Assembly (NCBI GenBank): GCA_033762255.1
Contig: JANRLT010000008.1
Location: 62,001-126,000, forward strand
Reading direction: 5' to 3'
Origin: Pirellulales bacterium
Lineage (GTDB): Bacteria; Planctomycetota; Planctomycetia; Pirellulales; JALHPA01
Length of the DNA stretch: 64,000 nt
Part shown: positions 1 to 64,000 of the stretch, in pieces
Layout of the letters: each line of letters opens with the position of its first letter
Numbering within the stretch: position 1 is the stretch's first letter
Position numbers and translations under genes: made by a program
The notes under the pieces: model-generated
What the model saw: the letters and a program-made list of their open reading frames with translations, nothing else
What the model was told of the DNA's origin: nothing
Database searches by the model: none

Positions 1-860
1 CAGGATGGGCGTTTCGTCGCGGAATGCCCGGCCCTCAATGGCCAACATTCGGTGATTCGAGAGGTGACAAAGCGTTTGTCCCGCTTGTACTTGCTCGCCT
101 AATTCAACCTTGAGTTCTTGAACCTCGAATGCCAACCCCGACTCATCAGGAGCCTGTGGACCGGCGCTGGAATTCTCTGTCGTGTTAAGTCCCTGTTGAC
201 CGGAAATCGGCGCGGGGACAACGACGGAAATCTCGTTCACTAATTTCCCCGTGGCAATTCCATCAAGGTCGTATTTCGATAAGCCTCGATTGAGTAGTTC
301 CAGCCGATAGGCTTTGACCGCCGCTTCCAAGCGCGCAATTTCGTTTTCCACCTAAATCAATTTGGCTGGAGCGATTCCTTCGCCGCCATTCGCTTTCGCC
401 GGGCAGTGGCGAGTTCGATATTTTGGCTCGCATTGAACAATTCCGTTTGCGTTTGCTGGAATGACTCACTGGCCAGTTTGAGCGTGAATAGCAGATCGCC
501 ACGCCGAACCGTATCGCCAGGGAGATGCGCAATGTGACTGATCGTGCCGATAGCCGGGGCAACGATCTCCCGGTCGCTCACCCCCGGCCGATCCACAACC
601 ATGCCGGGGACTGTCATCGATTTCCAAAACGGCTCGCCCATGACCTGCTTGGCGGTCAACTTCAAGTTCTTCTGCGCTTGATCACCGACAATAATTTTGG
701 TTGCGGTTACTGAGGATTCATCCGTAGGAACGGCGGAATTCGCCTCATCACGTGGGCCAGTCTGCGGCAGCCAGTAAGCCCGCGAAAAGTAGCCCGCAAT
801 CGCTATCCCGATGATGAGGGGAGCGAGCGCATACGGATTAAGAAATCGAAACGGCTTCAT
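1..860 (-). pseudogene. broken RND efflux periplasmic adaptor (CusB/CzcB-like), partial at left edge
   Basis: The frame opens at 860 with a membrane anchor (MKPFRFLNPYALAP...) and an HlyD-type barrel-sandwich half (VAPAIGTISHIAHLPGDTVRRGDLLF). It ends early at the TGA at 357-359. The homologous continuation is in the -1 frame: residues GGEGIAPAKLI, then an in-frame TAG at 352-354 where the family has a residue such as Gln, then VENEIARLEAAVKAYRLELL and the second barrel half up to base 1. So there are two independent lesions: a one-base frameshift at about 375-395 and a nonsense codon. The intact family joins an RND pump to a TolC-type channel. This copy is probably non-functional unless these are sequencing errors. 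The C-terminus lies outside the window, as would any partner permease. Confidence 0.85.
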
Positions 861-1024
861 AGGAAATCTTCTCCGGCTTTCCGGCGGTAATAGCGCATCA
901 TGCGCAATGTGTTCGAGTGCGGATGGGATCTATTAGCTGCGGGAACGCTAGGCATATAGCGTAAGTCACGCGAGCTACGTTACAGTGGCGCAGAAGAGCG
1001 CAAACTCAAGCAAGCTTGCCCAAA

Positions 1025-1555
1025 TTAAATGCGGAGAGTCCGCAATTCTAAGAAGCGCGCGCAGTGGTGCTCGCGATTTTTCGGCATCGTTTTACAATCG
1101 CGATTATGCCATTGGTTAGTCGCCGGAATAAATATCGCGGATTGCATCAACAATCCTGCGCTGGCAAGTGGCGATTGGGAAACCAACTCACTGCCCCGAC
1201 CAGTCGGCTCGCAGGTCGTTGTCACTGAGGTTAAGTAAATCGCGTCCGCGCCGTGATGCTCAACATGATCGATGGCCGTGTCGGGAACCGTAGATTCTTC
1301 CTGATGGGTCGAATATCCGTATTTATCCTGATGCTCACCATGCCCATTCGTGGCGTGGCGATGTTCATGCTGTCCGTGACAATGACCATGGTCTGCGTGA
1401 TGTTCATGGTTCTCACCCATCAGCCAGGAGATATGGACATGCGGCATAGCGCTATGATCCGCGGATTGCATTCCTGCATGCGCATGAGAAATCGCGGCCC
1501 ATTGGCCGAGGATAAATCCCACGAGTGCGAGGATCGCAACCAAGCATCGGAACAT
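1025..1555 (-). CDS. exported histidine-rich protein, probable metal binding
   Basis: About 176 residues. I start at the ATG at 1555 (MFRCLVAILALVGFILGQWA) rather than the upstream ATG at 1645, because this start begins a clear signal peptide and has an AAGG about nine bases and an AGGAG about seventeen bases upstream. The mature part has a long histidine-rich stretch (for example GENHEHHADHGHCHGQHEH), then a poorly conserved tail with a few Cys (TTTCEP, NRDCKT, EHHCA). The family is not recognised. The composition and the position in a metal-efflux cluster suggest a periplasmic metal buffer or chaperone, which is inference. A promoter with an internal palindrome lies upstream at 1675-1704. 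Confidence 0.6.
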   Translation of the reverse strand: MFRCLVAILALVGFILGQWAAISHAHAGMQSADHSAMPHVHISWLMGENHEHHADHGHCHGQHEHRHATNGHGEHQDKYGYSTHQEESTVPDTAIDHVEHHGADAIYLTSVTTTCEPTGRGSELVSQSPLASAGLLMQSAIFIPATNQWHNRDCKTMPKNREHHCARFLELRTLRI

Positions 1556-1674
1556 AGATTTACCTTGGTTCTCCTGTAAGCAAACCATCGCAATCTGGAA
1601 ACTATGCCTTTCGACCGAGCCCCGATGGCTGGCTGTTTTCGGCACTCTGGCAGTATACTATGTTTTTCCAGTGC

Positions 1675-1704
1675 GATATAGACTGAAGTCAAAAACGACT
1701 TCAA
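1675..1704 (-). promoter_or_regulatory. candidate promoter with a perfect palindrome in its spacer
   Basis: On the minus strand a TTGAAG -35-like box (1699-1704) and a TATATC -10-like box (1675-1680) are 18 bases apart, about 120 bases before the start of the His-rich protein. A perfect inverted repeat TGAAGTC-AAAAAC-GACTTCA (1684-1703) sits across the -35 box and spacer, where a repressor or MerR-type activator would bind. The rest of the gene-free stretch 1556-1901 shows nothing else I can name. Confidence 0.4.
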
Positions 1705-1901
1705 TTTGTTCACAAATTCGCTCTAACTGTAGTTCACCAGTACCTTAACCACAGTTGGAGAGGGCATTCAAACGCTCAATTTACGAATCCAGATAAAGGT
1801 CATTGACTTCCTTCAGGGGCAGTATCTACTAGAATTCTAACGCCAGCCGGTAGGTATCGAAAGTCATGGCCATCGCATTATAACGACGACTGGATGATTT
1901 T

Positions 1902-2480
1902 GTGAAGCTTCGTGACAGTGGAATGCCTGATGAAGCATATTGGGAAACGCTTTTCGACATTCCGCATACTCTCGACGCACTGGGGGTTTGCCGGGCGTTG
2001 ACTGATGTCGTTGAGCTGGGATGCGGTTACGGCACTTTTAGCATCCCAGTTGCGCGGCGAATTTCCGGCACGCTTTTCACCTACGACATTGACTCCCGAA
2101 TGATCGAGCGAACTAAGGCACGCGCAGCTAATCTGGAAGTCAGCAACATTGTCATTCATGAGCGCGACGTCATCGAGCGTGGCTTTGAGTTACCAGCACA
2201 AAGCGTTGATGCGGTGCTGCTGTTTAACATTCTGCACTGCGAGCATCCGGAATTGTTGCTGTCTCAAGCTAATCAGGTCTTACGACCTGGTGGTCAGTTG
2301 CTTGTGACTCACTGGCTCTATAATGCCCAAACGCCGCGCGGACCCGCATTGGAGTTACGCCCTCGCCCCCTACAAATCATTCAGTGGGCGAACATGAAAG
2401 GCGTTTTCAATGTTGTGGGCGCAGAAATCCGCTTGCCACCTTGGCACTATGGGTTAAAGCTTCTTAAATCTGGTGAATAA
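1902..2480 (+). CDS. class I SAM-dependent methyltransferase
   Basis: About 192 residues with the Rossmann SAM-binding motif I (VVELGCGYGTFSIPVA, about 36-51), an acidic residue ending strand 2 (YDIDSRM), and a motif IV/post-I region (DAVLLFNILHCEHPE) followed by LRPGGQLLV. The substrate cannot be read from sequence. The first usable start is a GTG at 1902 with no good ribosome site. The same frame is homologous-looking further upstream (RRLDDFV before the GTG), back to an in-frame TAA at 1881-1883 preceded by an ATG at 1866. The natural N-terminus may therefore have been lost to a nonsense codon, or translation starts at CTG/GTG. It is transcribed alone, toward the end of the TolC-family gene. 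Confidence 0.75.
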   Translation: MKLRDSGMPDEAYWETLFDIPHTLDALGVCRALTDVVELGCGYGTFSIPVARRISGTLFTYDIDSRMIERTKARAANLEVSNIVIHERDVIERGFELPAQSVDAVLLFNILHCEHPELLLSQANQVLRPGGQLLVTHWLYNAQTPRGPALELRPRPLQIIQWANMKGVFNVVGAEIRLPPWHYGLKLLKSGE

Positions 2481-2540
2481 AGTTGGATAGTCGAGTGACC
2501 TGAGAAATGCCGAGGGACCTGGGATCGATTCAGGAGTCAA

Positions 2541-4037
2541 TTACTGTCCACTTGTCGCTTGCAAACTATTGCTCAGAAGCAACCCTTCGATTTCCAAAGC
2601 GACGGTGCGCAGCTCCGCAATGGAGTTGAGGTATTCCAAGTTGGTTTGCGAAAACGTTCTTTGCGCGAGTAAGAACTGAAGGTAATCAAATTCTCCCGCT
2701 TGGTATGCTTTTTGGACAAGTCCTAGATTTTCTTGTGCGTTGGGTAAGATTTCTTGGGCGTATCGCTCGACCTGGATGCGGGCGGAATCGTAGCGCTGAA
2801 ACACGACGGCCAAGCGTTGCTGTAGATCCAACTCCAGTTTTTGCAAAGAACGTTCCGCGACGAGCGCTTCATGTCCTGCCTGTGTAATTCCCCCTTGGTT
2901 TCTGTTCCACAGCGGAATCGGGAGCGTCACTTGAACCGCACCGTTGACCGCATCGATAGAGCGATCGTCCTGCACGATCCCCTGAAAGGACAGATTCGAC
3001 TTCTTTTCGGCTTGTGCCCGCTGATACGCCCAACGTGTCCGTTGAATTTCGGCTTGCGCAGCGGAGATTTCCGGACTGGTCGATAATAAGCGTTGCAGCG
3101 AACTCTCCCATTCATACCGGGGAATGTCCGCATCCACGATACCCGCCAAGGGCTGAGGAGCCAGCGTTGGCACTCCCACGATTGCGGCCAATTTACGCCA
3201 CGCCTCGACATATTGATTCTCGGCGCGTTGCTTGAGTACACGCGCGGACTCGTATTCGATTTTGCCTTGCAACAAGTCGGTCTTGCCGACTTCTTTGGCG
3301 TCAAGCCGTCTTTGTGTAATCGTCACCATATTCGAGGCGACTTCGGATATCTGCTGGGCCAACATTACCCGGCGTTGTGCGATCAACACTTCAAAGTATG
3401 TGATCCGCACGTCGGTTATGACGCGCATGCGTTGGGCAGCGAATAGCTGTTCCGCCCGCTGCACTTCCTGGCCGACCACGGCGCGATTGAGTTGCAGTTT
3501 GTGTCCCATGATCAATTCTTGACCGAACACAACGCCCCGCTGTTCGACCGTGTTGCCGCTTCCGGTTTGTTGGCTGGAGTAACCGGCATAAGGATTGGGA
3601 GGCAAACCGACTTGTTCCCACTTCCCGCGTAGTGCATTCACTCGCGCCGCGGATTCCGCCAGAGAGGGATTATTCCGGAGTGCAATGTTCTCCAAATCCG
3701 CTAAGTTCATTGCGCCGGGAGCCGGCGCTGGCGACGGCACTGTTTCTTGAGGAGGATCAGGGAGTGGAGCTTGATGTTGAGTCAAAGAATAGAAAATCGG
3801 CATTAGTGGTTGCGGCACGACCGACGGATTTACTGGTGGCAACGCTTCGACCGCAAGCATGGTTGGCTGTCGAATGGAAATTGAATTCGGTGCCGTCACT
3901 TGGTGTTCACGTGTGACCTGGGACCAAAGCAGTGAAGAAGATGAGCTATACCAAAGAAGGCACGAAATCATCTTCAGGCTGGTTTGTTTCGCAAAACGAG
4001 AGCGAGGTTCGGCTAATGAAGCGATTTTGGACAACAT
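2541..4037 (-). CDS. TolC-family outer-membrane efflux protein (CusC/CzcC-like)
   Basis: About 498 residues from the ATG at 4037. The frame stays open up to 4178, but that upstream part holds two hairpins and looks like leader. A further candidate start is the ATG at 3971. After an N-terminal hydrophobic segment and a proline-rich linker come two OEP repeats with long heptad-like helices (LENIALRNNPSLAESAARVN... and VVFQRYDSARIQVERYAQEI), typical of trimeric outer-membrane channels. The segment VTLPIPLWNRNQGGI is a family hallmark. It would provide the exit duct for the RND pumps encoded nearby. It has no strong Shine-Dalgarno, and it is separated from the adaptor/permease/ATPase genes by a 600-base gap, so it is probably its own transcript. 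Confidence 0.88.
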   Translation of the reverse strand: MLSKIASLAEPRSRFAKQTSLKMISCLLWYSSSSSLLWSQVTREHQVTAPNSISIRQPTMLAVEALPPVNPSVVPQPLMPIFYSLTQHQAPLPDPPQETVPSPAPAPGAMNLADLENIALRNNPSLAESAARVNALRGKWEQVGLPPNPYAGYSSQQTGSGNTVEQRGVVFGQELIMGHKLQLNRAVVGQEVQRAEQLFAAQRMRVITDVRITYFEVLIAQRRVMLAQQISEVASNMVTITQRRLDAKEVGKTDLLQGKIEYESARVLKQRAENQYVEAWRKLAAIVGVPTLAPQPLAGIVDADIPRYEWESSLQRLLSTSPEISAAQAEIQRTRWAYQRAQAEKKSNLSFQGIVQDDRSIDAVNGAVQVTLPIPLWNRNQGGITQAGHEALVAERSLQKLELDLQQRLAVVFQRYDSARIQVERYAQEILPNAQENLGLVQKAYQAGEFDYLQFLLAQRTFSQTNLEYLNSIAELRTVALEIEGLLLSNSLQATSGQ

Positions 4038-4084
4038 GTATAATCTGGCAGAGTGCGGGGGCCATGTCGCGAGTCGTCTGAAAC

Positions 4085-4106
4085 CAATTTGGCAAAAGCC
4101 AAATTG
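4085..4106. repeat. perfect inverted repeat upstream of TolC-family gene
   Basis: CAATTTGGC-AAAA-GCCAAATTG, arms of nine bases and a four-base loop, 48 bases before the chosen start at 4037. It is either an operator for a dimeric regulator or a leader hairpin. It also argues against the upstream ATG at 4178. Confidence 0.5.
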
Positions 4107-4146
4107 CTTTACAGGTTTGATCCGCGCAATAATGGACTGGATAGTA

Positions 4147-4166
4147 AACGTAATTTTTATTACGTT
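4147..4166. repeat. perfect inverted repeat, operator-like
   Basis: AACGTAAT-TTTT-ATTACGTT, arms of eight bases, about 110 bases before the TolC-family start. AT-rich perfect dyads of about 20 bases are typical of MarR/TetR/ArsR-class operators, but no such regulator gene is present in the window. Confidence 0.45.
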
Positions 4167-4635
4167 ACACAACGACAATCACGGGTGGGTGATTCCGGCC
4201 GCCGCGCCAAAGAGAATCAACCAAGGAGCAAGCCATAAGGCAAACTCCGGTGGTATGGGTAATATCGGAAAATTCGGAAACCAGACTTGAAGAGAAGCTG
4301 GCAAAGTAACGATAGATACCCGCGGTTGTTGCTAGCATAAAACTGTTTCGCCCTAAGAATGGAACGTCAAATTTTAACAGTCGATGATAAGCAGGGAAGC
4401 AAAGGCGGCAATTTCTTGCCAAAACCACAATCGTGTCGCCACACGAGAGAAACCTCATTTGTGATTTACTGAGTTTGTCCGCAGGTCATAGTAACGATCC
4501 TATTTATCTTCTATCGTCAAAGCATAAACTTTCTGCCTGCTTCCCTCCTCAGTTTCCCAAGCTGCTATTCAAAGCCGGATGTGCAGCGATTACGGGATCA
4601 GTGGCATTGCCAGCTAGCTTGATTGGCTTGTTTAT

Positions 4636-5628
4636 CTACGGCGTCAAAAGCCATAAATCGCCAAGGCGTTTCTGTATCCAAAGGTGTAAGTGTCTATTAG
4701 GATATGCGGCCAACCAGGGTTGCAAACCGTCTTCTAGGAATTGCTCTGTGGACTGGTCGTTTTGCGTGGCAAATAGACTATTCTTGCGTCGCCAGACGGC
4801 GGCGTACTTTCCGTCCGCGGTCGCGGTCAACGCGCCGCCGTCCATCGGACAAGAGTCCAACTCCCACGCTCCTTGGCCAAGTTTTGATGGGGCGGCAAAG
4901 GTTTTGCCGTGATCAAGCGTGAGTGCCATGTACATATCACGATTTCCCGCAAAGGAATTCCTCCACAATACGGCCAACCTCCCTTGCTTGTCATAAGTCG
5001 CCGAGGGATGGCAGCATTCGCAAATCGAACCGTCCGGCGATTGGTAAACCAGCACGTTTTTCGACCAAGTCGCGCCCTTGTCATTTGAACTCAAGCCCCA
5101 CAACTCCGTCCGTTTATTTCGAAGATCGAGCCAGGTGCAAAACAATTCACCGTCTGGGCTGGCGGCCATCGCATGCAAGCACTCACGAGCTGAGATTTTC
5201 GCATCGTTGACTTGAACTGGGCCTTGCCACGTCTTTCCCTGATCCTCCGAACGCCAACTCCAGAGATCGCCATCCCGCCCACCGCCAAGTTCTCCCCCGA
5301 TCGCCGAGATCGCAATGGCTTTTTCTGAAATCGCAATCCGCGGTCCGCGTCTCATGCCCAACGCTAACATACTTGGTTTTGCAACCAAGCTCGGTTTGTG
5401 AAACGATTTTCCTTGATCGACCGATGTCGTGTAATAAATTTCATTCTGCGAGCTAAAGACCAGATGGATCATGCCGCGTAAATCGACCGCGACTTGGGGT
5501 TGTCGCGGCACCATTTGCGAATCAATAGGCACGACCGAAACCGGCTCGCCAGCGGCAAGGTCTGTCCGAAGTTGCATTGCCATTGCAATGAAGAACAAGC
5601 GCAAAAAGATTCGCATGAAATGTTCCAT
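4636..5628 (-). CDS. exported sialidase-fold (BNR repeat) protein
   Basis: 330 residues with an N-terminal signal peptide (MRIFLRLFFIAMAMQLRTDLAAG; the ATG four codons downstream of 5628 is an equally good start). It has several BNR/Asp-box repeats (SVDQGKSFHKP, SEDQGKTWQGP, SNDKGATWSKN, TLDHGKTFAAP), so it folds as a beta-propeller. The conserved cysteines ICECCHPS and DSCPMDGG are a feature of this sialidase-like subfamily. The set of catalytic Arg/Glu/Tyr residues of true sialidases cannot be assigned with confidence, so enzymatic activity is not claimed. It sits between a metal-associated lipoprotein and TolC on the same strand, so a role in the metal envelope system is possible, with Cys ligands as an attractive but unproven metal site. 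Confidence 0.8.
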   Translation of the reverse strand: MEHFMRIFLRLFFIAMAMQLRTDLAAGEPVSVVPIDSQMVPRQPQVAVDLRGMIHLVFSSQNEIYYTTSVDQGKSFHKPSLVAKPSMLALGMRRGPRIAISEKAIAISAIGGELGGGRDGDLWSWRSEDQGKTWQGPVQVNDAKISARECLHAMAASPDGELFCTWLDLRNKRTELWGLSSNDKGATWSKNVLVYQSPDGSICECCHPSATYDKQGRLAVLWRNSFAGNRDMYMALTLDHGKTFAAPSKLGQGAWELDSCPMDGGALTATADGKYAAVWRRKNSLFATQNDQSTEQFLEDGLQPWLAAYPNRHLHLWIQKRLGDLWLLTP

Positions 5629-5785
5629 AATAGTTATGTGGGCGATCGTGTCGTCAAAATTGAAACGGCTCTTAGGATTACAGTCGGAGCGCCCCGTGCC
5701 CTACAAAGGGACAAAGCTATTTGTCGATCCGCAAAACAAAGGGAATCGTCAACACCTTATCCTTACGTTGAAATTGCCCCCACCC

Positions 5786-6550
5786 TTAATACAACCCCGG
5801 TGAGGGAAAGTGGGCCTCGAACGAAACCTTCCCTTGCGCCGCACTTGCATTTTCAAGCGGATGGGCATGCACAAATTGTGTACCGTCCGCACTCAACACC
5901 ACAAGATGCCCCATCGCGCCGAGATAGGGCTGTAAATCTTTGACGACTTCTCCCGTGTTGTCGCGAATGTCGAAAGTGATTTTTGCCTCAAGAGGCGATG
6001 CCATTTTATCAATCGTAATTGTGGCTGCTAAACCATTGCCTGCAACATTGCCCGGAACATTCGGTTCCAGCGGAGCGGCTTTCGGGGCGTCGCCCGCAAC
6101 CTTGACCTGTGCAATAGCAAGCGATTGCTTGCCGGTCGTGGGCTTAAAGTCGGCATAGAGTCGATATGTACCTCCCAAAGGAAATGTAAACGTGGTCTTG
6201 AATGTGCCGCTCGGAAAAACCTCGGGGTGAACGTGGGCAAAATGGTCCAAACCTTCACGCACGAGAATCAGGTGAATCTGTTTCTCATGCACCGTTTCAT
6301 ATTGCTTCAACATCGCCCCTGTTTGATCGTGAATCATGAAGCTTAATGCAGCGGGCTTGCCGGCGAAAAATTCCGCCGGATCGGAACTGACCATCAATTC
6401 ATACGCAGCGGTCTTCCCAGCATGGTCCGTATGATTTGTACCGTGTGACGTTTCGTGCTTGTCGTCATTCTTCGGCTTCGGTTCCGGCACAGACGAACCG
6501 CAGCCCACAATCAAGGCGACGGCAAATCCCAGTAAAACCTGATAGCGCAT
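5786..6550 (-). CDS. metal-cluster lipoprotein, probably truncated by a nonsense codon
   Basis: 254 residues with a lipobox (ALIVGCGS), a His-rich linker (HETSHGTNHTDHAG) and two beta-rich, FixH-like/Ig-like segments (HLILVREGLDHFAHVHPE and HLVVLSADGTQFVHAHPLE) seen in proteins beside copper and silver efflux genes. The conserved D-x-F-x-H-x-H-P pattern looks like a metal site. The frame stops at TAA (5786-5788) right after FPSPGLY. Reading on in frame for 22 codons to the TAG at 5717-5719 gives GWGQFQRKDKVLTIPFVLRI, which is the normal C-terminal strand of such proteins. An AAA or similar codon has probably become TAA, leaving a shortened protein. It is followed by the sialidase-fold gene on the same strand. 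Confidence 0.75.
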   Translation of the reverse strand: MRYQVLLGFAVALIVGCGSSVPEPKPKNDDKHETSHGTNHTDHAGKTAAYELMVSSDPAEFFAGKPAALSFMIHDQTGAMLKQYETVHEKQIHLILVREGLDHFAHVHPEVFPSGTFKTTFTFPLGGTYRLYADFKPTTGKQSLAIAQVKVAGDAPKAAPLEPNVPGNVAGNGLAATITIDKMASPLEAKITFDIRDNTGEVVKDLQPYLGAMGHLVVLSADGTQFVHAHPLENASAAQGKVSFEAHFPSPGLY

Positions 6551-6590
6551 GTTTATGCTCCCAAGAAATAAGTACGACTGATCGCGGTTC

Positions 6591-8960
6591 TTACAATTGC
6601 TGCGATCTCAATCGCAAGGCATTCGCCACCACTGAAAGCGAACTGAGGCTCATTGCCACGCTGGCCCAGATCGGCGAAATCAAAATGCCAGTGAACGGAT
6701 AAAGCAGCCCGGCTGCAATGGGGACACTGGCAACGTTGTACACGAACGCCAAAAACAAGTTCTGCCGTATGTTGCTCATGGTGGCTCGACTCAGGTTTCG
6801 CGCGCGGGCAATGGCGCGAAGATCGCCCTTGACCAGCGTCACCGCGGCGCTTTCCATCGCCACATCGGTCCCGGTTCCCATCGCGATGCCGATTTGGGCT
6901 TGAGCTAGAGCCGGTGCGTCGTTGATGCCGTCGCCCGCCATCGCGACGACATGCCCGTCGGCTTGCAGTTTTTTGACAATCCCCAGTTTGTCGGCTGGCA
7001 GTACCTCGGCGTGAACTTCATCAATCCCCAATTGCTTGGCCACCGCTTCGCCCGCCTGCCGATTATCGCCAGTGAGCATGATGATTCTGAGGCTCGATTG
7101 GTGGAGTAGCTTAATCGCCTCTGGTGTGGTGGATTTGATCTGGTCTGCCACGGGAATCATCCCGGCGAATTTTCCACTAACGGCCAGTAACAGGACAGTT
7201 TGACCTTGGCTTTGCAATTCTTCGCGGCGATTTTGATGTACTTCCATATCAATTCCGCGCTCGTGCAGCAATTTGCGGTTGCCGAGCAAGACCGCTTGTC
7301 CTTCAATCGTACCGCTGACTCCGTTCCCGGTAATTGATTCAAAATTGTCAACGGTGGGAATCGCTAGATTTCGCTGACGTGTTTCTTTCAATACCGCTTG
7401 AGCCAAAGGATGCTCGCTCGCTTGCTCCAAACCAGCAGCGAAACGCAAGATCTCATTCGGCTTGAAGTCACCGATCGGCACTACGGTCGTCACGCGCGGC
7501 TTCCCTTCGGTGAGCGTACCGGTTTTGTCCACAACCAGAATATCGGCCCGTTCCAGCACTTCCAGCGCTTCGGCGTTTTTGATGAGAATGCCATGCTCCG
7601 CGCCGCGACCGATCCCGACCATGATCGAGAGCGGCGTTGCCAAACCGAGCGCGCAGGGGCACGCGATAATCAACACGGCTACGGCATTCACCAAGCCGTG
7701 CGCCATTTTCGGCTCCGCGCCAAATAGGCTCCAGATCACGAACGTTGCCACGGCGATTAGGACCACCGCGGGCACGAAATACCGCGAGACTTGATCCACT
7801 ATCCGCTCAATCGGCGCGCGGGTCCGTTGGGCTTCGCTGACCATTTTCACAATTTGCGAGAGCAGCGTGTCCGCGCCGACTTTCTCAGATTCAATCAGCA
7901 AACTCCCCGTAGTGTTGATGGTCCCGGCGGTGACCCGACTGCCGGGTTCCTTCTCAACCGGCACCGGCTCGCCCGAGATCATCGCTTCATCGAGATAACT
8001 TTTCCCTTCGAGTACCACGCCATCCACTGGCACTTTTTCGCCTGGGCGAATGCGTAATTGTTCTCCCACCCGAACTTGGTCGAGCGGAACATCTTCCTCA
8101 TCTCCCAACGGTAGTATTATTCGTGCTGTCTTGGGGGCCAAACCCAACAGACGCTGGATCGCGCTGCTGGTTTGCCCACGCGCTTTCAGTTCGAGAACCT
8201 GCCCTAGCAAAATGAGGACCGTGACCACAACCGCCGTGTCGAAATACGGCATAACGCTCCCATCCGCGTTGCAGAAACCTTGGGGAAAGATTGCCGGTAC
8301 AATCGTCGCAATGACACTGTATCCATAGGCAGCTCCGACGCCTAACCCGACGAGCGTGAACATATTCGGACTGTGGTTTCTGAGAGAAATCCAAGCGCGC
8401 TCAAAGAACGGCCAGCCGCTCCACAGCACGACGGGCGTTGCCAAGACCAATTGCAGCCAATTGAGTTGCTGGGCGTAATGGTGCAAGGGATTATTTGGGA
8501 ACATGTCGGACATTGCTAGCAAGACCACAGGAACACTGAGCGCTGTGCCGATCCAGAATCGCCGCGTCATCTCCACCAATTCGGGATTGGGACCGGATTG
8601 GAGCGTGACAACGCGGGGTTCCAACGCCATCCCGCATTTCGGGCACGGGCCGGGCCGGTCGCTGAGCACTTCGGGGTCCATCGGGCAGATGTATTCGACT
8701 TTATCGCCGGGAGCGACGACTGGCGGCTCTGGTTCGTGCATTCCCATGAACGTTTGCTTCGCGGCAGCTTGCAGGTACTTCTCCGGCGCGGCCACAAACT
8801 TCGTGCGGCAATGCGTGCTGCAAAAGTGATAAGTCTGGCCTTCATACTCGGCATGACCCGCCGCTTTGGCCGGATCCACCATCATGCCGCAAACCGGATC
8901 AACGGATTTCGGTTCCGGTTGAATGACATTGAGCCCTATTGAATTCTGATTCATCTTCAA
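6591..8960 (-). CDS. copA: copper/silver-translocating P1B-type ATPase
   Basis: 789 residues. A YHS-type domain (DPVCGMMVDP, about 21-63) and a short heavy-metal-binding zinc-ribbon-like domain (ICPMDPEVLSDRPGPCPKCG, about 91-110) replace the classical HMA domain. Then come eight membrane helices with the CPC ion site (434-436), the actuator TGE-like loop (ISGEPVPVEK), the phosphorylation site DKTGT (479-483, Asp phosphorylated), GDGINDAPALA and the helix-8 signature MSLSSLSVVANALRL. This last motif with CPC is the Cu(I)/Ag(I) (P1B-1) signature. It exports monovalent metal from the cytoplasm to the periplasm, where the adjacent RND system can collect it. It lies 14 bases after the permease gene, probably in one operon. 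Confidence 0.93.
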   Translation of the reverse strand: MKMNQNSIGLNVIQPEPKSVDPVCGMMVDPAKAAGHAEYEGQTYHFCSTHCRTKFVAAPEKYLQAAAKQTFMGMHEPEPPVVAPGDKVEYICPMDPEVLSDRPGPCPKCGMALEPRVVTLQSGPNPELVEMTRRFWIGTALSVPVVLLAMSDMFPNNPLHHYAQQLNWLQLVLATPVVLWSGWPFFERAWISLRNHSPNMFTLVGLGVGAAYGYSVIATIVPAIFPQGFCNADGSVMPYFDTAVVVTVLILLGQVLELKARGQTSSAIQRLLGLAPKTARIILPLGDEEDVPLDQVRVGEQLRIRPGEKVPVDGVVLEGKSYLDEAMISGEPVPVEKEPGSRVTAGTINTTGSLLIESEKVGADTLLSQIVKMVSEAQRTRAPIERIVDQVSRYFVPAVVLIAVATFVIWSLFGAEPKMAHGLVNAVAVLIIACPCALGLATPLSIMVGIGRGAEHGILIKNAEALEVLERADILVVDKTGTLTEGKPRVTTVVPIGDFKPNEILRFAAGLEQASEHPLAQAVLKETRQRNLAIPTVDNFESITGNGVSGTIEGQAVLLGNRKLLHERGIDMEVHQNRREELQSQGQTVLLLAVSGKFAGMIPVADQIKSTTPEAIKLLHQSSLRIIMLTGDNRQAGEAVAKQLGIDEVHAEVLPADKLGIVKKLQADGHVVAMAGDGINDAPALAQAQIGIAMGTGTDVAMESAAVTLVKGDLRAIARARNLSRATMSNIRQNLFLAFVYNVASVPIAAGLLYPFTGILISPIWASVAMSLSSLSVVANALRLRSQQL

Positions 8961-8974
8961 GACTCTCGATAAAC

Positions 8975-11900
8975 TTAGGCGGGTTGTGGAGTAGTCGGGG
9001 TTTCACGATTGGCCGGTAAAGACGTAGATAGAGTTTCGGTGGGAAACATTTCTTCGGCCCACCGGTCAAGTGAATGTTGCTGATCGTGTTGGGAATGGAT
9101 TTGCTTGACGATGCCGCGGCCGAATTTGTAGAACAGCGCGGGCGTGACCACTTGATCCAGAATCGTCGAGGCAAGCATCCCCCCGAAGACCACGACCGTC
9201 AGTGGATAGAGAATCTCCTTACCCGTCTGGCCGGCCCCAAACAACAACGGCAATAGGCCAATAAAACTGGTCATCGCGGTCATCATCACGGGGGCCAGGC
9301 GTTCCAAGCTCCCCCGAATGACCATCTGTTCGGTGAATTGTTCTCCTTCATATTTCATCAGGTGAATATAGTGCGAAATCATCATGATGCCGTTACGACT
9401 GACGATTCCGATGAGAGTGACAAATCCGACCCAATGAGCGACGCTCAGGCTCGTCGCTTCGATCCAAACCCGTGGCCACTCCCACCAGGCCGCGTTTTGC
9501 ATTGCTTCGCCGGTGGGCCAATTGGTCAATAATAATGCGATGATCGAACCCATCGCCGCAAGCGGGATATTCACCAAGACTTGCAAAGCCGCAATCCACG
9601 ATTCCAACGCCTTACAAAGCAAGAGAAAGACACCAATCACGGAACAAGTGCCCAATATTGCCAAGCGGAGATTCGCTTGCTGCTGGGCTTCAAATTGTCC
9701 TCCCAACTCGATCCGATAGTTTCCTTGGAGTATGGTGAGTTCATCTCGAATCGGTATTAATTCCTGTTGAATGTCCCGGACGACACCAGCCAAATCGCGG
9801 CCTTGGACATTGCAAAAGACGACGATTCGTCGCTGCACATTCTCACGATTGATCGTGTTCGGACCGGTCGTGTCGAGAACTTCGGCCACTTGTCCCAATG
9901 CAATCCGTCGCCCCGAAGGCGTTTCAAGTATTGTTTTATTGATCTCGTCGGGATCGCTGCGAGCCGCTTCGTCGAACCACACCACCAAATCGTAAAAGCG
10001 ATCTTCATCGAGAATTTGCGAGACGGTCCTTCCGCGATAGGCGGTCTCCAGCATGTCGGCGATATCGCCGGGTGCCAGGCCGTATCTCGCCGCTTCTTCG
10101 TGCTTGACCCGCAGGCGAATTTGGGGGATTTCGATTTGCGGCTCGGATTGCAAATCGACTACGCCGGGGATGACGCTCATTTTGGTGAGAATGTCTTGCG
10201 ACACGGTTCGCAGTTCGCGAAGGTCGGGGCCAAAAACCTTGACCGCGATCTGAGCGCGAATCCCTGACATAATGTGATCCAGGCGATGCGAAATTGGTTG
10301 TCCCACGTTGACCTTGATGCCCGGCACACGGGTGACTTGCTCGCGAATGTTGGCGACAACCTCCTCTCGCGGCCGGCCCGGATGGTCGTATGCCCAAAGA
10401 TGCACGCCGGGAATCAAACGCATGATTGCCGGCAGGATTCCCGCTTTAGGAACTTCGCTGGGAACTAAACCGACATCGATTTCCGAGGAGTTGACCCCTT
10501 CGGCATGTTCATCTAATTCAGCTCGGCCCGTGCGGCGAGAGACGGAAGTAACTTCGGGAACTTCCAAAATGAGTTGTTCTACTTGTTTGGCGACCCGATT
10601 GCTTTCCGTCAAGCTGGTTCCGGGTTCGGTTTGTACCGAGATCGTGAGCGTTCCCTCGTTAAATGGCGGGAGAAACTCTCCGCCCATCCAAGTGAGGCTC
10701 GCGAGCGAAATGCAAACGAGGACAGCCACCACGCCCAGTACCACATAGGCATGGCGCAAAGTAACTATCAAGATCCGTTCGACAATACGTTTCAGGCTGC
10801 GTAACAGCCACGGATCGGCCGCATCATTCAGAAACTTGGCTTGGGGCAACAAAAAAGAACCGAGAACGGGTGTGATCGTCAATGACACGGCTAAAGAAGC
10901 CATTAGGGAAACGATATAAGCGATCCCCAGTGGCGCAAACATCCGACCTTCCAGGCCATCGAGCGCGAACAAGGGAAGCACGACCAGTGCGACGATGAAC
11001 GTCGCATAGACAATCGAGTTGCGTACCTCGCTTGACGCGAGAAAAATCACCTTGAGCGGATTCTGCGGTTGCTGGGAGTGGCGATTTTCCTTGAGGCGGC
11101 GGTAGATGTTTTCGATATCCACGATCGAGTCATCGACTAAATCGCCAATCGCGACGGCGATCCCTCCCATCGTCATGGTGTTGATCGTGATACCAAAGGC
11201 TTTGAAAATCAGCACCGTCAATAAGATCGAAATGGGCATCGCGGTCAGCGAGCTAATGCTGACCCGAAAGTTCCACATAAACAGGAACAAAACTACCACG
11301 ACCCATATCGCGCCGTCTCGTACGGCCTCTAAGACATTCGCGACGGCCGCTTCGATAAAGTCGGCTTGTTTGAATATCCGCCGTTCAATGACGATATCCG
11401 ACGGAAGCTCGCGTTGTAATTCGTCAAGCACGATTTGCAGCTTGGCGTCAAGTTTCAGCGTGTCGGCGTTGGGTTGCTTTTGTACAGCCAGAATTACTGC
11501 CGTACCGCCGGTCAGATGTTCGCCTTCGCGAACCCAAACGCCCCCGTCGCCGCGGCGGACCGGTCCGCCAAAACGTACATCGGCCACATCCTTGATCATT
11601 ATGGCCCGGTTTTCTCGCCACACCACGGCCGTATTCTCGATCTCCTCCAAACCCAGGCTTTGTCCGCTGATTCGTATCAGCGATTCTTTTGCCCCGCGCT
11701 CCAGGACACCGCCGCCGGTCACGACATTGGCCTTTTCCGCCGCCGTCGTGAGTTGTTGCAACGTGATATTGTGCGCCGCTAGCCGGGCGGGCGAAGTGAT
11801 GATTTGATACTGCTTGAGAATTCCTCCCATCACGGTGACTTGCGAGATTCCTTCGACCGCCAGCAAACGATTGCGGATCGTGAATTCCCCCAGCGTGCGC

Positions 11901-12388
11901 AGTTCCATCGCTTTGGCGAGTTCCGCCTCCGGAGTGGCAAATTCCGCAGTTGAACGGAGGCCCAGCAACATAATCTCGCCCATAATGGACGAGATCGGTG
12001 CCATCACGGGATTGACGTCCTGAGGCAACCGCTCGCGGGCGAGTTGCATCTTCTCGGCCACGATCTGGCGGTCTTGATAGATGTCGGTCCCCCAATCGAA
12101 CTCCACCCACACAATCGACAATCCAATACCGGAAGCCGATCTTACACGACGCACGCCAGTCGCGCCATTGAGCAGATATTCGATCGGTCGCGTAACCAGC
12201 ACCTCTACTTCCTCGGGGGCCAGCCCCCGCGCTTCGGCCATGATGGTGACAGTGGGGCGATTCAAGTCGGGAAAGACATCGACTGGCATAAGGGTCAGTT
12301 GATACCCGCCGTAAATTACGACGACCAAGCCCAGCACCATGACGAGCAGGCGGTTCCGCAATGAGAATGCGATAATGTGATTGAGCAT
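8975..12388 (-). CDS. heavy-metal RND efflux permease (CusA/CzcA family)
   Basis: 1137 residues, the length expected for HME-RND pumps. The N-terminal helix is followed by VFPDLNRPTVTIMAEA, the porter-domain motif SGIGLSIVWVEFDWGTDIY, and the helix-4 proton-relay motif DLVDDSIVDIEN (about 416-427). The C-terminal half repeats the fold (GRAELDEHAEGVN; GIVSRNGIMMISHYIHL; EILYPLTVVVFGG). The helix-4 motif differs from the DFG-type motif of Zn/Co/Cd CzcA. With the Cu ATPase next door, copper or silver is likely, but substrate is inference. It starts 9 bases after the fused adaptor and should form a tripartite pump with that adaptor and a TolC protein. Confidence 0.93.
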   Translation of the reverse strand: MLNHIIAFSLRNRLLVMVLGLVVVIYGGYQLTLMPVDVFPDLNRPTVTIMAEARGLAPEEVEVLVTRPIEYLLNGATGVRRVRSASGIGLSIVWVEFDWGTDIYQDRQIVAEKMQLARERLPQDVNPVMAPISSIMGEIMLLGLRSTAEFATPEAELAKAMELRTLGEFTIRNRLLAVEGISQVTVMGGILKQYQIITSPARLAAHNITLQQLTTAAEKANVVTGGGVLERGAKESLIRISGQSLGLEEIENTAVVWRENRAIMIKDVADVRFGGPVRRGDGGVWVREGEHLTGGTAVILAVQKQPNADTLKLDAKLQIVLDELQRELPSDIVIERRIFKQADFIEAAVANVLEAVRDGAIWVVVVLFLFMWNFRVSISSLTAMPISILLTVLIFKAFGITINTMTMGGIAVAIGDLVDDSIVDIENIYRRLKENRHSQQPQNPLKVIFLASSEVRNSIVYATFIVALVVLPLFALDGLEGRMFAPLGIAYIVSLMASLAVSLTITPVLGSFLLPQAKFLNDAADPWLLRSLKRIVERILIVTLRHAYVVLGVVAVLVCISLASLTWMGGEFLPPFNEGTLTISVQTEPGTSLTESNRVAKQVEQLILEVPEVTSVSRRTGRAELDEHAEGVNSSEIDVGLVPSEVPKAGILPAIMRLIPGVHLWAYDHPGRPREEVVANIREQVTRVPGIKVNVGQPISHRLDHIMSGIRAQIAVKVFGPDLRELRTVSQDILTKMSVIPGVVDLQSEPQIEIPQIRLRVKHEEAARYGLAPGDIADMLETAYRGRTVSQILDEDRFYDLVVWFDEAARSDPDEINKTILETPSGRRIALGQVAEVLDTTGPNTINRENVQRRIVVFCNVQGRDLAGVVRDIQQELIPIRDELTILQGNYRIELGGQFEAQQQANLRLAILGTCSVIGVFLLLCKALESWIAALQVLVNIPLAAMGSIIALLLTNWPTGEAMQNAAWWEWPRVWIEATSLSVAHWVGFVTLIGIVSRNGIMMISHYIHLMKYEGEQFTEQMVIRGSLERLAPVMMTAMTSFIGLLPLLFGAGQTGKEILYPLTVVVFGGMLASTILDQVVTPALFYKFGRGIVKQIHSQHDQQHSLDRWAEEMFPTETLSTSLPANRETPTTPQPA

Positions 12389-12397
12389 CGTGCCGAG

Positions 12398-14632
12398 TTA
12401 GCGAATCAATGAGTAGGTAGTTTGCAATTCGGCCGTTCCATGCACGACAATCCGCTCTTGCGGTTGAATCCCCGAGCGGATTTCAATTCGCTGATCGTCG
12501 TAACGGCCTGTTGTTACGGCGCGGCGTTCCAACCCGCCGTTGGCCCCTTGCACGAATACAAACGACCGCGCGCCTTCCCGGACAAGCGCGCCACGAGGCA
12601 CGGCTAATGTCGGCGGGGGAGAATCGACTGTGGCGGAAATCCGGGCCAGCATGTTTTGCCGCAATCCTATTGTGGGCAATTGATTAAGTTCAATCCAAAC
12701 CAGAAGAGTGCGCGAATCTTGGCCATAAGTGCGATTGCTTCGCACGATTTTGCCGGTATAGACGGTCAGTGGATCGGCGGCCAAGCGAACCCGCACGGAC
12801 ATCCCGTTTCGAATCGCCCCCCCGATCCGTTCCGCGACTGCTCCTTTCACATAAAATCGCGACAGGTTTTGCAGTTCAAAAATCGCGGCATCGGCTTGGA
12901 CGGCTTCCCCAAGGACTTTGTCAAAACTCACCAAGATTCCGCTTATGGTTGCTCGGATTGGCAAAGCGGTCAGTAACTCCTTTTGCTCCATAATCTGCGT
13001 TAGTTGCTTGGGAGAAATTCCTAACGCTTCCAACTTCCGTTTGGCTCCATCGCGTTGATTCACGGCCGCTTGACGGAGATTTTCCATTTCGTCCAATCGC
13101 TTTTGGGCAATTCCCTGAGTGCCTCGAAGGTCCTTGATCCGAGCCAAGGCATTTTCCCAAAGTGCCGCGTCAAGTTGCCCTTGCAGCAGTTCCAGTTGCA
13201 GATCTTGCAGTCCCAAGCTAGTGACTTCTGCCAATACATCTCCGGCATTCACTTGTTGGCCCGGCGTCACCAGCACCTTTGACAACACTCCGTTGACTTG
13301 GGCCGAAATCAAGGCCCGTTGTTCAGGGGGCAAATCCAACACACCGTCAAATTCAACAGTTTGCTCCACTACTTGGGGAAGCGCGGGTTCCAAGCGCATG
13401 CCGATATTGCGGATCGCGTCGGGACTTAACTTCAGGACGCCGAGAATAAAGTACGACGAGAGAATGTGACTTCCGGTTGTAACTACCCGATCCCCTGGAA
13501 AAAGTCCGGAAGATTTCAATTGGGCGTGGGTTGCCGTCTCAGCGACGACCGAGACGCCTTGTTTGCGATATTCCATCGCTTTGCCGGTGGCAGCCGTTTC
13601 CACCAACACATAACGCTCTGCGCCGACTCCTTGCAATGCTGCGATGGGGACGGTCAGGAGTTTTTCCGGTGATGAAATCGTGATCTGCGCTTGCCCATAC
13701 ATTCCCGGCAAAAAGCGCGGTTCACCCGTTGCGGAATTTTCCAGGCTCGCCCAGGCCGTCCCAAGATGCGTGACCGGATCGAGGGCGACGCAGGGAACCT
13801 CCACCGCGGCTTTGTGAATCTCGCGCGGATAGGCACGCAGTTCCAATTCGACAGTCTGCCCTTTCTCCACCCGGTTCACGTCATGCTCTAAAACTTCCAG
13901 GCGAATCCAGATTCTTGACAAATCACTGACTTCAAACAAATGCTCATTCGCCGCCACCGTTTTACCTATCGAAAGATCGGTGTGATTTACTATTCCGGCT
14001 AGCGGACTTTTGATGGGAAGTGTGAGCAATGTTTCGGAGGAAGGCATCTGCTCGATCTGGTCGTCCGTGAAACCAACGGCTCGCAATTTGCTTCTCGCGA
14101 TCTGAATAGCGTTCTCGGCGTCGCGCAATTTGACCTGCGCTTCCAGCCAATCCCTTCCTGGAATGATTTGTTCACGGGCCAGTTTTTTGGTCCGTTCCTC
14201 ATTTTGTGCCGCAAGTTTCTGGGAATTGAGCGCAGCCAGGAGTTCTTGTTGCAATGTTTCCAACTCAGGGCTACCGATCTCGGCCAGGATCGTTCCCGCC
14301 TCGACATGCTCTCCGGATTGAACAAAGACCTTTGTTAACCGGCCCGCGATCCGGGGACTGACAAAAGCGAGTTGTTGCCACGGCAACACGAGGCGCGCGT
14401 AGGCCAACGCTTTCTGCTCCTGCGTGCGCATTTCCACCGGCGTCGATTTCACGGCCAACGCTTGTTGGGCGTCGGCGCTCATCGTGATCAACCCCTTTGC
14501 TACATCCACGACAACTCCCTTGGTGGGAAGCGGGGCGTGGCCTTCGTGAGCAAATAAGGCAATAGTCCAAAATCCCCAGCAGAAACCGAGCAAATACCAG
14601 CTCAAGCGACGATTACGACGTGTGTTTCGCAT
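12398..14632 (-). CDS. double-length RND periplasmic adaptor (two tandem adaptor units)
   Basis: About 744 residues from the ATG at 14632 (an ATG at 14680 is also possible). After a signal/anchor helix and HEGHAP comes one complete HlyD-type adaptor: barrel-sandwich half SPRIAGRLTKVFVQSGEHVE, a helical hairpin, then PIKSPLAGIVNHTDLSIGKT and a beta-barrel ending near VVTTGSHILSSYFILG. A second complete adaptor follows (ISAQVNGVLSKVLVTPGQQV, hairpin, PIRATISGILVSFDKVLGEA, barrel, then VVHGTAELQTTYSLIR). Ordinary adaptors are about 380-500 residues. Because RND pumps use six adaptors as three dimers, a covalent dimer would give three chains per pump. It heads the permease and copper-ATPase genes. 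Confidence 0.9.
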   Translation of the reverse strand: MRNTRRNRRLSWYLLGFCWGFWTIALFAHEGHAPLPTKGVVVDVAKGLITMSADAQQALAVKSTPVEMRTQEQKALAYARLVLPWQQLAFVSPRIAGRLTKVFVQSGEHVEAGTILAEIGSPELETLQQELLAALNSQKLAAQNEERTKKLAREQIIPGRDWLEAQVKLRDAENAIQIARSKLRAVGFTDDQIEQMPSSETLLTLPIKSPLAGIVNHTDLSIGKTVAANEHLFEVSDLSRIWIRLEVLEHDVNRVEKGQTVELELRAYPREIHKAAVEVPCVALDPVTHLGTAWASLENSATGEPRFLPGMYGQAQITISSPEKLLTVPIAALQGVGAERYVLVETAATGKAMEYRKQGVSVVAETATHAQLKSSGLFPGDRVVTTGSHILSSYFILGVLKLSPDAIRNIGMRLEPALPQVVEQTVEFDGVLDLPPEQRALISAQVNGVLSKVLVTPGQQVNAGDVLAEVTSLGLQDLQLELLQGQLDAALWENALARIKDLRGTQGIAQKRLDEMENLRQAAVNQRDGAKRKLEALGISPKQLTQIMEQKELLTALPIRATISGILVSFDKVLGEAVQADAAIFELQNLSRFYVKGAVAERIGGAIRNGMSVRVRLAADPLTVYTGKIVRSNRTYGQDSRTLLVWIELNQLPTIGLRQNMLARISATVDSPPPTLAVPRGALVREGARSFVFVQGANGGLERRAVTTGRYDDQRIEIRSGIQPQERIVVHGTAELQTTYSLIR

Positions 14633-14690
14633 CGTAAAGAAAAATCCAGAAATAGTTTCCAGCAAAATGACAATCAGCAAGTCAAATTAC

Positions 14691-14719
14691 GGAGCGGTGA
14701 GCAAGGAACTCACCGCTCC
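14691..14719 (-). terminator. hairpin between the 64-aa gene and the adaptor gene
   Basis: GGAGCGGTGAG and CTCACCGCTCC, eleven-base arms with a seven-base loop, lie between the 64-aa gene and the adaptor operon. The strand read leftward has only GTAATTTG after the stem, not a strong T run. It may be a weak terminator or attenuator that lowers expression into the adaptor operon. Confidence 0.45.
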
Positions 14720-14754
14720 GCCGCCTTGATGACGGCTTGCGACGATCAGCCGCC

Positions 14755-14949
14755 TTAGTTTCCGGTAATCTTGCTCTTCAGATAGCTGGGAACCTGAGAG
14801 TTCCGCGTCTGCTGCTGAATTGGGCAAACCCGAATACTTTGGCTCATACCGGACGCTTGGTAGGCAGCCGGCCTGGTTTGGCGAGCGTTTGCTGAACTTG
14901 TCAGCAGGAACGCACTCGCCAAAACTGCTAATGACAACAACCGTTTCAT
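14755..14949 (-). CDS. small exported protein, unknown
   Basis: 64 residues. The start at 14949 is set by GAAGGAG eight bases upstream; a longer frame to 15138 lacks this. MKRLLSLAVLASAFLLTSSANA is a good signal peptide. The mature part of about 40 residues has one Cys, many Gln and a basic C-terminus (YLKSKITGN). I do not recognise the family. It sits between the HMA protein and the adaptor operon on the same strand, which suggests a role in the periplasm linked to metal stress, but nothing in the protein itself proves this. Confidence 0.6.
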   Translation of the reverse strand: MKRLLSLAVLASAFLLTSSANARQTRPAAYQASGMSQSIRVCPIQQQTRNSQVPSYLKSKITGN

Positions 14950-15153
14950 CACCGAACTCCTTCTGCAAGAGATCGGCTCCGCGACACTATGGCTCCGCAC
15001 GCGTGTGTGGCGCGTCACCGACCCAAACGGGCTGGGAAAACCTGAGCCGTAAGGAGGAGCCGCCCAACCCAATCGGCTCGCCTCAGGAGTGGACAATAAC
15101 CTTCCACCTTGTTGGGCAAGGCGAACAGTCGATTGCAACCACCATGCTTCACG

Positions 15154-15495
15154 CTATGACTTTGGTTTCTCTGTAAACGTGCCGCTCGGGCCCACCAATT
15201 TAGTGGGCTTGTAACCGGCGCGTTCGACCGCTTCCCATAACAGTTTGGCCGAGGGAGTCTCTTTTTCTTTTGGCGTGACGGTCGCTTCACCCGTTTTGAC
15301 ATCGACGGCCGCTTTGGCGACGTGATCGATCTTTTCCAATTTCTCGGCAACCTTTTTTGCACAACTCACGCAGTGCATTCCATCCACGGTAATGACCGTG
15401 GCTGTGGATGTGGCAACCTCGGCAGCAAACGCGCCACGCGCCAAAAAGATCATCAGCGCCACAGCCGTCGCATTCAAAAACAATTTCTTCCACAT
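15154..15495 (-). CDS. periplasmic heavy-metal-associated (HMA) domain protein
   Basis: 113 residues: signal peptide (MWKKLFLNATAVALMIFLARGAFAA), then one HMA domain of about 70 residues with the metal-binding loop GMHCVSCAKK (CxxC) and the ferredoxin-like pattern of MerP/CopZ proteins (VDVKTGEATVTPKE, LLWEAVERAGYKP). The tail FTEKPKS is short. It should carry Cu(I) or another soft metal in the periplasm, handing it to an adaptor or the lipoprotein encoded just upstream. It is not MerP in the strict sense because no mer genes are present. Confidence 0.85.
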   Translation of the reverse strand: MWKKLFLNATAVALMIFLARGAFAAEVATSTATVITVDGMHCVSCAKKVAEKLEKIDHVAKAAVDVKTGEATVTPKEKETPSAKLLWEAVERAGYKPTKLVGPSGTFTEKPKS

Positions 15496-15589
15496 GAGAC
15501 ATTCCTTTGCATCTCGTGTTCTGAATCAAAACCGCCTTCGACACGCGTCAAAAATCGACGATGCTGATTCTCTGCTCCGCAAAACTCCG

Positions 15590-16474
15590 TTACTTCTGCA
15601 CATACTCCACGGGCGCTTTGATTTCCGTTGGAGTTGTTTTGGCTTGCTTGACGAACTCATCCACGCAGGGTGGGCAGCAAAACTCATATTTTTCGCCCGC
15701 CACGACCCAAGTGAACTTGGGATTGGCCTTTGTCAACGTAATCGGGCAGATCTTGTCGCCGGTTTTCGGTTTCAAGTCATGTGACGCCATTTGACCCTTG
15801 AACTTCTGCGAAGCAACGACATTGCCATTGGCTTGAATATCCGCTTGCGTATAAATCCCGCCCGGGGTTAAGTACAACGCCTTCTCCTCATCGTTGGCTA
15901 CCTTTTCCGGCATCGTGGTTTCTTGGTGTTGCTCTTGTTTGGTACTAAAACCCAGGCGAAATCGCTCGCCCGCAATCGCGATATTGGGAATCGTGACATT
16001 CAACGGTTGGCCACGCAGTTCCGCGGGCAATTCCGCGACAAAGAGCGATGTTTTGCCAGCCGTGTCACCGGGCTGCGGCAGCGGCTTGAGTTCCAAGGAA
16101 ACCGAGTCCGCCTCTCCTTCTTGATTGACATAAGCCGTGAGGGGTTGCGCGGGAACCTCTTGGATTCGCGTTTCTTCCTTGCCCAAGGTATAAATCCGCA
16201 AGGTGCCGGATTTTTCCACGATCGCTTCGACATGGTAGCTATCTTGGCCAAGCGAGACGATGATTCCACCATGCGCACCCGCCTTATGGCCGTGTTCCTC
16301 GTCCGCGGAGGCTGTTGATTGTGCTGGTGGAGAAGTATTGGCTGTCCCTCTAGTCGGTGGAGTTGTCGCAGGTTTGCCGGGGTTATTATTGTTGTTTGAG
16401 CAGCCGGTCAAAAGAACTGTGACTGCTAAACCGCTAGCCAGGAAGATGGCTCCGACAATTGCTGAACGTAACAT
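15590..16474 (-). CDS. metal-cluster lipoprotein with TRASH/YHS-like Cys motif
   Basis: About 294 residues from the ATG at 16474, chosen because AGGAG lies eight bases upstream and it begins the signal sequence. The lipobox is VLLTGCSNN, followed by a Pro/Thr linker and a domain beginning EHGHKAGAHGGIIVSLGQDSYHVE. The same HGG-I-x-LG-x-YHVE opening is found in the protein at 23280-23810, so the two share a domain that accompanies RND adaptors. The C-terminus has CPITLTKANPKFTWVVAGEK and FCCPPCVDEF, a Cys pattern like TRASH/YHS metal-sensing domains. A periplasmic or outer-membrane metal-binding role is likely. It is upstream of the HMA gene on the same strand. Confidence 0.78.
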   Translation of the reverse strand: MLRSAIVGAIFLASGLAVTVLLTGCSNNNNNPGKPATTPPTRGTANTSPPAQSTASADEEHGHKAGAHGGIIVSLGQDSYHVEAIVEKSGTLRIYTLGKEETRIQEVPAQPLTAYVNQEGEADSVSLELKPLPQPGDTAGKTSLFVAELPAELRGQPLNVTIPNIAIAGERFRLGFSTKQEQHQETTMPEKVANDEEKALYLTPGGIYTQADIQANGNVVASQKFKGQMASHDLKPKTGDKICPITLTKANPKFTWVVAGEKYEFCCPPCVDEFVKQAKTTPTEIKAPVEYVQK

Positions 16475-16660
16475 GGGAAATCTCCTAAGGGAGGAATTGA
16501 TGCAGAAAAAACGGATCCCCTGTATCTCGCACAATAAAATGCGGTGTCTCAACTCGTTGCGAAATGCGCGTGCAATTAGCAACGAAGGGAGGAATCTGAC
16601 AACGGCGAGAGAATTAATGAGGGCAAATTTGCCGCTCATCAAACCGTTCAAGAAAAAGAG

Positions 16661-17134
16661 TTAGCAGCGCATCAGAGAATGCGCGCGCAGAAGCTCCCTG
16701 GCCGAATCATAGATGGCATCGCAAGGAGCCAAATTGCGTTCCGTCGAGAGGCTCACTGCAAGCGACCGATTGACTTCGGTAGCGGAGCGATTAAATAGCC
16801 AATCCGAAAAATGTACCGACTGACTTTCTTCGACCAGAATTTTTGTGGGACCGAGAATCTGTCGGTCTTTGCCGCACTGACAGTCGCTTTTGCAAGGACT
16901 ATCGGGTGATTGGACAGGATGCCCCGGCAACGTTGGCGAGTCAGTCCTGCAACACGATTTCTTGAGTTCGCTGGAACAGCAACTTTTTTGATGCTCGGTT
17001 TTTGTTTCGTTGGGAATGTTTTCGTGCGAACAACAAGTTCCCAGGTTCGTTTTGGCCCGCAACGCGCAGCAGCACACCGACGGACTTAACGTCGTGAGAA
17101 TGCCGAAATAGGCGGTAAGCACTAAACGCCACAT
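16661..17134 (-). CDS. exported cysteine-rich protein
   Basis: 157 residues. A signal peptide (MWRLVLTAYFGILTTLSPSV) is followed by CCC, CCSHE, CCSSELKKSCC and SPCKSDCQCGKD, about 14 Cys in all, most before residue 90. The second half (ILVEESQSVHFSDWLFNRSA) has none until the end. Alternating CC pairs are typical of thiolate metal-binding proteins, but the family is not recognised. A similar layout is seen in the protein at 28731-29261. It precedes the TRASH-like lipoprotein on the same strand. It is probably a periplasmic metal sponge, which is inference from composition and neighbours. Confidence 0.6.
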   Translation of the reverse strand: MWRLVLTAYFGILTTLSPSVCCCALRAKTNLGTCCSHENIPNETKTEHQKSCCSSELKKSCCRTDSPTLPGHPVQSPDSPCKSDCQCGKDRQILGPTKILVEESQSVHFSDWLFNRSATEVNRSLAVSLSTERNLAPCDAIYDSARELLRAHSLMRC

Positions 17135-17262
17135 GGATACACCTGGTTTTTGCCTTGGTTACTGAATTCTAGGATCGGCGTCAAGGGTGAGTTCTACCAT
17201 CAATTCCGCGATGAAACGGAAAAAACTCCATTACTTCCGTCAGGCTTTGCAAAAATGAGCCG

Positions 17263-17302
17263 ATGCACTCCGCAAGCATCGGCGATATCTCCCGGAGTGC
17301 AT
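17263..17302. repeat. inverted repeat upstream of the Cys-rich gene
   Basis: ATGCACTCCG and CGGAGTGCAT, perfect ten-base arms with a 20-base spacer, about 130 bases upstream of the start of the Cys-rich gene at 17134. It could be an operator pair or a leader stem. Confidence 0.4.
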
Positions 17303-17532
17303 GCGACTCGTAACCTTGCGCGAACATCCGTAGCATCGATGTGTTGGTGGCACTGTTACTTTAGATGCTTGTCGTGGGCCAATTCTTCCTAGAATCAATG
17401 ATAATCCAAAAATGCCATAAGCTATTAGCTAGCCTCATCTTATGCTTCGCATACAAAGTTGCCGTGCATAAATACTTGCTAGAATGGATATTCAGAGACC
17501 GGGGTTTATCGAGGCCTACCTGTCTAAGAGTA

Positions 17533-17569
17533 CCGCCGAGTACTGGCGATTCGGGCCAGTACCCGGCGG
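17533..17569 (-). terminator. terminator-like stem after the 184-aa exported-protein gene
   Basis: CCGCCGAGTACTGGC and GCCAGTACCCGGCGG pair at 14 of 15 positions with a seven-base loop, 34 bases beyond the stop of the gene ending at 17603. No long T run follows, so it may act as an RNA-stabilising or weak terminator stem. Confidence 0.45.
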
Positions 17570-17602
17570 TTTCGCAACCTGGAGTTGACCTGGGAAATGG
17601 CT

Positions 17603-18157
17603 TTAGCGCTTCGGGGCCGCGTGGGCTTTGTGCTGAAGCGGATCCATCATCTTCTCGATCTTGAGAAGCTTGCCAAGTTGTGCGGCCGCTTCTTCCGCGG
17701 CATGGAGATCCTTTGTCATGTCCGCGCAGCAGTCGCAAACGACACTGCTCTCCAATTCAGCGCCGTCTCCCTTGCCTTCCACCATGTCGCATTTTTCCAA
17801 TGCGCTGTTATGGTGCTTAACGATTGAATCGACCAGCTTTGCCACTTCCGCGTTGTCTTTATGCGCCTCCTTGAGGGCCTGAAAATCCTTCGTCGCACCT
17901 TGCAGATTCGAGCGAATCGCCTGAACATTATCCTTCACAATCGCCCGAGAGACCTGGGGCTGTCCATGCCCGTAATTGTAGATGACCCGCGCGTGGCCCC
18001 GCGCTGCGCTCTGCCGCGTCGAGCCAGCTTGAAAGCCGGCCCCATAATTCCCCTTCGCCTTGCTGAAGCCTTCGCCCTGCGCGAAAGTGCTTCCTGCTGC
18101 GACGAAAAGCGCCACAGCGACCGCGGCCATGGCATACGTTCTGGATTTCAACAGCAT
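17603..18157 (-). CDS. exported protein with CxCC motif, unknown
   Basis: About 184 residues. The start at 18157 is fixed by AAGGAG nine bases upstream. The signal peptide is MLLKSRTYAMAAVAVALFVAAGSTFAQ. The mature protein is largely helical (IVKDNVQAIRSNLQGATKDF, LKEAHKDNAEVAKLVDSIVK) with a CDCCADM motif near residue 150, and ends in His/Lys-rich KAHAAPKR. The helical, charged mature part recalls periplasmic metal-stress proteins such as CpxP/CnrX in general shape only; no homology is claimed. It sits between the sigma/anti-sigma genes (opposite strand) and the Cys-rich gene. Confidence 0.6.
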   Translation of the reverse strand: MLLKSRTYAMAAVAVALFVAAGSTFAQGEGFSKAKGNYGAGFQAGSTRQSAARGHARVIYNYGHGQPQVSRAIVKDNVQAIRSNLQGATKDFQALKEAHKDNAEVAKLVDSIVKHHNSALEKCDMVEGKGDGAELESSVVCDCCADMTKDLHAAEEAAAQLGKLLKIEKMMDPLQHKAHAAPKR

Positions 18158-18693
18158 TGCAAACTCCTTGAACAAAAAAGGCACTAAAATAACTGCCAAT
18201 CACGAAAGCAACTCACTTTCGTGTTCCGCCAACCATTTCTAGCCAGCGGTTGGCCTTAGACCGAGATGGCGCGTGCTCGCTCAATTGCCCTATTCATTTC
18301 CGACAAACATGGCGGCACAACAGGCCAGGTGCTGCCTAACAGGAACTTCTGCTCAGCAACACTCTCTCCACTTAACTAAACCAACTCCTGCTGACGTCAA
18401 GCACAGCCTGGTTGAGTTACGTGTTAATAGGATGCCATGCAGCGGCTGATTCTTCGGAATCGTTTTTAGAAAAAATCAAGTTCGACTCTTTAAAGCGACG
18501 GCGGGTATCGCGTTGCTGCGTTGAACTGTCATTCGGAATAGGTTAATATACACGGAGCAAAAGATTGAATTTTCGTGGGCTGGCTTGTTTACCAACGGCA
18601 ATTCACCAGAATTTGCGCTGTGCATAGGCCAAAGTGGCAGTTTCTGAGCTATATCGCACAATCTGTGAAGAATTCGCACGCTTCGTGAAGAAT
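18158..18693. other. divergent promoter region between the exported-protein gene and the ECF sigma gene
   Basis: About 535 bases, AT-richer than the genes. It must hold promoters for both divergent genes. The only recognisable signal is the 16-base element at 18415-18430 that recurs at 29455-29470. Confidence 0.4.
18415..18430 (-). repeat. 16-base element shared with 29455-29470
   Basis: Read on the minus strand it is CTATTAACACGTAACT. The copy at 29455-29470 is CTATTAATGCGTAACT (14 of 16 identical). Both lie about 200-260 bases upstream of a minus-strand gene for a Cys-containing exported protein. It may be a shared regulator site. Confidence 0.35.
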
Positions 18694-19278
18694 ATGAGTT
18701 CCAGCGACATCATACTAAGCGGGAAGAGTAACGCATCAGCAGACCACGCCGATGCCGTCTCTCAGGCACTCGCGGGGTGCTTGCGCGGTGAGCGGGAATC
18801 TCAACGTCAACTGTACGAACTTTTCGAGCAGCGATGTTATCGTTTGATCTTGGGATTTGTTCCGGCGTCCGATGCCGCGGACGTGCTGCAATGCGTATTC
18901 ATCCGGGTTTTTCAGAAACTGTCGCAGTTTCAAGGTGAAAGCAGCTTCGACAGTTGGCTTTATCGATTGACGGTGAATGAATGTCTGCAAGCCTTACGAA
19001 GTCAACGGCGACGCCGCCAAAGCGCCTTGGATTATGAGCCGATGGACACCGTGCCAAGCCACGAACGGATTGCCGACCAACGCGAAATCCTCGAACTCGG
19101 TTTGGCGAGGCTGGATGAGCAATTGCGCACGATCTACGTCCTCCGCGAAATTCAGCAGTTATCTTACGCCGAAATTGCCCTCACATTGCGAATCAACGAG
19201 GGGACCGTGGCGTCGCGACTGAGCCGCGCACGTCAGGAATTGAAGCAGATCCTTATCGACTTGGGATGGGAACCGTAG
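18694..19278 (+). CDS. ECF-family RNA polymerase sigma factor
   Basis: About 194 residues from the ATG at 18694 (an upstream start at 18634 cannot be excluded; neither has a strong ribosome site). Region 2 has DAADVLQCVFIRVFQKLSQF and SSFDSWLYRLTVNECL; region 4 has LSYAEIALTLRINEGTVASRLSRARQEL, the -35-recognising helix-turn-helix. The anti-sigma gene follows at once, so the two form a regulatory pair. It is the only transcription regulator in the metal region, so it probably controls some of these genes. Its target promoters cannot be identified from one sequence. Confidence 0.9.
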   Translation: MSSSDIILSGKSNASADHADAVSQALAGCLRGERESQRQLYELFEQRCYRLILGFVPASDAADVLQCVFIRVFQKLSQFQGESSFDSWLYRLTVNECLQALRSQRRRRQSALDYEPMDTVPSHERIADQREILELGLARLDEQLRTIYVLREIQQLSYAEIALTLRINEGTVASRLSRARQELKQILIDLGWEP

Positions 19279-19280
19279 AG

Positions 19281-20099
19281 ATGAATTGCCGCGAAACACA
19301 ACCGCTGCTATCCGCATACTACGATCACGAACTGAGTCTTTCACAGACACAGTCCATCGAAGCGCATCTGGCCACCTGTTCCCACTGTGCCGATGAATTG
19401 GCAAGTTACCAAAAAATGTCCGAACTAGCCGCGCGGCATCGCAACGCGGTCGCCCTCGATATTTGGCCGCGGATCGAACCGCAACTTGTGCCGACGACTG
19501 TTCCGGCTTATCAAACGACCTCTCGACGGAAAACGGATCGTCATTGGCTGCGCCCCGCCTGGGTTGCGGCCGCAATCTTGATTTTGCTGGGCGTGTTCGC
19601 GGTCAAGTATTGGCCGGGTGATCACGCTCACAACGAAATGGCCGCTAACATGCAGGTCTTCACCGCTGACTTCGCAGTGAATCCGGATCGTGCACAACAA
19701 ACTTTACTCGCTCATTATGAAGGTAGTGAGACTTCATTGTCCGAAGCTGCAACTGCGCTGAAATTTCAACCAGCGATTGCGAAGGGACTTCCGCAAGGTT
19801 ATGCGGTCAAGAAAAGTTACTTATTGAAAATGCCTTGCTGCACTTGTATCGAAACAATCTGTGAACGTCCCGATGGTTCCCAATTTGTAATCATGGAACA
19901 TGCCAAAGAACAGGCCTTATGGTTTGGCGACCATCCATCGGTTAGCACGGAATGCCAAGGGATGCCTACGACACTGACGGATGTGAAGGGAACTCTGGCC
20001 GTGACTTGCCAGATGGCTGACCGACATTTAACGGTCATCGCCGCCCAGGGAATTGAGGAGGCTTCGCAACTAATTGGGCAGTTAGCGAGATCGGAATAG
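19281..20099 (+). CDS. anti-sigma factor with zinc-finger (zf-HC2) domain and metal-motif periplasmic part
   Basis: About 272 residues. I use the ATG at 19281, two bases after the sigma stop; a start at 19266 would overlap the sigma gene. The N-terminal ZAS domain reads H..CSHCADEL (HxxxCxxC-type), giving sigma binding. A single membrane helix (VAAAILILLGVFAVKYW, about residues 95-112) separates it from a periplasmic part of about 150 residues. That part contains KMPCCTCIETICER, a Cys cluster, plus SVSTECQGM and VTCQMA. Cys ligands outside the membrane make it a plausible sensor of periplasmic metal. That is inference: similar logic is known for CnrYXH but this protein is not that family. Confidence 0.82.
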   Translation: MNCRETQPLLSAYYDHELSLSQTQSIEAHLATCSHCADELASYQKMSELAARHRNAVALDIWPRIEPQLVPTTVPAYQTTSRRKTDRHWLRPAWVAAAILILLGVFAVKYWPGDHAHNEMAANMQVFTADFAVNPDRAQQTLLAHYEGSETSLSEAATALKFQPAIAKGLPQGYAVKKSYLLKMPCCTCIETICERPDGSQFVIMEHAKEQALWFGDHPSVSTECQGMPTTLTDVKGTLAVTCQMADRHLTVIAAQGIEEASQLIGQLARSE

Positions 20100-20165
20100 T
20101 GGAATTGGCTGCAACCCATATTGGAATCGAATTATCCTCCGCAATAGAAGGAACTGAACGAAAAA

Positions 20166-22361
20166 TCAGTCTACGCGGTTTTGGAGCAATCTCAGCCCAT
20201 TCATAATCACCAAGAGTGACGCGCCCGCGTCGGCGGCAATAGCCGACCACAGCGACGCCATGCCCGCAAACGAGAGGACCACAAACAACGCTTTGATTGA
20301 CAGCGAACACACGATATTCTGGCGAACCACCCTGATCGTGCGCCGCGAATGGCGAATCAGCCAGGGCACTAACGCCAAATTGTCCGCCAGCAACGCCACG
20401 TCCGCCGTTTCGATGGCGGCGTCGCTCCCCGCCGCTCCCATCGCAATTCCCACGCTAGCACGGGCTAAAGCTGGTGCGTCGTTGACACCATCGCCAACCA
20501 TCGCGACTTGTTGATACCGCTTATTCAACTCGGCGATTGCCGTGACTTTGTCTTGCGGCAGCAATTCCGCTTTAACTTCGGACAGCCCAAGTTGATCGGC
20601 AACATGGCGCGCGGTGGCCAGATTGTCGCCGGTCAACATAACCAACGCTTGAATTCCCAATTGCTTTAGCTCGCTCAGGATCTGTTTCACGCCAGGTCGA
20701 ATTTCATCCGCAAGGGCAATGTAACCGCAGACATGCTGGCTGTTGCCGATTACGACGATGGAGTGGCCTTGCGTTGACAATTGTTCCAGTTGGGCATGCA
20801 CCTCAGGCGTCTCTTGTCCGCGTTCCTCCAAATAGCGATGGGAACCGAGCCAGAATTCACGCTGTTCAAATAGCGCAGTCGCTCCTTTACCTTGGATCAA
20901 TTGGAAATTGTCAGCGGGGGGCGACTGAATGCCGCGTTCTTTGGCATACGCCACAATGGCCTGGGCCAACGGATGGTCGCTTCGCTGCTCAAGCGAGTTG
21001 GCTCTGGTAAGCAATTCTTGTTCGGTATGTCCGTTAAGAGCTACCACTTTCTGAACGATTGGCCGGCCCGCGGTCAACGTGCCTGTCTTATCGAAAGCGA
21101 TGGCGCGCAGGTGCGCAGGCGCTTCGACAAACGCTCCACCTTTGATTAAAACGCCTTGCCGTGCAGCCGCCGCTAACGCCGCGACAATGCTGACCGGCGT
21201 CGAAATCACCAAAGCACATGGGCAGGCAATCACCAAAAAAACCAAAGCTTGATACGCGGCACGACTCCACGCAACTTGAAACAGCAATGGCCCGCCAAAA
21301 CCAACCAAGATAGCCACCACTAAAACAACCGGTGTATAAATCCTGGCGAACTTTTCGACCCATTGTTCGGCAGGCGCACGCTGTGACTGCGCTTCGCTTA
21401 CGAGTCGTATAATTTGGGCGAGAGTCGTACTTTCCGCAGGTTTAGTGCATTCCACTCGTAATACTCCATCGCCGTTGATCGTCCCGGCAAAAACGTCGCT
21501 AGCCGGACCCTTTGAGACCGGAACACTTTCGCCAGTAATCGGAGCTTGATTGACTAGGCTTTCGCCGTCGATGACGCGGCCATCTAAAGGGATTTTCTCA
21601 CCGGGTCGCACAATGAACTGCGCCCCCGGCGATACCTGCTGCGGAGGTATCAGTTCTTCCTTGCCATTTGAGCGAACGACTCGTGCAGTGAGCGGGCTAA
21701 GTTCCAACAGCGCGGCAATCGCCTTGCGGGCGCGGTTGACGCTCCACGATTCCAATAGTAATGAGAATGAAAAAAGAAAGGCCACCGTTGCCCCTTCCAG
21801 CCATTCGCCGATTGCGATAGCGCCGCCAATGGCGATCACCATCAGCAAATTCATATCGGGACGCGCCGTTTTAATCGCGTACCAAGCTTTAGGAAGAATC
21901 GACCAACTGCCCGTCAGGATCGCGACGGCAAAGCAAAGCTTGGCGAACCAGGGAACATCGACCGATTGCGACGCTTCATCTGCGAGCTTCTCCGCAAACG
22001 CTCGGTTGGCCGAGAATTGAAAACCCCAGCCGAAGCAAACAGCCAGTCCGCTCACGGCGGTCAGCAATGTTTTTTGATGCGACGCCCAGATACTTTGCTC
22101 CGATGTCGTAGGGTTGACCGCTTCCCACGGAATCGCTCGCATCCCAGTTCTTTGAATTGCTACCTGGATGGACTCCTCAGTTAGCAATGGATTTTCAGTC
22201 AGGTCAATGCCCAATTTACGATTGAGTAAATCAAACGTAAGTCGATCTTCGGAACCGAGTAACGGGACGAGTTCACGCTTCAAAATGGCAATTTCCTCGG
22301 CGCAGTCCATTCCTTCAACACGATAAAAGCGTATTTGCCGAACTGGGTTATTTTGCGCCAT
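20166..22361 (-). CDS. Zn/Cd/Pb-type P1B-type ATPase
   Basis: 731 residues. A single divergent HMA-like N-terminus (RVEGMDCAEEI, so one Cys only), a large membrane region, CPC (380-382) within VIACPCALVISTPVSIVAAL, phosphorylation site DKTGT (424-428), and GDGVNDAPALA with the helix-8 end IETADVALLADNLALV. The CPCALVISTPVSIV form with helix-8 NGLRLL is typical of CadA/ZntA (P1B-2) pumps for Zn, Cd and Pb, in contrast to the copper type at 6591. It exports from the cytoplasm. It is convergent with the anti-sigma gene, and a short intergenic region separates it from a divergent His-rich protein gene. Confidence 0.9.
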   Translation of the reverse strand: MAQNNPVRQIRFYRVEGMDCAEEIAILKRELVPLLGSEDRLTFDLLNRKLGIDLTENPLLTEESIQVAIQRTGMRAIPWEAVNPTTSEQSIWASHQKTLLTAVSGLAVCFGWGFQFSANRAFAEKLADEASQSVDVPWFAKLCFAVAILTGSWSILPKAWYAIKTARPDMNLLMVIAIGGAIAIGEWLEGATVAFLFSFSLLLESWSVNRARKAIAALLELSPLTARVVRSNGKEELIPPQQVSPGAQFIVRPGEKIPLDGRVIDGESLVNQAPITGESVPVSKGPASDVFAGTINGDGVLRVECTKPAESTTLAQIIRLVSEAQSQRAPAEQWVEKFARIYTPVVLVVAILVGFGGPLLFQVAWSRAAYQALVFLVIACPCALVISTPVSIVAALAAAARQGVLIKGGAFVEAPAHLRAIAFDKTGTLTAGRPIVQKVVALNGHTEQELLTRANSLEQRSDHPLAQAIVAYAKERGIQSPPADNFQLIQGKGATALFEQREFWLGSHRYLEERGQETPEVHAQLEQLSTQGHSIVVIGNSQHVCGYIALADEIRPGVKQILSELKQLGIQALVMLTGDNLATARHVADQLGLSEVKAELLPQDKVTAIAELNKRYQQVAMVGDGVNDAPALARASVGIAMGAAGSDAAIETADVALLADNLALVPWLIRHSRRTIRVVRQNIVCSLSIKALFVVLSFAGMASLWSAIAADAGASLLVIMNGLRLLQNRVD

Positions 22362-22521
22362 CTGACGAGCCTCACGACAAACCGACGGAGCGGAATGGAA
22401 ACAATTGCACCAAGTATTTTCCGGTAATGCAGAGAGGTTTCGCTAACAACTACGGGCACGAATCGCTCGTCTCTCCTAAAATACCACGGACTTGTCGTTT
22501 CTAACCACTGAGGAGCATCTC

Positions 22522-23172
22522 GTGTTGAAGTTGATAGCCAAAACTCTGCTTTTTAGCGCTGGCCTGACCGGTTTCAATGCTCAAGCCCAATACCCTCACT
22601 ACTATTTTGGGCACAGTGAACCTGCGTTTCACGACTTTCACTACGGTCACTTTCCTGCCGCCTGGTCGCCCCATCCTGGTTATCTTCATCCGGCTATTCC
22701 CTGTGATGCTGTCTTCCTTTATCACAGCAACGTCCCACTCAGCGGCGGAGATTGGCAACCGACTACTCCTGTGATTGCATCAGATCCCATTGCAGCCAGA
22801 CTGAACGGCAATCAGGCGACCGGTTCACTATCAAGCGACTCACCCATTCGATCCAACCTCAATGTCCTGAATGGATTGCAAAACCAATCCACAGGCGATA
22901 TTGCTTTACTCCCTGGGAATAGCGATCCCATGTTGTTCGTCGGTCGCCAAGCGCGAGTTTTGCAAGATGACGCTCCTTTGATGGACGGCGCTGATCAATT
23001 GGGTTCAATTGATCGCGGCCAGACCCTCAAAATCCTAGACGTCCGCGGGACCTGGATAAAACTTGAAACCGACTGGTTGCGAAAGAACGCCTGGATCAAA
23101 AAGGATTTGATTGAAGTTGTGAGCGACAATTCTGCTTCGGCTGCAGAAAATAACGCGCCTCCCGCTGAATGA
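22522..23172 (+). CDS. exported His/Tyr-rich protein with SH3-like domain
   Basis: About 216 residues. I start at the GTG at 22522, because GAGGAG lies ten bases upstream; the longer frame from 22492 would start inside that site. A signal peptide (LKLIAKTLLFSAGLTGFNAQA) precedes a His/Tyr/Pro-rich segment (YPHYYFGHSEPAFHDFHYGH) likely to bind metal. A low-complexity linker follows, and the C-terminus (VGRQARVLQDDAP... to KKDLIEVV) matches a bacterial SH3-like fold. Its role is unknown. It is divergent from the Zn/Cd ATPase gene, so the two may share control. Confidence 0.65.
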   Translation: MLKLIAKTLLFSAGLTGFNAQAQYPHYYFGHSEPAFHDFHYGHFPAAWSPHPGYLHPAIPCDAVFLYHSNVPLSGGDWQPTTPVIASDPIAARLNGNQATGSLSSDSPIRSNLNVLNGLQNQSTGDIALLPGNSDPMLFVGRQARVLQDDAPLMDGADQLGSIDRGQTLKILDVRGTWIKLETDWLRKNAWIKKDLIEVVSDNSASAAENNAPPAE

Positions 23173-23198
23173 GCTTTCGTCAATATGGAATAGAAAGC

Positions 23199-23235
23199 CC
23201 GACAGGCCACCCTGCGGCGAGGAATGGCCTGTCGG
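23199..23235. terminator. bidirectional terminator-like hairpin between convergent genes
   Basis: CCGACAGGCCA and TGGCCTGTCGG, perfect eleven-base arms around a 15-base loop, midway between the convergent genes ending at 23172 and 23280. No T run is visible, so the call rests on position and stem strength. Confidence 0.5.
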
Positions 23236-23279
23236 TTCCGCTGCGAGGCTCGCATGGAGCCGCAGACAGTCGGTAGCGT

Positions 23280-23810
23280 TTATTTCTTAGGCGAGTGTTC
23301 ATGGGCATGATCGTGATCATGCGCAATCTTGCCGCGGTATTGCTTATTGCCAATGTCGATGACCAATTGGGCTTCAATGCCATGCTGTTCCAAGACGGCG
23401 ATGAGGGTGGCGTCTTTTGTGGCAAAGCAGGTGGTCGTCCCTTTGGGATCGTCCTTTTGCGGCATCGCCTCCACTTTGTACTGCTTTCCGCGACCCTTGC
23501 TTTTTACGTTGATGGCGATTTCCGCGGCGGGAACCGCGACCAGCTGTTTTGCCTCGCCATCCAACAAAAAGAAAAAAATGGCCTTTTGCTTTTCATCATG
23601 GACACATTCCACATGATATTCCTCTTTGCCCAGCTCAATTAAGTCGCCGCCGTGCGGTCCATGTTCGGGATGGGCGTGTTCCTCGGCGGGCTTCGCGGCT
23701 TGTTTAACGCGCACAAAACCAACTTGGGGGATGGCGGGGCTAGCCGCCGAAGCATTTCCGAACTCCACAGCGTACCCCGCCAGAATTAAACTTGCCAAAA
23801 GCTTACGCAT
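23280..23810 (-). CDS. exported metal-cluster protein, HGG-LG-YHVE domain
   Basis: 176 residues. The start at 23810 is fixed by AGGGAGA nine bases upstream. The signal peptide is MRKLLASLILAGYAVEFGNASA. After HAHPEHGPHGGDLIELGKEEYHVE comes a beta-rich domain that closely parallels the one in the TRASH-like lipoprotein at 15590-16474. The C-terminus is HDHDHAHEHSPKK, a His tail. The shared domain travels with RND adaptors. Here the gene follows the second permease on the same strand, so it is likely a periplasmic metal-binding accessory of that pump. Confidence 0.75.
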   Translation of the reverse strand: MRKLLASLILAGYAVEFGNASAASPAIPQVGFVRVKQAAKPAEEHAHPEHGPHGGDLIELGKEEYHVECVHDEKQKAIFFFLLDGEAKQLVAVPAAEIAINVKSKGRGKQYKVEAMPQKDDPKGTTTCFATKDATLIAVLEQHGIEAQLVIDIGNKQYRGKIAHDHDHAHEHSPKK

Positions 23811-23880
23811 TGCGATTCTCCCTAAAAAAATGAAACAATCCGTCACCAATTGAAAACCAATACAACTACGAAGCGGAATT

Positions 23881-26800
23881 TTAACTGATACTGGCATGAG
23901 TCGGGGGAGCCGATGTATTCCCTGGTTCCAACGAGCCATTGGACGCTGGCTGACTCGCTTGGGAAAATGGCGGTTTAGGCGATTCCTTTACGGAGGTTTG
24001 TTCGTCCCAGATATGCGCCAGTTCATCGCCGTTTTGGGCTTCGTTCATCATTTTTTCCGCTTGACCGCGGCCAAAACACCAGAAGAGGGCGGGATGGACA
24101 AAAAAGTCGAGTAACGTGGAACTGATCAATCCTCCCAGGATCACCGTAGCCACGGGATACAGGATTTCCTTGCCTGGCTCACCCGCGGCCAGAACCAAGG
24201 GTATCAAGGCGATTCCCGCCGTCAGCGCCGTCATGAGCATCGGCGCCAAGCGTTCCAGGCCCGCGCGTTCAATCATTTCCTTCGTAAACTGTTCTCCCTC
24301 GTGGCGAACAAGATGTAAATAGTGGGCGATGAGCAGAATCCCGTTTCGCGAAGCGATGCCGGACAGCGAAATGAAACCCACCATGCTGGCCACGGTCAAC
24401 GTCTGTCTGGTAACCACCAACGCGGCAACCGCGCCGATCGCAGCCATCGGCAACGCGGAGAGTACCTGCAAGGCCAAATTGGTGGAGTGGAACAGCGTGT
24501 ACAGCGCCAAGAACATTGCGGCCAACGAGATCAAACTCAACAAACCAATCATCCGCGTGGCATTTTTCTGACTTTCAAATTGCCCGCCGTATTCAATGAA
24601 ATACCCCGTCGGCAGCGATTCCTGAATTTTTGCCAAGCGGGTTTGGATGTCGGTTACGACGCTGTTGAGGTCGCGCCCCGCCGTATTGCATTGGATCACG
24701 ATCCGGCGGCGGACATTTTCGCGGTTGATTGTGTTCGGTCCGCTCCCCAGGCGGATTGAAGCCACCTCGGCTAACGGAATTCGACCGCCGGAGGGGAGAT
24801 TGATCGAGAGCCGCCGCAATCGTTCGGGGTCTTGGCGATATTCGTCATCCAACCGCACCACGAGGTCAAATTTCCTTTCCCCCAGGACGATTTCGGAAAC
24901 TACTTTGCCGTTCAAGGCGCTTTCGATGAATTCGTTGACGTAATCCGCGGTCAGCCCAAGTCGCAACAAACTATCTCGGTCAAGCTGGATTTGCAGTTGG
25001 GGGATTTCCGTCTGCTGCTCGACTTGCAGATCCTTCACGCCGGGAATGTCGGCCATGGCGGCTTTCATTTCATCCGCTTTTTGTCGCAAGATGTTCAGAT
25101 CGTCGCCATAGAGTTTGATACCGACTTGGGCTTTCACTCCGGAAAGCATGTGCGAAATGAGGTGGGCTAACGGTTGTTCGGCGGAAATCACGACGCCGGG
25201 AATTTGCGTCAGTTCTTCCCGCAGTTCTTCCAACACTTCTTCCCGGCTGCGCCCGCTGTTGGGATCGAAACTGATGATAATTTCCGAAACATTGACCCCT
25301 TCGGCATGTTCGTCCAGTTCGGCCCGCCCCGTGCGCCGACCGAAGGCGGTGACGCCCTTAATTTTGCCGATGCGTTCATCGACCATCGCGGCGATTTGAT
25401 TCGACGTGGCCAACGACGTGCCGGGCGAGAGGAGAACATTGACTTGCACGCTGCCTTCGTTGAAGGGGGGCAAAAAATCCCGCCCCAGTTGGCTCACGAC
25501 AATCACGCTCACCAAGACCGCGACCGAGACCGTGGCGAGAATCGGCACCGGGTAGCGCAAGCTAAACCGAATCGCGAAGCCGAAAACCCATTTGAGAAAG
25601 CGTAACAAAAAGCCGTCTTTGTCATGGCCCATGAATTTGGCGTTGGGCAATAGCCAATACGATAAGACGGGAGTAACGGTCAGCGAGACTACCAAAGACG
25701 CGATAATCGAGACGATATACGCGATCCCCAGCGGCGTGAACAAACGGCCTTCCATGCCTCCTAAGGCAAACAACGGCACAAAGACCAACACCACGAGAAT
25801 GGTGCTGAAGACAATCGAATTCCGCACTTCGCTACTGGCTTCATAGACCACCAGCAAGGCCGATTTTGGGTTGGCCGCATGCTTGTTCTCTTTGAGACGA
25901 CGAAAGATGTTCTCCACATCGACAATCGCGTCGTCCACCAACTCGCCGATCGCGACGGCCAAGCCCCCCAAGGTCATCGTGTTGATTGTCATCCCCGACC
26001 ACTTAAAAACTAAACCGGTGACGACAATCGAAAGCGGAATCGCGGTCAGCGTGATGAATGTTGTCCGAAAATTCATCAGAAACAAAAAGAGGATGATCAC
26101 GACCAAAATGCCGCCGTCACGCAGCGCTTCAATCACATTATGAATGCTTAAGTCGATGAATTCTTTTTGCTGATAAACCTCGGAGTTGATGATGACATCG
26201 GGCGGCAGCGAGGCCTTGAGTTCATTCAACGCTTTAATCACATCAGTCGTGATTTTGCGAGTATCCGAACCGGGCTGTTTGGCGATGACGATCATGACGG
26301 CAGGGTCGCCATCGACCGCGGCGTCGCCGCGCTTAACCTGGGCCGCCTCGCGCACGCGGGCGACCTGGCCCAAACTGATGGGATTGACGCTGTCGGACTT
26401 GATCACAATTTTATTGAGGTCTTGAATGTTCTTAATCCGTCCCATCGCGCGGACCAGAAGTTCTTTGCCACCGCTATCCAAATAGCCGCCGGTAGCGTTG
26501 GAATTGCTTTTTTTGACGGCTTGTTCCACTTCTTCCAGCGTGACGTCGTACTTGAGCAATTCATCTTCATTGACCAACACTTGATATTGCTTTCGGCCTC
26601 CGCCCATCGTGATGACTTGGGCCACGCCGGGAATGGTCAGTAAGCGTTGTCGCACCACCCAATCCGCCAAGGTCCGTAATTCAATCGGGTCCGTTTTGCC
26701 CGTTTTGCTGTACATCCCCACTTGCAAAACTTGCCCCATGATCGAAGAAATGGGGGCCATTTGGGGTTTAACTCCCGCAGGCAAGCGATCCGCGGCCAGG

Positions 26801-27144
26801 GCCAGCTTTTCGGCCACGATTTGGCGGTCGATATAAATGTCGGTCCCCCAGGCGAACTCGACGTTGATGACCGACAAGCCGACGCCTGATGCGCTCCGGA
26901 CCGCCTGCACTCCGGTGGCTCCGTTCAAGGAGGACTCCAGCGGAAAAGTAATCAGCGTTTCCACTTCTTCCGGTGCCAAGCCGAGCGCTTCGGTCATGAT
27001 CGTCACGCGGGGACGATTCAAATCCGGAAATACGTCGATCGGCAAATGATAAAGTTCATAGCTGCCGTAAACGGTCAATACGAGGGCCAGCGCGATCGTA
27101 ATGACGCGGTAGCGAAGCGATAATTTAATGATGGCGTTGAGCAT
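23881..27144 (-). CDS. heavy-metal RND efflux permease (second copy)
   Basis: 1087 residues with the same landmarks as the permease at 8975: VFPDLNRPRVTIMTEA, SGVGLSVINVEFAWGTDIY, TM4 motif ELVDDAIVDVEN (401-412), GRAELDEHAEGVN, GIASRNGILLIAHYLHL, EILYPVATVILGG. The C-terminal tail is hydrophilic and His-poor. It is not a recent duplicate: helix 4 and many loops differ. The adaptor lies 20 bases upstream in the same direction, so they form an operon. It should move metals from periplasm or membrane to the outside; the substrate is unknown, with divalent ions plausible because of the Zn/Cd ATPase nearby. Confidence 0.92.
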   Translation of the reverse strand: MLNAIIKLSLRYRVITIALALVLTVYGSYELYHLPIDVFPDLNRPRVTIMTEALGLAPEEVETLITFPLESSLNGATGVQAVRSASGVGLSVINVEFAWGTDIYIDRQIVAEKLALAADRLPAGVKPQMAPISSIMGQVLQVGMYSKTGKTDPIELRTLADWVVRQRLLTIPGVAQVITMGGGRKQYQVLVNEDELLKYDVTLEEVEQAVKKSNSNATGGYLDSGGKELLVRAMGRIKNIQDLNKIVIKSDSVNPISLGQVARVREAAQVKRGDAAVDGDPAVMIVIAKQPGSDTRKITTDVIKALNELKASLPPDVIINSEVYQQKEFIDLSIHNVIEALRDGGILVVIILFLFLMNFRTTFITLTAIPLSIVVTGLVFKWSGMTINTMTLGGLAVAIGELVDDAIVDVENIFRRLKENKHAANPKSALLVVYEASSEVRNSIVFSTILVVLVFVPLFALGGMEGRLFTPLGIAYIVSIIASLVVSLTVTPVLSYWLLPNAKFMGHDKDGFLLRFLKWVFGFAIRFSLRYPVPILATVSVAVLVSVIVVSQLGRDFLPPFNEGSVQVNVLLSPGTSLATSNQIAAMVDERIGKIKGVTAFGRRTGRAELDEHAEGVNVSEIIISFDPNSGRSREEVLEELREELTQIPGVVISAEQPLAHLISHMLSGVKAQVGIKLYGDDLNILRQKADEMKAAMADIPGVKDLQVEQQTEIPQLQIQLDRDSLLRLGLTADYVNEFIESALNGKVVSEIVLGERKFDLVVRLDDEYRQDPERLRRLSINLPSGGRIPLAEVASIRLGSGPNTINRENVRRRIVIQCNTAGRDLNSVVTDIQTRLAKIQESLPTGYFIEYGGQFESQKNATRMIGLLSLISLAAMFLALYTLFHSTNLALQVLSALPMAAIGAVAALVVTRQTLTVASMVGFISLSGIASRNGILLIAHYLHLVRHEGEQFTKEMIERAGLERLAPMLMTALTAGIALIPLVLAAGEPGKEILYPVATVILGGLISSTLLDFFVHPALFWCFGRGQAEKMMNEAQNGDELAHIWDEQTSVKESPKPPFSQASQPASNGSLEPGNTSAPPTHASIS

Positions 27145-27163
27145 GATTTGGGCGTCCGTGCGC

Positions 27164-28597
27164 TTAGTGGTTGTGGCCGGCGTGGGGATCGATGCCGCCG
27201 CCCGCCTTGTTTTTCAGGGCCAATTGCATTTGATAGGCTCCCTTGGCGGCGACCAAGTCGCCGGGAAAGAGCGTCCCGTCATTTTCAATCACCACATTGG
27301 CGATATCGCGGTATTCCACATGCACCGCGATGCGGTCGAAGTGGTCGCCATTTTGTTGGAAGACGTAGTTTTCCGCCCCCTCTTCGACCACGGCCTCGAC
27401 GGGTAGGACGATCCGGTCGGTCCATTTTTCCACCGGGATGAGCAACTCCAGTCGTTGCCCCGGACGGTACTTCCATTGAATGAATTGTTGCCCCGACTTC
27501 GTTTTGCGGGTCGATTCAATCGCATTCGGCAGACTCAAATAGAATTGAAACGAACGCGTTTCCGGATCGACATGATTCGCCATATACAGCAACTTCAGGT
27601 TGGGAATCAGGCTGTTTTCCTTTCCACTAGATTTGAGGCTGGCAGTGATGTTCGAGCCTACGCCGATGGCCCGTCGCATCGCCTCGGCGTCCGTTTCAAA
27701 AGCTTTGCCTTCGACATAGAGTTCGCAGTGATCGGCGAGCACACATAGCTCTTGTCCCGCCGTCAGATGTTGCCCCTGCTTTACCGACAATTTTTGAATG
27801 TGAAACAAATGGTCCTCGGGACAATCTTCACTCGTATGCTGATGAGCAGGGGCGTAAATCGTGATGCTTTGCAGGAGTTGGCGCGTTTTGAGGACGTCCT
27901 CAATTTGCGCTTCATTGATTCCGTGCAGGAGGAGCGCCTGCCGTTCGGCCTTCATCGACGCTTCGAGCTTCTGTTTGTCGTATTGTTGTTCCAATAACCG
28001 TTTCCCCGCCAACGCGCCGTCGCCCGCCGATTCCAAACGCTTGATTTCCCGATTGATGACGTCGAGATTCTCCGCGCTGCGCAGGAATTCCCGTTGGGCG
28101 ACCACGACTTCCTCATGCGTTAAGCGAACATCAAACAACGGACTCCCCGGTTCGACGGCGGACCCTTCGATGATGTGGACTTTGGTAACCACCCCGGTCA
28201 GCGGGGCGGGGATTTGCACTTGCGAATGCCCGGGCCGTTCGACAATGAGCGCGGGCAACGTCAGCTTGCGCTCGAAATCTTCGAGCTTGATAGTGTGTGG
28301 TCGAAATCCGATGTTTTTTAAGCCATTTGCGCTGATTTCCAGGGAGTTGCCAGCATCATGCCCGCTATGATCGTGTCCACTATGATCATGTCCCGCATGG
28401 TCATCCGCAGGCTTACTGTCCGGGTTTTCCCCTGTGGGTGGTGAATCTGTAAGATTAGTTGGTCGTATCCATTCCGCTAACTTTGCGCGTACTGGGGGCG
28501 ACCAAGTGTTCCAAGTGAAAGCACCAGTCAGCAGCAACCCCATCCCCAGTAACCACAACCAGATGTGGAAATTTGTGAAAATATTGCGAATAGGCAT
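27164..28597 (-). CDS. RND periplasmic adaptor (CusB/CzcB-like)
   Basis: 477 residues, normal family length, start set by CGGAG nine bases upstream. An N-terminal membrane anchor (WLWLLGMGLLLTGAFTW) is followed by HAGHDHSGHDHSGHDAG, a His-rich metal-binding stretch, then barrel-sandwich QIPAPLTGVVTKVHIIEGSA, an alpha hairpin (REFLRSAENLDVINREIKRL), HIQKLSVKQGQHLTAGQELC and a barrel/MPD end (VAAKGAYQMQLALKNKAGG), finishing in DPHAGHNH. It joins the permease just downstream to an outer-membrane channel. It is also the nearest relative in the window of the broken adaptor at 1-860. Confidence 0.92.
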   Translation of the reverse strand: MPIRNIFTNFHIWLWLLGMGLLLTGAFTWNTWSPPVRAKLAEWIRPTNLTDSPPTGENPDSKPADDHAGHDHSGHDHSGHDAGNSLEISANGLKNIGFRPHTIKLEDFERKLTLPALIVERPGHSQVQIPAPLTGVVTKVHIIEGSAVEPGSPLFDVRLTHEEVVVAQREFLRSAENLDVINREIKRLESAGDGALAGKRLLEQQYDKQKLEASMKAERQALLLHGINEAQIEDVLKTRQLLQSITIYAPAHQHTSEDCPEDHLFHIQKLSVKQGQHLTAGQELCVLADHCELYVEGKAFETDAEAMRRAIGVGSNITASLKSSGKENSLIPNLKLLYMANHVDPETRSFQFYLSLPNAIESTRKTKSGQQFIQWKYRPGQRLELLIPVEKWTDRIVLPVEAVVEEGAENYVFQQNGDHFDRIAVHVEYRDIANVVIENDGTLFPGDLVAAKGAYQMQLALKNKAGGGIDPHAGHNH

Positions 28598-28730
28598 AAA
28601 AAGCTCCGGAAAAATCCTATCTAAAGTGAATTCCGACGATTACTGTGGAAAAAAATGAGAGCGCATAATCACAAAAAATTATGCCGATCATGCTTTCTAG
28701 CGGAAAGCAAATGCTGTCAAGGACAGGAAT

Positions 28731-29261
28731 TTAGAGACGCAAGACTTGCAGACAATTGTGCCTGCCATTACGCTGCAAGTCAGTTGGATGAGCGAAAAGA
28801 GTTCGCTCAAAAGAAAATTTGCCAACGAATGGAATTTTTTCTAGACAAAATGTAACTAGAGGAAAATCCTCAAAATCGCAATCATTTGGGGATGGTTCGC
28901 TGAGCGCACAGACCTTTTCCAGGCAGTCACATGAATTCCATTTCGAGGAATTTGCAAAATCCGCACATGCAATCGATTCTGGTTGGCATGCCGACGCTGA
29001 ACTCAACAAATGACTTATAGCTGTTCGCTTAACAAAGGTTTTAGCCGTTTTTGATTGGTAGTTTTGCTTTTTATGACAAGAGCAACTAGCGTGTTGTGAT
29101 TGTATTGCCCGCACATAACAAAAAGAATCTTCAATCTTATTGCTATTGCAGGATATTTGCGAATGTTCTTCGGAATGGCAACTAAGCACTTGCCCACAGC
29201 CATAGCTGCCGTGCCAAAGCAAGGAAATCTGCAGCAGGATTGAAAGGATTGTACGAAACAT
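28731..29261 (-). CDS. exported cysteine-rich protein, unknown
   Basis: 176 residues: a signal peptide (MFRTILSILLQISLLWHGSYG) and about 14 Cys spread over the mature protein (GCGQVLSCH, SCSCHKK, SCDCLEKVC, NDCDFE). It resembles the Cys-rich protein at 16661-17134 in size, export signal, Cys number and place next to a pump operon, but the two do not align clearly. It lies upstream of the adaptor/permease operon on the same strand, so it may be the first gene of it. The ribosome site at 29261 is poor. Function unknown; thiolate metal binding is the best guess. Confidence 0.55.
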   Translation of the reverse strand: MFRTILSILLQISLLWHGSYGCGQVLSCHSEEHSQISCNSNKIEDSFCYVRAIQSQHASCSCHKKQNYQSKTAKTFVKRTAISHLLSSASACQPESIACADFANSSKWNSCDCLEKVCALSEPSPNDCDFEDFPLVTFCLEKIPFVGKFSFERTLFAHPTDLQRNGRHNCLQVLRL

Positions 29262-29621
29262 AAATTAACTCATCGATACAATTGATACCATTACTTTATG
29301 GAAATTCAAATATTTAGACAAGGGACAATGCTGCCCGTCAAATGAATGCATAGGCATTGCAAGAGATACCACTTCACTTAAACCACTTTTACGCAAATGC
29401 AATAGAAATGGATATGTCATTGTTAATTTATATCATGTTTAAAGCGTAAAGTCAAGTTACGCATTAATAGAGTCATCGTCTCTGCCAAGTATCGGTCGCC
29501 AAAGGTAAACTAACGGTATAACAATCGTTCACAGCTACAAACCTTTCCGTGGAGCAAAGAACGGGATCGATTTCAAATTGCTATTGCGCAAAATTCTTTG
29601 CACTTCTATTTGCAACTACCC
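29262..29621. other. AT-rich junction between the metal region and the mobile-element core
   Basis: About 360 bases, clearly more AT-rich than the flanks, with no credible gene. It holds the second copy of the 16-base element (29455-29470). The change in base composition here and the different gene style on the right suggest a module boundary. Confidence 0.45.
29455..29470 (-). repeat. 16-base element shared with 18415-18430
   Basis: On the minus strand CTATTAATGCGTAACT, 194 bases upstream of the Cys-rich gene start at 29261. It is 14 of 16 identical to the element at 18415-18430. Confidence 0.35.
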
Positions 29622-30293
29622 TCACCCCCGCCTCAGTATCCTCCACACGGTGGATGCGTGCCATAGGCGGCCTTTGCCGCGGCAGCGGATTTTTGAATCA
29701 TTCAGCCGCGTGGCGATGGCGGAGGCCCCCAGCCCTTGGGCGTGCAAGTTGCGGATGAGCCGCAGGGTCGATTGCTCGTCCGGCACGGGCAGCAGTTTTT
29801 TGCCAACTTTACGGTAACCATACGGCGGCACGCTGCCCATGGCCCGACCGGCGCTTTGATGGCGCAGCATCATGGCCGAAGTGCGCGAGCGGCTAAGCTC
29901 CCGCTGCATTTCGGCCAGCGCCGCAAAGACCGTGCTGACAAACCGGGCCGTGGGATTGTCCGTCATGCTCCAGTCCCCTTCGCTAATTGACACGAGCTTA
30001 GCCCCTTTGCGTTCAATCTCACGGGCCAGCACAATCGACCATTCCGCGTCCCGGGCCAGGCGGCTCCAGTCCCGCACGACCAGGCGATCCCCACGTTTAA
30101 GCTCGGCCAGCGCTGTAAATAGTCCAGCCCGCTCACGGTCGGCCCCTGATATGTCGCGGTCGGCATAGTGGGCCTTGACGGACCAGCCCTGCCGAGCCGC
30201 CCAAGCGTCGATCTCAGCCCACTGCCGCTCGACACTGTGGCAATCTTGTGCGTTGGGCCTGGGGGAGAAGCGGGCGTAGGCGATGATGGGCAT
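29622..30293 (-). CDS. serine recombinase (resolvase/invertase family)
   Basis: About 223 residues from the ATG at 30293, which has AAGGAG nine bases upstream. The catalytic domain opens MPIIAYARFSP with Ser10 as nucleophile and Arg8, and continues DRDISGADRERAGL, VVRDWSRLARDAEW (active-site Arg region) and RFVSTVFAALAEMQREL. After the long helix comes GSVPPYGYRK and a small HTH end (GASAIATRLNDSKI). It is shorter than large serine integrases, so a resolvase or invertase role on the element is more likely than integration. It is the last gene of the minus-strand element operon. Confidence 0.88.
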   Translation of the reverse strand: MPIIAYARFSPRPNAQDCHSVERQWAEIDAWAARQGWSVKAHYADRDISGADRERAGLFTALAELKRGDRLVVRDWSRLARDAEWSIVLAREIERKGAKLVSISEGDWSMTDNPTARFVSTVFAALAEMQRELSRSRTSAMMLRHQSAGRAMGSVPPYGYRKVGKKLLPVPDEQSTLRLIRNLHAQGLGASAIATRLNDSKIRCRGKGRLWHASTVWRILRRG

Positions 30294-30304
30294 AGGGGGG
30301 CTCC

Positions 30305-30547
30305 TTACTTGGTAAACGACATATCGTGCAAGCACTGAAAATAGCCGGCCGCGAACCCTTTAAGGTGTTCTACTTCTTCGGGGGGGACGCCCACGGCTTC
30401 CACTTCGTAAGTTTCCTCGTCGCCTTCAATAAGATAGTCACCCTGTTTGGTGAGGGTGAATTCCCAAGCGGGGCACTCCTCTTGCAGTGCCTTGTGGAGA
30501 CGGTCGGCCAAATCATCATATACGGTAGTGACTAAAACGAGCGGCAT
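30305..30547 (-). CDS. small acidic protein, unknown
   Basis: 80 residues with GGAGG a few bases before the ATG at 30547. It is acidic, with alternating beta/alpha pattern (MPLVLVTTVYDDLADRLHKA; YLIEGDEETYEVEAVGVPPE; LKGFAAGYFQCLHDM). I do not recognise the family. It is 11 bases upstream of the recombinase gene, so co-translated with it, and could be a partner or an unrelated cargo protein. Confidence 0.6.
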   Translation of the reverse strand: MPLVLVTTVYDDLADRLHKALQEECPAWEFTLTKQGDYLIEGDEETYEVEAVGVPPEEVEHLKGFAAGYFQCLHDMSFTK

Positions 30548-30647
30548 GTTACCTCCAATTGCCTTTGCATGAAATTTACGGCACTACGCGGGCCGTTAGC
30601 GATCCCGATATGTTGCCCGCGTCGGGATCAGCGCGGGAGGGAGAAAC

Positions 30648-31049
30648 TTAGTGTTCGCTCGGCAAGTACAGGCAGACCTTTGCGCGGTCATGCACCAAGT
30701 ACAACCTGAAATTCTCTAGCTCGGGGAAGTCGGTGAACGGGACATCTTGGGAAGCCATCTCTAGCCCGTCGCCGTCGTCACAGTAGACGCGGCAACCCCC
30801 GTTGCCGTCGTGCTGCACACGCCAGACCTGGAACTCCATGCGATAGCGGGGATCGTCCAGCGACCGCCTGATAATCTCCGCTTGGTGGGAGAATATCAGG
30901 TCCAGCAACCAATGCGCACCGGCTTTTTCGGCCAGGTACCGCACCCCATCAGTGTAAACAAAGCGGCTGTTCATCCAGTGCCGGTAATAATTCTCGGTTC
31001 CCGTGAACTGCCGCAACTCGGACTGCAATTCATCAATCATGGTAGCCAT
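30648..31049 (-). CDS. DUF6876-like protein
   Basis: About 133 residues from the ATG at 31049, which has GGGAG eight bases upstream. The pattern ELRQFTGTENYYRHWMNSRF, then YTDGVRYLAEKAGAHWLLDL and a beta-rich end (FQVWRVQHDGNGGCRVYCDD) match my memory of the DUF6876 family found in plasmids and integrative elements. Its function is unknown. It lies in the same operon as the AAA genes. Confidence 0.68.
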   Translation of the reverse strand: MATMIDELQSELRQFTGTENYYRHWMNSRFVYTDGVRYLAEKAGAHWLLDLIFSHQAEIIRRSLDDPRYRMEFQVWRVQHDGNGGCRVYCDDGDGLEMASQDVPFTDFPELENFRLYLVHDRAKVCLYLPSEH

Positions 31050-31124
31050 CGTGGTACTCCCTAAAAAAGAAAACGGGCTTGTTCGCCAACTGCCAAAAAC
31101 CACAAACAGCACTACGAAAATCGC

Positions 31125-31988
31125 TCAAAAAGCCGTAATTGCCGCGTTTTCCGCGAATTTGGCGGCTTGTTCGAGCAGCCAAGTAGCCGCCGCTTCCTTC
31201 GCCCACAAATCTTGGCACAAGATCGCGCCCGGCTCAATCATGTTGGCAATCTCGTCGGTCATAAGCCGTGGAAAGCCTAAGTTGTCGGTCAACACTCGCC
31301 CCTCGGTGGACATGGCATAAAACCACATCGTCCGATACGCCCAGCCGCTCAAGGCGTTAGCCAACAGGGACTCGCTCACGGGTTGACCGTAATCCTTGAC
31401 CACGCAGGACAGCACCAAATCATCCCCGTTGGTGTACGAATTGAGATTGTACTTGGCGGCAACTAGCCGAACACTGTATCCCGCGCTTTCCAGCCAGTCC
31501 GCCAGGGCCACGCACGCCGCGCCGCGCCACAGAATATCCTGACTATTCACCCCGCAATGTGCGCCAGTGTTGCACAAGAGCGTAACATTGCTGCGCCCTA
31601 GAGTGGCCGTCCGGCGACACTCTTGCCAGTACGGTTGGCCAGAACGCAGCCGGTCAACACATAGGCTGTCGCCGCCATCCTCATTCCACCGTAAACGCCG
31701 CTTGACGTTCACGGGCATAGGGAGTTCTATCGAGTCCAGCGCATTCTTGACCGCGTTGTAATCCTTGAATGTCGGCTTATGGTGGCCGTGCAACTCTTGT
31801 TTGGCATGGTCAATGCCGGTAAACTTCCGACCGATCCAAGAGTGATTGTGTTGCCCAAACAGTGCGCCTAGAGTGTCCTTGTTTTCAACGTCCTGAGCCG
31901 CTGGCACACTGTTGGCTAGGTCGTCCAGCGAGTCGAATTCTCGCTGGACTAGGCCCCCGATCCCCCTTGTGTGATAAGTCTCTAGCAT
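31125..31988 (-). CDS. DUF7192-like protein, partner of the MoxR-like ATPase
   Basis: 287 residues. GGAG lies eight bases before the ATG at 31988, and the gene overlaps the ATPase stop by seven bases, so translation is coupled. N-terminal FDSLDDLANSV, a basic middle (NVKRRLRWNEDGGDSLCVDR), then SGQPYWQECRR and TLLCNTGAHCGVNSQDILWR with the alpha/beta pattern GAACVALADWLESAGYSVRLV. This resembles DUF7192 proteins, which I recall as VWA-like and often paired with MoxR AAA ATPases, though a metal-ion adhesion motif (DxSxS) is not seen. The role is unknown; an assembly or remodelling pair is one possibility. Confidence 0.62.
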   Translation of the reverse strand: MLETYHTRGIGGLVQREFDSLDDLANSVPAAQDVENKDTLGALFGQHNHSWIGRKFTGIDHAKQELHGHHKPTFKDYNAVKNALDSIELPMPVNVKRRLRWNEDGGDSLCVDRLRSGQPYWQECRRTATLGRSNVTLLCNTGAHCGVNSQDILWRGAACVALADWLESAGYSVRLVAAKYNLNSYTNGDDLVLSCVVKDYGQPVSESLLANALSGWAYRTMWFYAMSTEGRVLTDNLGFPRLMTDEIANMIEPGAILCQDLWAKEAAATWLLEQAAKFAENAAITAF

Positions 31989-32998
31989 GGCAATTTCTCC
32001 AAGATCGAGGCGGCGGCTTTGCGTTCATCAGCCGACCAGGCTACGAGCATGTCGGCGAATATCTCGCGGTACGCTTCCCCCACGTTGCGGCAAGCTTGGG
32101 CGGCCAGCATGTCGCGGGTGCCGACAATCTGCCGAAACTTCCGTTCCCGCACCAAGTCCCGCAGTTTCCAGCAGGTATCCCGCACTACGGAATCCGGCAC
32201 TAAATCCGCTTCCAGTTCGCGGTCATAGTCACATTCCAGGGTGGCACACGTGAAACGGTTAAGTGTGGCAGCGTCAAGCTGGTTGCGGCCAGCGTACATG
32301 CGGTCAGCTCCTAGGCCAAACGTGTTGGCCGCCGAAATCACCTTGAAGTTGGCGTGTTTGTTGGCCAGGGGCTTATCGGTACGATTAGGCAACGCCATAA
32401 ACTTCCCAGCCAATGCCGCATTGAGCACGGTGCACGTGTTGCCGTCGGCGGCATCGAACTCATCGAGCAGGAACATTCCCCCTTGCTCATACGCTTGCAC
32501 AAACTGTGCTGGCACATAGCCGAACGTGCCACCCGCTTCCACGGGCAACAGTCTACCCAACAGTTGCCCCTCACTCATGCCCGCACTGCAAGAGATGAAG
32601 CTAAACTCTAGCCCCAACTCTTGGGCAGCTTGAGCGGCCAGCGTGGTCTTACCGCTCCCAGCAGGCCCCACCAGCATCACATTTAGGCCCGCCGCTAGCT
32701 TACGCAGCACTTTAGGCAACAGCTTGTGACGCCGTTCCGTAGACTTCACGGGCGGCACTACCACTTCCACCTTCGCGGCCCGGGGCTTACGCTTCGGGGC
32801 CTCGCAAGGGTAAAAATGTTGCCAGGTCATATCGCCACTAGGCGAACGGCCGGAGGGCTTTACTTTCTCATTCAGGGGCATAGTCTGCCCGCACTTGCTA
32901 CAGTCGCGCTCATGCTGGTTATAAACCCAGCCTAGAGCCTCGGCGTGCAGGTCCAGCGATAGCTGGGTGTCCACACGCCCACGGTCTAACGTGAACAT
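31982..32998 (-). CDS. MoxR-like (AAA_5 type) ATPase with N-terminal zinc-ribbon-like part
   Basis: 338 residues. An N-terminal Cys pattern CSKCGQTMP (33-36, with a further Cys near 65) resembles a zinc ribbon. The AAA core has Walker A GPAGSGKTT (111-119), Walker B MFLLDEFDAADG (175-186), sensor 1 ISAANTFG, and the NRFTCATLECDYDRELE region seen in MoxR/dynein-related ATPases. It probably works as a ring that remodels its partner, most likely the protein encoded immediately downstream with which it overlaps by seven bases. Confidence 0.85.
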   Translation of the reverse strand: MFTLDRGRVDTQLSLDLHAEALGWVYNQHERDCSKCGQTMPLNEKVKPSGRSPSGDMTWQHFYPCEAPKRKPRAAKVEVVVPPVKSTERRHKLLPKVLRKLAAGLNVMLVGPAGSGKTTLAAQAAQELGLEFSFISCSAGMSEGQLLGRLLPVEAGGTFGYVPAQFVQAYEQGGMFLLDEFDAADGNTCTVLNAALAGKFMALPNRTDKPLANKHANFKVISAANTFGLGADRMYAGRNQLDAATLNRFTCATLECDYDRELEADLVPDSVVRDTCWKLRDLVRERKFRQIVGTRDMLAAQACRNVGEAYREIFADMLVAWSADERKAAASILEKLPC

Positions 32999-33098
32999 GG
33001 TAAATCTCCCTTAAAGCACCACCAAAAACCAAGATCAGCGCGGCAAAAACAACTACGAAATTGCCGCGGAAATGCGGATTTTTAGGGGGGGGGCAAGG

Positions 33099-33755
33099 CT
33101 AGTCCGCCATACACCCGCTATCTATCGCTTGCAACACTGCCCGCATGTTATGCTTGCACTGTCGCACCAGGTCCACATAAGCCCCTATAGGCTTACCGTC
33201 CAACCCGTGCTTCTGCGCTATCCGCCTGGCTTCCAACGCAAACGCTAATTCCAACTCTTTGCCGTTAGAGAGTAACTCTAACCGGATACAACGTGACAAC
33301 AGTGGCGCAGTGTCTAGGCAATCCTCAAACAGTGCCTCCTGCCCCTCATTCGTGGTAGTGAAAATCACCACGGCATAGTCTGGTAACCGTTCCAGTACAT
33401 CCAAAAACTGGCGGATTGTGTCTTTACGCAGCCCGTGCGCCTCATTCACAATCAGCGCATGCCCCTTACCGTCGATGCACCTACACCGTAGGCCACGTTC
33501 CCAATCGTCCAAACTCTTCGGCGTAAGCTGGGAAACGCTAGTTTCCGTAGTGGCAAACTCGCTTGCCACATCACTGGCAATAATCTTGGCCAGGGTAGTC
33601 TTACCCGTGCCGGATAATCCGCTAATCCAGTACGCTCTCCCACCCCACCCACCGCCACCGTGGCCCTGTAACGCTGTGAGTTTCTTTACAGTAGGCGGCT
33701 GTCCTACAACGCCTTCAAGCGTTTTGGGCCGCTCCCGCTCAAATAATGCAGGCAT
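33099..33755 (-). CDS. clamp-loader/RuvB-like AAA ATPase
   Basis: About 218 residues from the ATG at 33755, which has GGGAGA nearby; a longer frame lacks support. The start RPKTLEGVVGQPPTVKKL is the classic opening of clamp-loader and RuvB proteins. Walker A is GLSGTGKTTLAK, Walker B has the variant ALIVNEAHGLRK (Asn where Asp is usual), sensor 1 is VVIFTTTN and the Arg-finger region is LLSRCIRLEL. It lacks the C-terminal collar domain of full clamp loaders, so it is a small stand-alone ATPase that may load element replication or recombination proteins. Confidence 0.82.
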   Translation of the reverse strand: MPALFERERPKTLEGVVGQPPTVKKLTALQGHGGGGWGGRAYWISGLSGTGKTTLAKIIASDVASEFATTETSVSQLTPKSLDDWERGLRCRCIDGKGHALIVNEAHGLRKDTIRQFLDVLERLPDYAVVIFTTTNEGQEALFEDCLDTAPLLSRCIRLELLSNGKELELAFALEARRIAQKHGLDGKPIGAYVDLVRQCKHNMRAVLQAIDSGCMAD

Positions 33756-33850
33756 GACACATTCTCCCTTGCTACTTGACCGCACACCCTCACAGTAAGG
33801 GTGTAGGGATAAGTGCTCCCCCACCAAGGGGGAGCTAGGGAATTCACACA

Positions 33851-34267
33851 CTAGGCCGCCGCCTTAACCTTGTTCTTTGCCTTAGCCGCTTTCTCCGCAG
33901 CGTGTTTAGCCTTGCTCGCGGCACTACGCTGGTCGATGAGCGAAATATTCGCCTTAACAAACTCGTCGTAACGGTCGAGCTTGGCACGGATAGCAGCAAC
34001 AGTCTCAACTCGCAGGATTGTGCCAAACTGGGCGTTACCGCCAGCAAGCCGCCCAAAGTTAATCGCCCCGCTCTCTGTCACCGTGAACTCTGCCCCGGTG
34101 GATTGCTTAGGCAGCACGTCGACCGCATCGGCGGGCTTAATCGCCCCGCTCTGAACGCCCAACAGGACGTACCGCAGTGTTGCACTGTCATGCCCGATCA
34201 GAGAGCAAGTCTCGTCCACGGACAATCCACCCTTGGCCAGTTCGCCTAGCACTTCTAAATTGGTCAT
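33851..34267 (-). CDS. unknown protein with helical Ala/Lys-rich C-terminus
   Basis: 138 residues with AAGGGAGAG before the ATG at 34267. The N-terminal half (MTNLEVLGELAKGGLSVDET, HDSATLRYVLLGVQSGAIKP) looks like a short helical domain, and the segment TESGAINFGRLAGGNAQFG is glycine-rich. The end (ASKAKHAAEKAAKAKNKVKA) is highly basic and helical, suggesting nucleic-acid or membrane contact. No family is recognised. It is in the operon with the AAA ATPases. Confidence 0.6.
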   Translation of the reverse strand: MTNLEVLGELAKGGLSVDETCSLIGHDSATLRYVLLGVQSGAIKPADAVDVLPKQSTGAEFTVTESGAINFGRLAGGNAQFGTILRVETVAAIRAKLDRYDEFVKANISLIDQRSAASKAKHAAEKAAKAKNKVKAAA

Positions 34268-34386
34268 AACTACACACTCTCCCTTGAAAAGTAACGGTAA
34301 CGCTTGCCAACAGTAGGCTCGCTGGTGTAATGCCCTACGCTAGGCAGGGCATTTAGCCGGGAAGTCTACGGCACCAACACACTGGC

Positions 34387-34530
34387 CTAATCTTCAAGAG
34401 CTGGCTGGTCATTTAGCCATTTGTAAAAGTCGTCGTAATCAGGGTTTGGTTCCAACTCTGAAATGTCAATCAGAGCCAGTTGTGCCTCAAACTCTTGAAT
34501 CAGATACTCTTCCAACTGTGCTACGCTCAT
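34387..34530 (-). CDS. 47-residue acidic protein, first gene of the minus-strand element operon
   Basis: A short frame preceded by AAGGGAGA, the same ribosome-site style as its downstream neighbours. It encodes MSVAQLEEYLIQEF, then an acidic helix-rich remainder ending LNDQPALED. It is strongly acidic, with 13 Asp or Glu in 47 residues. No family is recognised. The shared ribosome site and position at the head of the operon support it as a real gene. Confidence 0.55.
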   Translation of the reverse strand: MSVAQLEEYLIQEFEAQLALIDISELEPNPDYDDFYKWLNDQPALED

Positions 34531-34806
34531 AACCGTTTCTCCCTTAGTGTTGTGCTAGCGTTATCACTCCACTACAGACGGTGTAGGCAGGAGGAATAAC
34601 AACCTTTTTTCCTGTCGTGGCGTTGTGCCTTCGACAATCAACACAACGGAGAATTGGAAAAATGGCGTTGGCGTCCGACCGACTCGGACGGACGCCGCGA
34701 AAGATATTGACGGCAAACGACTTGCGATTAAAAGGAATAACAGGCGCGCGCGTACGTTTTGACCCAGACCCCCGCCCTCGCGTCACGCGCGGAATCCTTT
34801 ACTAGT

Positions 34807-34869
34807 CCCCCCTCTGCACCTGTGGAATTTGCGAGTGGTCGCCTGTGGAGATTTTGCCCTAGAGGGGGG
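34807..34869. repeat. inverted repeat enclosing direct repeats
   Basis: CCCCCCTCT at 34807-34815 and AGAGGGGGG at 34861-34869 are perfect nine-base arms around a 45-base loop. The loop holds the two direct repeats listed separately. Confidence 0.45.
34819..34857. repeat. two iteron-like direct repeats
   Basis: CCTGTGGAATTTGC (34819-34832) and CCTGTGGAGATTTTGC (34842-34857), start-to-start spacing 23 bases, about two helical turns. Iterons of this kind bind replication initiators, but two copies are few. Confidence 0.4.
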
Positions 34870-35274
34870 GCTTCTGTTTTTGGGTGGAGTCCCGTTTGAG
34901 AAATTTTGCGCGTAGTGGGTGGCTACGTACCTTCCCCTTAGCGAACCGTGCGTTTTTCGCGGAATTGCCGGGAGATTCGCATCCTAGCAGAGCCTCGAAC
35001 GCATGCCGGTTATTGGCCCCGTCGTTTCCCTGGTTGTGATGTGCGAAAACAGGGATCGGGGGTTTTTGAGGTTGTTTTTTCGTGGCGGAAGATGGGCTGT
35101 CTGTTTCCTTCTTGCGTTGTATCCACGGGTTGGCCGAGGTTAATGGGGACAAGTCCTTGGCAACCGCAACCGCTAATTTGTGGAGGTGATTTTGACTGAA
35201 AAATGAAAGGCGTCAAGACAGGAATGATTAAACGTGGGTTGACGCTTTCTGTTTTTCGTGGAAATTGTTGGGGC

Positions 35275-35490
35275 ATGAAAAAGGATTTGCGGTTGGAATA
35301 CGAGGCGCTGGAGAGTGGTTGGAAGGCCGCGGCGGAGCGTCGTTGGAAGGAGGAGGGTTGTTTGGAAGCGGCGGATGCTTATCGCAAGATGCTGCGGCTG
35401 CACGGGGTTGAGGTTGAGGATGCCTGGAAGCAGGCGATTGAGCGGTTTCCGCCGCTGGATTTTGTGAAGGTGAGTAAAAGCGTTGTTTAG
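35275..35490 (+). CDS. small helical protein, unknown
   Basis: 71 residues from an ATG at 35275; a longer frame starts at 35203. It is helical and charged (KDLRLEYEALESGWKAAAER, CLEAADAYRKMLRLHGVEVE). The ribosome site is weak (GGGG). It ends 19 bases before the HTH gene and appears to open the plus-strand operon. Function unknown; it could be a small accessory of the replication module. Confidence 0.5.
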   Translation: MKKDLRLEYEALESGWKAAAERRWKEEGCLEAADAYRKMLRLHGVEVEDAWKQAIERFPPLDFVKVSKSVV

Positions 35491-35509
35491 CTGAAAAGGA
35501 GAGAAATCG

Positions 35510-35809
35510 ATGTTAAATGAGCAAGAAGCGCTCGACAGTCTGCGTCGGCTGAAGCCGGTCAAGGCCAAACGAATTGGTACGGATGCCCGAGGAGCGGCCC
35601 AGATTCTCGGAGTGGCACAATCAACCCTGGCAGAGTGGCAGCGTCAAGGCAAGGTGCCATTTTGCAAAATCGGCGGGAGAGTTTTCTATTCGCTTTCGGC
35701 CCTGAAAACCTGGCTGGCGGAACTCTGCAATCGGCGAGCGGCGGTGGAACTCGAACCCCGCCCAAAAGGCAAGAAGGCCAAGCGGAATCAACCGACGGGA
35801 ACTCAATAA
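35510..35809 (+). CDS. excisionase/MerR-like HTH DNA-binding protein
   Basis: 99 residues with AAAGGAG before the ATG. The core TDARGAAQILGVAQSTLAEW, then QRQGKVPFCKIGGRVFYSLSALKTWL is the helix-turn-helix 'HTH_17' excisionase fold (an AAxxLGVsxxTlxxW..G.iPxxxigrrvfy pattern). The basic tail (KGKKAKRNQPTG) could add DNA affinity. It may direct excision of the element or regulate the downstream primase gene, 25 bases away. Confidence 0.85.
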   Translation: MLNEQEALDSLRRLKPVKAKRIGTDARGAAQILGVAQSTLAEWQRQGKVPFCKIGGRVFYSLSALKTWLAELCNRRAAVELEPRPKGKKAKRNQPTGTQ

Positions 35810-35834
35810 ACCACATAAGCGAGGAAGAATTCTT

Positions 35835-38453
35835 ATGCAATTATACAACCGAGATAACGTTTTACGAACACAGCAGACCCTTTGCGAATCCGGCGGCACA
35901 TTTGAAATTCGGATACTTGATGGCGTGACCGCAAGCGATAAACGGAGCAAAGTTTATTCGGGTTATTTTGATTCTCCGCATGCAGCGGTGAATGCCCTGG
36001 CTGAGCAGCGATTTGTTTCGTGGAAGGGGTGCTATGTCACACCGAACCCAGTGAAACCCGACCTACTAGCCCGGGCGGTGAACAAATTTAAAAGCGGCAT
36101 TAAATCGGCCAGTGATAGCGATATTGTTTCACGTCGATGGTTACTGATTGACGTTGACCCAAAACGCCCGGCGGAAACTTCAAGCTCCGATGCCGAACAC
36201 GCGGCGGCGGCTGAAAGAATTAATGCTATCGACAATTGGCTCTGGGAAAGATTCCAGTACCCGCCCGCGATCGTGGCGGATAGTAGCAACGGTGCCCATG
36301 CCCTCTATAGAATCGACCTGCCCGCCGATGATGACGGGATAATTAAGAAAGTGCTAAAAGCAATTGCCCACGAATGGGACGATGAAACTTGCAAGGTGGA
36401 TTGCAGCGTTTTTAACCCCGCGAGAATCTGGCGGCTATACGGCACGATAACTTGCAAAGGAGACTCAGACGGAGACAAGCTCACACCCGCCCGACCTTGG
36501 CGAACAAGCAAGATTCTAGTTCGGCCCGATGCCTTGCGAGTGGTAACTCGTGAGCAATTGGAGGCGGTAGCAGCACTTGCCCCACAGCCCCAGCAACCGG
36601 CCCCACAGGCCCGGGTGAACGGCTATCGTGGTAATAGGCAGTTTGACCTGGACGCCCTCTTGGCACGTGCTCCGTTTGAAATACGCGGCCCACAGCCCTA
36701 CCAAGGTGGCTCTAAGTGGATCATGCCCGTGTGCCCGCGCAACCCGGAGCATAACAAGGGCGAAGCGTTTATCATTCGGCGACCGGATGGAACCATTCAA
36801 GCCGGATGCCAGCATAACAGTTGCCAGCAATTCGGCTGGCATGATTTACGGGACATTCTGGACCCGGGCTGGCGCGAACGCAAAGCCGACCGGCAAACAA
36901 GCGGGGCTTGGAAAGATGCGGCCAATGGCCGGGTAAATGGCAAGCCCTACAACGCCCCCCCTCTGCGGGCAATCCCGCCGGATAGCGGCTGGGTGCCGTT
37001 TCCTGCGGGGGCTTTGCCGAAAAATGCCCGCGATTATGTGCGGGAACAAGCCGAGCAAATTCAGTGCGACGAAGCGTATTTGGCTTTGCCCCTCTTGGCT
37101 CTGGCGGGGAGTGCAATCGGGGCAACGCGGCGGCTACGATTAACCCCAAGCTGGACGGTCCCCCCGATACTTTGGGTGGCCGTACTCGGGGAGAGCGGAC
37201 GCAAGAAAAGCCCGGCCCTAATCGCAATAAAAAATCTGGTTATGAAGCGACAGGAAAAGGAGTTTCGGGATTTTGAACAGCATGAAAGCGAATTTCAGGA
37301 ACATCAAATACGCTACGAAAAGGAGCTTGCGGCGTGGAAGAAAAATACCAAACAGGATGGCGAACCGCCCCCCACTAAGCCCAAGGCCCCGATAGCCCGG
37401 CGGTATTTGGTGGAAGATTGCACGCTGGAAACACTTGCCAAAATCCTCAAGGAAAATCCCCGGGGGGTGCTGCGATACAGTGAGGAACTGGGAAGCTGGC
37501 TCTCGTTTGGCGAATACAAAAAAGATTCGCGGGGCGACCTAAACAGGTGGCTTAGTTTGTGGAATGGCGACAGCGTAACAATCGACCGCTCAAGCCACTC
37601 GCAACGGACAACGCACATTCCGCAAACGGCGATTAGTATTTTTGGTGGAACGCAACCCGAGACGCTGGCGGCGACGTTTGGGCGGCAGGAACTGGCCAGC
37701 GGATTAGCGGCCAGACTGCTATTCTGTCAGCCCCCGGCCCGCCTAAGCGTTTGGCTGGACGATTACCCGCCCCTGCAATTTGAGCAACCCATACGGGAGC
37801 GAATTCGGGACTTGCAAGATTTGGAATTCAAAAACGGGGGGCAGTTTGAACCCCACGATTTTGGCGGAACAGACTTGGTGATTCACGCCCCCGAACCCAG
37901 CGACGGCGAAAATGAGCCAGTGGAGCTGGTTTTTTCCGATGATGCCAAGCCGATTTGGCGGGATTTTTATAACGCCCACAATCGGGAGACGTTTGACCTC
38001 TCGGGGAACTTGGCGGCGGCGTTTAGTAAGCTGGAAGCATACGCCCCCAGGCTAGCCCTCATCTTACAATTGATCAGTAATCCCCAGGCCCGGGAAGTTG
38101 GCAAGCATGCCCTCTTGGCGGCTATTCGTTTGGTTGAGTGGTTTAAGCATGAGGCAACGCGGCTGTACGGGCAACTGTCCCTCAGCCCAGAGCAACGGGA
38201 AACACAACAGACAATCTCGCTAATTCAGCGGCGCGGGGGACGTATAACCCACCGGGAGCTAATGCGGCGGGATAAGCGATTTGAGACAGCGGAAGCGGCG
38301 GAAAGCTTTTTGCAGCAATTGGTCGATGGCGGATTAGGGCTTTGGGAACCGGTGCCCCCAGGCCCCAAGGGTGGCCGACCGGCACGTGAATTTGTGTTAG
38401 CACAAGAGGTTACAGCCCCCCCCTCAAATCCTGCCCAAGCGGGGATGCGGTGA
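35835..38453 (+). CDS. element replication protein: primase-like N-terminus plus DUF3987 helicase-like domain
   Basis: 872 residues. The N-terminal third has the archaeo-eukaryotic-primase-like pattern LLIDVDPKRP (about 103-112), VADSSNGAHALY (147-158), and DCSVFNPARIWRLYG, matching AEP/primpol proteins of mobile elements. A small zinc-binding segment with C300, H306, C325 and C330 follows (PVCPRNPEHNK, AGCQHNSCQ). From about 380 on is a DUF3987-type domain with GESGRKKSP (452-460, Walker A-like), VLRYSEELGSWLS (Walker B-like) and SIFGGTQPETLA. Such fusions initiate replication of plasmids, satellites and integrative elements. It overlaps the next gene by four bases. Confidence 0.85.
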   Translation: MQLYNRDNVLRTQQTLCESGGTFEIRILDGVTASDKRSKVYSGYFDSPHAAVNALAEQRFVSWKGCYVTPNPVKPDLLARAVNKFKSGIKSASDSDIVSRRWLLIDVDPKRPAETSSSDAEHAAAAERINAIDNWLWERFQYPPAIVADSSNGAHALYRIDLPADDDGIIKKVLKAIAHEWDDETCKVDCSVFNPARIWRLYGTITCKGDSDGDKLTPARPWRTSKILVRPDALRVVTREQLEAVAALAPQPQQPAPQARVNGYRGNRQFDLDALLARAPFEIRGPQPYQGGSKWIMPVCPRNPEHNKGEAFIIRRPDGTIQAGCQHNSCQQFGWHDLRDILDPGWRERKADRQTSGAWKDAANGRVNGKPYNAPPLRAIPPDSGWVPFPAGALPKNARDYVREQAEQIQCDEAYLALPLLALAGSAIGATRRLRLTPSWTVPPILWVAVLGESGRKKSPALIAIKNLVMKRQEKEFRDFEQHESEFQEHQIRYEKELAAWKKNTKQDGEPPPTKPKAPIARRYLVEDCTLETLAKILKENPRGVLRYSEELGSWLSFGEYKKDSRGDLNRWLSLWNGDSVTIDRSSHSQRTTHIPQTAISIFGGTQPETLAATFGRQELASGLAARLLFCQPPARLSVWLDDYPPLQFEQPIRERIRDLQDLEFKNGGQFEPHDFGGTDLVIHAPEPSDGENEPVELVFSDDAKPIWRDFYNAHNRETFDLSGNLAAAFSKLEAYAPRLALILQLISNPQAREVGKHALLAAIRLVEWFKHEATRLYGQLSLSPEQRETQQTISLIQRRGGRITHRELMRRDKRFETAEAAESFLQQLVDGGLGLWEPVPPGPKGGRPAREFVLAQEVTAPPSNPAQAGMR

Positions 38454-38493
38454 CACAACCCCATGATTTGGCCGAGTTTAGGGGTTGTGTCAC
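38450..38493. repeat. inverted repeat GTGACACAACC, copy 1
   Basis: GTGACACAACCCC (38450-38462) and GGGGTTGTGTCAC (38481-38493), perfect 13-base arms and 18-base spacer. A second, related copy lies at 39022-39066. Recognition site for recombinase, integrase or replication initiator is the likely use. Confidence 0.75.
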
Positions 38494-38686
38494 TGTCATC
38501 CATGGTAGTGATCCTAAAAACGATGTCCCCGAAAACCTGGATGATTCCCTGGATGATGCCAATTTCGAGCTTGCCAAGTTGGGGTACCTGGATGATCAAG
38601 ATACAGCAGAGGAAGTAAAGGCATTTGTGGATGAACTTGAATTTTACAAGTGCCAGCCCCCAGCACGGGAAATTTTGGCAATCTAA
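38450..38686 (+). CDS. small acidic protein overlapping the primase gene
   Basis: 78 residues; its GTG start at 38450 overlaps the upstream stop codon in a GTGA, which implies coupled translation. It is acidic (DPKNDVPENLDDSLDDANFE). Its first codons lie inside the left arm of an inverted repeat (38450-38493), so a stem in the mRNA would sit on its start. No family is recognised. It may be a real small gene or part of a regulatory repeat region. Confidence 0.5.
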   Translation: MTQPHDLAEFRGCVTVIHGSDPKNDVPENLDDSLDDANFELAKLGYLDDQDTAEEVKAFVDELEFYKCQPPAREILAI

Positions 38687-39116
38687 ATGCCCCGAAATCG
38701 TGGGGAGAAGATAATGGGTTATTTGACTCGGGAAACATAGGTAGTGATTAAGGGCAGGATAGTGTGTGCCTGGCAATTTGCTACTTAACCGATAGAATTG
38801 GGTAATGAGCAAGCACCCCCCCCGACTATCGCTGAACAGTTGAAATCGGCCAATAGTGCCGTTGGCCGCGCAAGGTACAGAATCGCGATTGATGCCCAGA
38901 TAGCGCATAAAAACGCTATCACGATCTTGTAACGGTGAACGGGGACTGATTTGAGACTCACTAGAGCGATTAACCAAAACACTCGTATCGGTGATGACAA
39001 ACCAAAGCAATCACAGACTCGGTGACACAACCTCATAATACTGGGGAAATACTAAGGTTGTGTCACGGTCACGCTTAACAAACATTCCAAAAACCAATTT
39101 TCGTAGCGAGCAAAAA
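38687..39116. other. stretch between the small acidic gene and the integrase gene
   Basis: About 430 bases with no supported gene. Its only clear feature is the second GTGACACAACC inverted repeat at 39022-39066, just before the integrase start. The opposite-strand frame over 38785-39036 has no ribosome site. Confidence 0.45.
39022..39066. repeat. inverted repeat GTGACACAACC, copy 2
   Basis: GTGACACAACCT (39022-39033) and AGGTTGTGTCAC (39055-39066), perfect 12-base arms and 21-base spacer. The 11-base core equals that of the copy at 38450-38493, so the core occurs four times as two head-to-head pairs, 50 bases before the chosen integrase start. Confidence 0.75.
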
Positions 39117-40391
39117 ATGGCCAGTGTCCAAAGAATGGCAAACGGAGCTTTTCGGGTGCAATTTGTGATGCCAGACCGTAGTAGAAGCTCACTTAACCTG
39201 GGTGGGGTACCAGAGCGTTTTGCTAATAAAATGGCGGAGCATATCGACGAAATCCTACACAGTCGTAAAAAGGGATACCCCTTAGCCCGCGACACAATCG
39301 CCTGGATCAGGGAATTAACTCCTGAAATAAGGGAAAAGCTCTCAGCCGTGGGGTTGCTCGAAAAGACTTCCGACATACATCTGGGACCGTTTGTCAGACA
39401 ATATATCGAGAAGCGAACAGACCTTAAATGGCGAAGCCGAAATAACTTGGAACAGGCGGCAGGTTGCTTGATTCAATTTTTTGGGGAGCAATGCTTGCTC
39501 TCTGAAATTACCGATGCAAAAGCCGTGGAATACTCCATTTGGTTGAGGGGAAAACGTGGACTTTCGAAGGCGACCGCGAACCGTCATACAGCCCGAGCCA
39601 AGCAGTTTTTCATTCATGCGGTGAAAGATAAATTGCTATCCGAGAATCCATTCACACAATTTAAGAAGCTCAAGGTGCGCTCGAACCCAGAACGCGCCTA
39701 TTTTATAGACCGCCCCACATACGAAAAACTGTTAGCCAATTGTCCGAATCAAAGGTGGCGGGCAATTTTAGCATTTGCCCGCATAGCTGGTTGCCGGATT
39801 GATAGTGAAATTAAGCGCATGACCTGGGGTGACATTCACTGGCAATCAGGGAAAGTGTTAATCTATTCCCCCAAAACTGAACATCACGAAGGGCAAGATA
39901 AACGCTGGGTACCTTTATTTCCTGAATTGCGTGCCGAGCTAGAACTTCTATTTGAGGAACACGGCAAGCCCGCTAAACGCCCCACGCAGAGCGTATTCGG
40001 TTCATCCCCCGAGGATTGCAAGAATTTACGAACGCAATTTACCCGCATTATTTCGCGGGCAGGATTGATTCCCTGGCCCAAGCCATTCGTGAACTTGCGA
40101 GCGAGCAGAATCCGGGAACTCAAAGAAACCACCCCCGCCTGGAAAGTTGATAAATGGTGCGGGCACTCAGGGGAAGTGTCGGAGGAATTCTATCTTACTT
40201 TACACGATTCCGATTTTTTAGAAGCAGCAAATGTCTGTGCATTTTCTGACGAACTTATAGACTCGCATGGTATCCGACCAAGCGAGTACCAAAAAGAAAA
40301 CCCCGCGTTTTGCGGGGTATTGGACTCTATTGGATATTATACAAACGTGCAGGTACCCCTACGGGGATTCGAACCCCGGTTTTCGGGCTGA
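39117..40391 (+). CDS. tyrosine recombinase (phage-type integrase)
   Basis: About 424 residues from the ATG at 39117; the open frame reaches 39060, but the earlier start would lie in the inverted repeat. An N-terminal arm/SAM-like domain (DLKWRSRNNLEQAAGCLIQF) precedes the catalytic domain with AGCRIDSEIKRMTWGDI (Arg box I, about R227), K near 253 (SPKTEHH), NLRASR (box II Arg328; the usual His three before is Val, as in some planctomycete integrases), WCGHSG (His350) and SEEFYLTL (Tyr359 nucleophile). Its last codons are read from tRNA-Glu sequence (VQVPLRGFEPRFSG). It integrates the island in that tRNA gene. Confidence 0.9.
   Translation: MASVQRMANGAFRVQFVMPDRSRSSLNLGGVPERFANKMAEHIDEILHSRKKGYPLARDTIAWIRELTPEIREKLSAVGLLEKTSDIHLGPFVRQYIEKRTDLKWRSRNNLEQAAGCLIQFFGEQCLLSEITDAKAVEYSIWLRGKRGLSKATANRHTARAKQFFIHAVKDKLLSENPFTQFKKLKVRSNPERAYFIDRPTYEKLLANCPNQRWRAILAFARIAGCRIDSEIKRMTWGDIHWQSGKVLIYSPKTEHHEGQDKRWVPLFPELRAELELLFEEHGKPAKRPTQSVFGSSPEDCKNLRTQFTRIISRAGLIPWPKPFVNLRASRIRELKETTPAWKVDKWCGHSGEVSEEFYLTLHDSDFLEAANVCAFSDELIDSHGIRPSEYQKENPAFCGVLDSIGYYTNVQVPLRGFEPRFSG
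40291..40319 (-). terminator. tRNA-Glu terminator embedded in the integrase gene
   Basis: Read leftward, ACCCCGC and GCGGGGT form a seven-base stem with a short AAAAC-type loop followed by TTTTCTTTTT, a textbook rho-independent terminator 35 bases beyond the tRNA-Glu 3' end. It is antisense to the last codons of the integrase (ENPAFCGV). The element side of the junction therefore supplies the terminator for the host tRNA. Confidence 0.82.
40354..40391. other. probable attachment site (attR-like) in the tRNA-Glu 3' end
   Basis: The overlap of integrase gene and tRNA 3' half is the standard place of an island attachment core; the exact core cannot be defined without the other end. I looked for a second copy of the segment TACCCCTACGGGGATTCGAA to the left in the window and did not see one. 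Confidence 0.6.
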
Positions 40392-40426
40392 GAACCCGAC
40401 GTCCTGGGCCTCTAGACGATAGGGGC
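40354..40426 (-). tRNA. tRNA-Glu (anticodon CTC)
   Basis: 73 bases without encoded CCA. The acceptor GCCCCTA pairs with TAGGGGT (first pair G-T), the anticodon stem TCGGG/CCCGA holds loop TTCTCAG with anticodon CTC, and the T arm is CGGGG-TTCGAAT-CCCCG. It reads codon GAG. Its 3' half lies inside the 3' end of the integrase gene (up to 40391), which marks the attachment site. Confidence 0.93.
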
Positions 40427-40572
40427 GTCTTGGCCAGTGTAATCCATCATTTTCTCATTTTTGACGGGTTTGTCAATTGGTGGATAGGGACCGCAAAGAT
40501 GAAAAATTATTTGCCACGACGCGTCCCCACTGAACGAGAAGCCGAGCCGCGGGCCCGACGCCAAACGCCGAT

Positions 40573-42132
40573 TTATTCGTTCGCATTTGGCAATTTAGCG
40601 CGAATTTCGTTAAGCATCCGGTCCAGACCGCCGCTAATGTATTTTGAAAGGGGCTCTTTGTTTTTTTCCTCGAGTTGTTTGCGAAACGTCTCTAGCTGCA
40701 CCCAAGCGGCGGTGAAAGGTTGCTGCTGGTTTTGGTTAAAGGCGATGATCGCCTCCCCCGCTAATCCGTAGTAGTGATCGTAATCATTGGGCTCGGCGGC
40801 CAGATCGTGAAAATAGCCCTGGGCAAGGACCCATTCGTTGGCCTGCAGGTGCAGGTAGGCCAACTGCCGCTTGGCGTTATTAACCGCGGTTTTATCTTCG
40901 GGAAAATACTTGATGACATCCCGCCACGCCTGGGGGTTGGCGCCACTTTCGTACATGCGGGCGTATTCCAACTGTTCCTGCGCGCTCGCCAGTTTTACTG
41001 TCCGTTCGGCGCGGCCCGGCGTGTCCAGCAGGTTCCGCTCGCGCGTTAAATATGCTCCCAACATGCCCGCTAAAAGCGCAATCCCGCTCACCCAGACGAT
41101 CCAGCGGCGGGGATTTTCCCGCTTTAATAACATTGCCTGGGTTTGCATGACTTCGGCCAACTGCTGGGTGGCGGCCAGGCGGGCGTCGGAGATCGCGGTT
41201 AATTCCGTGCTATTCCATTCATTCCAATCCTCCGACCAGGAGGTCGTGTCCAACTCGCGGTACAGCGCGCGCAAATCCAGCAGCACCCCCCGCGGCGATT
41301 GGTAGCGTTCGTCGGGGTTTTTGGCCAGCATTTTGTGAATGATGCGGCACAACCCGACGGGCAGGTCGGGGCGGATGGTTTCCAGGCGTTCGGGGGGGGT
41401 CTTGAGGTGTTGAACGGCGACACTTAGGGCGTTTTCGCCGCGAAACGGGGGGTTGCCCGTCAGTAAATGAAACATGGTCACGCCCAGCGAATAGATATCG
41501 CTGCGAGGGTCGAGCGCGCGGCCCTCTACCTGTTCGGGGCTCATGTACAAGGGGGTGCCCATGGTAACGCCGATCTGGGTCAAATTGAGCGCGGCGGCCT
41601 GATCGCCGGTCACAATGCGCGCCAGTCCAAAGTCGGCGACTTTGACGTCTCCCTGGGGAGATAGCAAGATATTTTCGGGCTTGATGTCGCGATGGACGAT
41701 TCCCTGGTCGGCGGCTTTGGTAAGGGAGGCGCAGGTCTGGCGAAAAATCGCCAGGGCCACGGGTAATTCGGGAACTCCCCGCCGCAACAAATATTCGCGC
41801 AGGTTCAGCCCCGGCACATACTCCTGGGCGATATAATGCAAGCCCTCTTGGCAGCCGACTTCGTAGATTTGGACGATATTGGCATGGACCAGGGCGGCGG
41901 CGGCGCGGGCTTCGTTTTGAAAGCGTTTGACATAACTTTGATCCGCCGCGAGATCCCGTTTGAGAATTTTCAGGGCGATCTGCCGACCCAGGGAAGATTG
42001 CTCCGCCAGATAAACTTCGGCCATGGCTCCCCTGCCCAGGCGACGCAAGATGTGATAATCGCCCAGGCGGCGGCCGGAGAGATCCGGCTCGGGCGTGGCT
42101 GCATGGGGGGGAGAGAGGGCGCGTTCGGTCAT
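40573..42132 (-). CDS. membrane-anchored Ser/Thr protein kinase
   Basis: 519 residues. Kinase domain about 25-290: glycine loop LGRGAMAEVY (32-41), catalytic Lys55 (IALKIL), HRDIKPEN (147-154), DFG (167-169), GTPLYMSPEQ and the SDIYSLGVTMFHLLTG helix. A membrane helix (WIVWVSGIALLAGMLGAY, about 344-361) leads to a helical outer part with TPR-like repeats (LAYLHLQANEWVLAQGYFHD). It phosphorylates Ser/Thr on unknown proteins, with the sensor part outside the cytoplasm. It is a typical planctomycete kinase, monocistronic, outside the island. Confidence 0.92.
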   Translation of the reverse strand: MTERALSPPHAATPEPDLSGRRLGDYHILRRLGRGAMAEVYLAEQSSLGRQIALKILKRDLAADQSYVKRFQNEARAAAALVHANIVQIYEVGCQEGLHYIAQEYVPGLNLREYLLRRGVPELPVALAIFRQTCASLTKAADQGIVHRDIKPENILLSPQGDVKVADFGLARIVTGDQAAALNLTQIGVTMGTPLYMSPEQVEGRALDPRSDIYSLGVTMFHLLTGNPPFRGENALSVAVQHLKTPPERLETIRPDLPVGLCRIIHKMLAKNPDERYQSPRGVLLDLRALYRELDTTSWSEDWNEWNSTELTAISDARLAATQQLAEVMQTQAMLLKRENPRRWIVWVSGIALLAGMLGAYLTRERNLLDTPGRAERTVKLASAQEQLEYARMYESGANPQAWRDVIKYFPEDKTAVNNAKRQLAYLHLQANEWVLAQGYFHDLAAEPNDYDHYYGLAGEAIIAFNQNQQQPFTAAWVQLETFRKQLEEKNKEPLSKYISGGLDRMLNEIRAKLPNANE

Positions 42133-42676
42133 AATTGATGGTCAGCGATACAAAATTTGGGGGGTGCGGGGTCGAGGCCCCCCGTGCCGTTAATGGGCAC
42201 AACTGCCGCTAACGGGCACACGTGTCAGGTGGGTTTGTTGGCTAATGCCGACAGGATGGCAAATCCGCGAACTCCCGGGTGTGCTAGGGAATATCCCCAT
42301 ATCGTATTAGTATGGGCCAAAGGGCGGGGAATGGCAATCTGGATTTCACCACCAATGTCCGCCGAACCAGCAGCCAATAAAAGTTAAAAAACCGTTATTC
42401 TCGCAGCCGCCCGCCTTTAGCAAATCCTGGCTAAATGTCGGACAAGGTCAAAAGTCCGGGGCGAACCCGTTCCCCCGCGGCGACATCGCATAAAATAGCC
42501 GCTCATTGGTAGCCAAGATATGATCCAAGGGCCGAATTGAGATCCACGGGGGATCCCCTATCACGGCAATACGGCGGGAGGATTGGGCCTTGTCTTTGAT
42601 GATAGGCTGACGATAATAACAGGTTGTGGCAAAAGAGTTACTAAGGGGGCGATTGCCACGCTAAAGCCGGCGAGAT
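42133..42676. other. intergenic region with a short direct repeat
   Basis: About 540 bases without gene between the kinase start and tRNA-Gln. Two near-identical units, TGCCGTTAATGGGCACA and TGCCGCTAACGGGCACA, lie back to back near 42185-42222. Promoters for the kinase must lie near 42133-42200. Nothing else is recognised. Confidence 0.4.
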
Positions 42677-42747
42677 TGGGGTATGGTGTAACGGCAGCAC
42701 GACTGGCTCTGAACCAGTTAGTCTAGGTTCGAATCCTAGTACCCCAA
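42677..42747 (+). tRNA. tRNA-Gln (anticodon CTG)
   Basis: 71 bases, no encoded CCA. Acceptor TGGGGTA pairs with TACCCCA, the anticodon stem ACTGG/CCAGT holds loop CTCTGAA with anticodon CTG, and the T arm is CTAGG-TTCGAAT-CCTAG. It reads CAG. Confidence 0.93.
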
Positions 42748-42978
42748 GTTAATTAAGCGACAACTCCTAGCTGCGCACGTTGGACATTCTATTGTGTTAT
42801 CTCCCCCGGCATTCCGCTCATTGGTTTGCGTCTATTATTCACGAAACTTTTTAATGTCTTAGGCAATCGTCCAGAATCTCGCCTCGTATGGTTATGCAGG
42901 ATGCTAGAACAATCGTGGAATGGTAGGGCGCAGCGTCGCGGCAGTACTGCCTGCCCCATCAGAGCAATATAGCTCCGC

Positions 42979-43380
42979 TTAGGGGCGAAAAATGGTAACT
43001 CCTTGGGGATAATGGCAGATCCATAATTCTTCTTCTTGCAGGGCCACGGTTTGGGCAATTTCGCGGCCTAATTGTTGAATTGTGTTTTGCAAAAACTCAG
43101 CGGAGTCTTCTTTGTGGCCGGGGAAAAATATTCGGACAACCAGCGTCCGCTCTTGATAAGCGTGCTCGCCCCGAAACGCGCCGTCAACTTCGTAGAGCGA
43201 AAATCCATCCAATTCCGCTGTTTCCGGGGAGGCGGCTTCCCCCTCCTCGGCATTTTGCCGCGAGAGTTTATTTTCTAAAAAACGATACAGGTCGGAGAGA
43301 TGTTGTAGTTTCTTGGGAACGTATATTTCCACGCACTGAAGCACGGTATGGGTAAATTGCACGGGGGGTGGCTGGGGCAT
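42979..43380 (-). CDS. unknown conserved-looking protein
   Basis: 133 residues beginning MPQPPPVQFTHTVLQCVEIY. The pattern of alternating beta and alpha with a central ETAELDGFSLYEVDGAFRGE and the end LWICHYPQGVTIFRP looks like a folded domain, but I do not recognise the family. It is divergent from the FAD/Rieske gene. Confidence 0.6.
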   Translation of the reverse strand: MPQPPPVQFTHTVLQCVEIYVPKKLQHLSDLYRFLENKLSRQNAEEGEAASPETAELDGFSLYEVDGAFRGEHAYQERTLVVRIFFPGHKEDSAEFLQNTIQQLGREIAQTVALQEEELWICHYPQGVTIFRP

Positions 43381-43525
43381 GTCTTACTCGATTGTAGGAG
43401 AATTTGTAACGGCATTGCACATCACATGCCAGGAACGGAAAATTTTGAAAGCAGGATTGGCATATAAGCTGCACGCTGGGCAAGCAAGGTGTTCCTCGAT
43501 GCTTACGGATACAAAGGAAGGCTTT

Positions 43526-45049
43526 ATGTCATCTGCGGTGATACAACAGAATTCAGTCTGGCTAAATTTCAATCGCCAGTCCTTCCCGCAATTGAATGCG
43601 CCGATAAACGTGGATGTGGCCATTATTGGCGGGGGCATCACGGGGTTGACGGCGGGTTATTTGTTAACCCAAGCCGGTAAAAAAGTGGCCATCCTGGAAA
43701 AAGGACAAATCGGGGGCGCGGAGACGGGCCATACCACGGCCCATTTGACTCTTATCACCGACGAGCCGCTGGCCAATTTAGTGTCAAATTTTGGCAAACG
43801 GGGTGCGCAACTTGCCTGGCAGGGGGGAAAAATCGCGATTGACGTGATTGAGGCCGTCGTGGCCCAAGAGCGGTTGGCGTGCGATTTTAAACGAGTCCCT
43901 AACTATGTGCATGCGTCGCTGGTGGATAATCAGGATGAACGGGGTGAATTGCGGAAATTCGCGGAGCTGGCCAATGAATTGGGCTTTAACGGGGAATTTA
44001 TGGAAGATGTGCCGCTGGTCCATCAACCGGGAGTCCGTTTTGCCGATCAAGGGTTGTTTCACCCTATCAAATACTTGGATGGAGTAGCTGGAGCCATCAC
44101 GCGCCAAGGAGGCTCCATTTATGAACACAGCGAAGTCACCCAGGTCCATGACGACCCCTTAATTTTAATCGCCAATGGCCTGGAAATTCGCTGTCAAAAG
44201 ATGATTGTGGCCACCCATTCACCAATGCAAGGGGTGGAAAACCTGCTCAGCGCGCTGATCTTGCAAACAAAAGTGGCGGCCTATAACACCTATGCCGTGG
44301 GGGGGAAGATTTCTCATCAAACCCTAGACGCCGCTAGTTTTTATGATACCAGCGAACCGTACAATTACTTGCGCGTGGAAAACGATGGAACCGACAGTTA
44401 CGCCATTCTGGGGGGCATGGACCATAAAACGGGCCAAAATGACGAGGAAGTCGACTATCATGCCCGGTTAGAGGAATTATTGACTCAATTACTCCCCGAG
44501 GTGGCTATCGATCATCATTGGACAGGCCAGGTCTTGGAGCCCCTCGATGGGCTTCCGTATATAGGTCCCGTGAACGCGGAACAATTTGTGGCCACGGGTT
44601 ATGCGGGAAACGGCATGACCTTTGGCACATTATCAGGCATGATGGCGGCCGATTGGTTCCTGGGAAAGAATAATCCCTGGGAACAACTCTTTCAGGCGGA
44701 ACGGATAAATGTATCCACGGCGTGGAATTATCTGGTGGAAAACAAGGACTATCCTTGGTATCTCATCAAAGGATTCATGAGCACACCCGCCGCGCAGTCC
44801 ATTCAGGAAATCCTGGTGGGAGAGGGAAAGATTTTAATCTTGAATGGAGAGAGGGCGGCCGTTTATCGCCAAGCGGACGGCGGGGTCGCCGCTTGTTCGG
44901 CGGTTTGCCCCCACATGGGCTGTGTGGTGCGTTGGAATCATGAAGACACTACGTGGGATTGCCCCTGTCATGGGTCGCGGTTCAACACGGAAGGAATGGT
45001 CTTGGCGGGTCCCGCCGAAAAACCGCTAAAACCTCTTATGTTTCAATGA
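43526..45049 (+). CDS. FAD-dependent oxidoreductase with C-terminal Rieske domain
   Basis: 507 residues from the ATG at 43526, which has AAAGGAAGG nearby; an upstream frame lacks this. The N-terminal FAD-binding motif is IIGGGITGLTAGYLL (about 34-48), followed by a DAO-type fold (GGAETGHTTAHLTL, GYAGNGMTFGTLSG). The C-terminal Rieske [2Fe-2S] centre has CPHMGCVVRWNHEDTTWDC and CHGSRF (Cys-x-His ... Cys-x2-His). It oxidises an unknown amine or amino acid and passes electrons through the cluster. It is a soil/stress-type 'FAD plus Rieske' enzyme and precedes the PNPOx-like gene by 37 bases. Confidence 0.88.
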   Translation: MSSAVIQQNSVWLNFNRQSFPQLNAPINVDVAIIGGGITGLTAGYLLTQAGKKVAILEKGQIGGAETGHTTAHLTLITDEPLANLVSNFGKRGAQLAWQGGKIAIDVIEAVVAQERLACDFKRVPNYVHASLVDNQDERGELRKFAELANELGFNGEFMEDVPLVHQPGVRFADQGLFHPIKYLDGVAGAITRQGGSIYEHSEVTQVHDDPLILIANGLEIRCQKMIVATHSPMQGVENLLSALILQTKVAAYNTYAVGGKISHQTLDAASFYDTSEPYNYLRVENDGTDSYAILGGMDHKTGQNDEEVDYHARLEELLTQLLPEVAIDHHWTGQVLEPLDGLPYIGPVNAEQFVATGYAGNGMTFGTLSGMMAADWFLGKNNPWEQLFQAERINVSTAWNYLVENKDYPWYLIKGFMSTPAAQSIQEILVGEGKILILNGERAAVYRQADGGVAACSAVCPHMGCVVRWNHEDTTWDCPCHGSRFNTEGMVLAGPAEKPLKPLMFQ

Positions 45050-45086
45050 ATATACGAATTTCACATTTTCAGCATGGAATTGAACG

Positions 45087-45584
45087 ATGTCCACAGATCC
45101 GCGGCATATTGCCAAAATGGTTGAATTGATCAAGGCGACTCGCATGGCGATGTTGATTACCACCTGCGCGGATGGGTCGCTGCGCGGGAGGCCGATGGCC
45201 ACAATCGAGACGGATTTTGATGGTGACCTTTGGTTTTTTACGGATAAAGATGAGCCCAAGGTCCAAGAAATTTTACGGCATCCGCTGGTGAATTTGAGCT
45301 ATGCCGATCCAAAACAACAGAGCTACGTGTCGGTGTCGGGCGAAGCTGGCATAGTTCTTGACCGGGCCAAGATAGATCAGTTATGGGATCCTTTTTTTCA
45401 AGCGTGGTTTCCGCAAGGCAAAAGCGATCCCCAAATCGCGCTTATCAAGGTCGCGGTTAATCAGGCTGAATATTGGGAAACCGCCCCCGGACCGGTGGTG
45501 AGTTTAATGGGATTTGTGAAAGCCTGGACCACGGGAGAAGCCTATCAGCCCGGGGAGAATGAGAAAGTGGAAGTTTCCGCTTAA
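45087..45584 (+). CDS. pyridoxamine 5'-phosphate oxidase-family (general-stress protein 26-like) protein
   Basis: 165 residues. The split-barrel flavin fold is shown by MAMLITTCADGSLRGRPM and DLWFFTDKDEPKVQEI, then NLSYADPKQQSYVSVSGEA and WFPQGKSDPQIALIKV. It is closer to the stress-related B. subtilis YdaG/GSP26 group than to true PNPOx, so it probably binds a flavin and acts in stress redox chemistry. It is in the same direction and close behind the FAD/Rieske gene, likely an operon. Confidence 0.85.
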   Translation: MSTDPRHIAKMVELIKATRMAMLITTCADGSLRGRPMATIETDFDGDLWFFTDKDEPKVQEILRHPLVNLSYADPKQQSYVSVSGEAGIVLDRAKIDQLWDPFFQAWFPQGKSDPQIALIKVAVNQAEYWETAPGPVVSLMGFVKAWTTGEAYQPGENEKVEVSA

Positions 45585-45780
45585 ATGGCATTTAACCGTA
45601 AAGCGACTTCACTCAAGCGGTATCAATACTCCTTCCCCGGTCATGAAATATTCCATGGTGAATTACACTGCGGCACAATCAAAAGTAGTCCAGATAGATA
45701 AAAGGGAGAATCGTCTGCGAAAAATATCGTTATTGGCCCTGAGATGAGCCCGCACCAGGCAAAGAAGCCATATAAAGGGG

Positions 45781-45830
45781 CCTTGGCATTCCCGGCAAAA
45801 TAAACCCAGGGATACCTCAGGATGCCAAGG
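45781..45830. repeat. nine-base-arm hairpin
   Basis: CCTTGGCAT and ATGCCAAGG with a 32-base loop, in the hairpin-rich intergenic region. Confidence 0.5.
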
Positions 45831-45876
45831 GAAACTTTGAAGTACAACGGCGGCTGGGAAACAATCTAAATTAACT

Positions 45877-45977
45877 GCAGGAAAGACAAGCCTAAGGCCT
45901 GTTTTTACCGTTTCCTGGGATGAACTTAACTCCAAAGCGGAACGGTGTCAGGAGTTAAGAGAGCTTGTCTTTCCTGC
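45877..45977. repeat. 100-base nested inverted repeat, small-RNA- or MITE-like
   Basis: Perfect 15-base outer arms (45877-45891 and 45963-45977) and a nested nine-base stem CTTAACTCC/GGAGTTAAG (45925-45933 and 45951-45959). ATTTTTT follows on the right. No target-site duplication is clear, so a folded RNA with a terminator-like end is as likely as a transposable element. Confidence 0.6.
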
Positions 45978-46187
45978 GATTTTTTGGGGTAGCATAAAAA
46001 AGCACAAGCTCTACCTCACGTGTTGTCTTAAATTTAAAGATTCGAGTGAAGCATATCAGCCGCTGGTCGCTCGCCTACGGTTTATGTCACTCTAACCGTA
46101 AGCTGCGGTCCTCTGGCTCATTCGTAAACGAATCGTTAGCAGAGCACTCGAAGCTTGCATTCACTATCATAAAAGGGCCAACCGCAA

Positions 46188-47360
46188 TCAAGGTTTGATA
46201 ACCACTTTGATGCAGCCTTCCTGTTTATCTCGAAAGAGTTTATACGCCGCAGGAGCGTCTTCCAAATCCACACGATGGGTAATCACAAAAGAGGGATCAA
46301 TTTCACCGGATTCGATTTTATCCAGCAGGGGCCTCATATATTTTTGCATATGGGTTTGACCCGCTTTCATTGTTAGCCCTTTATTCATAAAGGGTCCCAT
46401 GGGAAAATTATCCGGTTGCCCGACGTATGCCCCCGGCACCGAAATGGTCCCTCCTTTGCGGCAACTACGAATCGCGTCCCGTAGTACGTGGGCCCGGTCC
46501 GTGGTTAAGTAAACCGCGGATTTCACGGTGTCCAGGATGCCATCAAAGCTGCCGGCGCTATGGGCTTCGCAACCCACCGCGTCTATGCAGCGATCGGGAC
46601 CGCGGCCATTTGTTAATTCCTGCAGGGTTTCGTAGACATTGCTTTGCGAGAAATCGATTGTTTCCGCTTTGCCATGCGATCGAGCCAGGGCTAAACGTTC
46701 CGGCACCTGGTCAATGGCGATGACTCTCTCGGCGCCAAACATCCATGCGCTTTGGATGGCAAATTGGGCGACGGGGCCACAACCCCAGACCGCCACGGTA
46801 TCGCCTGGTTCAATATCGCAATTTTCCGCCGCCATATAACCAGTGGGAAAGATATCGGATAAGAACAAGACTTGCTCATCGGTCAAGTTGGATTCAATTT
46901 TGAGAGGACCGATATCAGCGTAGGGAACGCGTAAATACTCGGCCTGCCCCCCCGCAAATCCCCCTAACATGTGGGAATATCCCAGCAAACCAGCGGGTGA
47001 ATGTCCCATCACCTGACGTGCCATTTCCGCGTTGGGATTGGACGTGTCGCACAGCGAATAAAGCTGTTTCTTGCAAAAATAACAATCCCCGCAAGAAATG
47101 GTAAAGGGTACCACCACCCGATCTCCGATGCGCAAATTTTTGATCTCCGCCCCCACGGCGACCACCTCCCCCATCGGTTCGTGGCCCAAGATATCCCCCG
47201 ACTTCATCGTGGGCATAAATCCATTCAACAAATGTAAATCGGAACCGCAGATGCCGGAGGCGGTAATTTTGATGATGGCGTCCCGTGGATGTTCAATTGT
47301 AGGATCAGGGACTGTATCCACTCTGACGTCTCCTGTGCCGTGCCAACATAGGGCTTTCAT
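46188..47360 (-). CDS. zinc-dependent alcohol dehydrogenase family protein
   Basis: 390 residues. Catalytic zinc ligands GICGSDLH and LGHEPMGEV (Cys, His-Glu), structural-zinc Cys pattern [15 protein letters not shown], and Rossmann motif [11 protein letters not shown]. It resembles the glutathione-independent formaldehyde dehydrogenase branch (long central insert [20 protein letters not shown]). It oxidises an alcohol or aldehyde hydrate with NAD(P). It is divergent from the catalase gene in a stress-like neighbourhood. Confidence 0.88.
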
Positions 47361-47565
47361 GATAATACCGCTCTTAATAAGTAAACATAAGAAAAGGCCA
47401 CGTTATTTCCGCAGGCAAAGTCCATGCCCGGATGCGCGCTTCAAAGACGCCAAGTGGCAAAAGTTGGCATAATTATTTGGCATATGGGTTGCACGCAAAT
47501 AAATATCCAAATGTTGTTGTTTGGCATACTCCAGTAGTTTTTTCACGATTATTGCCGTCACACCT

Positions 47566-49662
47566 ATGGAAACACCGCAAAACCCAGCCCCCCCGATTCA
47601 TAAACAAGGCCGCGGGGGTGAATTGCACCAAGTGGCAGCGACGCAGGCAGGTTGGCTGACAACCAACCACGGATTGCCCGTGGGTGATGACCAAAATTCA
47701 TTAAAAGCGGGTGAACGGGGACCGACCTTATTAGAAGATTTTCATTTCCGGGAGAAAATCACCCATTTTGACCATGAGCGCATTCCCGAACGCGTAGTGC
47801 ATGCGCGGGGTTATGGAGCGCATGGTTACTTTCAAGCCTACCCCGGAAATGAAGAACTAACGCGCGCCCACTTTTTGAATGATGCAACGGCAAAAACACC
47901 GGTCTTTTGCCGGTTTTCCACCGTTGTCGGCAGCAAAGGTTCGTTTGATACCGCTCGCGACGTGCGGGGATTCGCTGTCAAATTTTATACCAGTGAGGGA
48001 AATTACGACCTGGTCGCCAATAACATTCCCGTGTTCTTTATTCAAGACGCCCTGAAATTTCCCGATTTGGTGCATGCCGTAAAACCAGAGCCCGATCGCG
48101 CGTTTCCCCAAGCCCAATCCGCCCACGACACTTTTTGGGATTTTGTGACCTTGATGCCGGAATCGATGCACATGCTGGTCTGGCTCATGTCGGATCGCGC
48201 GATACCCCGCTCGTTCCGGATGATCCAGGGTTTTGGGGTAAATACGTTTCGCCTGATCAATGCCCAGGGAGAATCGCATTTGGTGAAATTTCATTGGCGG
48301 CCAAAGTTGGGGACGGTTTCTCTGATTTGGGAAGAAGCGATGGTGATCTCGGGCGCGGATCCGGATTATCATCGGCGAGATTTATGGAACGCGATTCAAA
48401 ATGGCGATTTCCCTGAATACGAACTTTCCGTGCAGGCCCTCGACGAAAAGCAGGCCGCACAGTTGGATTTTGACATTTTAGACGCGACGAAAATTATCCC
48501 CGAGGAAATCGTGCCCTTGCGACCCCTGGGCAAGATGGTACTAGACCGAATGCCGCATAACTTTTTTGCCGAAACCGAACAGGTCGCTTTTTGTCCGGCG
48601 AATCTCGTGCCGGGGATCGAATTTAGCGACGATCCATTGCTTCACGGACGGCTGTTTTCCTACTTGGACACGCAATTATCACGTTTAGGCGGGCCAAATT
48701 TTCAGGAATTGCCGATCAACGCCCCCAAATGTCCCTGGCAAAACTTTCAGCGGGATGGACATATGCGGATGCGGGTGGACCGGGGGCGCGTCGCTTATGA
48801 GCCGAGCTCGCTTGATCCGACCGGGCCACGGGAAGCCGGGGAAGCGGGTTTTCAGACCCATCCTCTTTCCGTGCAAGGCAAAAAAACGCGTCTGCGGCCG
48901 GAAAGTTTTGCGGATCACTATTCTCAGGCAAAGCTATTTTACAATTCCCTGACCGAACCCGAACAACGCCACGTGGCCGGAGCCTTTGCCTTTGAATTGG
49001 GCAAGGTCGGGGTGCTTTCCATTCGTCGCAAGATGCTGGGGCATTTAAAAATTATCGATCAAGAATTGTATGAGCAAGTGGCGGATAAGCTGGGCATGTC
49101 GGGAGAAGGAGAGGATCTACAACCGGTTGTATCCCCGCGGGCCTTGCCTCCTTCTCCGGCACTCAGCCAGTATGCCAAACCGCTGGAGTCATTTGCGGGC
49201 AGAAAAATTGGAATCTTAGTGACGGAGGGGTCCGACGCCAAGATTTTGGCGGCAATTCGCCAACAGGCCCAGCGCGAGCAAGTCACCGTGGAACTGGTGG
49301 CGCCCAAGGCGGGGGGCTTTCATGGCAATGACGAGCAACATTATCCCGCGGAGCATTTTCTGACGGGCGCGCCGTCCGCGTTGTTTGACGCGGTTATTCT
49401 CTTGCCAAGCGCGGGGGGAGCGGAAGAGTTAGCGGATATTCCCGCCGCGGTGGATTGGCTGCGCATGGCGTTTTCCCATTTAAAGGTGATCGGCTGGACG
49501 GAATCGGCCAAGCCGCTTTTTACCGCGGCAAATCTGCACAGCAAAGACGATCCGGGCGTGATCCAGCTTTCGTCCAAAACGGTGCCGGATTTTTTTAACG
49601 CTTGTCGGCAACATCGGATTTGGGAACGCGAGACCGACATTCGCAATCGTAAGATGACGTGA
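47566..49662 (+). CDS. katE: large-subunit catalase (HPII type)
   Basis: About 698 residues from the ATG at 47566; an upstream ATG at 47521 also fits. Haem-pocket motifs are ERVVHARGYGAHGYF (distal His), DLVANNIPVFFIQD (Asn), and the proximal RLFSYLDTQLSRLG (Tyr in RxFSYxD). The C-terminal extension GRKIGILVTEGSDAKILAAI to the end is the DJ-1/PfpI-like domain of large catalases. It splits hydrogen peroxide in the cytoplasm. Neighbours (zinc alcohol dehydrogenase, FAD/Rieske, PNPOx-like protein) point to oxidative or desiccation stress, and no OxyR-type regulator is seen. Confidence 0.93.
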   Translation: METPQNPAPPIHKQGRGGELHQVAATQAGWLTTNHGLPVGDDQNSLKAGERGPTLLEDFHFREKITHFDHERIPERVVHARGYGAHGYFQAYPGNEELTRAHFLNDATAKTPVFCRFSTVVGSKGSFDTARDVRGFAVKFYTSEGNYDLVANNIPVFFIQDALKFPDLVHAVKPEPDRAFPQAQSAHDTFWDFVTLMPESMHMLVWLMSDRAIPRSFRMIQGFGVNTFRLINAQGESHLVKFHWRPKLGTVSLIWEEAMVISGADPDYHRRDLWNAIQNGDFPEYELSVQALDEKQAAQLDFDILDATKIIPEEIVPLRPLGKMVLDRMPHNFFAETEQVAFCPANLVPGIEFSDDPLLHGRLFSYLDTQLSRLGGPNFQELPINAPKCPWQNFQRDGHMRMRVDRGRVAYEPSSLDPTGPREAGEAGFQTHPLSVQGKKTRLRPESFADHYSQAKLFYNSLTEPEQRHVAGAFAFELGKVGVLSIRRKMLGHLKIIDQELYEQVADKLGMSGEGEDLQPVVSPRALPPSPALSQYAKPLESFAGRKIGILVTEGSDAKILAAIRQQAQREQVTVELVAPKAGGFHGNDEQHYPAEHFLTGAPSALFDAVILLPSAGGAEELADIPAAVDWLRMAFSHLKVIGWTESAKPLFTAANLHSKDDPGVIQLSSKTVPDFFNACRQHRIWERETDIRNRKMT

Positions 49663-49726
49663 CTTGGTTGAAATGGCAAAGCCGCGCCACGTTGAGCCTG
49701 CTGTTCTTAATAATAAGGAACCTAAC

Positions 49727-50836
49727 ATGAAAAAATCCGCACTCCCCGCTCCTTTGCGCTTTGCCATGGTTGGGCTGGGCCACTTTGCCCAGGCAGCGGT
49801 GCTGCCCGCTTTTGCAAATACCAAGAAAAAAGCGGAGCTCAAAGCCTTGGTCACTGGTGATCCGGAAAAGTCCGCGGAATTGAGCGAAAAATACCAGGTG
49901 CCGGCTGTCTCTTATGACTCTTATGAAAGCCTGTTGCAAAGCGGCGATATCGACGCGGTCTACGTCGCCGTGCCTAATACGCTACACCGGGAATATACCG
50001 AACGCGCGGCCCGTCAAGGCATGCATGTTCTGTGCGAAAAGCCCTTGGCCTATACCACTGCGGATGCCAGGGCGATGATTACGGCATGCCGTGAGGCTAA
50101 TGTGCGGTTGATGACAGCTTACCGATTGCATTTTGAAGAAGGAAATTTACAGGCTATTGCCGCCGTCAAGGGGGGAGAAATTGGCGAACCGCGGCTTTTT
50201 ATTGCTACCCACACCATGCAGGTAAAAGAAGATAATATTCGCGTGGATGCCGAATTGGGGGGAGGTCCGCTGGAGGATATCGGCATTTATTGCCTCAATG
50301 CCGCGCGGTATTTATTTCAGTCGGAACCGGAAGAAGTTTTTGCGTATGCCTGCTTTGGCACCGATCCCCGGTTTGTGGAAGTTCCGGAGTCGGTCTGCGC
50401 CACTTTGCGATTTCCCCAAAATCGGCTGGCGACATTTCTATGTGGTTTTGGCGAAGCCAAATCCTCGGAATATCGCGTGTTAGGCACGAAGGGGTTGATC
50501 AAAGTGGATCCGGCCTTTACCTGGCAAGGTGATATCCAACTAAGCGTGATCAACGGCCAGCAAAAAACCCGCAAGTTCAAGCATCGTGATCAAATCGCGG
50601 CGGAGATCATACATTTTGTCGACTCCGTACGCAATGACCAGGACCCCGAGCCTTCGGGGGAAGAAGGCCTCATCGATGTAAACATTATCGAGGCCTTGCG
50701 ACATTCCTATACCACGAATCAGCCGGTAAAATTAGATCACTCCCAAGATAAATGTTATCCTGATCCATCCCAGTCGATTCATCGTCCACCTTCTTCCAAC
50801 CCCGAGTTGGTTAACGCCAGCTCTCCGGGCCAGTAA
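49727..50836 (+). CDS. Gfo/Idh/MocA-family oxidoreductase
   Basis: 369 residues from the ATG at 49727 with AAGGAA nine bases upstream; a longer frame starts at 49664. Rossmann motif RFAMVGLGHFAQAAVLPAF, then the EKP motif GMHVLCEKPLAYTT and the C-terminal alpha/beta domain (GGGPLEDIGIYCLNAARYLF). This resembles the glucose-fructose oxidoreductase group. Substrate is probably a sugar derivative, unknown. It follows the catalase by about 65 bases. Confidence 0.88.
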   Translation: MKKSALPAPLRFAMVGLGHFAQAAVLPAFANTKKKAELKALVTGDPEKSAELSEKYQVPAVSYDSYESLLQSGDIDAVYVAVPNTLHREYTERAARQGMHVLCEKPLAYTTADARAMITACREANVRLMTAYRLHFEEGNLQAIAAVKGGEIGEPRLFIATHTMQVKEDNIRVDAELGGGPLEDIGIYCLNAARYLFQSEPEEVFAYACFGTDPRFVEVPESVCATLRFPQNRLATFLCGFGEAKSSEYRVLGTKGLIKVDPAFTWQGDIQLSVINGQQKTRKFKHRDQIAAEIIHFVDSVRNDQDPEPSGEEGLIDVNIIEALRHSYTTNQPVKLDHSQDKCYPDPSQSIHRPPSSNPELVNASSPGQ

Positions 50837-50856
50837 CCCGCGCGTCGCGGGCGGCG

Positions 50857-52251
50857 CTATTTCCCCGAGCTATTTTCCCAGCGATCGGTGCGAAAGCTGG
50901 GGGCCGGAAGTCCCTCTTTGTTCATCAAGTTCGGCTCGGCAATCTGGTGCCAGCCAAAACGGACCGCCACCGGGCGCGGCACCAAGTCGCTTTTGACCAC
51001 GATTGTTTCCCCGTCGATTTCGGCAGTCGCGGGATGAAATTTTTGATCCTCTCCGGCGATGGTAAACCAAGTAAGCGGCTTTCCGTCTCGACTGGTCAAG
51101 CCCCCGTGGACATGCCGAAATTTCAGGCGGATGGCGTTGTTTTCGACTTCGTGCGATTGATACAAAGGGCCGGAGTACACCAGATCCTTTTCACCGTAGG
51201 TAAATGTCCGGGCCCAGAGTGCCAGCCGAATGCCGACATCTTTTTTATTGCGGGGATGGGCGTCTCCCACATGCCCGGCGATATCGTTGGTCACGGCCAT
51301 TCCGGTATGGGGAATTTCCAGGGCGGCGGTTTGGGCCTCCCATAGTTGGGGGTGCACATCGACCGGTTTTCCTCCCCAATTGAGCGGGGCAATCTGCACA
51401 TAGTAAAACGGCAGTTCGTCATCCCGCCAGGCTTTCCGCCAACCCCGAATGAGAGCCTCCATGCGATAGCGATAGATCATGCCATCGCCGACATTCCCTT
51501 CCCCCTGGTACCAGATAAATCCGCGGATGTTCAAGGGGTGTAGCGGATTGATCATGCCATTGTACAAGTATTGACCGTCCGGCGGCGGATCTTTGCCTGT
51601 TAGTTGAGGGACCAAGTCCACACCCTCCCGATTGGTCCAAGGTTCGATACGCGTTCCCCCCACGGCGGAGACAATCAGACCCACGGGAACATCCAATTTT
51701 TGGTGGATTTCCCGGCCAAAAAAGTAGGCGACACCGGAAAAATACGAGACTGTTTGGGGGTTGCAGACCCGCCATTCCACCTGGGCGTCAGCCTGGGGTT
51801 CGGCTGTTTCCAGCTTGGGAACGGTCATCAACCGCATTTTGTCAAATTTTGCCGCGGCTTTTTCCACGGCTTCGTTTTTAGTTTTGACCACGACCCATTC
51901 CATGTTGGATTGGCCAGAGCAGACCCAAACCTCGCCGATCAGGATGTCAGGCACGGTCAACAGATTTTTTCCCTGGACTCGCAGTTCGTGCGGCCCGCCA
52001 GCGGAAAGCGCGGGGAGTTCAAGCAACCAGGTTCCCTCGGCGGTTGTAGTAACGCGGGCGGATTTATCCGCCAGGGAGACCGTTACTTCTTCGCCGGGAT
52101 CGGCCCAGCCCCAGATGCGGATCGGCTTGTCACGTTGTAATACCGCATGCTCGCTTAACAGCCGCGGCAGGCGAACCGCGGCGACAAGGACGGAATCGCC
52201 GAGCATCGTCAAGCACCAACCAACCAAGATAAAAATTCGAACTTTTAACAT
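50857..52251 (-). CDS. sialate O-acetylesterase-like exported hydrolase
   Basis: About 464 residues from the ATG at 52251, with a signal peptide (MLKVRIFILVGWCLTMLGDS). SGNH-like motifs: VCSGQSNMEWVV (nucleophile Ser), VGLIVSAVGGTRIEPW, and AHPRNKKDVGIRLAL (the catalytic Asp/His region). It removes O-acetyl groups from sialic-acid-like or other sugar esters outside the cytoplasm. It is convergent with the Gfo/Idh gene (20 bases) and divergent from the DUF5690 gene. Confidence 0.88.
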   Translation of the reverse strand: MLKVRIFILVGWCLTMLGDSVLVAAVRLPRLLSEHAVLQRDKPIRIWGWADPGEEVTVSLADKSARVTTTAEGTWLLELPALSAGGPHELRVQGKNLLTVPDILIGEVWVCSGQSNMEWVVVKTKNEAVEKAAAKFDKMRLMTVPKLETAEPQADAQVEWRVCNPQTVSYFSGVAYFFGREIHQKLDVPVGLIVSAVGGTRIEPWTNREGVDLVPQLTGKDPPPDGQYLYNGMINPLHPLNIRGFIWYQGEGNVGDGMIYRYRMEALIRGWRKAWRDDELPFYYVQIAPLNWGGKPVDVHPQLWEAQTAALEIPHTGMAVTNDIAGHVGDAHPRNKKDVGIRLALWARTFTYGEKDLVYSGPLYQSHEVENNAIRLKFRHVHGGLTSRDGKPLTWFTIAGEDQKFHPATAEIDGETIVVKSDLVPRPVAVRFGWHQIAEPNLMNKEGLPAPSFRTDRWENSSGK

Positions 52252-52493
52252 GATGTTTTGTGGTAAGTGTGTGTCGGCAATACGCAAAGAGGCGGAGTGG
52301 AGGAGCTGCCACGCGGCTCCTGAGGTAGCTTGACAAAGGAGGGTCAGGCTGAACAGCCAAAATATATCGATTCCGTATTTAATACGCAAAGTGCGGTCTG
52401 GTTGAGGTGCATTTGCAAATGACGCGCTGACGGGTTATCGTTTGCCGCAGGCCGCCAGCTTTTTTACCAGATACGCCCCGTTGCCAGGATGCC

Positions 52494-53831
52494 ATGATGC
52501 CGCAAGTTCCCCGGGAAAAACGCACTCTCACCCGCTGGTTGGCGCAAGCCGGCCCCTTGGTGCTCACCCCGTATGCCATGGCATTAGGATTTGCGGTCTA
52601 TTTTTGCATGTATGCCTATCGCAAACCGTTTACCGTGGCGACGTTTCCGGGGATAGCGCCGGGTTGGCAAGATCTCACCTGGAAAACCCTGTTTGTGCAA
52701 AGCCAATTGGTGGGCTATATCTGTTCCAAGTTTTTGGGGATGAAATTTTGCGCAGAACTGACCCGACCGTGGCGCTTGGCGGCCATGGCGGGCTTGATTA
52801 GCGCGGCGGAGTTGGCTTTGGTGCTGTTTGCCCTTTTACCCCCAGACTACAAGTTTTTGGCGATGTTTTTAAACGGCCTCCCGCTGGGGATGATCTGGGG
52901 ACTTGTGGTTTTATACCTAGAGGGCAGGCAAAATTCCGAGGTATTGCTAGCGGCCCTGAGTACTTCTTATATTGTGTCCAGCGGCTGGGTGAAGGTCGCG
53001 GGGGCGGTGGCCATGAGTCCGTCAGGAGGGGAGTTTTCTGAATTTTGGATGCCCGCGGTCGTGGGGTTGTGGTTTTTTCCGTTGTTTGTCATTTGTGCGT
53101 GGCTGCTCGATCAGTTGCCCGAACCAACCGCGGCGGATATCGCCCAGCGCGCGGCGCGGCAGCCAATGAATCGGGATAACCGTTGGGGATTTTTGCGGGA
53201 ATTTTTTAGCGCGTTAGGACCGCTGCTGTTATTTTTTGTGTTGTTGACCGCCACGCGAGATTTTAGGGATGTGTTTGCCGTCGAAATTTTTACCGCGCTC
53301 GGTTATGGCAAAACGCCCGCGATCTTTGGCGGAACAGAGACCGTGGTGGGGCTGGTGGTAATTATTTGCCTGGGGGGATTATGCCTGGTGCGCGATAATC
53401 GTTGGGCGTTGTTGACGGCGTTAGGGATGATGCTGGCCAGCGCCCTCCTGGTGGGGGGGAGTGGTTGGCTGTATCAGCGGGGGGCGATCTCGGGACTGGC
53501 CTGGATGATCACCGCGGGAATCGGCATTTATATCGCGTATGTCCCGTTTGGTTCGATGTTGTTTGATCGGCTGATCGCCTGGACGCGTTATCCCGGGACG
53601 GCGGTATACGCGATTTATGTGGCGGATTTTGTTGGGTACTGTGGTTCGAGCGGCGCGCAAATTATCAAGGACCGGTATTTTTCCCGGGTCAGCCATTTGG
53701 AATATTGTTTAACGCTGGGGTATTTGGTTGCGGGGACGGGGGTCTTGGGAATTGGGGCTGGTGCCTGGTTTTTATCTCGGCGTCAAGAGTCCGCGCCCGC
53801 ATCCAGAAATACTGAATTTCAAGCGGTTTAA
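52494..53831 (+). CDS. DUF5690-family MFS-type transporter
   Basis: 445 residues with about 12 membrane helices and few charged loops. The opening FAVYFCMYAYRKPFTVATFPG, the pattern KTLFVQSQLVGYICSKFLGM, and AVYAIYVADFVGYCGSSGAQ are the marks of DUF5690 proteins. Substrate unknown. Being divergent from a sialate esterase, it may take up the sugar released, which is inference. It opens with two Met codons (MMPQV). Confidence 0.82.
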   Translation: MMPQVPREKRTLTRWLAQAGPLVLTPYAMALGFAVYFCMYAYRKPFTVATFPGIAPGWQDLTWKTLFVQSQLVGYICSKFLGMKFCAELTRPWRLAAMAGLISAAELALVLFALLPPDYKFLAMFLNGLPLGMIWGLVVLYLEGRQNSEVLLAALSTSYIVSSGWVKVAGAVAMSPSGGEFSEFWMPAVVGLWFFPLFVICAWLLDQLPEPTAADIAQRAARQPMNRDNRWGFLREFFSALGPLLLFFVLLTATRDFRDVFAVEIFTALGYGKTPAIFGGTETVVGLVVIICLGGLCLVRDNRWALLTALGMMLASALLVGGSGWLYQRGAISGLAWMITAGIGIYIAYVPFGSMLFDRLIAWTRYPGTAVYAIYVADFVGYCGSSGAQIIKDRYFSRVSHLEYCLTLGYLVAGTGVLGIGAGAWFLSRRQESAPASRNTEFQAV

Positions 53832-54261
53832 GCAAAATAATCGGGAAGGGATAAATCCCCTTTTTGTCAATTTAAATAACACAAAAAGCGAGATCATGCA
53901 GTTCGCTTAGGAAATAACTAGAAATTAAGTATCTGAGGGGATACAAGTGATTTGCGCAAAATGGCGTGACCAATTCGCGAGTTTTTAACGTGTTTCTGCT
54001 AACTTCACAGTCGTAATCGGTACTTTGTGTGCAGGGTTGCAAATCAGGATGGTCACTCTGAACATGGGCTGTTTGAGGAGCAAAGAGCCCTGATTGCTTG
54101 CCATCGTACCGGGATTGTAACTGCCGGGCACGCATGGCGGGTGGGAAAGTTGACGCCACACGGGAGAAGATGATTTTCTTCCGGCGGAAATTTTGTCACA
54201 GTTGTATTTTACACCGGACGATCAGTGGTTCTCTATTTTTCTTTTTTTGGGAGATACGCTC
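53832..54261. other. intergenic region before the PEP-CTERM gene
   Basis: About 430 bases with no supported gene; it probably holds the promoter of the PEP-CTERM protein gene. No repeat or RNA gene was recognised. Confidence 0.35.
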
Positions 54262-56775
54262 ATGACGAAGAGGGACACCTTACGAAAACTGTTACTCAGC
54301 ACGGGCATGTTAGGCCTGTGCACGGTGACTGCCGCGAATTTGTTTGCGGCACCGGTTGGCTCGGCTTACCGCACCGCGGTGGACGCCCTGACCCCCGCAC
54401 ATTACTTTCCCTTGGACGAAGCCTACGGGTCTCCAGCGGGGACTTTGGTGACTAACCTAGGCGCAAGCGCGCCGGTGGTGAACGAAGCCAACTACATCCG
54501 GATGCACAATAACGGCAGCACTTTGGCATTCAATGATGGCACCTTGCCGCAGGGGACCGGTTTTGGCCAGGCGGCTTTGGTGGGTGCGACCGTCGGCCCC
54601 ACGGTGATGAGCAAGTTCACCGCTCCTGAAAACATTGGCAACAGCACAAACTTTGCGGGCGTCAGCCAAGCGGCTTATCTCAATCAACTCCCTGGCTTTA
54701 ACCCCAATCTGGGCTTCCCTGGCGATCCTTCCGGCGCTACGGGAGATATTTTCCCCGATGCGGCGACCACTGGTGGCGATTTTAATCGCGCGTTTGAGGG
54801 GAATGGCCGCGGAGCGATCCAGCTCAATACCACCGTCAACGGCAACAACATCTTTCACGGTGATGCTACCACCGGGGCATTCACGTTTGCCGGTTGGATT
54901 CGCCTGGACAGTGCCAACACCAGCAGCACGATCCGAATTTTTGAATCGGGCGGGAATAACGGCGCAAATGGTAAGTTCTTTCAGATCACCAGCGGTGGAT
55001 CAGCCGGGTTGACTATTGCCACCAGCACCAACGCGGCGGATACCCGCTCGCTCAAGGCCTTTTATCCTTCCGGTACTCCCGCTGCGGGTTCCGGGGGTAC
55101 CGTTGGTGGTGATCGGGGTGTGGGTGACTCCGGCCAGTGGTATTTCCTGGTGGTTTCGACATCGGGAAATACCCCCGCCGAACGGATCGCCAACCTGCAG
55201 GTTTGGGAACGCTATGCCGACAAGTCCAACGCCATGGGCACTGGTGGTACAACACTCGGCGGCAGCACCAACCAGTTGGGCGTGGCCAAATTGGGTTATC
55301 GCGACCTGAATAACCTGGGGATCGCCTTGGCGACGCAGGGGGCCAGCGACAAAATGGACGAAATTTCGATGTGGAATCGCGTCCTCCAGTACGATGAACG
55401 CGAAGCCCTGTACATTGCAGGGACAAAGCCAACCAGCGGAGCTCCCGTCAATACCACCACCGCCGACGGCAACTGGGCTGTGGGGGGAAATTGGTCGGTT
55501 GGCCAGTGGCCACTCCAACATGGTAATAATAACTCGCCGTATTACGCGGCGGTGATTGACCACAACATTTTGGCCACCACCTTTGACAATGGCGCCAACG
55601 GTACAGCTTCTTTCCGGTCCAATGTCGACTCCTTGACGGTGAACGCCGGCAAGACATTGACTCTGGATGTCGGTACCACGATTCGTTCCGCCGAAGACAT
55701 GACAATTAACGGCAATGTGGTCATGAATGGCGACAATGGCGTTTTTTCGACCGTGGTCAATTCCAAGGATTTTAACTTTTCCAAGACGTCGGCCCTGGAT
55801 GGCGGTCGTAATACCACCATTTCCGCGGCGACGGCCATCACCATGGCCAGTCCCAGCAATAAGATCATTGCCGAAGGAAACCTGACGATCCAAAGTGGCG
55901 CTACTCTGGTGGTCAATCCGGGCACTAACCTGCCCGCCACCGGTGCCAAGCTGTACACGATCGCCCAGGCGGATAGCAACGCTGGCAGCGGCAGCGCCCT
56001 GCAAGAACTTGGGGCTTTGACTGGCACGTTCAACACCACGCTGAACCAGCCGGTGGATGCGCTCGGTCGCCGCTTTTCGCTGCTGTACGAAAACCGCGCC
56101 GCTAACGGCGTGGGGATCGTGGACACCGTTAAGGTCGGCTTTGCCTTGCCAGGGGACTTGGACTTTGACAATGACGTCGATTTCACCGACGCCTTTGAAT
56201 TGACCAACAATTACGGCCTGGGTAGCGGAGCCACTTGGCGGCAAGGGGACTTCTTTAACGATGGCGCGGTTGACTTTGTGGATGCCTTTGAACAGACGAA
56301 CAACTTTGGCGCCACCTATGCCACCACCGAAGGTGACTTTGGCGACAATCGTTTGACCGTCGTGTACAACCCCATCACCGGTCTGTTGACCGTGGACGGA
56401 GCTCCGGGCGAAATTTACAAGTCGCTCATCATCGAAAGCGCGTCGGGCCTGCTCAATATCAACCAGGCTGGTTGGTTGAGCTCGACGGGTGTGGGTTTTA
56501 CCCAGAACTCGCCCAATCAACAAGGTTTTGCCTCGAACACCGCCTTGGGGCATACGTTCTTGATCCAAGACGGTTACGCCATCGGCACGCTGATTAACCC
56601 CGGAGTTTCCCAGTCGTTCCTCCTGCAAGACCTGACCATCCGGTACGGCATTCAGGGCCAAGTCGGGACCCGCACGGGGGACTTTATCCCGGAACCCAGC
56701 ACGATTGTGCTGGCGGGCCTGGGGGCCCTCGGCATGGCTTACGGTGTTTATCGCCGTCGCCGTCAAGTGGCCTAG
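54262..56775 (+). CDS. PEP-CTERM exoprotein with LamG-like and dockerin-like domains
   Basis: 837 residues from the ATG at 54262 with GGGAGA upstream. A signal peptide is followed by a LamG/concanavalin-like domain (FTFAGWIRLDSANTSSTIRI), a beta-helix-like middle (SADMTINGNVVMNG-type pattern) and a dockerin-like pair (GDLDFDNDVDFTDAFELTNN; GDFFNDGAVDFVDAFEQTNN). The C-terminus is PEPSTIVLAGLGALGMAYGV with a basic end: a PEP-CTERM sorting signal, which is processed by an exosortase not present in the window. It is a surface or matrix protein. A strong terminator follows at 56823. Confidence 0.88.
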   Translation: MTKRDTLRKLLLSTGMLGLCTVTAANLFAAPVGSAYRTAVDALTPAHYFPLDEAYGSPAGTLVTNLGASAPVVNEANYIRMHNNGSTLAFNDGTLPQGTGFGQAALVGATVGPTVMSKFTAPENIGNSTNFAGVSQAAYLNQLPGFNPNLGFPGDPSGATGDIFPDAATTGGDFNRAFEGNGRGAIQLNTTVNGNNIFHGDATTGAFTFAGWIRLDSANTSSTIRIFESGGNNGANGKFFQITSGGSAGLTIATSTNAADTRSLKAFYPSGTPAAGSGGTVGGDRGVGDSGQWYFLVVSTSGNTPAERIANLQVWERYADKSNAMGTGGTTLGGSTNQLGVAKLGYRDLNNLGIALATQGASDKMDEISMWNRVLQYDEREALYIAGTKPTSGAPVNTTTADGNWAVGGNWSVGQWPLQHGNNNSPYYAAVIDHNILATTFDNGANGTASFRSNVDSLTVNAGKTLTLDVGTTIRSAEDMTINGNVVMNGDNGVFSTVVNSKDFNFSKTSALDGGRNTTISAATAITMASPSNKIIAEGNLTIQSGATLVVNPGTNLPATGAKLYTIAQADSNAGSGSALQELGALTGTFNTTLNQPVDALGRRFSLLYENRAANGVGIVDTVKVGFALPGDLDFDNDVDFTDAFELTNNYGLGSGATWRQGDFFNDGAVDFVDAFEQTNNFGATYATTEGDFGDNRLTVVYNPITGLLTVDGAPGEIYKSLIIESASGLLNINQAGWLSSTGVGFTQNSPNQQGFASNTALGHTFLIQDGYAIGTLINPGVSQSFLLQDLTIRYGIQGQVGTRTGDFIPEPSTIVLAGLGALGMAYGVYRRRRQVA

Positions 56776-57169
56776 TCGTGGGTAACGACAGCTCCGCAAT
56801 GCGTGAATAATCTGCTGTGATTGGGCACTCGCTAGGGCGAGTGCCCATTTTTTTTTGACATGACCATCAACTTGGGCAAGCGGGGCAAAGCTGGAGGGAG
56901 AATCCCACGGGTAGCTTCTTGAGAGTGATATTTAGAAAAGGTTTGAATTGTATATGGATTTGCTAGGTTATTAACCCAAGAGGGGGAATTTCTCCCTTTT
57001 CTAGCTAAACTGGTAAAAACAGTCGGAGGATTTGCGCCTTCCGCCGGATATTGATTCAAGCGTATTTCCAATGCTTTTCGTACAATACAGGCATACACAC
57101 ATGGCCAGTTGGGGAATTGCTAGGGCGGATGGCAGGCAACAGTGGCGGTGTGAATCTATTCTGGTCGTT
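56776..57169. other. intergenic region between the two exoprotein genes
   Basis: About 390 bases. It holds the terminator of the upstream gene (56823-56857) and, further right, no recognised promoter or gene. Confidence 0.45.
56823..56857 (+). terminator. strong rho-independent terminator
   Basis: GGGCACTCGC and GCGAGTGCCC, a perfect ten-base stem with a TAGG loop, followed by ATTTTTTTTT. It ends the PEP-CTERM gene. Confidence 0.93.
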
Positions 57170-58354
57170 ATGTTCATTCATCGGCAAATATTTTCGTGTA
57201 ATTCCTGGTCGATAGCCGCCATTTGCTGGCGGGTCTGGGTTGTTATTTGCCTTCTGGGGAGCCAGGGCGCCGCAGCGGCGGTAGCGGGACCGATTTTGGT
57301 GGTGGACTATTCCTACGATACAACTGGCTTTTTTAATGATCCCCAACGGCGTGAAGCGTTGACCGTTGCTCTTGATAGTGTAAATCGCTGGACTGATCAA
57401 TTGACGGCCATTGTGCCAGAGGGGGGAAATACCTGGACCGGCGTGATTGTCCGGCCAGATACCGGCATCGGCGCGTTTTTGCCGGGAGAGTCCCTCTCCG
57501 TCCCGGCTAATGTCATCCGCGTGTATGTGGGCGCGCGCAATTTGGGGACCAATTTTCTCGCTTCCGCGGATCGGGCGTTTAGTATCGCCTCTGGCACTCC
57601 CGCTTGGGTGGATACCGTGCGCTATCGGGGACAGGCGGGAACGGCGACCAACAGCGATTTTAGCCCCTGGGGGGGAACAATCACATTTAATCCTAACTTT
57701 TCTTGGTATGCCGGAGACGACGGGCAATCCATTCCGGCGGATAGTTACGACCTGTTTACCGTCGCCGCGCATGAGATGGCCCATCTGCTGGGCTTTGGCA
57801 CGGCGGAGTCATTTAACGCGCAAATTACCAATGGCAACTTTACGGGACCGGCCGCGCTCGCCGTCGGCAGTCCGAATAATCCCTCCCTTGCCGTGGCCGC
57901 CGATGGCGACCATTGGGCGGGAGTCACGGCGTCGACCGTGGCGGGCCAGCCCGCAAATTCGCTGTTGAATGCGATCATCGGCCCGGGACAGCGGCTGCGC
58001 CTGACCGACCTGGACGCCGCGGTGTTGGATGATCTGGGCTGGGATCCCGCCATCAGGGGAGACGCGGACCGCGACGGCGATGTGGATTTTGAGGATATGT
58101 TCACGCTGGTTAATGAATACGGCAGACAGCACGCCGGTTGGTCGCACGGGGATAATGACGGGGATGGCGTGGTGGGATTTGCCGACGCCTTTGAAGCGAC
58201 AAATAATTACGGCGGAGGTGCCGGGGCGATCAGCGCAAGCAGCCCAGTCCCCGAACCAGCGGCTTATGTGGCTTGGGGTTTGGCGGCGGGATGGGCCGCC
58301 TGGGCGTGGTCGGCCGCGGCCGGGGGCAAGCAGGTTGGATATATCGGCAGCTAG
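57170..58354 (+). CDS. exported zinc metalloprotease-like protein with dockerin-like repeats and PEP-CTERM-like end
   Basis: About 394 residues from the ATG at 57170, chosen as the start of a signal sequence ([20 protein letters not shown]); earlier in-frame starts reach 57032. The site [10 protein letters not shown] matches the metzincin-type zinc signature HExxHxxGxx. Near the end are two dockerin-like units ([40 protein letters not shown]) and a [20 protein letters not shown] tail. It may be a secreted or surface protease. The dockerin-like style is shared with the upstream exoprotein, suggesting a common surface assembly. Confidence 0.82.
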
Positions 58355-58380
58355 TATCCAGGATATCAGGAGTCTCTAGC

Positions 58381-59472
58381 ATGGAGTCCAAAAAGAACAT
58401 GAAATCCACGATGAGAACCGCTGATAGCGGCCGCGCGCCGCGATTCGATTTACCCGCGGGGCAAGCGGGCTTTACCCTGGTTGAACTGCTGGTCGTGATT
58501 TTTATCATCGGGCTATTGGTGGCGCTCTTGCTCCCCGCGGTCAGCAAAGCGCGCGAGGCTGGCCGCCGCGTTCAGTGTCTCAATAACCTCAAGCAAATCG
58601 GCGTGGGAATGAACGTCCACATCAACACCCACAAGGCGCTCCCCACGGGTACCATTCAGCCCTATTATCGCTATCATGGCTATCTATTTTGGCGGGATAT
58701 TTTGCCATTCATGGAACAAAACGAAGTCTTTAAAATTATTAAAAAATATGAAGGGCACGAGGAACGGGGCGCGCCCCTCAATCCCTCGATTCGACTCAAA
58801 CTTAACGGCGTAGGCGTTAATTGGTTGAGTTGCCCCTCTTCCCCCTGGCCCAAGATGATTTATTACCCCCGGGCGCCCGATTATGGCGTTTACACCGATG
58901 TGGAATTGCAGGCCTCCGACTATGCGGGCGTATCGGGATCGGTCGAAGGGAAGCAATCGGTGGTCTTTGGTGGCACGGTCCGGGCCAGTTCAGGTGTGCT
59001 GCACACCTATGTCGAGGACGGAACATACCAGCATAATGAACTAAAGAATGGTTGGCGCGGCCGCCAACCCGGCATCAAGCCGCGGGAAATCACCGACGGC
59101 CTCTCCCGGACGCTGATGGTGGCGGAAGCCTCCGGGGAAATGCTGCACCCGGATGATCCCGCCCCCAAAACTGGGCGAACATCGGATTATTTCTTGCAAG
59201 GTTGTTGCTGCGCCGATTGGCAGCCCACTTGCCATCGCGGACTCATGACCGTGCGGCACCCCATCGGCACGTTTGACGCCAGCGCGGTCGGCACGGGCAA
59301 TGTTGGTGCTCCCCACCAACCGATTAACTCCATGCATCCCATCGGCGGCTGCGTGGTCCTGTGCGACGGCTCCACGCATTTTTTAAATGACCAGACAAAC
59401 ATCAAAGTCCTCTATCACCTGGCCGATCGCAATGACGGCTTTAGCGTGGGTGACTATGGAGCAGGCAAATAA
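58381..59472 (+). CDS. DUF1559-family prepilin-like protein
   Basis: 363 residues from the ATG at 58381 with AGGAG about ten bases upstream. Type IV pilin-like N-terminus ([20 protein letters not shown]), cleaved after Gly in the prepilin motif, followed by the DUF1559 pattern ([20 protein letters not shown]) and a C-terminal [17 protein letters not shown] signature. Large numbers of these occur in planctomycetes, and they are thought to be type II secretion/pseudopilus-related. It may be co-transcribed with the preceding exoprotein gene, 26 bases away. Confidence 0.9.
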
Positions 59473-59592
59473 TTTGTGGCTGGCAAGCAGGGCAGCCGTA
59501 GCCGCAACGACGGTGGGCACCAGCAGTCGTTGCGGCCGCTGCGTTTGGTTTTCACTGGTATAATATTTAGCTTTTTTAGCGGAGCCTAGCGC

Positions 59593-60045
59593 GTGCCAGA
59601 TACTCGCTTAACAATCGCCGAATTTTACTGCCGCTCGATTAGTTGGGGGATCTGCTTTTTGATTATCTCCTGCCTTTGTGGCTGCGGAAATAATCTGGCC
59701 GTGGTAACAGGTACTGTCACTCTGCAGGGTAAACCGCTGGCAGGAGCCATGATCTCCTTTAATAATCCCGACACCGGGATGTCCCGTGAATTTAAAATAA
59801 AACCTGATGGCACTTATGAGGTCAAAATTTTGGAGGGAAAAGGCCTCCCCCCCGGCAAATACCTGGTGGCGGTTCACCCCCATTATTCGCATATCCCGCC
59901 TAATCCCGGCCCGGATGGCCAAATACGTTCTGATAACCCAATCGATCTCATCCCGCCTAAATATCGCAATTATCAAACCAGCGATTTAGTGCTGGATCTT
60001 CCCCCCGAGGGGAAAGTTTTTGATGTCACGGTGCCAGTCAAGTAG
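59593..60045 (+). CDS. lipoprotein with carboxypeptidase-regulatory-like fold
   Basis: 150 residues from a GTG at 59593. Lipobox SCLCGCGNN; then VVTGTVTLQGKPLAGAMISF and KPDGTYEVKILEGKGLPPGK, the carboxypeptidase-regulatory-like/transthyretin pattern common in planctomycete lipoproteins placed next to DUF1559 genes. Function unknown; a surface accessory of the DUF1559 protein is a reasonable guess. It is 120 bases downstream of that gene. Confidence 0.78.
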   Translation: MPDTRLTIAEFYCRSISWGICFLIISCLCGCGNNLAVVTGTVTLQGKPLAGAMISFNNPDTGMSREFKIKPDGTYEVKILEGKGLPPGKYLVAVHPHYSHIPPNPGPDGQIRSDNPIDLIPPKYRNYQTSDLVLDLPPEGKVFDVTVPVK

Positions 60046-60140
60046 CAATCTACCAAAGATTCCCGCTACGAATAAAGGTGGGCTTATTAACTGGGCCAAG
60101 CCAGGGAGCTTTTGGCCCATGGGTCAAGCGGCCGATCGTG

Positions 60141-61313
60141 TTACTTTTTTATGCTTTTGAGATGCTTGCGGCGGTACAGCGTGGGAGAGATGCCCAGCGC
60201 CCGGCGAAAGTTGCGAAGCAAATGGTCGGAATTTGCAAAGCCGCAAGCCTTGGCGACCTCGGGCATTGATAAGCGGGAATACAAGAGCAGGTTTTGGGCG
60301 TGTTGCAGGCGGATGCGGCGGATTTCTTCGGCGGGAGAGCGTCGCAGATACTTCATAAGTCCCTGTTCCAGGGCGCGGCGGCACAGCGGCACATGACGCA
60401 AAATATCCTTGACGGTGATCCCCTTGATCGCATGCTCGCGAATGAAACGGATCGCCTGCGATAACAGGGGATCGTCGATAGCCACGGAATCCGTCGAATG
60501 CCGCACCGTCACGCTAATGGGATCAACCAAGAGGGGTTCGGGAGGAACGGCAGCACCCTCGATTAATTCCTTTAAGAGGTTTGCCGCTTGATAACCCACT
60601 TGTTCCCCCGGTAAGTCCACGGAGGACAGGGGCGGCTTGGCCGTGCCGCACATCACTTCATCATAATCCCCCGCCAAGATCGCCAACTCTTCCGGCAAGG
60701 CTAAACCGGCGATGTGGCAGGCCTCGGTCACTTGATGCGCGCAAATCGCGTCCCAGCATAACACCCCCGCGGGTTTCGGCAGGCTTTTGAGCCACTGCAC
60801 CAGATGCTCCAACTGCTCTTCCCACGCTTGCCGCGTTTTATACCGCTGCTTGGACTGATGGCTGCTGCAATCGTAACCCAGCTTTAGTAATTCATGGGCG
60901 TAGCACTGGCCCAGGTCGTCGGCTTGGCCGGGGCGAAAAACCGTGCAGCCTGCATAGGCAAAGTTGGCCAGTCCCAATTCGCGAAAATGCTCGATCGCCA
61001 GGCGGGCGACAGTTCGGGGATTGGGAATGCAGCGGGCAAACTGGCCAGCGCCAAAATTTGTCCACGACACATTCACCACCGGACCGCCAAACTCTAACAG
61101 CTCTTCGGCGATTTGCGCACTGCTCACACGGGCAATGACGCCATCCCCATGCCATGGACGGGGAAGGCAAAAACGGTCAAAATTTCCCCACGGTTGGAGA
61201 TACAAACTCCAATTTTCGTGAGTGTCGTTGAATTGGCGAATACCGCGAATGATCCCCCGGCCCCAGGAGGTGGCGGTATCAATTAACAAGGCGATACGCT
61301 TGGCCTGTTGCAT
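60141..61313 (-). CDS. XylR-type AraC-family transcription regulator
   Basis: About 390 residues from the ATG at 61313 (an earlier start at 61382 is possible). N-terminal periplasmic-binding-protein-like sensor: KRIALLIDTATSWGRGIIRG, LGLANFAYAGC, LAGDYDEVMCGTAKPPLSSV, PGEQVGYQAANLL. C-terminal AraC HTH: MKYLRRSPAEEIRRIRLQHA and EVAKACGFANSDHLLRNFRR. It is close to the xylose-operon regulator XylR. The ligand, probably a sugar, is unknown. No sugar operon is adjacent. Confidence 0.88.
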   Translation of the reverse strand: MQQAKRIALLIDTATSWGRGIIRGIRQFNDTHENWSLYLQPWGNFDRFCLPRPWHGDGVIARVSSAQIAEELLEFGGPVVNVSWTNFGAGQFARCIPNPRTVARLAIEHFRELGLANFAYAGCTVFRPGQADDLGQCYAHELLKLGYDCSSHQSKQRYKTRQAWEEQLEHLVQWLKSLPKPAGVLCWDAICAHQVTEACHIAGLALPEELAILAGDYDEVMCGTAKPPLSSVDLPGEQVGYQAANLLKELIEGAAVPPEPLLVDPISVTVRHSTDSVAIDDPLLSQAIRFIREHAIKGITVKDILRHVPLCRRALEQGLMKYLRRSPAEEIRRIRLQHAQNLLLYSRLSMPEVAKACGFANSDHLLRNFRRALGISPTLYRRKHLKSIKK

Positions 61314-61505
61314 CGCGCGTTCCGGTCTGCAAAGTACAAATTTGTCCCCTTTTACCACATGATTAATGTAATCCGGCGGCAAGCCGTGGGCAACAAAAAA
61401 ATCCGCCTTTATATCTTTGCGGAAAGACGCAAAAGAAGTGGAAATGGTTATGGAAATATAATGATCTAGTGAGCGCTACGCGGGTGGAAACGAATTTGCA
61501 ACATA

Positions 61506-62798
61506 CTACAAGGACTGAGCTAGTTGCACGGGTGGATTCTCTGGCAACGCCAATAACGTTGCTAATTGATCCAAATACCAAAGCACAAATTGCTTCACAT
61601 TCTTTTCCATTTGCGGGGAATAAGGCCCGGGCTGGTAATAATGGGAATTGACCCCATGCTGCTGGGCCTGGCAAAGCTCCCAATCCTGTTCGCTGGTTTT
61701 TTGCCAAAATGGCAATAACCGGGCCAGGGTGTAGTCTTTGTCCTGCTGGGCCGTATCCCGCACCAACCAACTGACGCGGATCCGGGTGGAGTCGGGGGAA
61801 ACGGGCAGGACCTGGGTGGCAACCGCATGGTCACTGTTGGCGTGGCACCAGTAATTGGGAAACGTGGTGATCCGGGCGGTTCCGGCGTCATAGGTCAAGA
61901 GCTTGCCCAGACGCGGCGCGACAGGCTGGCCATCCAGGCTTTCGGTTAAAAATCCTTCTTTGAGGGGAGTGCGGTTTGCCCGATACCACTCTCCCGACAT
62001 ATCGGAAGAGTAATTTGCCTGATGGCTGGCAACACCGGCGGTTTGCCAGTTATCGCGCGCGGCGGATAATCGCATGGCAAGTTCGCGCTGGGGATCTCCG
62101 CGATCACGCTCCACGTCATACGTGGCGGAGGTGTATTCCGGATGATTGGCCAGGCAATGGTAACATTCGCGGTTATTTTCGATAATAAGCTTCCAATTCG
62201 CGGGGACCAAATACTCTATGCAATGGGCGACCTTGGTATTGGGCAAATCGTGGGGGAGCAATTCCGCCGCGAGCGCGGCGCGGGCCGGGGCAAAATCCGG
62301 CGGATTTTGCCCCAAATGCATAAAGACCAGCCCCGCGACTTCTTCCATGCGCACCGGCAGTAACCCATGATCGCGCGGATCAAACCCCAGCCCCATGCCG
62401 GGAGAGGAAATCAGCTTTCCACCCCCGCCGTAGCTCCAACGATGATAAGGGCAAGTCCAGCTAGAACGTTGGCCCGCCGAATCGGCGCAGATGCGCATCC
62501 CGCGGTGCCGGCAGATATTGTGATAGGCGGATAACCCATGCTGGGGATCATGCCAGACTAAAATCGAGTCGTTAAAGAGATTTACAACGACAAAACTGCC
62601 TGGTTCTCGCAATTCACAGAGATGAGCGGCGAATAACCACCCGGACTGCCAAACGGCCAAGCGGTCCCATTCAAAGACTTCCGTCGAGGTGTAATATTCT
62701 CGCGGCAACGAATAGCCATCGCGCACCGTGCGCAGGCAGGCGGCCAATGCTGTCCGGCTGGTCGGCGTCAAGCATGGATTTTCCAGTGAATCAGCCAT
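61506..62798 (-). CDS. Rieske-type ring-hydroxylating oxygenase, alpha subunit
   Basis: 430 residues from the ATG at 62798 (62807 is an alternative). The Rieske centre has CRHRGMRICADSAGQ and CPYHRWSYGG (Cys-x-His ... Cys-x2-His). The catalytic mononuclear iron site is ENNRECYHCLANHPEYT. Layout and length match aromatic dioxygenase/choline-monooxygenase-type alpha subunits. Substrate unknown. It has no reductase or beta-subunit gene beside it. Confidence 0.88.
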   Translation of the reverse strand: MADSLENPCLTPTSRTALAACLRTVRDGYSLPREYYTSTEVFEWDRLAVWQSGWLFAAHLCELREPGSFVVVNLFNDSILVWHDPQHGLSAYHNICRHRGMRICADSAGQRSSWTCPYHRWSYGGGGKLISSPGMGLGFDPRDHGLLPVRMEEVAGLVFMHLGQNPPDFAPARAALAAELLPHDLPNTKVAHCIEYLVPANWKLIIENNRECYHCLANHPEYTSATYDVERDRGDPQRELAMRLSAARDNWQTAGVASHQANYSSDMSGEWYRANRTPLKEGFLTESLDGQPVAPRLGKLLTYDAGTARITTFPNYWCHANSDHAVATQVLPVSPDSTRIRVSWLVRDTAQQDKDYTLARLLPFWQKTSEQDWELCQAQQHGVNSHYYQPGPYSPQMEKNVKQFVLWYLDQLATLLALPENPPVQLAQSL

Positions 62799-62976
62799 GA
62801 AACGCAAAACCAGACAGTTGGGTGGAGTGGAACGGGCGGCCTGGCAAACTAAAGAAATTGAACTGGTGATATTTCAAACTGCCAGATCGCAAAAGCTCGT
62901 GATATTGAGATTACCTGAAATCACGCTTTCTGCCATTCGCTTTCGCGCAACAACTCCCGATTTTTGCGCAAACCGC

Positions 62977-64000
62977 TTATTTTTCCGTCGCCGGCTCATA
63001 ATCAATAGGTTGTCCATCCAGATTCCACTTGGCCGGAATTTCCACTTCCAGATGTCGCAAGATCGTGGGATACAAGTCGACATTGGCATGGGTGTCCCGC
63101 AATCGTCCCGGTTTGACACCCCGTCCCGAAAGAATACAAAAACCGTTGCGAATTTCGGGAATATCCCGCCCGCCGGAATGCCCCCGCCCCTGGCCCCCAT
63201 GGTCGGTGCAAACCATGATCAACCAATCCTCCGTGGCGGCGGTTTTTCGGTTCTTGACGGCCGCTAGGACTTTTGCCAAATGCAGGTCCACCTCCTCGAT
63301 GGCATTGGTGTATTTGTAGGATTTGGGGTGAAAACCATAGCCATGTCCGGCGGAGTCGGTATGTCCAAAATAGACAAAGATTGCCGCCGGGTCGGAGGTT
63401 TCGAGGTATTTGGCCGCCGCTTCGGCCACCAGTCGGTCGGCGTCTCGATAACCGTTTTTGTCCCCATCCAGCACCAACCGGGCAAAGTCCGCCTGAGCCA
63501 GGCAATGATCGTACATCGGTTGCCAAGAGACAAAGGCCGCAACCTCCGCGGCGGGTCGGGCGGATTTGATGCGGGCCAGAAAAGAGGGGTAGGCGGCCAG
63601 TTTGTGCCCGCGAAAATCATTGCCGACGATGCCATGCTTGTCCGCCTGGATTCCATTAATAATCGTCGACCATCCCGAGCCGCTGGCGGTGTCGGCGTTG
63701 GTTTTGCGCTGACCCAGCACGTCCATCTTATCGGTGTAGGCGCCGGTGGCGATGAGCTGTTTTAAATTTTCGGCCTGGGAGTATTCAATGGCATCCCCGC
63801 GCACGCCATCAATCCCCACCAATAAGACTTTCTTAACCAATTGGCCTTGCGCCGCTGCGGAAGGAGCTACGACTGGCTCTTCCTGCAAACAATATATCGC
63901 ACTGGCGGGGAGGGGCTGTTTGGGGAGATTAGGCCCGGCGTACAAAAGCTTTAAATCGAGTGTTCCTCCTCCCTGAAAGTACTCAATTTCTAATTCCACG
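62977..64000 (-). CDS. alkaline-phosphatase-superfamily hydrolase, 5' partial at right edge
   Basis: 340 residues visible; the 5' end is cut by the window. The first residues (ELEIEYFQGGGTLDLKLLY) resemble the end of a PA14 domain, which may explain the missing N-terminus. The catalytic domain begins VLLVGIDGVRGDAIEYS (metal-binding Asp), has TASGSGWSTIINGIQADKHG (nucleophile region), YFGHTDSAGHGYGFHP, MVCTDHGGQGRGHSG and LYPTILRHLEVEI. This is the type I phosphodiesterase/nucleotide pyrophosphatase pattern. It is probably exported. Confidence 0.87.
   Translation of the reverse strand, partial: VELEIEYFQGGGTLDLKLLYAGPNLPKQPLPASAIYCLQEEPVVAPSAAAQGQLVKKVLLVGIDGVRGDAIEYSQAENLKQLIATGAYTDKMDVLGQRKTNADTASGSGWSTIINGIQADKHGIVGNDFRGHKLAAYPSFLARIKSARPAAEVAAFVSWQPMYDHCLAQADFARLVLDGDKNGYRDADRLVAEAAAKYLETSDPAAIFVYFGHTDSAGHGYGFHPKSYKYTNAIEEVDLHLAKVLAAVKNRKTAATEDWLIMVCTDHGGQGRGHSGGRDIPEIRNGFCILSGRGVKPGRLRDTHANVDLYPTILRHLEVEIPAKWNLDGQPIDYEPATEK

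Follow-up and report, generated by a model that had tools for sequence, protein, structure and literature searches.

We found that the core of an eight-gene module carried by integrated islands of a planctomycete genome is a pair of adjacent genes encoding a MoxR-clade AAA+ ATPase and a DUF7192 protein. The pair probably acts as a two-protein remodelling machine, in which a MoxR ring would work on its targets through a vWA-like adaptor that has no metal site. This is because the fold of DUF7192 appears to be that of known chaperone partners of MoxR ATPases.

Organisation, copies and conservation of the module

We verified eight open frames on the minus strand at positions 29622-34530 of the window (the whole stretch of DNA analysed, 64,000 nucleotides), in line with the initial annotation. 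These encode a leader ORF of 47 aa (34387-34530), a 138-aa protein to which no family is assigned, p138 (33851-34267), a small clamp-loader-like AAA+ ATPase (33099-33755), the MoxR ATPase (31982-32998), the DUF7192 protein (31125-31988), a DUF6876 protein of 133 aa (30648-31049), an 80-aa protein (30305-30547) and a serine recombinase of 223 aa with a resolvase domain and a short C-terminal domain (29622-30293). Pfam matches bear out the DUF7192 and recombinase assignments made earlier (DUF7192, 9e-19; Resolvase, 1e-29) and were also obtained for AAA_5 (2e-17) and DUF6876 (6e-36). An operon with translation coupling had likewise been proposed. The coupling is consistent with the 7-nt overlap between the MoxR stop and the DUF7192 start (31982-31988), whose junction, ...CCATGCTAG, is repeated in the three other copies, whereas that all eight genes form one operon we infer from strand and spacing, with gaps of about 75-120 nt lying 5' of several genes.

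The host genome contains three copies of the module, each adjoining a different integrase, and the MoxR proteins of the other two copies are 96 and 90% identical to that of the window. A fourth full module with the same gene order is found on the IMG/VR contig L028. Module genes show purifying selection wherever it could be computed (dN/dS 0.04-0.25), which together with the three genomic copies and the L028 module places the arrangement beyond chance. The most conserved protein is p138 (83-97% identity between copies), with a C-terminus rich in lysine and alanine and an AF2 model too poor for use (pLDDT 61); it had no match in the phage search and none among 293 other genomes of the phylum. 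The leader ORF has a related start, MSVAQLEEYL, in copy L004, and other short ORFs occupy its position in L005 and L028. DUF6876 directly follows DUF7192 in L028 as well (51% identical to that of the window), and a relative of the 80-aa protein (35%) occurs at another module position in copy L005. A search of 57 genomes taken as relatives, the own genome among them, detected DUF7192 in the own genome only. Across the phylum, PF23822 occurs in 4 genomes out of 294, again counting the own one, and at the sensitivity used DUF7192 was detected in 16 of 50,697 phage records. The plasmid search for DUF7192 gave no match, and scans of viral contigs for close relatives with the single MoxR or clamp-loader protein returned nothing.

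The MoxR-DUF7192 pair across viral and genomic loci

When IMG/VR was queried with MoxR, DUF7192 was found downstream on the same strand in 78 of the 80 best of 368 confirmed relatives, and the remaining two loci end near a contig edge; the DUF7192 profile behind this count includes none of those 80 loci. The two genes overlap in 36 of the 78 pairs and lie within 100 nt of each other in another 34. On genome contigs, among the matches listed (at least 51), DUF7192 accompanies 32 of 36 high-scoring MoxR relatives, a count that includes L149 with DUF7192 at 1343 nt, and none of the 15 low-scoring CobS-like or other relatives; in the four misses (L129, L132, L151 and L153) the sequence breaks off within MoxR or a short way past it. 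The profile for the contig count was built from alignment A5; from A6, the four A5 proteins that come from phage records were left out, as were truncated loci and near duplicates. Because the genes in alignment A4, the MoxR query, had originally been identified by way of DUF7192, the linkage count is valid for this subfamily and not for viral MoxR at large; L120-L122 coincide with some of the loci behind A4. In most of the viral loci examined, DUF7192 goes together with a MoxR ATPase. What viruses conserve is this pair of genes, the other module genes being accessories in a minority of loci: the clamp-loader family occurs near the pair in 12 of 91 loci and a serine recombinase in 5 of 91. Gene order is conserved both between module copies and, for the pair, across viral loci, and the earlier proposal that the ATPase and DUF7192 form a remodelling pair carried by a mobile island is supported.

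The machine would most likely act on a protein or nucleoprotein complex involved in the DNA metabolism of the element or phage itself. In the crAss-like phages cr10_1 and cr118_1, DNA polymerase, primase and helicase genes surround the pair, and the clamp-loader neighbours suggest replication, although weakly, since neighbour genes vary and tail, terminase and methyltransferase genes are also among them. Around 42 non-redundant loci we scanned 190 of the 234 neighbour proteins listed, those left out being mostly small or opposite-strand frames, and no PHROG family exceeded 2 of 96 or 1 of 94 proteins.

The tail and terminase genes near some pairs would also fit a virion-assembly chaperone, like the MoxR-vWA pairs of Acidianus two-tailed virus (ATV) or jumbo phages, which are likewise virus-encoded MoxR ATPases with a vWA co-chaperone. 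For ATV, the vWA protein p892 is described as a binding partner of p618 that stimulates the ATPase activity of the latter (PMC4124505), and virion assembly has been proposed for the jumbo-phage pair (PMC7824862). However, the partners described there are intact vWA or peptidase-vWA proteins linked to virion assembly, and for none of the 10 island proteins scanned (window positions 29.6-40.4 kb) was the best match a virion protein, yet selection keeps the module in three islands. With the pair sitting among replication genes in crAss-like phages, we consider this role unlikely. A part in defence or inter-element conflict is likewise unlikely. In its favour, predicted conflict systems, the MoxR-vWA ternary systems among them, are built around MoxR-vWA pairs, and in some the vWA domain is without one or both aspartates of the metal site (PMC7159879); two module copies also end beside a CRISPR repeat. 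Phages themselves, however, are the main carriers of the pair, and the module proteins include no effector or named third component. PADLOC returned only weak, generic AAA matches (8 proteins scanned, E 1e-4 to 4e-4), in agreement with the initial annotation, which could name no defence system.

Predicted fold of DUF7192, apparent loss of the metal site and proposed mechanism

The MoxR protein (338 aa; AAA_5; phrog_249) carries a Walker A motif, GPAGSGKT, at residue 111 and a Walker B motif, FLLDE, at 176, and matches AAA_5 with an E-value of 1.8e-17 (64 bits against a cut-off of 22). Its profile matches Midasin, CobS, CbbQ and NorQ in the PDB, most strongly Midasin (1e-57), and on these similarities it is assigned to the MoxR/midasin clade of AAA+ ATPases. 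An N-terminal CxxC possibly belongs to a zinc site.

All 71 aligned partners match PF23822 (DUF7192), none of the 71 matches a Pfam vWA family, and a literature search for the term DUF7192 gave no described function. A search of the own genome for VWA_CoxE proteins found none. Structure prediction for the 287-aa DUF7192 protein gave a confident AF2 model (pLDDT 91.2, pTM 0.84), for which Foldseek returned only four PDB matches with E ≤ 1e-3, all of them NorD vWA domains in NorQD complexes (best 3.1e-6); the match is partial, as the TM-scores are low (0.23-0.28) and the rmsd large. VIA-align fills its list with vWA/I-domains, led by the Rea1 MIDAS domain (Z 8.4 at 6.3 Å over 171 aligned residues and Z 8.3 at 3.6 Å over 159) and including NorD (Z 7.8, 8.6 Å, 198 aligned), where rows with Z < 8 perhaps reflect a common arrangement only and absences were not counted as evidence. 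Additionally, the first strand-helix-strand matches CobT in a profile-profile comparison (53%, E 1.3e-4 as a single comparison; at most 1.6% for eight controls), whereas against PDB sequences alone CobT was not significant (E 0.21, third of six). From the model, DUF7192 appears to have a vWA-like (Rossmann-like) fold, with partial matches. Of the metal-site (MIDAS) motif, which continues with a T and a D beyond DxSxS, the DxSxS part is present in none of the 71 members, the first position being N in 37 and D in 24, and DUF7192 is computed to be without a metal-ion adhesion site. K198, R219 and G238 are near-invariant, and residues 94-129 form a well-conserved strand-helix-strand just before the first vWA strand.

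The CobT resemblance, and the PHROG label 'porphyrin biosynthesis' carried by the window MoxR, could be read as virus-borne CobS and CobT-like cobaltochelatase subunits raising vitamin B12 synthesis with a host CobN. The cobST pairs of tailed viruses, similar two-gene cassettes in which a CobS-like ATPase is joined by a vWA partner, have been so interpreted (PMC8651126), and viral cobST are listed as metabolic genes (PMC11288001). We regard this as highly improbable. The partner in those viral pairs is CobT with an intact metal site, whereas DUF7192, of about 290 aa, appears to have lost it; MoxR scores 25 bits against the CobS equivalog cut-off of 559; and DUF7192 accompanies none of the 15 CobS-like or other cellular loci among the matches listed. 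Furthermore, CobN (PF02514) was not found in the 96.6% complete host genome, whereas it was detected in 5 of 14 control genomes. The most likely reading is a MoxR-vWA chaperone pair whose partner lacks the metal site. With DUF7192 placed in the vWA fold, a phage cassette that carries the labels 'porphyrin biosynthesis' or 'transcriptional regulator' is connected to the MoxR-vWA chaperones, which speaks against its being a vitamin B12 gene in the own host.

For the MoxR-DUF7192 pair, the closest guide to mechanism is NorQ-NorD, a MoxR AAA+/vWA chaperone pair that loads nitric oxide reductase with iron and works by a finger-in-pore mechanism (PMC13036017, PMC9976466). Both pairs consist of a MoxR-clade ATPase and a vWA partner, the NorD vWA is the best solved match, and the NorD pore finger, as placed in PMC9976466, and the conserved DUF7192 segment both precede the first strand. 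By this analogy, the MoxR ATPase would be expected to form a ring, with DUF7192 as its putatively translationally coupled partner; residues 94-129, placed like the NorD finger by the order of elements, may enter the pore; ATP hydrolysis would then pull or twist the adaptor, which would hold its target by a surface other than the metal site. The systems also differ: NorD has a large N-terminal domain that DUF7192 does not have and needs its metal site for target activation, whereas DUF7192 is without DxSxS, part of that site; and unlike NorQ-NorD, the MoxR-DUF7192 pair is carried by phages and islands and presumably has a different target. Midasin (Rea1/Mdn1) supplies the top PDB match to MoxR with its AAA+ domains and the top VIA-align match to DUF7192 with its MIDAS domain, but is one giant eukaryotic chain that acts in ribosome assembly and uses its metal site, in contrast to two separate proteins here. 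In other systems, vWA partners without one or both aspartates have already been described (PMC7159879), and the loss in DUF7192, if confirmed, would indicate that a machine of this type can keep hold of its target even when the metal site is missing. In tailed phages the pair forms a cassette, and the planctomycete has probably taken it up in three integrated islands, accompanied by the small clamp-loader-like ATPase.

Accessory genes, structured RNAs and the integrated island

The clamp-loader-like ATPase (218 aa) has an NEAH Walker B in all three genomic copies, as first noted for the window. Its start is taken to be a conserved ATG; the longer frame that begins with a GTG and reaches 33851 is unlikely to be in use. 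It matches phrog_5846 (1.4e-18), phrog_168 (4e-13) and DnaX in the PDB (2e-5), resembles the first domains of DnaX gamma/tau and, judged by sequence, is homologous to DnaX/gp44-type clamp-loader subunits. A clamp-loader subunit usually has three domains, for which the module protein is too short; phage small subunits and DnaX carry DExx, whereas this one carries NEAH and lies inside the MoxR operon. Planctomycete RarA-C-like proteins adjoining the clamp loader scored 23.0 and 22.8, under the Pfam cut-off of 27.

We also observe candidate structured RNAs on the minus strand. The first, R1 (33760-33850; z -4.7), lies between the p138 and clamp-loader genes. Its two hairpins show compensatory changes, and an outer helix covers the Shine-Dalgarno stretch; in the own genome it occurs only in the three modules, and a search of 63 more of the fetched loci did not find it. 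R2 (34268-34386), before the p138 gene, has a main hairpin with compensatory changes in 4 sequences and a possible outer helix with the Shine-Dalgarno stretch that shows no compensatory support, and its window copy folds no better than shuffles (z -0.14). A conserved intergenic stem-loop before MoxR (32999-33098; 22 predicted pairs, z -1.85) shows no compensatory change. Rfam gave no match. These RNA structures may represent a new class of cis-regulatory element. A more specific and doubtful version of the remodelling machine would be a phage-derived replisome remodeller, whose MoxR ring and metal-site-less vWA adaptor grip a clamp, clamp-loader or primase complex by a new surface (candidate residues K198, R219 and G238), while module-specific RNA structures over ribosome sites, perhaps read by p138, gate the operon genes.

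The serine recombinase closes the operon in the three genomic copies, among which it is 97-98% identical, and in L028, which could point to an ATPase pair that helps it by remodelling the island's recombination complex. This is very unlikely, as a serine recombinase is present in only 5 of the 91 loci where the pair is near-universal, and the islands have their own tyrosine integrases. In the window, the rest of the integrated element (35510-40391) encodes on the plus strand an HTH/excisionase-like protein (35510-35809), a DUF3987 protein matching DNA helicase/primase PHROGs (35835-38453) and a tyrosine integrase (39060-40391), the end of which overlaps a tRNA-Glu(ctc) gene on the minus strand (40352-40426), the presumed attachment site. 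The island limits are not fixed, since the tRNA-Glu 3' end (24 nt, ≤2 mismatches) has no second copy in the genome and the stretches tested hold no direct repeat of the integrase ends; in the L028 record, a fragment, no integrase was found. At the other side, homology of the window copy to the other copies stops at the serine recombinase stop codon, and in two copies a CRISPR repeat adjoins the end of the module.

A MoxR-DUF7192 pair within the module

We found that the module comprises eight reverse-strand genes (29622-34530), encoding a 47-aa leader, p138 (138 aa), a clamp-loader-like ATPase (218 aa), a MoxR-type ATPase, DUF7192, DUF6876, an 80-aa protein and a serine recombinase (223 aa), with the MoxR and DUF7192 genes overlapping by 7 nt. 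Upstream, on the forward strand, lie an HTH/excisionase-like gene, a DUF3987 gene whose product matches helicase/primase PHROGs, and a tyrosine integrase gene that extends into a tRNA-Glu gene. To the left, at 23881-28597 (-), long genes resemble a heavy-metal efflux cluster, as judged by eye.

The conserved unit is the MoxR-DUF7192 pair, and the remaining neighbours vary; among 190 neighbour proteins compared with PHROG, no family had more than two members. Viral (IMG/VR) loci were fetched with a MoxR alignment built from genes first met beside DUF7192, so that the pairing counts define a subfamily and do not sample all viral MoxR: with a DUF7192 profile derived from nine proteins outside this set, we observe DUF7192 in 78/80 of these loci (the best 80 of 368), on the MoxR strand in 78/78, overlapping MoxR in 36/78 and starting within 100 nt in 34/78. 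In the other two, the sequence runs out 177 nt (L073) and 1 nt (L094) past MoxR. When at least 51 MoxR relatives on genome contigs were split at 110 bits to the MoxR profile, DUF7192 was found downstream in 32/36 at or above this score and in 0/15 below it, the latter including Rhizobiales CobS loci, among the matches listed.

Fold of DUF7192

We next compared DUF7192 with known domains. Its Pfam family, PF23822, matched 71/71 aligned members, and any vWA family 0/71. Modelled with AF2 on the 71-row alignment, DUF7192 (pLDDT 91.2, pTM 0.84) matched four PDB chains in Foldseek at E <= 1e-3, all of them vWA domains of NorD bound to the MoxR ATPase NorQ (E 3.1e-6 to 5.7e-5, at TM-scores of only 0.23-0.28). 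With VIA-align, the Rea1 MIDAS domain came first (6qt8: Z 8.4, 6.3 A, 171 aligned; 6qta: Z 8.3, 3.6 A, 159 aligned), followed by Mdn1 and NorD (9qh6: Z 7.8, 8.6 A, 198 aligned), the rest of the list being vWA and I-domain proteins, and in BFVD phage DUF7192 proteins were followed by CobT and vWA proteins. Independently of the structure searches, comparing the profiles of DUF7192 and seven CobT proteins suggests the same relationship: the alignment extends over the first two strands and the helix between them, and sets CobT DNSGS against DUF7192 from position 140 (53% probability, with E 1.3e-4 for this single comparison; <=1.6% in eight controls, namely clamp loader, MoxR, reversed CobT and five column shuffles). 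From the structure matches and the CobT match, we read DUF7192 as a probable divergent vWA-like domain.

The column aligned with the first MIDAS residue holds N in 37/71 and D in 24/71 members, and the DxSxS motif occurs in 0/71. Among the best conserved columns are R97, G106, W121, G170, K198, R219 and G238, and in the model residues 94-129 form a strand, a short helix and a strand immediately preceding the first vWA strand. According to the passages seen of two NorD studies, its finger inserts into the NorQ pore (PMC13036017), a single strand joins this pore finger to the MIDAS, and MIDAS mutants keep NorQ binding and lose target activation (PMC9976466). DUF7192 keeps a conserved finger-like segment without the metal motif, a pattern that would fit an adaptor still engaging its ATPase and holding its target by means other than a metal site.

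The term DUF7192 was not found in our literature search, and the PMC passages seen on viral CobST and MoxR-vWA pairs, which are already described (e.g. PMC7824862, PMC4124505), do not name it; we regard MoxR-DUF7192 as a MoxR-vWA chaperone pair of a new form.

Candidate targets of the pair

The best PDB relatives of the MoxR profile were Midasin, CobS, CbbQ and NorQ, which are remodelling ATPases with vWA partners. A cobaltochelatase reading fails in this host, as CobN was not found in its genome and the CobS equivalog score was far below cut-off.

Upon examining phage records, we find DUF7192 relatives in crAss-like phages beside genes labelled 'porphyrin biosynthesis', amid DNA polymerase, primase and helicase genes, and near AAA ATPase genes in two further phages, one of Acinetobacter and one of Rhizobium. 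Clamp-loader genes occur in 12/91 loci, some of them in planctomycete genomes where a terminase-like gene lies close by. A virion-assembly machine, as proposed for other viral MoxR-vWA pairs in the passages seen of PMC7824862 and PMC4124505, is possible for the phages but fits the islands poorly, where 0/10 scanned genes had a virion protein as best match. A target in DNA metabolism is our first choice, weakly held, because of the placement in crAss-like phage replication modules and the clamp-loader companion in planctomycetes.

In four planctomycete loci with a terminase-like gene (L024, L025, and L026 and L027 from genome G056), the genes after MoxR-DUF7192 are one of DUF6573 type (a Pfam match for L024), one for a clamp-loader ATPase and one for a separate protein that resembles the C-terminal domain of RarA/MgsA, with a score below the Pfam cut-off.

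Copies of the module and their RNA structures

The host genome carries three MoxR copies, in the window and on contigs C43 (96%) and C49 (90%). Homology between them covers the p138-to-recombinase block and ceases outside it. The integrase and the replication gene nearby differ from copy to copy (for the latter, DUF3987, a DnaB-N/DUF3987 protein and a Toprim-containing protein, respectively), and the copies lie at tRNA-Glu, a tRNA-like remnant (by eye) and tRNA-Arg. A fourth module, on the IMG/VR contig L028, has the same order (p138, clamp loader, small gene, MoxR (75%), DUF7192, DUF6876), with a serine recombinase farther along. Across five genes in the four copies, dN/dS was 0.04-0.25 for all pairs with computable dS.

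At the DNA level, the window copy stops matching the other two at the recombinase stop codon (29619), and the C43 and C49 copies run on into common CRISPR-side sequence. In the C49 locus (L005, 13340-14388) a CRISPR array with a 36-nt repeat directly follows the recombinase, and its 13 matching units reach the contig end; the 12 spacers gave no clear match to the collected loci among the matches listed. The C43 locus (L004, 12465-12540) retains one repeat, adjoining the same sequence as in C49.

We also examined the RNA upstream of module genes. Before the clamp-loader gene, 33760-33850 (-) is much more stably folded than its shuffles (z -4.7, 0/200); in five sequences of this region between p138 and the clamp loader (R1), compensatory changes affect 8/30 predicted pairs, exceeding all 500 shuffles, and slid structures score much worse. 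Before p138, 34268-34386 (-) (R2) has a hairpin with compensatory changes in four sequences, its covariation score above shuffles (0/500), its count of compensatory pairs no higher (172/500) and the window copy by itself no more stable (z -0.14). In both regions, a predicted outer helix, with no compensatory changes, would cover an AAGGGAG stretch before the start codon; the two RNAs, ending at start codons, possibly cover the Shine-Dalgarno stretch.

The module RNAs matched no Rfam family. Genome matches of R1 (E <= 1e-20) and R2 (E <= 1e-30) were confined to the three modules, other hits being weak (E 0.2, 0.9), and L028 holds additional R2 copies at 140-251 (E 1.5e-10) and 1293-1397 (E 0.008), both ending at start codons. 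The element before the clamp-loader gene is doubled in L004 (8204-8713) and L028 (1006-1397), with a small ORF separating the copies. Finally, CGTAG-loop hairpins are found repeatedly on the coding strand between genes of the module, some of them within genes (strict stem rule), with coding versus other strand counts of 4 vs 0 in L004, 6 vs 0 in L005 and 2 vs 1 in L028.

Follow-up and report, generated by a model that had tools for sequence, protein, structure and literature searches.

Element-specific inverted repeats beside DUF3987 genes as predicted initiator binding sites and a candidate replication origin of planctomycete islands

Where a DUF3987 gene gives way to a tyrosine integrase gene in a Pirellulales bacterium, two related inverted repeats (dyads) raise the question of which protein recognizes them and for what purpose. 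The window, meaning the whole 64-kb stretch of DNA analyzed, corresponds to C8:62001-126000 of a 5.5-Mb draft genome. Dyad 1 has 13-bp arms (GTGACACAACCCC/GGGGTTGTGTCAC) around an 18-nt spacer and overlaps both the DUF3987 stop codon (38453) and the GTG with which a small open reading frame (ORF) begins. Dyad 2 has 12-bp arms and a 21-nt spacer, and 50 bp separate its end from the likely integrase ATG (Table 1). The 11-mer half-site GTGACACAACC occurs exactly four times in the window, twice per dyad, and when one mismatch is allowed there are five matches compared with 0.9 expected, a number reached by none of 100 dinucleotide shuffles. The initial annotation had reported these dyads and the fourfold core, and its positions, arm and spacer lengths and the placement of one dyad just before the integrase are all exact. 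Its direct orientation of the two dyads agrees with the left arms, where 18 of 20 bases match, although the arms of a perfect dyad are themselves directionless, and the small gene on whose start it placed dyad 1 does begin with the overlapped GTG, but is a frame-shifted tail of the DUF3987 protein. Besides dyads 1 and 2, the draft genome contains no exact dyad of the GTGACACAACC type; a near copy (GTGACAGAACC...GGTTGTGTCAC) forms a third dyad at C8:49828-49872, outside the window and 226 bp inward from the far island end.

The island itself ends at an attachment (att) repeat formed by the 3' end of tRNA-Glu, 1.3 kb from the dyads; the motif is absent from this repeat, and the att cores contain no dyads, the att regions carrying other repeats. 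A 26-base copy of the tRNA-Glu 3' end and flank is found at C8:49577-49602, so that the island would be about 53 kb long and reach beyond the window. The N-terminal part of its DUF3987 protein is probably a primase, and with an out-of-frame DUF3987 tail and a frame-shifted helix-turn-helix (HTH) gene the island may be decaying. Several further observations were made around its borders. A right-end-like copy at C8:49527-49602, outside the window, resembles 40290-40366 in its terminator-like hairpin, direct repeats and att core, and such a right end without an integrase, upstream of the left end of the island, suggests a second island in tandem integration at tRNA-Glu. The integrase open frame crosses the att core into the tRNA gene in both islands of this genome (39060-40391; L019:6140-7495), hence its C-terminal tail would differ between the integrated and circular forms. 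A serine recombinase gene between the two att cores (29622-30335, minus strand) may point to another element nested inside the island, and a CyVA-1 RNA match (Rfam, 43 bits, just above threshold) is located outside the island at 45888-45966.

Table 1. Features around the two dyads, with positions counted in the window.
Feature	Position	Strand	Basis or remark
AlpA-like HTH_17 protein	35510-35809	+	PF12728 E 1.7e-9; upstream of DUF3987 gene
DUF3987 protein, 872 aa, predicted replication initiator	35835-38453	+	Pfam PF13148 E 2.4e-64; PHROG 'DNA helicase' E 5e-31
DUF3987 helicase domain, aa 410-779			followed by C-terminal winged helix
C-terminal winged helix coding region, aa 785-862	38187-38420	+	AlphaFold2 model, winged-helix matches
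aa 800-824 (strand, helix 2, turn)	38232-38306	+	coevolution scan; variation follows dyad arms
Dyad 1, predicted initiator binding site	38450-38493; half-sites 38450-38460 (+), 38483-38493 (-)		directly behind DUF3987 gene; counterpart at same place in C21 island and many other DUF3987 genes
Small ORF	38450-38686	+	counterpart of C-terminal DUF3987 tail (in frame in C21 island; out of frame here)
Cro/C1-type HTH gene remnant between dyads	38806-39010	+	intact (67 aa) in C21 island; frame-shifted and stopped here
Dyad 2, second predicted initiator site	39022-39066; half-sites 39022-39032 (+), 39056-39066 (-)		just before integrase gene; counterpart before integrase of C21 island
Tyrosine integrase	39117-40313	+	PF13102, PF00589; 49% identical to C21 integrase
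Right attachment core, tRNA-Glu 3' end	40341-40366	.	identical 26-mer at far end of island
tRNA-Glu (CTC), integration target	40352-40426	-

A sister island is present on contig C21 of the same genome, where a complete 8.6-kb element at tRNA-Asn, bounded by TTCGAGTCCTACCGGGGGAGC repeats, encodes an AlpA-like protein, a DUF3987 protein (76% identical to that of the window), an HTH protein and an integrase. Its dyads are in the same two places, behind the DUF3987 gene and before the integrase and in the same order, but with different arms (GTGACAnnACCC). A third C21 dyad near the left end (C21:332523-332567), 77 bp upstream of the first gene of the operon, is the counterpart of the far-end dyad of the window island.

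As a rule, no such dyad precedes the remaining integrases of this genome or those of other planctomycetes, which first suggested a private repeat, until anchoring the search on DUF3987 revealed a family. A gene was counted as having a strong dyad if the best one lying no more than about 190 bp from where its conserved region ends scored at least 10. Of 42 genes (two of this genome and 40 of other genomes in the same order), 24 have such a dyad immediately after the part that encodes DUF3987 and the winged helix; the corresponding rates are 2.8% for random control windows drawn from these loci and 0.8% for dinucleotide shuffles. In a second set, consisting of 40 further DUF3987 genes from the same taxonomic class (Planctomycetia) that were not used in finding the effect, 15 genes have a strong dyad (controls, 5%), bringing the sample to about 80 genes, and about 40-60% of DUF3987 genes are without one in the interval tested. 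Repeats directly downstream of the gene, the positional feature of a helicase-initiator origin, are thereby found in both sets. Two matched dyads occur also at a prophage-like locus (G506:C3), where a methylase and a terminase are encoded downstream and no integrase gene adjoins. At further strong-dyad loci, too, the stretch examined contains no related integrase. The dyad region had no match in plasmids, the exact pattern and a DUF3987 alignment had none in viral contigs, and the integrase protein, searched by peptide patterns, had none in genome contigs.

The arms vary by element (GTTGAC, GTCTAC, GGTAAC, GGTGACA, TGTCAGTG, GGAATC, CCATCACC or ATCTAGGAG), and a second dyad with the same arms (similarity of at least 8) is present in 10 of 33 elements, compared with 2% of between-element comparisons. 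More same-arm pairs were found in the second set (L157, L160, L163, L167, L173, and L182), and four copies each exist of TGTCAGTGAAACC in L138 and of ATCTAGGAG in L145. Usually the second dyad precedes the end dyad by about 1.4-1.5 kb, which places it at the N-terminal border of the DUF3987 domain; alternatively the distance is about 2.1 kb, near the gene start, and both places are as a rule within the open frame. Spacer length varies between 11 and 49 nt without an apparent helical phase; spacers carry GAAA on the coding strand in 30 of 51 cases and TTTC in seven, and dyad 2 of the window, a non-coding one, has GAAA as well. Some arms are built of tandem 6-9 bp units and are iteron-like, e.g., CGTTGACAG CGTTGACAG TGACA in L115. 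Separately, a palindrome with 28-bp arms was observed behind the DUF3987 gene of L144, composed of tandem TGTCTACA units with a 9-bp period. As the half-site is repeated within an element and divergent between elements, the 'binding sites' of the initial annotation are well supported by the sequence pattern, while its alternative of recombination sites is not.

A candidate for the protein that binds them is the DUF3987 protein, as the arms co-vary with its winged helix. In the first set, once the helicase domain is corrected for, similarity of arms correlates with that of the winged helix (partial Mantel 0.31, P 0.0005), compared with 0.11 (P 0.07) for the reverse correction, and for all 51 elements the values are 0.27 (P 0.0005) for the winged helix and 0.13 (P 0.01) for the helicase domain, these tests correcting for shared ancestry only roughly. 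The second set alone gave partial values of similar size, 0.18 for the winged helix and 0.22 for the helicase domain, so that the contrast between the two domains is not independently replicated at the domain level; in this validation set the winged helix is favored by a 15-residue scan only, in which the window of aa 800-814 gave the top correlation of about 90 windows in the training and validation sets alike. In an AlphaFold2 model (mean pLDDT 75), the best segment falls on the first strand, helix 2 and turn of the winged helix (aa 803-818), and the top correlation is thus with helix 2 and the turn, although recognition is usually by helix 3. Comparing the fold of this domain gave generic winged-helix matches only, and a sequence comparison with solved structures returned nothing reliable. 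Taken together, the co-variation and the modeled fold support a C-terminal domain that would recognize the dyad repeats.

The dyads are therefore best read as probable element-specific binding sites of the island's own DUF3987 initiator, which, as such, would mark its replication origin. This reading is based on position, within-element repetition, between-element divergence and co-variation with the winged helix, from which we infer that the protein binds the dyads, loads helicase rings and initiates replication there. Speaking against it are the variable spacers, the DUF3987 genes without a strong dyad, the domain-level result of the validation set, the location of the best segment outside helix 3 and, from the search described below, exact motifs away from DUF3987 and CyRepA1 genes that mostly have no paired dyads. 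Once the island has excised, the inverted GTGACACAACC half-sites would be bound by the winged helix, a pair of helicase rings would assemble head to head across the spacer, and the loaded dyad would be the starting point of replication; the dyad ahead of the integrase and the one near the far island end may serve as auxiliary or autoregulatory sites. DUF3987 helicases occur widely among satellites, prophages and integrative islands. The dyads would provide a concrete candidate origin for dozens of elements, a means to predict which elements share replication specificity, and, in combination with the winged helix, a protein-DNA recognition code potentially readable from sequence.

Autoregulation leads to the best-surviving alternative, namely that the dyads are operators for a small repressor, either the HTH protein encoded between them or the AlpA-like protein, which would silence the integrase and the operon. 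The placement of dyad 2 next to the integrase start, of dyad 1 ahead of the HTH gene and of the left-end dyad of C21 ahead of its operon would in each case suit a repressor, but many second dyads are located inside the DUF3987 coding sequence, 1.4-2.1 kb before the end of the domain, dyads exist where no such HTH gene follows, the HTH gene of the window is broken while the arms are intact, and it is the DUF3987 winged helix with which the arms co-vary. An operator function in place of an origin is thus rather unlikely; the two roles are compatible, however, since an initiator might in addition act as repressor of the operon that encodes it.

Less probable still, and on balance improbable, is that the functional form is a hairpin in mRNA or single-stranded DNA, as in a structured origin of the pRN1 type or an RNA element. 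The arms do remain complementary as their sequences diverge, stems reach 17-28 bp (L120 and L144), and the origin of pRN1 depends on its stem-loop. However, in 15 two-dyad elements the mates within a dyad agree at 31% of the variable positions and halves of different dyads at 38%, and as mates agree no better than halves from separate dyads, a recognized half-site fits better than a hairpin. With no gain in pairing over half-site identity, the complementarity is explained by one half-site repeated in inverted orientation.

That the dyads are integrase or excisionase sites, or that the segment between them inverts or excises as a unit, as the initial annotation had considered, is highly improbable. 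Dyad 2 adjoins the integrase and the left-end dyad is only 226 bp from an att core, but the order and orientation of the dyads are the same in the sister island, so that nothing suggests a rearranging segment, the true ends of the element are at the tRNA-Glu repeat, and the att regions have repeats of their own. Moreover, dyads are found inside DUF3987 genes and where no integrase follows, and in the 15 elements with an integrase the arms track the integrase less closely (0.18, P 0.06) than they do the winged helix (partial 0.335, P 0.003). Dispersed palindromes of element-specific sequence would also suit a centromere, but segregation (parS-like) or transfer (oriT-like) sites are the least probable reading of all, given that the annotated neighbors include no ParB-, ParA- or relaxase-like gene (the sole ParB-like domain is a methylase fusion in L095) and that the arms co-vary with the helicase protein.

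Beyond DUF3987, a search for the exact dyad of the window in 257 billion bases identified eight loci, three of which are in replication genes, a mixed result. One is a DUF3987 gene already included in the second set (L182, Pirellulales), and two are from the cyanobacterium Symploca. The first of these, assigned by NCBIfam to the CyRepA1 family of plasmid replication genes, has a pair of dyads at a distance of 705 bp and is followed by a terminase; at the second, dyad and flank are closely similar. Another three (two Gemmataceae and one further bacterium) have longer arms and are not near DUF3987, and there are two others. When CyRepA1 genes of cyanobacteria were considered as a second family, most were without paired dyads, which are only occasional (L196 and L235). 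In these two CyRepA1 genes, two same-arm dyads 600-700 bp apart are observed inside or near the gene (L196:1410-1458 and 2115-2163). Longer arms (TTACnGnCnGTGACACAACC) that contain the same 11-mer and do not adjoin DUF3987 are observed at L192:71-149, L195:143-223 and L198:617-694, one of which precedes a tyrosine-recombinase-like open frame.

If the helicase and winged-helix module often has a pair of self-recognized dyads around it, one at the gene start or N-terminal border and one directly behind, then initiator specificity and target sites would form one transferable cassette. We propose this only tentatively, as a doubtful extension of the origin reading, together with a readable code between helix 2 and the half-site, in which REVQQG would pair with GTCTAC and RDLMR with GTTGACA, for example.

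By analogy, the proposed system would be of a kind already known, as helicase-initiator origins have precedents in SaPI, SCC, P4 and pRN1 replicons; for DUF3987 helicases, no origin was found in the literature searched. The alpha protein of phage P4 is a fused primase-helicase with a winged-helix origin-binding domain, and acts on more than one site, ori and crr. It has short iterons and a primase of another type, and the likeness drawn here is one of architecture. In phage lambda, the origin is within the coding sequence of the initiator gene O, similar to the dyads inside DUF3987 genes, but the protein is unrelated and the sites are direct iterons. PICMI phage satellites of Vibrionaceae are small islands with an integrase, an AlpA-like regulator and a DUF3987 primase (PMC10803314), a gene content present in both the window and C21 islands. 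However, PICMI have other hosts, their model also requires a Fis regulator gene as neighbor, and their fis-adjacent integration site is not matched by the tRNA-Glu and tRNA-Asn targets here; searching the text of that study (PMC10803314) gave no inverted repeats or iterons. A C-terminal winged helix has been proposed as the origin recognizer in primase families that include DUF3987 fusions (PMC5862659). The origin of pRN1 is a required stem-loop behind a primase-helicase-winged-helix gene (ORF904), and in pRN1, as in phage BIP-1 and here, the palindrome directly follows the gene and is not conserved in sequence (PMC4234260). pRN1 differs in its SF3 helicase and one large (about 100-nt) stem-loop, in contrast to DUF3987 and several dyads in which half-site identity is favored over pairing; stem pairing conserved beyond that identity, the pRN1-type feature, was not found, and the dyads may nevertheless work alike. 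The SaPI and SCC origins adjoin the 3' side of the helicase gene and are bound by the C-terminal domain of the helicase, the SCC origin being located between the helicase and recombinase genes (PMC7581432). These replicons have another helicase family and short direct repeats, in contrast to the widely spaced inverted half-sites here, copies of which are, unlike in SaPI and SCC, also found inside the gene and elsewhere in the island. In both SaPI/PICI Rep and SCC Cch2, as in the DUF3987 islands, a helicase with a C-terminal DNA-binding domain, a predicted one in DUF3987, is followed directly downstream by repeats.
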